From positions 1-12,644 of the forward strand of contig JAIKWN010000187.1 of assembly GCA_024684665.1 (NCBI GenBank): 12,644 nt of DNA, in the 5' to 3' direction. Made by a program: the position numbers and the translations under genes. This document shows positions 1 through 12,644 of the stretch, piece by piece; positions within the stretch are counted from its first letter, which is position 1, and each line of letters begins with the position of its first letter. The DNA is from Clostridiales bacterium (GTDB taxonomy: Bacteria > Bacillota_A > Clostridia > Christensenellales > Aristaeellaceae). The notes beneath the pieces are model-generated. The model was not told the DNA's origin. It saw only the letters and a program-made list of their open reading frames with translations, and did no database searches.

Positions 1-573
1 CTCCATGAATTCGGCCGGGCTGAGGAGAGCGTCCGGATTCGCAATGTATTCGTTTTCAAGTCCGACATCCGCAGGATAGAAGACCTCTCTGACCCTGCTG
101 TCCAGGACATCACGCCGCGTGTGTTTGACGACCTGATGGGAGAGCTGCTGGAGGGACCTTTCTGGATTGTGGACATCCTGCCGGAGCAGGTTCCCGCAGA
201 CGCTCCAGGACAGTATTTCTCCGTAGAGCGGTATTTCCTGCAGCCGGAGCGTCTTAAAGTGCTGCGCTGCAAATTTGCGGAGATCCTCCTGCAGCTGAAC
301 TGTTATTATGATATGGCAGTTTCCTTCGACAGCTGCGAAAGCTGGGATAAGAATCCGGATCCGGAGACATTCGCAGAAAAAGTGCTCCAGTTTTCTGGAA
401 ATGAATTCCTTCGGGCGGTGTTCGCCAATCAGCGAGCGATGATCGATGTCGAACCCGATGACACGTATATGACGGTCTATGACCCCGACCACGTGCTTTC
501 GGATAAACTGCGAAAGCTAGCCGCGGCGGAGGGATTGTTTATGTGGAACCCGGAAGGTAGCGCGGAGGATTGA
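1..573 (+). CDS. Uncharacterised protein, 5'-truncated by window edge
   Basis: The reading frame is open from base 1 to the TGA at 571-573, giving at least 190 residues. No ATG with a ribosome binding site is visible. A GTG at 121 is in frame, but the sequence before it already reads like ordinary protein, so the true start is most likely left of the window. The product is acidic, has no signal peptide or membrane segment, and looks like a soluble cytoplasmic protein. Visible landmarks are GPFWIVDILPEQVPADAPGQ followed by FSVERYF, then a stretch rich in Leu/Phe and Asp/Glu, and near the C-terminus DVEPDDTYMTVYD and EGLFMWNPEG. I think similar hypothetical proteins exist in Clostridia, but I know no function and assign none. 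It converges on the pseudogene to its right, with no convincing terminator hairpin between them. Confidence 0.75.
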   Translation, partial: LHEFGRAEESVRIRNVFVFKSDIRRIEDLSDPAVQDITPRVFDDLMGELLEGPFWIVDILPEQVPADAPGQYFSVERYFLQPERLKVLRCKFAEILLQLNCYYDMAVSFDSCESWDKNPDPETFAEKVLQFSGNEFLRAVFANQRAMIDVEPDDTYMTVYDPDHVLSDKLRKLAAAEGLFMWNPEGSAED

Positions 574-630
574 GCACAGCGTCAGCAAAAGGAATCAACA
601 CCGCCTGAAAAATAAAGCACAATCCCGCTT

Positions 631-1281
631 TCAGCCTATCAGTATTGTTCCTGCGTGCCTGACGACTGCGTCCTGCGCGTTCTGTAGCAGAACTTCCCAC
701 CTTCAAATCCTTAATGAATATAGATGCTGTACGACGATGGATGATATTCCAAGAAAACGATCGTACCCTTTGCGCCATACTAGACGTTGATACAATGCTG
801 CTGGCCCGCGGTGTGATTGGGATGGCCCAGCGAAAGGCTAATTTCCCCTTACAGTGACGACAGCTTGCGGTTCAGGTCTTTAAATGCTTCCGTCGCATTT
901 TCGGGTTTATATCATAATAAGCAGTATTAAGCTCGTTATACTTCTTGTCCTGATCAGCTGTCCGTTTTCGTCTGGTACATATACATAGATAAATATTTCT
1001 GTCTGATATCCAGCTGCCTCGGCAAGGGCTTTGGGAATCTAGTCTCCGCGACGAGTATGTCGTTAAAGGTCTTCTTTCCAAAAATCTCATTCTGTAAGCA
1101 ACCGTTTTTGAGTACGTGAAAGTGCTGAACTGCTCCAGATCGATCGTATTGGCAACAACTTCTTCATCTGATCTTCCCCACGGAATGCCCCGAAACAGGA
1201 TTTCTTTCTCAGAGACTTCCGCCAGCACGGTGGAGTAGCCAAGCAGTACAACGACAAACATCACAAGGACCTATTCTCATT
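631..1281 (-). pseudogene. Decayed secreted 'FRGIPWG'-family protein gene (multiple frameshifts and stops)
   Basis: Read on the minus strand, this is a recognisable but broken gene. A hydrophobic signal-like N-terminus (MMFVVVLLGYSTVLAEV, Met codon at 1264-1262) is followed by EILFRGIPWGRSDEEV. I recall this hallmark from a family of small secreted clostridial proteins. Homology-like text then continues only by changing frame: FGKKTFNDILVAETRF after a one-base loss in the A5 run at 1080-1084; KALAEAAGYQTEIFIYVYV and PDENGQLIRT after a loss near 1030-1034; DQDKKYNELNTAYYDINP after another near 950-960; and NATEAFKDLNRKLSSL after another near 908. That last frame is interrupted by TAA at 849-851, TAG at 780-782 and TAA at 711-713. 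Each sits where the family would have an aromatic residue (LYG, WYGA, YGF). The text YGAKGTIVFLEYHPSSYSIY lies between the second and third stops, and a terminal NNTDRL is at about 631-650. An ATG at about 1281 with upstream AGGAAAGAG may be the original start. The family name is from memory; the decay is directly visible. Confidence 0.72.
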
Positions 1282-1335
1282 CGGACACATCTCTTTCCTG
1301 CAAAGTCTTCGAGATATAAAGACATGATCTGAAAC

Positions 1336-1364
1336 AATTTATGGGCTGCGGCGTGTCCTGACAA
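1336..1364 (-). promoter_or_regulatory. Candidate promoter of the 631-1281 pseudogene
   Basis: On the minus strand TTGTCA (1364-1359) is followed after exactly 17 bases by TAAATT (1341-1336). These match 5/6 and 4/6 of the housekeeping consensus. Initiation near 1329 would leave a leader of about 50 bases before the probable original start of the broken gene. It is a sequence match only. Confidence 0.35.
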
Positions 1365-1450
1365 TAATACTTTCCTCCGGTATCCCAGCCTGCTTCGGTA
1401 CAATTCCTACACCGGGCACGTTGCCGGGCCCCGGCATATCCGGAAAACCC

Positions 1451-1479
1451 TTGCGGCCGCAGGACGGGTGTGGTATGAT
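1451..1479 (+). promoter_or_regulatory. Candidate extended -10 promoter for prfB operon
   Basis: TTGCGG at 1451-1456, a 17-base spacer, and TATGAT at 1474-1479. The -10 is preceded by TG plus one base, the extended -10 arrangement. Initiation near 1486 would give a leader of about 130 bases to prfB. A weaker alternative nearer the gene is TTGCTG at 1566-1571 with TATAAA at 1587-1592, but its spacer is only 15 bases. The rest of 1282-1618 holds only GC-rich minor hairpins (for example around 1424-1438 and 1540-1556) and no convincing gene on either strand. Confidence 0.42.
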
Positions 1480-1618
1480 GCCCCGTGGAGCCAGGCGGCT
1501 GTAAGAGGATCTCCCCTGCCCATGCAGGCCCCGTGTTTTTCCGCCTGTCATCGGCGGGAATCAATTTGCTGTAAGCTATTCCGTTTTATAAACGACCGAT
1601 AAAAGGAAGTGAATCAAC

Positions 1619-2720
1619 ATGATCGAACTGGATACCTATCGCCAGGAACTGGCCAAAATCCGCGAAAGCATCGTTGAGGCAGGTGAGTCACTTTAACGTC
1701 GCCGGCTTGAAAGAGCAGCTCGCAGAGCTGCATGAAACCATGAACGAGCCGGACTTCTGGAACGATCTGGAGCGCTCCACGAAAGTAACCCGCCAGGTGC
1801 GCCAGGCGGAAAACAAACTGGAGCATTTCAATAAACTCTCCGCTCGTGCGGACGACGTGGAAGCTACCATGGATCTCGCCCTCGAAATGGAAGACGACAG
1901 CCTCGTTTCCGAGGCGGGCGAGGAAATCGAAAACCTCAAGGCGGATCTTGAAGAGCTTCGCCTTGAAAGTCTGCTGCGCGGCGACTACGACGCGAATAAC
2001 TGCTATCTTGCACTGCACGCCGGCGCGGGTGGCACCGAGGCCCAGGATTGGACCCTCATGCTCTACCGCATGTACACCCGCTATTGTGAGCGCCACGGCT
2101 ATAACGCCAAGGTCATCGACATCCTCGACGGGGATGAAGCGGGTCTCAAGTCCGTCACGATGGAAGTGACGGGCGACAACGCCTACGGTTTCCTGCGTTC
2201 TGAAAAGGGCGTGCACCGCCTCGTGCGCATCAGTCCCTTCGACGCGGCAGCGCGGCGGCATACCAGTTTTGCCTCTGCTGACGTGTCCCCCATCATCGAG
2301 GATGACGACAACGAGATTGAGATCAACATGAACGACGTCCGCGTGGATACCTATCATTCCAGCGGCGCGGGCGGGCAGAACGTCAACAAGACCAGCTCCG
2401 CCGTACGCATGACCCACTATCCCACGGGTATCGTGGTCTCCAGCCAGACAAGCCGCGACCAGGTGCAGAACCGCGCAAACTGCCTGCGCATGCTGAAAGC
2501 AAAGCTGCTGGAACTGCGTGAGCGCGAGCGCGAGCAGCAGATGGCCGACATCAAAGGCGAGATGAAAAAAATCGAATGGGGCAGCCAGATCCGCTCCTAC
2601 GTCTTCCATCCCTACTCCATGGTCAAGGATCACCGCACCGGATACGAGACCTCAGACGTGGCAGGTGTCATGGACGGGGAGCTGGACGGATTCATCACTG
2701 CGTACCTGCAGATGCAGTGA
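1619..2720 (+). CDS. prfB: Peptide chain release factor 2 (programmed +1 frameshift)
   Basis: RF2 recognises UGA and UAA in the ribosomal A site and triggers peptidyl-tRNA hydrolysis. The gene is read as 1619-1693 joined to 1695-2720: 25 codons in frame 0, then 341 codons in +1, total 366 residues (E. coli RF2 has 365). The ATG at 1619 has AAGGAAG nine bases upstream. The shift at CTT TAA C (1691-1697) joins the start MIELDTYRQELAKI to NVAGLKEQLAELHE. Domain order is classic: a coiled-coil N-terminal domain (about residues 1-110), AGAGGTEAQDW (about 134-144), the stop-codon-reading SPF tripeptide at 205-207 (same numbering as E. coli), the catalytic GGQ loop in SSGAGGQNVNK with GGQ at 251-253, and the C-terminal WGSQIRSYV motif. 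The frameshift autoregulates RF2 supply in most bacteria. msrA follows 14 bp downstream. Certainty of the product is very high. The odd point is UAA rather than UGA at the shift site. Confidence 0.97.
1681..1697 (+). promoter_or_regulatory. prfB: prfB programmed +1 frameshift signal (internal SD, CTT TAA C)
   Basis: An internal Shine-Dalgarno-like AGGTGA (1681-1686) matches the extended anti-SD complement AAGGAGGTGATC. It sits four bases before CTT (codon 25) and the in-frame stop TAA (1694-1696), followed by C. Slippage of the CUU-decoding tRNA to UUU resumes reading at AAC (1695). The arrangement copies the known RF2 recoding site (SD, short spacer, CUU UGA C), except that the stop is UAA. 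Confidence 0.93.
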
Positions 2721-2734
2721 GCCCGGAGGAACAC

Positions 2735-3292
2735 ATGGAAAGAGAAATCGCTCTTGCGGGCGGATGCTTCTGGGGGGCCGAGAAATACCTCTCTTCCCTT
2801 CGCGGCGTCACCCACACGGAAGTCGGCTACGCAAACGGAAAAACAGAGTGTCCCACCTATGAGCAGGTAAAGCACGAAGGAACGGGGCACGCGGAGACCG
2901 TCCTGGTCCACTATGACGACGAGCTGATGCCTCTCCGGACGCTGCTTTCACTCTTTTTTCTAATCATCGACCCCGTCGCCGTTGACCGGCAGGGAGGCGA
3001 CGTGGGGCACCAGTACCGCACGGGCATCTATTATACAGATCCGGCGGACGAGCCGGTGGCGAGGGAAGCCCTGCAGGCGCTGCAGGCGCAGACCGAAGGA
3101 AAAGTTGCGGTGGAGCTCCTTCCCCTTTCTGATTTCTGGCGGGCGGAAGAGTATCATCAGGCGTATCTCGATAAGAATCCGGCCGGTTATTGTCACGTCC
3201 CTCTTGCCGCGATTGCCTGGGCGAAAACGGTGAATCCCTTGACCTTCGATCCGGCGGAAGCGCCGCAATTTGCGCATTTCGGTGGGCATTGA
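2735..3292 (+). CDS. msrA: Peptide-methionine (S)-S-oxide reductase MsrA
   Basis: Reduces methionine-S-sulfoxide, free or in proteins, back to methionine using thioredoxin; cytoplasmic oxidative-damage repair. The protein has 185 residues. The start at 2735 is preceded by GGAGG (2726-2730, 4 bases before the ATG); the frame is open further upstream inside prfB, but no better start exists there. Family motifs are complete: catalytic Cys11 in GGCFWGAEKY, YANGKTECPTYEQV, Glu54 in GTGHAE, DRQGGDVGHQYRTGIYY (84-100) and EEYHQAYLDKNPAGYCH (138-154). Cys153 in GYCH is at the position of the usual resolving cysteine. The residue before PTYEQV is Cys39 where I expect Asn. No MsrB domain is fused. It lies 14 bp after prfB and 10 bp before the acetyltransferase, so it is almost certainly cotranscribed with both. 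Confidence 0.96.
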   Translation: MEREIALAGGCFWGAEKYLSSLRGVTHTEVGYANGKTECPTYEQVKHEGTGHAETVLVHYDDELMPLRTLLSLFFLIIDPVAVDRQGGDVGHQYRTGIYYTDPADEPVAREALQALQAQTEGKVAVELLPLSDFWRAEEYHQAYLDKNPAGYCHVPLAAIAWAKTVNPLTFDPAEAPQFAHFGGH

Positions 3293-3302
3293 AGGAGGAT
3301 TC

Positions 3303-3800
3303 ATGGAAAAGTTTGTGCTGCGCCCGGTCCTGCCGCAGGAAGCAGAGGAGACGATCGAGATCGAGTACATCTGCTTTCCTCCCAATGAAGCCTGCACCCC
3401 GAAATCCATGCGGGAACGGGCACGATACGCTTCAGAGTGCTTCCTTGTGGCAGAGGACGCGGAAACGAAGAAGATCGCAGGGTTTCTCGATGGGGTCGCA
3501 ACGAATGAAAATGTCTTCCGGGACGAATTCTTTACCGATATTTCCCTGCACGATCCCGCGGGGCAGAACGTAATGCTGCTGGGGCTTGACGTACTGCCGG
3601 AATACCGGGGACGCGGCCTCGCCCGGCGGATCATGGCAGAATACGCCGCGCGGCAAAAATCACGGGGAAAACGGGCTCTGTATCTGACCTGCCACGAAAG
3701 GCTGGTGCCCATGTATACGAAAATGGGCTATAAAGATCTCGGCCTCTCTGCTTCCGTTTGGGGCGGAGTACAATGGAACGATATGGTAATGGAGCTTTAA
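3303..3800 (+). CDS. GNAT acetyltransferase, arylalkylamine N-acetyltransferase-like
   Basis: 165-residue GNAT-fold acetyltransferase; members transfer acetyl from acetyl-CoA to amines. The ATG at 3303 has AGGAGG (3293-3298) 4 bases upstream; the open frame reaches 3270 but without a ribosome binding site. The acetyl-CoA loop is RGRGLA (102-107) within LDVLPEYRGRGLARRIM. The order IEYICFPPNEA, FLVAED, IAGFLDG, SLHDPAGQ, LDVLP, LTCHERLVPMYTKMGY (128-143) and the SASVWGG/W-DMVMEL tail matches, from memory, the layout of animal serotonin N-acetyltransferase (AANAT), including the tyrosine in LVP-x-Y. The two AANAT histidines just before the CoA loop appear as Met91 and Leu93 in my by-eye alignment, as in other non-vertebrate types. 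The substrate is unknown; an arylalkylamine or polyamine is possible. The gap to the next gene is only 4 bp. Confidence 0.88.
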   Translation: MEKFVLRPVLPQEAEETIEIEYICFPPNEACTPKSMRERARYASECFLVAEDAETKKIAGFLDGVATNENVFRDEFFTDISLHDPAGQNVMLLGLDVLPEYRGRGLARRIMAEYAARQKSRGKRALYLTCHERLVPMYTKMGYKDLGLSASVWGGVQWNDMVMEL

Positions 3801-3804
3801 CAGA

Positions 3805-4809
3805 ATGCCAAGCGTATCTTTTCTTATCCGTCGCGCCATGCGCATGGATCGGAAGGCCCTGCACAGCACAGTGGAGCTGCTGCACAAGAAGACCGGAAAA
3901 AGCCGGAGCTGGCTCGCCTTTGACATGCTGAAGTGCGCGCGGCTTTATGGCGCCGGGTACATCGACTACAAAATTGCCGAAATGTACCGCCTGACAGACG
4001 CTCAGCGGGAAACTGTCATCACCCGGGGCAAGAGCAACGAGATCGTCGCCCGCATGAATGACAAGGCCTTCTGGCACTTCTTCGACAACAAGTGTGAATT
4101 CAACCGTCTCTTTGCGGACCAGGTGAAGCGGGAGTGGCTCGATCTCACCAAGGCGTCCAAGGAAGAGTTCGCAGCTTTCCTCAAAGGGCGCGGACCCATC
4201 ATCGCGAAGCCAGTCGATGGCTCCTCCGGACAGGGAATCCTGAAGTGCATACCGGAGGAATACGCAGATCCCGACGCCCTGTACGCAAAACTGAAGGCGG
4301 CTGGGATCGGAATCATTGAGGACTGCGTCACGCAGCATCCGACCCTTGCCGCGCTCTGCCCCACTTCAGTCAACACAATTCGCGTGGCGACCCTCCTAGG
4401 CGACAAGCAGGAGGGCATCGTCTACGCCCGCATCCGCATCGGCAATGGCCGCGTGATGGATAATGTGGACTGCGGCGGCATGGCTGCACCCATCGACCTG
4501 AATACGGGCATCCTCTCCGGACCTGGTGCGGACAAAGCGGGTAATGTTTACGAAAACCATCCCATGACCGGAACGCGCATTCCGGGCACGAAGCTCCCGT
4601 ATTGGGACGAAGTGAAGGAGATGTGCCTCACCGCTATGCATGTGGTTCCACAGGTGCGCTTCGTCGCCTGGGATGTCGCGATCCGGGAGGACGGCCCCAT
4701 TTTCATTGAGGGCAACTCCTTCCCCAGCCACGCGATCCCCCAGTTTGCCGCCCACTATCCGGACGGCATCGGTATTATGCCCCGGTTCCGGGAGTTTATC
4801 GAGATCTGA
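3805..4809 (+). CDS. ATP-grasp protein, sugar-transfer-associated type
   Basis: 334 residues. ATP-grasp enzymes use ATP to activate a carboxylate and ligate it to a nucleophile. The features resemble the 'sugar-transfer associated ATP-grasp' family, seen in polysaccharide clusters with hexapeptide acyltransferases; its exact reaction is unsettled to my knowledge. Seen here: a basic N-terminal region (1-45), DKAFWHFFDNKCEFNRLF (86-103), the nucleotide-binding IAKPVDGSSGQGI (133-145, Lys135 and Gly-rich loop), SVNTIRVATL (188-197), ARIRIGNGRVMDNVDCGGM (208-226), and the metal-site segment WDVAI then FIEGN (289-304, Glu302, Asn304). The ATG at 3805 has GGAG (3791-3794) inside the end of the upstream acetyltransferase gene. 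A downstream ATG at 3838 lacks a site and is less likely. No signal peptide or membrane span, so cytoplasmic. No glycosyltransferase lies in the window, so the context is atypical. Confidence 0.85.
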   Translation: MPSVSFLIRRAMRMDRKALHSTVELLHKKTGKSRSWLAFDMLKCARLYGAGYIDYKIAEMYRLTDAQRETVITRGKSNEIVARMNDKAFWHFFDNKCEFNRLFADQVKREWLDLTKASKEEFAAFLKGRGPIIAKPVDGSSGQGILKCIPEEYADPDALYAKLKAAGIGIIEDCVTQHPTLAALCPTSVNTIRVATLLGDKQEGIVYARIRIGNGRVMDNVDCGGMAAPIDLNTGILSGPGADKAGNVYENHPMTGTRIPGTKLPYWDEVKEMCLTAMHVVPQVRFVAWDVAIREDGPIFIEGNSFPSHAIPQFAAHYPDGIGIMPRFREFIEI

Positions 4810-4864
4810 GACCTGTCTTTTGCGTCCAGCGGATGGACACGGAAGGCGCAGAAAAGGGAGTATT

Positions 4865-5821
4865 ATGGAAAGCAAGCTGGATATTCTCTTCATCGGAACC
4901 GCACTGGTGGATTCGATCCTCCGTGGATTCGATCCGAAGCCGATTTCAGCCTCCGGCTATCTCGCCGCCTCCGGCTCCCTGAACGTGGGTGGAGAAGCGG
5001 TGAACGGCAGTATGGCGGCGGCAAAGCTGGGCATGAAAACCGGGATCCTCTGCTCCCTCGGGGAAGATGATGCCGGGGAGCTGGTGCTTTCTGCCTTGCG
5101 TCGCTCCGGTGTGGATACTCGCTTTGTCATACGGGATGAGGCGCATCCGACGCCGGTCACGACCATGTTCGTACATGAGGATGGGAGCAGGAAATCTGTC
5201 TGCAATGCGGCGCACCGGTACAATTTTCATCCGGAGCAATACCCGGATCGGATCCACTGCACCCGGGCAATCGTTCTGGGCTCTCTGTTCCGTGCCCCGT
5301 TTGACGACCCGGCAATCATCCGCGCCGTTCTGCAGGAAGCGAAAAACGCCGGCGCCATGACTTTCGCAGATACAAAGCTGCCCAACTACCGGGTGCTCTC
5401 CCTGGCGGACGTGCGCGATGCCCTTCCCCTTGTGGACTGCATAACCCCGAACGAGGACGAGGCCCGCTACTTCACAGGCCGGGAGAACCCGGAGGATATG
5501 GCGGACTGCCTGCTGGAGTGCGGGGTCGGCTGTGCCATCATCAAGTTAGGCGGAAAAGGCTGCCTGATGAAGACACGCGAAATGACGCTTCGGCTTCCTG
5601 CTTTCCCCATCGACGCGACTGACGCCACTGGCGCGGGAGATAACTTCCTAGCGGGTTTCGTCTCGGAGACGCTGCGGGGATGCGGCCCGGAGGAAGCGTT
5701 ACGTTTCGCAAACGCCTGCGGCGCCATCTGCACCACCGCCGTTGGCGCAGCAACCGCGCTCAAAAACCAAGAACAGGTCAGGAAGTTCCTGCGAGAATTC
5801 TCTTCCTTCCAAACCGCCTGA
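4865..5821 (+). CDS. PfkB-family carbohydrate kinase (ribokinase-like)
   Basis: 318 residues, the normal size for ribokinase/PfkB kinases, which phosphorylate sugars or nucleosides with ATP in the cytoplasm. The ATG at 4865 has GGGAG (4856-4860) 4 bases upstream; the frame is open back to 4640 but overlaps the upstream gene there. Signature 1 lies at about residues 41-69 (GGEAVNGSMAAAKLGMKTG then LGEDDAG), the TPNEDEA motif at 194-200, KLGGKGC at 227-233, and signature 2 DATDATGAGDNFLAGF at 250-265, with the catalytic base Asp259 and anion-hole glycines in GAGD. The substrate cannot be fixed from sequence; fructose, ribose, 2-keto-3-deoxygluconate or a nucleoside are all possible. It follows the ATP-grasp gene by 55 bp and precedes a glycerate kinase by 191 bp, which slightly favours a sugar-acid or sugar role. 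Confidence 0.93.
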   Translation: MESKLDILFIGTALVDSILRGFDPKPISASGYLAASGSLNVGGEAVNGSMAAAKLGMKTGILCSLGEDDAGELVLSALRRSGVDTRFVIRDEAHPTPVTTMFVHEDGSRKSVCNAAHRYNFHPEQYPDRIHCTRAIVLGSLFRAPFDDPAIIRAVLQEAKNAGAMTFADTKLPNYRVLSLADVRDALPLVDCITPNEDEARYFTGRENPEDMADCLLECGVGCAIIKLGGKGCLMKTREMTLRLPAFPIDATDATGAGDNFLAGFVSETLRGCGPEEALRFANACGAICTTAVGAATALKNQEQVRKFLREFSSFQTA

Positions 5822-5883
5822 ATCCCCGTTCCCCGTATTCGGGTATTACTCCGGAATCCTCAGCCGGAAAACCAGGACATTTT

Positions 5884-5912
5884 TTGTAATTTTCCTGCCG
5901 CTCCTTCATATT
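5884..5912 (+). promoter_or_regulatory. Candidate promoter for glycerate kinase gene
   Basis: TTGTAA (5884-5889), a 17-base spacer, and CATATT (5907-5912), each 4/6 to consensus. It lies in the 191-bp gap, about 100 bp before the start. The same gap has two weak hairpins (CCCG/CGGG at 5832-5843; TCCGG/CCGGA around 5850-5868) with a delayed T run, which might be a poor terminator for the kinase upstream. Weak evidence throughout. Confidence 0.28.
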
Positions 5913-6012
5913 GGCACGAGGAAGAGGGAAAGATTTCGCGTTTCCGATATCGCTTTTGTCAGGTTCATCCCATATGCGGGGCTGATCTTCCCCACCGAAA
6001 AAGGAGCATTCT

Positions 6013-7245
6013 ATGTCACTGAGAGAAGACGCAAATACCATCATCCGCGCTGCCATCGCGGCAGCCATGCCGGATGCGGCGGTCCGCCGAGCGCTTCAGG
6101 ACGCAGATTTCGGAGACGGTCGCCTCGTGCTGATCGCAGCCGGGAAAGCCGCCTGGCAGATGGCAAAGGCCGCCTATGACACACTCGGGAAGCGCATCGG
6201 CGGCGGGGTTGTCGTGACCAAGTACGATCACAGCAAAGGGGAACTTCCGGGGCTTTCGATTTACGAAGCCGGGCATCCGGTCCCCGACGAAAACTCGTTT
6301 ACGGGGACGCAGGCAGCGATTGACGCAGTATCCGGGCTCAGCGTGCGGGATACCGTCCTCTTCCTGCTCTCCGGCGGCGGTTCCGCGCTCTTCGAAAAGC
6401 CGTTGATCCCGAAGGAAGACCTGGACCGGCTGACCCGCGAGCTCCTGGCCAGCGGTGCGGACATTACGGAGATGAATACCGTCCGCAAGCGCTTTTCCGC
6501 CGTCAAAGGTGGCCGTTTCGCGGAGCTCTGTAAACCCGCACGAGTCTTTTCCGTCGTCCTCTCCGACATCATCGGGGATCCGCTGGATATGATCGCCTCG
6601 GGCCCAGCCTATCCGGACGCTTCCACCTGCGAAGAGGCGCTGGAGGTCGCGAGGAAATACCGCCTGACCCTCACCCCGCAAATGGAAGAACTGATCCGGC
6701 AGGAGACGCCAAAATCGCTGTCCAACGTGGAGACGCGCGTCACGGGCAGCGTCCGCCAGCTCTGCCTGGCCGCCGCGGAAAGCGCGAAGGCGCTCGGATA
6801 CAGACCGCAGATCCTGACGGCGAGCCTCTGCTGCACGGCGAGGGACGCGGGAAGCATGCTGGCGGAAATCGCCCACTATCATCAGGACACGGAAGAAAGC
6901 CTCGCCTTCATCCTGGGTGGCGAAACCGTTGTCCACCTGACCGGGCACGGAATGGGGGGCCGCAACCAGGAACTGGCGCTCGCCGCCGCCCCGGGAATCT
7001 CCGGCTTCGCCGGTACCGCGGTCTTCTCCGTCGGCTCTGACGGGACCGACGGCCCGACGGACGCGGCGGGCGGCTATGTGGACGGGAACACGAACCGGTC
7101 GCTCCTGGAAAAGGGATACCGTGTATTCGACGTCCTGCAGGACAACGACGCTTACCACGCACTCAAGGCCACGGGCGGCCTCGTGATGACCGGCCCCACG
7201 GGAACCAACGTCAACGACTTCTCCGTGCTCCTCATCCGAAGATAA
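6013..7245 (+). CDS. gckA: Glycerate 2-kinase, type 2 (MOFRL/DUF4147 family)
   Basis: 410 residues. Type-2 glycerate kinases phosphorylate D-glycerate with ATP, usually to 2-phosphoglycerate, feeding lower glycolysis; they lie in glyoxylate/tartronate, sugar-acid or serine routes. The ATG at 6013 has AAGGAG (6001-6006) 6 bases upstream. Family motifs in order: AAGKAAWQMAKAA (42-54), GHPVPDENS (87-95), LLSGGGSALFEKP (118-130), MNTVRKRFSAVKGGR (154-168), LSDIIGDPLDMIASGP (183-198), then the C-terminal MOFRL domain with GGETVV (302-307), GGRNQE (315-320), GSDGTDGPTDAAGG (341-354) and TGPTGTNVNDFSVLL (393-407). All segments expected near the active site are present and the length is usual, so I expect an active enzyme. 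The 2-phospho rather than 3-phospho product is assumed from the family. A strong terminator follows 20 bp downstream. Confidence 0.95.
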   Translation: MSLREDANTIIRAAIAAAMPDAAVRRALQDADFGDGRLVLIAAGKAAWQMAKAAYDTLGKRIGGGVVVTKYDHSKGELPGLSIYEAGHPVPDENSFTGTQAAIDAVSGLSVRDTVLFLLSGGGSALFEKPLIPKEDLDRLTRELLASGADITEMNTVRKRFSAVKGGRFAELCKPARVFSVVLSDIIGDPLDMIASGPAYPDASTCEEALEVARKYRLTLTPQMEELIRQETPKSLSNVETRVTGSVRQLCLAAAESAKALGYRPQILTASLCCTARDAGSMLAEIAHYHQDTEESLAFILGGETVVHLTGHGMGGRNQELALAAAPGISGFAGTAVFSVGSDGTDGPTDAAGGYVDGNTNRSLLEKGYRVFDVLQDNDAYHALKATGGLVMTGPTGTNVNDFSVLLIRR

Positions 7246-7265
7246 GATCCATATAAGATTCATTT

Positions 7266-7300
7266 CCGCCCGCCGGCAAAGTTCCGGCGGGCGGATTTTG
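7266..7300 (+). terminator. Intrinsic terminator after glycerate kinase gene
   Basis: A perfect 11-bp GC-rich stem, CCGCCCGCCGG (7266-7276) and CCGGCGGGCGG (7284-7294), has a 7-base loop and is followed by ATTTTG. It sits 20 bp after the stop codon. The other strand lacks a T run after the stem, so it serves the plus strand. Confidence 0.88.
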
Positions 7301-7344
7301 GGTTTGCATGAGGATCAATTAGAAAGGAGTTTCAGCTCAGCAGA

Positions 7345-7379
7345 GATTTATAAAAGCTCCCGCCCTTTCGGGCGGGAGC
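7345..7379 (-). terminator. Intrinsic terminator for the giant secreted-protein gene
   Basis: A perfect 10-bp stem GCTCCCGCCC (7356-7365) with GGGCGGGAGC (7370-7379) and a TTTC loop. Read on the minus strand it is followed by TTTTATAAAT, a good release tract. It lies about 60 bp beyond the minus-strand stop codon. With the preceding terminator it forms a back-to-back pair insulating two convergent transcripts. Confidence 0.87.
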
Positions 7380-7439
7380 ACGTGTCGTGGGAATGCGGCA
7401 AAGGCCGCGGTTGCGACGGGTTTCTAGGGAGCCGGGATC

Positions 7440-10400
7440 TTACTCCTTTTTGGTTACCGTAAACGTAAACTCATCATAATAGTAAGGATATCCGCTCTTA
7501 TCATAGAGATCCCCTGTAATGCCAGGTCCGCCGCACACCGTTTCAACTTGGATCCGATACGTCCCTTCGTCTTTCAACTCATAGCTGGAGTCGGAAGCAT
7601 GCGCTTTATCGGTAATCAAAGACGTACCCTTATAGATTCTCCAATTGACAATTTCGTAATAGAGATTCTGCGGATTTACCGAGTCTTTAAGCGGGATTAC
7701 GGTGCCATCAGCCTTGGTTACGTTGAACTTCTGCTCTTTAAAGATATCGTCTCCGATTGCCGGCAGCTTCAGGCTGATCTTCTTCGCACTCTCGTCCTGA
7801 ACAACCGTCCAGGTATCCTTGACCTTGATTCCGGCGACATCGATCGTCTTTGTGATCGAAACAGAATCGATGGTCGTAGTCGCATTGACTCGGACTTTAT
7901 AGTAGCCAGCTTTAACAATCCCCCCGTACGCATACCTGTATGTCCGGTCTTCTTCATCAAGAAGGTAAACGTAATAATAGTTAATGCTCCAATCAGCGTC
8001 CGCGATGGAACTGCCGCTGATGGTCTCTGCTTTAAAGAGGCTCTTGTCGTAGAGATCGGTTCCATTCGCCGTCAGTTCCGTTTTGGCCGGCTTCAGTGTC
8101 CAGGCGTCGGTAACTTTCAGTGTGAAGTCAAAAACCTTTGTGACTGAATCCCACGTAGCTTCGGCCTTGAATCTGTATTCGCCTGCCTGGTCGATATAAT
8201 AGGTGGTGTGCCAATCCAAGCCCCAACCATCATCATAATACCGTTCAATAGAACCTATGGAATCGAGCTTCCATCCGGTGGGATCCTCGGAATAAGGTTT
8301 AATATCCCCTTTGCTGTTTGCCGCCACGAACTTAAGAACGCCGTCGGCATACCCGGTCGTCGCAAGGTCTTTTCCGTTTTCCACCACCGATGCCGTGGTC
8401 ATTGTCAATGTAAACTTCGGGGTGATGGTCAGCGTGTATACCTTTCTCTCGATCGGCGCGTAGGTGATGTCCAGCTCATGGGTTCCGCCTTCGGTCTTCG
8501 TGTATACCCATGCGCTCACTTCGAAGGTATACGTTCCGGACTCTTGGATAGGATTATATTTATAATCCTTCCCGTCCTTCTTCAGGCTTTCCGGATAATA
8601 CTCATAATAGACATATGTCGTCTGAGTAGGATCCATGATGGCGAGCGGTGTCGTGCCTGCCATAGCGGTGAATTCCGGTGTAATGGCGCTGCTCGTTTCT
8701 TCAAAAGTGGTTTCCTTGAGGTTCATTTCCCAAGCCTTCGTAATGTAGAGGTCGATACTCACACCAGTGTTGCCGTATCCGGGCTCGTCAGTAAATATGA
8801 CTACTTCGTAGTACCCAATGTCATTTGCGGAATCGACCTTTTTCCCATCCGCGTCATAAATGCTGACGTAATACTTTGCGTCAACTTCTTTACCTGCCTC
8901 GTCTAAGATCTTGAAGTCCGGAATCTTCGGGCCTCCGTCATAAATCTTGTACTGCGGGTTGTCAGCAAAAATAGTCAGATTGCCGTAGGGATGTGAAGAA
9001 TCATCGACGTATTCCAGCGCTTGTTTTTGTGTTTCGAAGATTGTCACCGTAACGGTTACCGGCTCGGCATCTTCCCATCCTTCGCACTTTGCGTTGATGA
9101 CGACGGTATACTCGCCCGCCTGCTTGGAAATATCGCCCAGCTTGATTTCCTTGCCGTCTTTGTTATTGGTCACGGCAAAGGTAACGTCAAGATCGGAGGA
9201 GCTCAAACTATATGGTGAATACAAAACATCATAATCATTTACGTCAGTGATCCTGTATCCGAGCGGGTACACATCTCCGCCCTGTGCTTTTCCGACCCAG
9301 CCGCTCTGTGTAGGTTTCGCATTGATGTACAGCTTCTTGGCGCTGACGGTAAACTCTACCGTAACGGTCATGGTGCCCTTGATCGGGTCTGCCGTGGGGG
9401 TCAGCCCGTCGGTGTTCGCCGGATCCGCGGTGATGATTACCTCTGCGGTGTATTCGCCGGGTTCCTTGATCAGATTGTCGGCGACAGCCTCACCCTTGCT
9501 GTTCTTGACGGTAATGACTGCATTATTCAGGATCGTATAATTGTCGCCCTGATGTTCCTCATCCCCGTTTTCGATCAAAAGATCATACTTACTAAAGGCA
9601 TAGCCGGTAGGCTCTGCGATGACAAAGGTGTCGAAGATGGGAGAAACATTCAGCTTGCGCTTTTCCACCTCGAAGGCGTATTCCTCTTCTGTGACCTTCG
9701 GATCCGTAAACTGGTAGCCGTCACTGCTTTCAATCGTGATCTTGTACTTGCCGGGATTCCGGATATATTCCACTTCCGTTTCGGGCGTTGTTCCGTCGGG
9801 AGTGTACAGGATCTTCTTGAACGTGACGGCGGAGGGATACGAACTCCCATCCGCGTCGACCGCCTTGAACAGATCGCCACCGGTGAAATTGTATCCTTTG
9901 TATTCCGCGGCAGTCTTCTTCTGTTCGATGGTCACGGCTCTGAGATAATTGTTGTTATAATACCCGCCGCTTGAAGCACGGCCTAGTATGGAGCCGTCCT
10001 TCGCCAGTGCCTTGACAACGATACCAAGGCGCCTGCCGTCCGTCAGAGCCTCATAGTCGCTCCTCCTGAACTCGACGAAGTATCTCTCATTGTCTTTGTC
10101 GTAGCTCTCCGTTTTCGACTTGTCCGCGGAAATCTTCTTTTTCGCGACGTCCGTCGTATGTTTGTCGTCCGTGAGGTACACTTCGAAGGAATCCGCCGTG
10201 TCATACAAACTCTTCCAGGTCACATCCACGCCCGAGTAATATTCGTGCGTAACCTTATCCTCCCTGTAATAGAAGTTAGAAGAGTCCACGTCATAAACGT
10301 AGAATCCGGACTGCGGGAGGATCATTTCCGTCCAGCCCTTGGACTTCTTCGGCTTCACCTTGTCGTCCGTCGTCGCCTGTACGGTGAACGTCATTTTCGT

Positions 10401-11708
10401 CGGGTTGCTTACGGGAGCCGCCATCACGAGCTCATAAGAATAAACCCCTTCTCCATCCGCCAAAATCTTATCCATCGTGACGGGCACTTTGGTTTTGCCG
10501 TAGGACAGTATGTAGCCCGTGGGCTTGAAGAAGTAGAAGGACGCGGGATCAAACCATCGGAGCCACACCGTGGTGGCGTCGATCTGCTCTACCTCCATGA
10601 TCATCGGTGGCGTTTTCGCGGTGAACTTTTTGAAGATCTCCAGCTTGAGCGTCGCTTTCTTCGCTTTTCCAACGTCGTCGTAGGGTATGATTCCGGTTAC
10701 CGGATCTTCTTCGCCGGTAACAATCTGAGGCGTGATGGTGAGAGTCAGCTTCTTCCCCTTCGACGTAAAGATCGGGGCAGGTATACTCTCGTGTTTTTTC
10801 GTATCGACGTTGTAGCCCCACCACACGTCATCAAGATCAAACCAGAAGTATCCGTTGATGAACGCCCAAATCTTATCCTCTGAATAAAGAGACAAGGTTC
10901 CGGTATAAATCTCGCCGCCCTGGGTTTGCGCCGTGATGAGATATCGGTCTGCGGCCTTTTTCGTATAGGCGCAAATATCTATATAATCGTTATAATAGCG
11001 GGCAACGATTTCAGGCTTGCCGGGAACAGCATCCGTTTCCGCGTAGAACTCATAGCTGTCACGGTCCACGTCGAATTTTACCTTCGTAATCGCGTAATCC
11101 TTCGTCGTCGGCTCGACGGTCACCGTCACTTTTTCAGACGCGCGGCCATAAGTCTCGGATCCGTTTTGGTCCGCCTTCTCCAAGCGAGCATAGAAAGTAT
11201 AATCGCCCGGGTTCTTGACGGTGATCTTGGTCTTCATCGCCGCGGTAGCTTTTTTCGGGACTTCCTCCGGAATGCCGGTATAAGGATGCACAGCGTAAAT
11301 GTAGAACTTCACGCCGGCATACGCGCCGCTACCGAGCTTCACGGAAGGAGCAGCCGTCGTACAGGCCTCATCCGTGAACAGGCCGAAGTTCAGGGTTATT
11401 GTCTTTTTACCCGGCTTCATGGCATCAGGCGTTACCTTGACATACCATTTCTGCCAGTCGTTCGTCAAGGCTGCATCCGGCAGTGTCTCGGTCTCCATCA
11501 GGAAGACGGACCGGTCTTCAGCCTCGGCCTCTGCGCCTTCTTCCGGCGCTTCCGCCTCAAAGGCGTCGCCGAAGAAGGACTCTTCCGAGAAGAATTCTTC
11601 TCCCTGGACTCCCGCGTCCAGGAAAGATTCTTCCATGAACACTTCCTCTGCGCCCGCGACCGCAAACAGCATCGCCAGCGTAAGGATGAATATACCCCAA
11701 CGTTTCAT
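7440..11708 (-). CDS. Giant secreted multi-Ig-like-domain surface/extracellular protein
   Basis: 1422 residues. The chosen Met is at 11708-11706, with AAAGGAG 6 bases upstream; the frame extends 19 codons further without such a site. A signal peptide is clear: MKRW, hydrophobic IFILTLAMLFAV, cleavage after AGA at about residue 20. Next comes an acidic region (21-66) with a duplicated EE-F-x-EESF motif. The rest is beta-rich and full of Tyr, Thr and Lys. Recurrent module ends of the form G-x-Y-x-(V/F/I) occur at 167-172, 652-657, 750-755, 864-869, 964-969, 1057-1062, 1175-1180, 1267-1272 and 1381-1386, as in bacterial Ig-like domains. Segments around 370-445 and 480-570 look fibronectin-III-like. 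The last four modules share a period of about 100 residues. No enzyme motif, LPXTG, S-layer homology domain or C-terminal membrane span is visible. Adhesion, matrix or glycan binding is plausible but unproven. The gene looks more A+T-rich than its neighbours. It has its own promoter and terminator. Confidence 0.9.
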   Translation of the reverse strand: MKRWGIFILTLAMLFAVAGAEEVFMEESFLDAGVQGEEFFSEESFFGDAFEAEAPEEGAEAEAEDRSVFLMETETLPDAALTNDWQKWYVKVTPDAMKPGKKTITLNFGLFTDEACTTAAPSVKLGSGAYAGVKFYIYAVHPYTGIPEEVPKKATAAMKTKITVKNPGDYTFYARLEKADQNGSETYGRASEKVTVTVEPTTKDYAITKVKFDVDRDSYEFYAETDAVPGKPEIVARYYNDYIDICAYTKKAADRYLITAQTQGGEIYTGTLSLYSEDKIWAFINGYFWFDLDDVWWGYNVDTKKHESIPAPIFTSKGKKLTLTITPQIVTGEEDPVTGIIPYDDVGKAKKATLKLEIFKKFTAKTPPMIMEVEQIDATTVWLRWFDPASFYFFKPTGYILSYGKTKVPVTMDKILADGEGVYSYELVMAAPVSNPTKMTFTVQATTDDKVKPKKSKGWTEMILPQSGFYVYDVDSSNFYYREDKVTHEYYSGVDVTWKSLYDTADSFEVYLTDDKHTTDVAKKKISADKSKTESYDKDNERYFVEFRRSDYEALTDGRRLGIVVKALAKDGSILGRASSGGYYNNNYLRAVTIEQKKTAAEYKGYNFTGGDLFKAVDADGSSYPSAVTFKKILYTPDGTTPETEVEYIRNPGKYKITIESSDGYQFTDPKVTEEEYAFEVEKRKLNVSPIFDTFVIAEPTGYAFSKYDLLIENGDEEHQGDNYTILNNAVITVKNSKGEAVADNLIKEPGEYTAEVIITADPANTDGLTPTADPIKGTMTVTVEFTVSAKKLYINAKPTQSGWVGKAQGGDVYPLGYRITDVNDYDVLYSPYSLSSSDLDVTFAVTNNKDGKEIKLGDISKQAGEYTVVINAKCEGWEDAEPVTVTVTIFETQKQALEYVDDSSHPYGNLTIFADNPQYKIYDGGPKIPDFKILDEAGKEVDAKYYVSIYDADGKKVDSANDIGYYEVVIFTDEPGYGNTGVSIDLYITKAWEMNLKETTFEETSSAITPEFTAMAGTTPLAIMDPTQTTYVYYEYYPESLKKDGKDYKYNPIQESGTYTFEVSAWVYTKTEGGTHELDITYAPIERKVYTLTITPKFTLTMTTASVVENGKDLATTGYADGVLKFVAANSKGDIKPYSEDPTGWKLDSIGSIERYYDDGWGLDWHTTYYIDQAGEYRFKAEATWDSVTKVFDFTLKVTDAWTLKPAKTELTANGTDLYDKSLFKAETISGSSIADADWSINYYYVYLLDEEDRTYRYAYGGIVKAGYYKVRVNATTTIDSVSITKTIDVAGIKVKDTWTVVQDESAKKISLKLPAIGDDIFKEQKFNVTKADGTVIPLKDSVNPQNLYYEIVNWRIYKGTSLITDKAHASDSSYELKDEGTYRIQVETVCGGPGITGDLYDKSGYPYYYDEFTFTVTKKE

Positions 11709-11735
11709 ATGCGTCTCCTTTCTTTTTTCCCATAA

Positions 11736-11745
11736 ACCCATGGGT
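11736..11745. promoter_or_regulatory. Palindrome in the leader of the giant gene
   Basis: A perfect 10-bp palindrome ACCCATGGGT lies between the minus-strand -10 element and the ribosome binding site, a few bases after the expected transcription start. A further CCCAT copy lies at about 11729-11733. This could be a repressor site or a 5' mRNA hairpin; there is no direct evidence for either. Confidence 0.25.
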
Positions 11746-11755
11746 AGCTGTTCAA

Positions 11756-11784
11756 ATTGTACCAATTATCTGCAATATTGTCAA
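11756..11784 (-). promoter_or_regulatory. Near-consensus sigma-A promoter of the giant gene
   Basis: On the minus strand TTGACA (11784-11779) is a perfect -35, then a 17-base spacer, then TACAAT (11761-11756), 5/6 to the -10 consensus. Initiation near 11749 gives a leader of about 40 bases carrying the AAAGGAG site. This predicts strong, largely constitutive expression. Confidence 0.88.
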
Positions 11785-11862
11785 CGTGTTTTCCCGGCAA
11801 AAATATAACCAGCAATTGTTTCCTTTTCCTTTTGGCAGTCTCCACACAGGTTGCATTTTCCG

Positions 11863-11891
11863 TTGACATCCGCTACGCCTGCGTCTACAAT
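11863..11891 (+). promoter_or_regulatory. Near-consensus sigma-A promoter of the MATE gene
   Basis: TTGACA (11863-11868), exactly 17 bases, TACAAT (11886-11891): the same hexamers and spacing as the divergent promoter 80 bp away. Initiation near 11898 leaves a short leader of about 27 bases containing AAGAAGG (11911-11917) before the ATG at 11925. Confidence 0.87.
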
Positions 11892-11924
11892 GGGCGGCAA
11901 ACGGTTCGGAAAGAAGGCGTCTCT

Positions 11925-12644
11925 ATGTCCGGCGCGCGCAATATGACGGAGGGGAGTATCCCGCAGCATTTGCTTGCCTACTGCGTCCCCGCCATCCTTG
12001 GGGATCTGTTCCAGGTTACCTACAATACTGTGGATGCCGCGATCGTCGGGCGCTTCGCCGGTGAGGCGGCGCTGGCCGCGGTAGGTGGCGCCGCGCCGCT
12101 CATGAGCATCGCCCTCTTCTTCATCATCGGACTCGGCATCGGGACCTCTGTCCTCATGAGCGGGTTCTTCGGTGCGGGGGAAGAAAAGCAGCTCCGGCGG
12201 GAGTTTTCCACCGCCGCTATCGTGGCCTTCCTCTTCTCCGTCGCGATCTCCGTCCTGCTCTTCGCGCTCGCCGCACCGCTCCTGCGGATCTGCCGAATCC
12301 CGGAGGCCGTGCTCTCGGATACGGCCGCGTATCTGCGCATCATCGCCGTCGGCATGCCGGTGACCGCGCTTTACAACATGATGGCAGCCGCCTCCCGTTC
12401 CGTCGGGGACGCAAAGACACCTCTCTTCTGCCTCGTCGCCGCCTCGCTCACCAACGTATGCCTCGACCTGTTCTTTGTCGCGGTTCTCCGGCTCTCCGCT
12501 ACGGGCGCGGCCATCGCCACGGTGCTGTCCCAGGGCGTTTCGCTGGGCCTCGCCCTTTTCCTGCTCAAAAAACGCGCCGGATTCCTCTTTTCCCGCGCAG
12601 ATTTCGGGATCGACCGGGCGCTTCTATCACGGACGATCTCCTTC
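11925..12644 (+). CDS. MATE-family efflux transporter, 3'-truncated by window edge
   Basis: The frame opens at ATG 11925 (AAGAAGG 7 bases upstream) and stays open to the last base, giving 240 residues, about half of a normal MATE protein of about 450. MATE transporters export cationic drugs and metabolites across the cytoplasmic membrane in exchange for Na+ or H+. The start shows the family pattern: a short polar lead, then IPQHLLAYCVPAILGDLFQ and VTYNTVDAAIVGRFAGEAAL, in which the VDAAIVGRF-type motif is a MATE hallmark. Hydrophobic segments follow at about 52-80, 94-118, 135-152, 165-187 and 192-212, and MMAAASRSVGDAKTPL (151-166) matches the usual A-x-x-R-x-x-G-D/N-x-x-x-P motif. An in-frame ATG at 11943 is a weaker start. 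No regulator gene is visible beside it. The substrate is unknown. Confidence 0.92.
   Translation, partial: MSGARNMTEGSIPQHLLAYCVPAILGDLFQVTYNTVDAAIVGRFAGEAALAAVGGAAPLMSIALFFIIGLGIGTSVLMSGFFGAGEEKQLRREFSTAAIVAFLFSVAISVLLFALAAPLLRICRIPEAVLSDTAAYLRIIAVGMPVTALYNMMAAASRSVGDAKTPLFCLVAASLTNVCLDLFFVAVLRLSATGAAIATVLSQGVSLGLALFLLKKRAGFLFSRADFGIDRALLSRTISF

Follow-up and report, generated by a model that had tools for sequence, protein, structure and literature searches.

The prfB gene in the window (the 12,644-nucleotide stretch of Clostridiales bacterium DNA analysed here) is a member of the known rare form of the RF2 frameshift site in which the premature stop is UAA, and comparison with relatives suggests that this UAA looks genuine, inherited and selected. 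We consider it probable that the gene uses a working +1 programmed frameshift with normal prfB autoregulation, and that a single G-to-A change turned UGA into UAA in the ancestor of a clade of gut Clostridia and was fixed wherever the shift was kept. At the level of sequence, what is new is the clade-level fixation of UAA with a nearly frozen cassette, together with its recurrence in the order; an apparent RF1 change nested in the same lineage is a further addition to the known form.

Table 1. Features of the prfB shift site and gene in the window
Feature	Positions	Strand	Basis or remark
prfB frame-0 leader ORF, 25 codons + TAA	1619..1696	+	sequence; CTT is also codon 25 from the start in most shift-bearing relatives
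Shift cassette GTT GAG GCA GGT GAG TCA CTT TAA C, nearly frozen	1673..1697	+	codon conservation
SD-like AGGTGA, 4 nt 5' of CTT	1681..1686	+	computed duplex with 16S tail, -14.7 kcal/mol
GAGG and UC	1676-1679 and 1688-1689	+	could lengthen SD pairing with the 16S tail
Shifty stop CTT TAA C	1691..1697	+	sequence, relatives' sites, tree
RF2 body, +1 frame	1692..2720	+	stop TGA 2718-2720; SPF 2232-2240; GGQ 2370-2378

Apart from the stop, the prfB site is, as far as its sequence can be read, of classical RF2 frameshift anatomy (Table 1). Frame 0 begins with ATG at 1619, reads MIELDTYRQELAKIRESIVEAGESL and reaches TAA at 1694-1696 as codon 26, as the initial annotation had proposed in reporting TAA in place of TGA at the shift site. 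The spacer GTCA separates AGGTGA from the CTT at 1691-1693, a C follows the stop, and the +1 frame reads TTT at 1692 and AAC at 1695. This +1 frame encodes RF2, matching the TIGR00020 prfB model at 497.8 bits (cut-off 370) and keeping the SPF and GGQ motifs. The locus has the features of prfB autoregulatory +1 frameshifting, namely an RF2 product, a leader ORF ending in CTT-stop-C, an internal SD and a stop that RF2 can read; it lacks one typical (98.6%) but not defining feature, a stop read by RF2 alone (UGA). E. coli prfB (AGGGGG UAU CUU UGA C, PMC8710568) is described with the same short leader ORF, internal SD, CUU, C after the stop and RF2 in the +1 frame, but its stop is UGA, and the window differs further in its AGGUGA SD, its spacer of 4 nt and the UCA ahead of CUU, a register common to UGA-type Clostridia. 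The SD and spacer also depart from the consensus given in PMC12421855 (AGGGGG, 3-nt spacer). Elsewhere in the window, the ~1 kb 5' of prfB (574-1618) holds no convincing gene, the ORFs of at least 80 aa contained there reaching at most 130 aa, and an Rfam scan of the window, this region included, gave no match at gathering scores. On the minus strand, a 1,441-aa ORF at 7440-11765 has no Pfam match over the cut-off and is perhaps secreted, judged by eye from its start.

To place the site among its relatives, we scanned genome contigs for RF2, which gave 316 relatives, and retained and read the best 80. A shift site was present in 16 of these 80, and in all 16 it was CTTTAAC, which argues strongly against chance or error; the other 64 had sense codons at that place, one of them (L058) with just 15 bases upstream. 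TAA is thus conserved among relatives, as the initial annotation had required, and the close relatives with TGA that would have spoken against it were not found (0 TGA among 23 shift-bearing genes of the window's clade, all 23 of which have TAA). Sequencing error as the source of TAA is disfavoured, since many separate assemblies agree. Nor is the UAA state confined to fragmentary assemblies: G055, a UAA genome of the clade, has a 3.97-Mb contig and G053, a UAA genome outside it, one of 2.42 Mb.

Codon conservation indicates that the shift cassette is under constraint. Across 18 inner-clade sequences, leader codons 19-25, the stop and the C after it never vary, save for one GAA in place of GAG, so that six of the seven codons are codon-invariant; in the rest of RF2, 190 degenerate codons have an invariant amino acid and only 12 of them an invariant codon (17 of those sequences; Fisher p 1.6e-6, an approximate value as the sequences share descent). 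UGA-type relatives in the order carry an identical or similar SD cassette, so essentially only the stop has been swapped. A survey of the class by the pattern GGTGANTCNCTTTRAC, to which other cassettes are invisible, fetched 29 loci, 25 of them UGA-type RF2; we therefore discarded the idea that the AGGTGA register is peculiar to the window, as this survey found it in UGA-type Clostridia. We saw no compensating stronger SD at UAA sites: the computed leader:16S tail duplex of the window (-14.7 kcal/mol) compares with -15.4 kcal/mol in one UGA-type relative, and other UAA sites are weaker (-12.6, -10.9 and -9.7); the same computation gave -12.2 for the 12-base core of E. coli and -7.7 for one shiftless relative. 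An altered 16S tail was also rejected as an explanation: among 20 genomes, the canonical 16S 3' end occurs in G055 and G053, in three copies each, and the other 18 gave no match to it, perhaps because their 16S genes are unassembled.

UAA at this position has been seen before, and the initial annotation was right that UGA is the usual form, but the novelty is smaller than it supposed: in the survey of Prince et al. 2025 (PMC12421855), CTTTAA, the premature stop of the window, accounts for 1.4% of prfB shift sites across 8,164 genomes and UGA for 98.6%, and earlier surveys are said to have had TGA in all but one sequence. PMC5009743 gives the cassette as UGA(C). Prince et al. also state that UAA sites are not broadly fixed in particular clades and that UAA is poorly tolerated; here, by contrast, UAA is found in every shift-bearing member of a 23-row clade and recurs in the order. 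That study used RefSeq representative genomes and the 16 UAA relatives among our best 80 are all MAGs, so this clade may have escaped it. In the literature searched, which left most subscription papers outside its reach, we recognised no earlier description of clade-fixed TAA in prfB.

To trace the UAA state, we went beyond the best 80 relatives, reading sites from other genomes in the order, the family and the class, and built a tree of 113 shift-bearing RF2 proteins (76 TGA, 37 TAA), using sequence that begins after the site. The window falls in a clade of 23 rows without TGA (SH-aLRT 99), next to a clade of nine rows (support 81) with eight TGA and one TAA. When shiftless genes were added, the window lay in a 96-row clade (support 98) of 18 TAA, 78 shiftless and no TGA rows, within which the shift has been lost more than once, and the UAA version may therefore be of little use. 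The 113-protein tree needs nine changes between TGA and TAA, seven of them forced by well supported branches, and a single origin of all UAA sites was rejected (AU test p 2.7e-111, for a group named after the data were seen). UGA to UAA is the likely direction, because most order sites read and 25 of 28 class rows are TGA. A C follows the stop at 35 of 37 TAA and 75 of 76 TGA sites; two UAA-type sites (L220 and L221, from G223 and G314) have G there (TAAG), and one UGA site (L229, G021) has A.

We searched 297 genomes of the order, the better matches alone being listed, and read sites in 94 of them (13 TAA, 45 TGA, 36 shiftless). TAA makes up 13 of the 58 shift sites in this sample, against 1.4% in print, a share to be read with the bias of the sampling towards the window's kin, since reading favoured genes near the window or with GGTGANTCNCTTTRAC, which sees one kind of cassette only. 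G141 was counted as TGA though its leader is cut by a contig end, and G193 was judged shiftless from its long open RF2 frame although the script called it TGA. From the tree with shiftless genes, RF1 loci and 401-base pieces were left out by design and identical proteins were counted once; L157 and L274 were dropped as weak matches and L266 for length, and L240 was called shiftless. L266 was restored in an intermediate set, from which L369 was left out for length, and L240 and L369 are in the 113-protein tree. Four genes judged shiftless (L133 of G110; L177, L186 and L191 of G043, G069 and G193) have CTTTAAC or CTTTGAC in frame, read as Phe-Asn or Phe-Asp; such stretches are possibly relics of a lost site, hinting at a former stop.

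Stop usage in the genome regions examined gives no cause for the swap. Stop counts from an ORF script of our own, on pooled ORFs of at least 150 aa and with no gene caller, show UGA ending 147 of 264 ORFs from 12 genomes of the window's clade, 85 of 208 from seven further genomes with a UAA site and 105 of 291 from ten with a UGA site. The claim that no codon is reassigned stood: TGA is the commonest stop in the clade, ends ORFs at 571-573 and 2718-2720 in the window, and RF1 and RF2 are both present. Low UGA use is not supported as a cause, as UGA is commoner in UAA-site genomes (per-genome Mann-Whitney p 0.04, not corrected for kinship). GC is higher in UAA-site genomes (p 0.046), and AT mutation bias is unlikely, with window-clade regions averaging 61% GC.

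On the accepted model of a prfB shift site, release and slippage compete at the stop; at UGA, RF2 alone competes, and at UAA both factors do. Both factors are available here, as had been supposed, since RF1 passed the cut-off of its model in all 20 genomes of one set and in 28 of 30 of a second set, whose other two (G076 and G354) have RF1 fragments at contig ends. Ribosomes would pause at CUU UAA C with the internal SD paired to the 16S tail; if release were slow, tRNA-Leu would slip from CUU to UUU and full RF2 would be made. RF2 reads UAA and hence could still close the loop, and RF1 would add a second, RF2-independent termination term, making the loop looser and the basal shift rate probably lower. 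On E. coli values, with expression of 82.8 RPKM for prfA and 736.7 for prfB (reported in PMC5373646) and kcat/KM on UAA of 138.3 for methylated RF1 and 21.2 for methylated RF2 (reported in PMC8131318), RF1 would hold ~42% and RF2 58% of UAA termination capacity, arithmetic that may not hold in this lineage; because of this share, a mixed response to RF1 and RF2 is plausible. The best reading is ordinary +1 frameshift autoregulation that would still sense RF2 with an added RF1 term. Against this explanation, UAA should be the better terminator and lower RF2 output with no compensation seen in the SD, Prince et al. regard it as poorly tolerated, and the clade has lost the shift repeatedly.

The same E. 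coli figures bear on two other accounts of why UAA is kept. A swap without regulatory meaning, with UAA just tolerated for RF2 and RF1 mattering little, would fit the otherwise unchanged cassette and the at least seven changes forced on the tree, the similar kcat/KM of RF2 on UAA and UGA (21.2 and 28.2, PMC8131318), and the far larger amount of RF2 than RF1 that E. coli makes (PMC5373646). The absence of UGA from the 23-row clade speaks against such equivalence, as does the 98.6% share of UGA elsewhere in bacteria reported in PMC12421855, which argues that UAA and UGA differ, and we regard it as possible but somewhat short of likely. Alternatively, the UAA loop may have been selected so that RF2 synthesis tracks total UAA-release capacity, a proposal that we consider fairly unlikely: UAA can be read by both factors, whose genes are both present, RF1 would hold a substantial share (the ~42% above), and UAA is clade-fixed and has arisen repeatedly. 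These data do not distinguish selection for UAA from drift, however, the high UAA share in the order may be due in part to the preference of the sampling for the window's kin, and the RF1 of the window's closest relatives lacks a stop-stacking histidine, which might weaken the RF1 input.

This RF1 carries GKRQTS instead of GRIHTS in its stop-recognition strand, in all 12 UAA genomes G001-G012 and in the shiftless G017 and G018. The lost histidine (His193 in T. thermophilus, His197 in E. coli) is described in PMC3974865 and PMC5681627 as the residue that stacks against the stop codon, and His197Ala is reported in PMC3974865 to make peptide release 5-fold slower; if the Gln RF1 were slowed likewise, its share at UAA would be ~13% by the same E. 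coli arithmetic. In the list of 120 RF1 proteins nearest to the G002 protein, 118 have KRQ, one has RRQ and one has no match to the search expression. Of the 87 RF1 proteins read in the family and order, 65 have His and 22 have Gln. Their tree calls for three changes, each of them forced by branches with good support; the Gln genes (L085-L100, L405, L422, L428, L436, L440, L450) belong to three separate family lineages, and all 22 have Lys two residues before the Gln. UAA-site genomes have 12 Gln and 13 His (25 read, with RF1 not read in eight), UGA-site genomes 0 Gln and 15 His, and shiftless genomes 9 Gln and 21 His; in G389, RF1 has Gln and the prfB site was not read. The RF1 motif search missed five genes, of which those of G032, G060, G199 and G303 were read later and that of G053 was left out. 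The branch leading to RF1 of G001/G002 is very long, and no other RF1 that passed the cut-off in the family sample scored as low as the one from G002.

RF1 and the RF2 loop could have co-evolved, with the change from His to Gln weakening RF1 on UAA and restoring RF2 control after the swap had exposed RF2 synthesis to RF1. We think this unlikely: 13 of the 25 UAA-site genomes read keep His, among them G013-G016, G055 and G346 of the window's wider clade, so the UAA swap seems to be older than the RF1 Gln; Gln arose in shiftless lineages too, the association rests on three clades, and genes ending in TAG are not visibly scarcer (29 of 264 ORFs in the window's clade, against 36 of 291 in UGA-site genomes). 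Among the matches listed, in a search that most subscription papers lay beyond, we recognised no published RF1 lacking the stop-stacking histidine.

A role for the RF2 protein itself, with Asn (AAC) favoured over Asp (GAC) at residue 26, is very improbable: although all 11 shiftless genes in the window's 24-row subclade have Asn, most genes of the larger shiftless group (67 rows) have His there, so Asn is not needed, and the Asn of other shiftless genes may be a relic of a UAA ancestor. It is barely credible that there is no frameshift, RF2 being made from an internal +1-frame start such as TTG 1674 or the TAA being a sequencing error, since that TTG does open the +1 frame but is missing from the UAA relatives L071 and L054, the leader and cassette are conserved, and the TAA is shared by many separate assemblies.

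The near-universal UGA at prfB is a main comparative argument for feedback by RF2 only, and the window's clade departs from the published view that UAA sites have not spread to fixation across whole clades. If true, a natural RF1 able to read stops without this histidine would be a notable variant in itself. A clade that keeps UAA within a nearly frozen cassette offers a natural test of that argument, allowing one to ask if RF1 takes part in the loop and if it changed in response.
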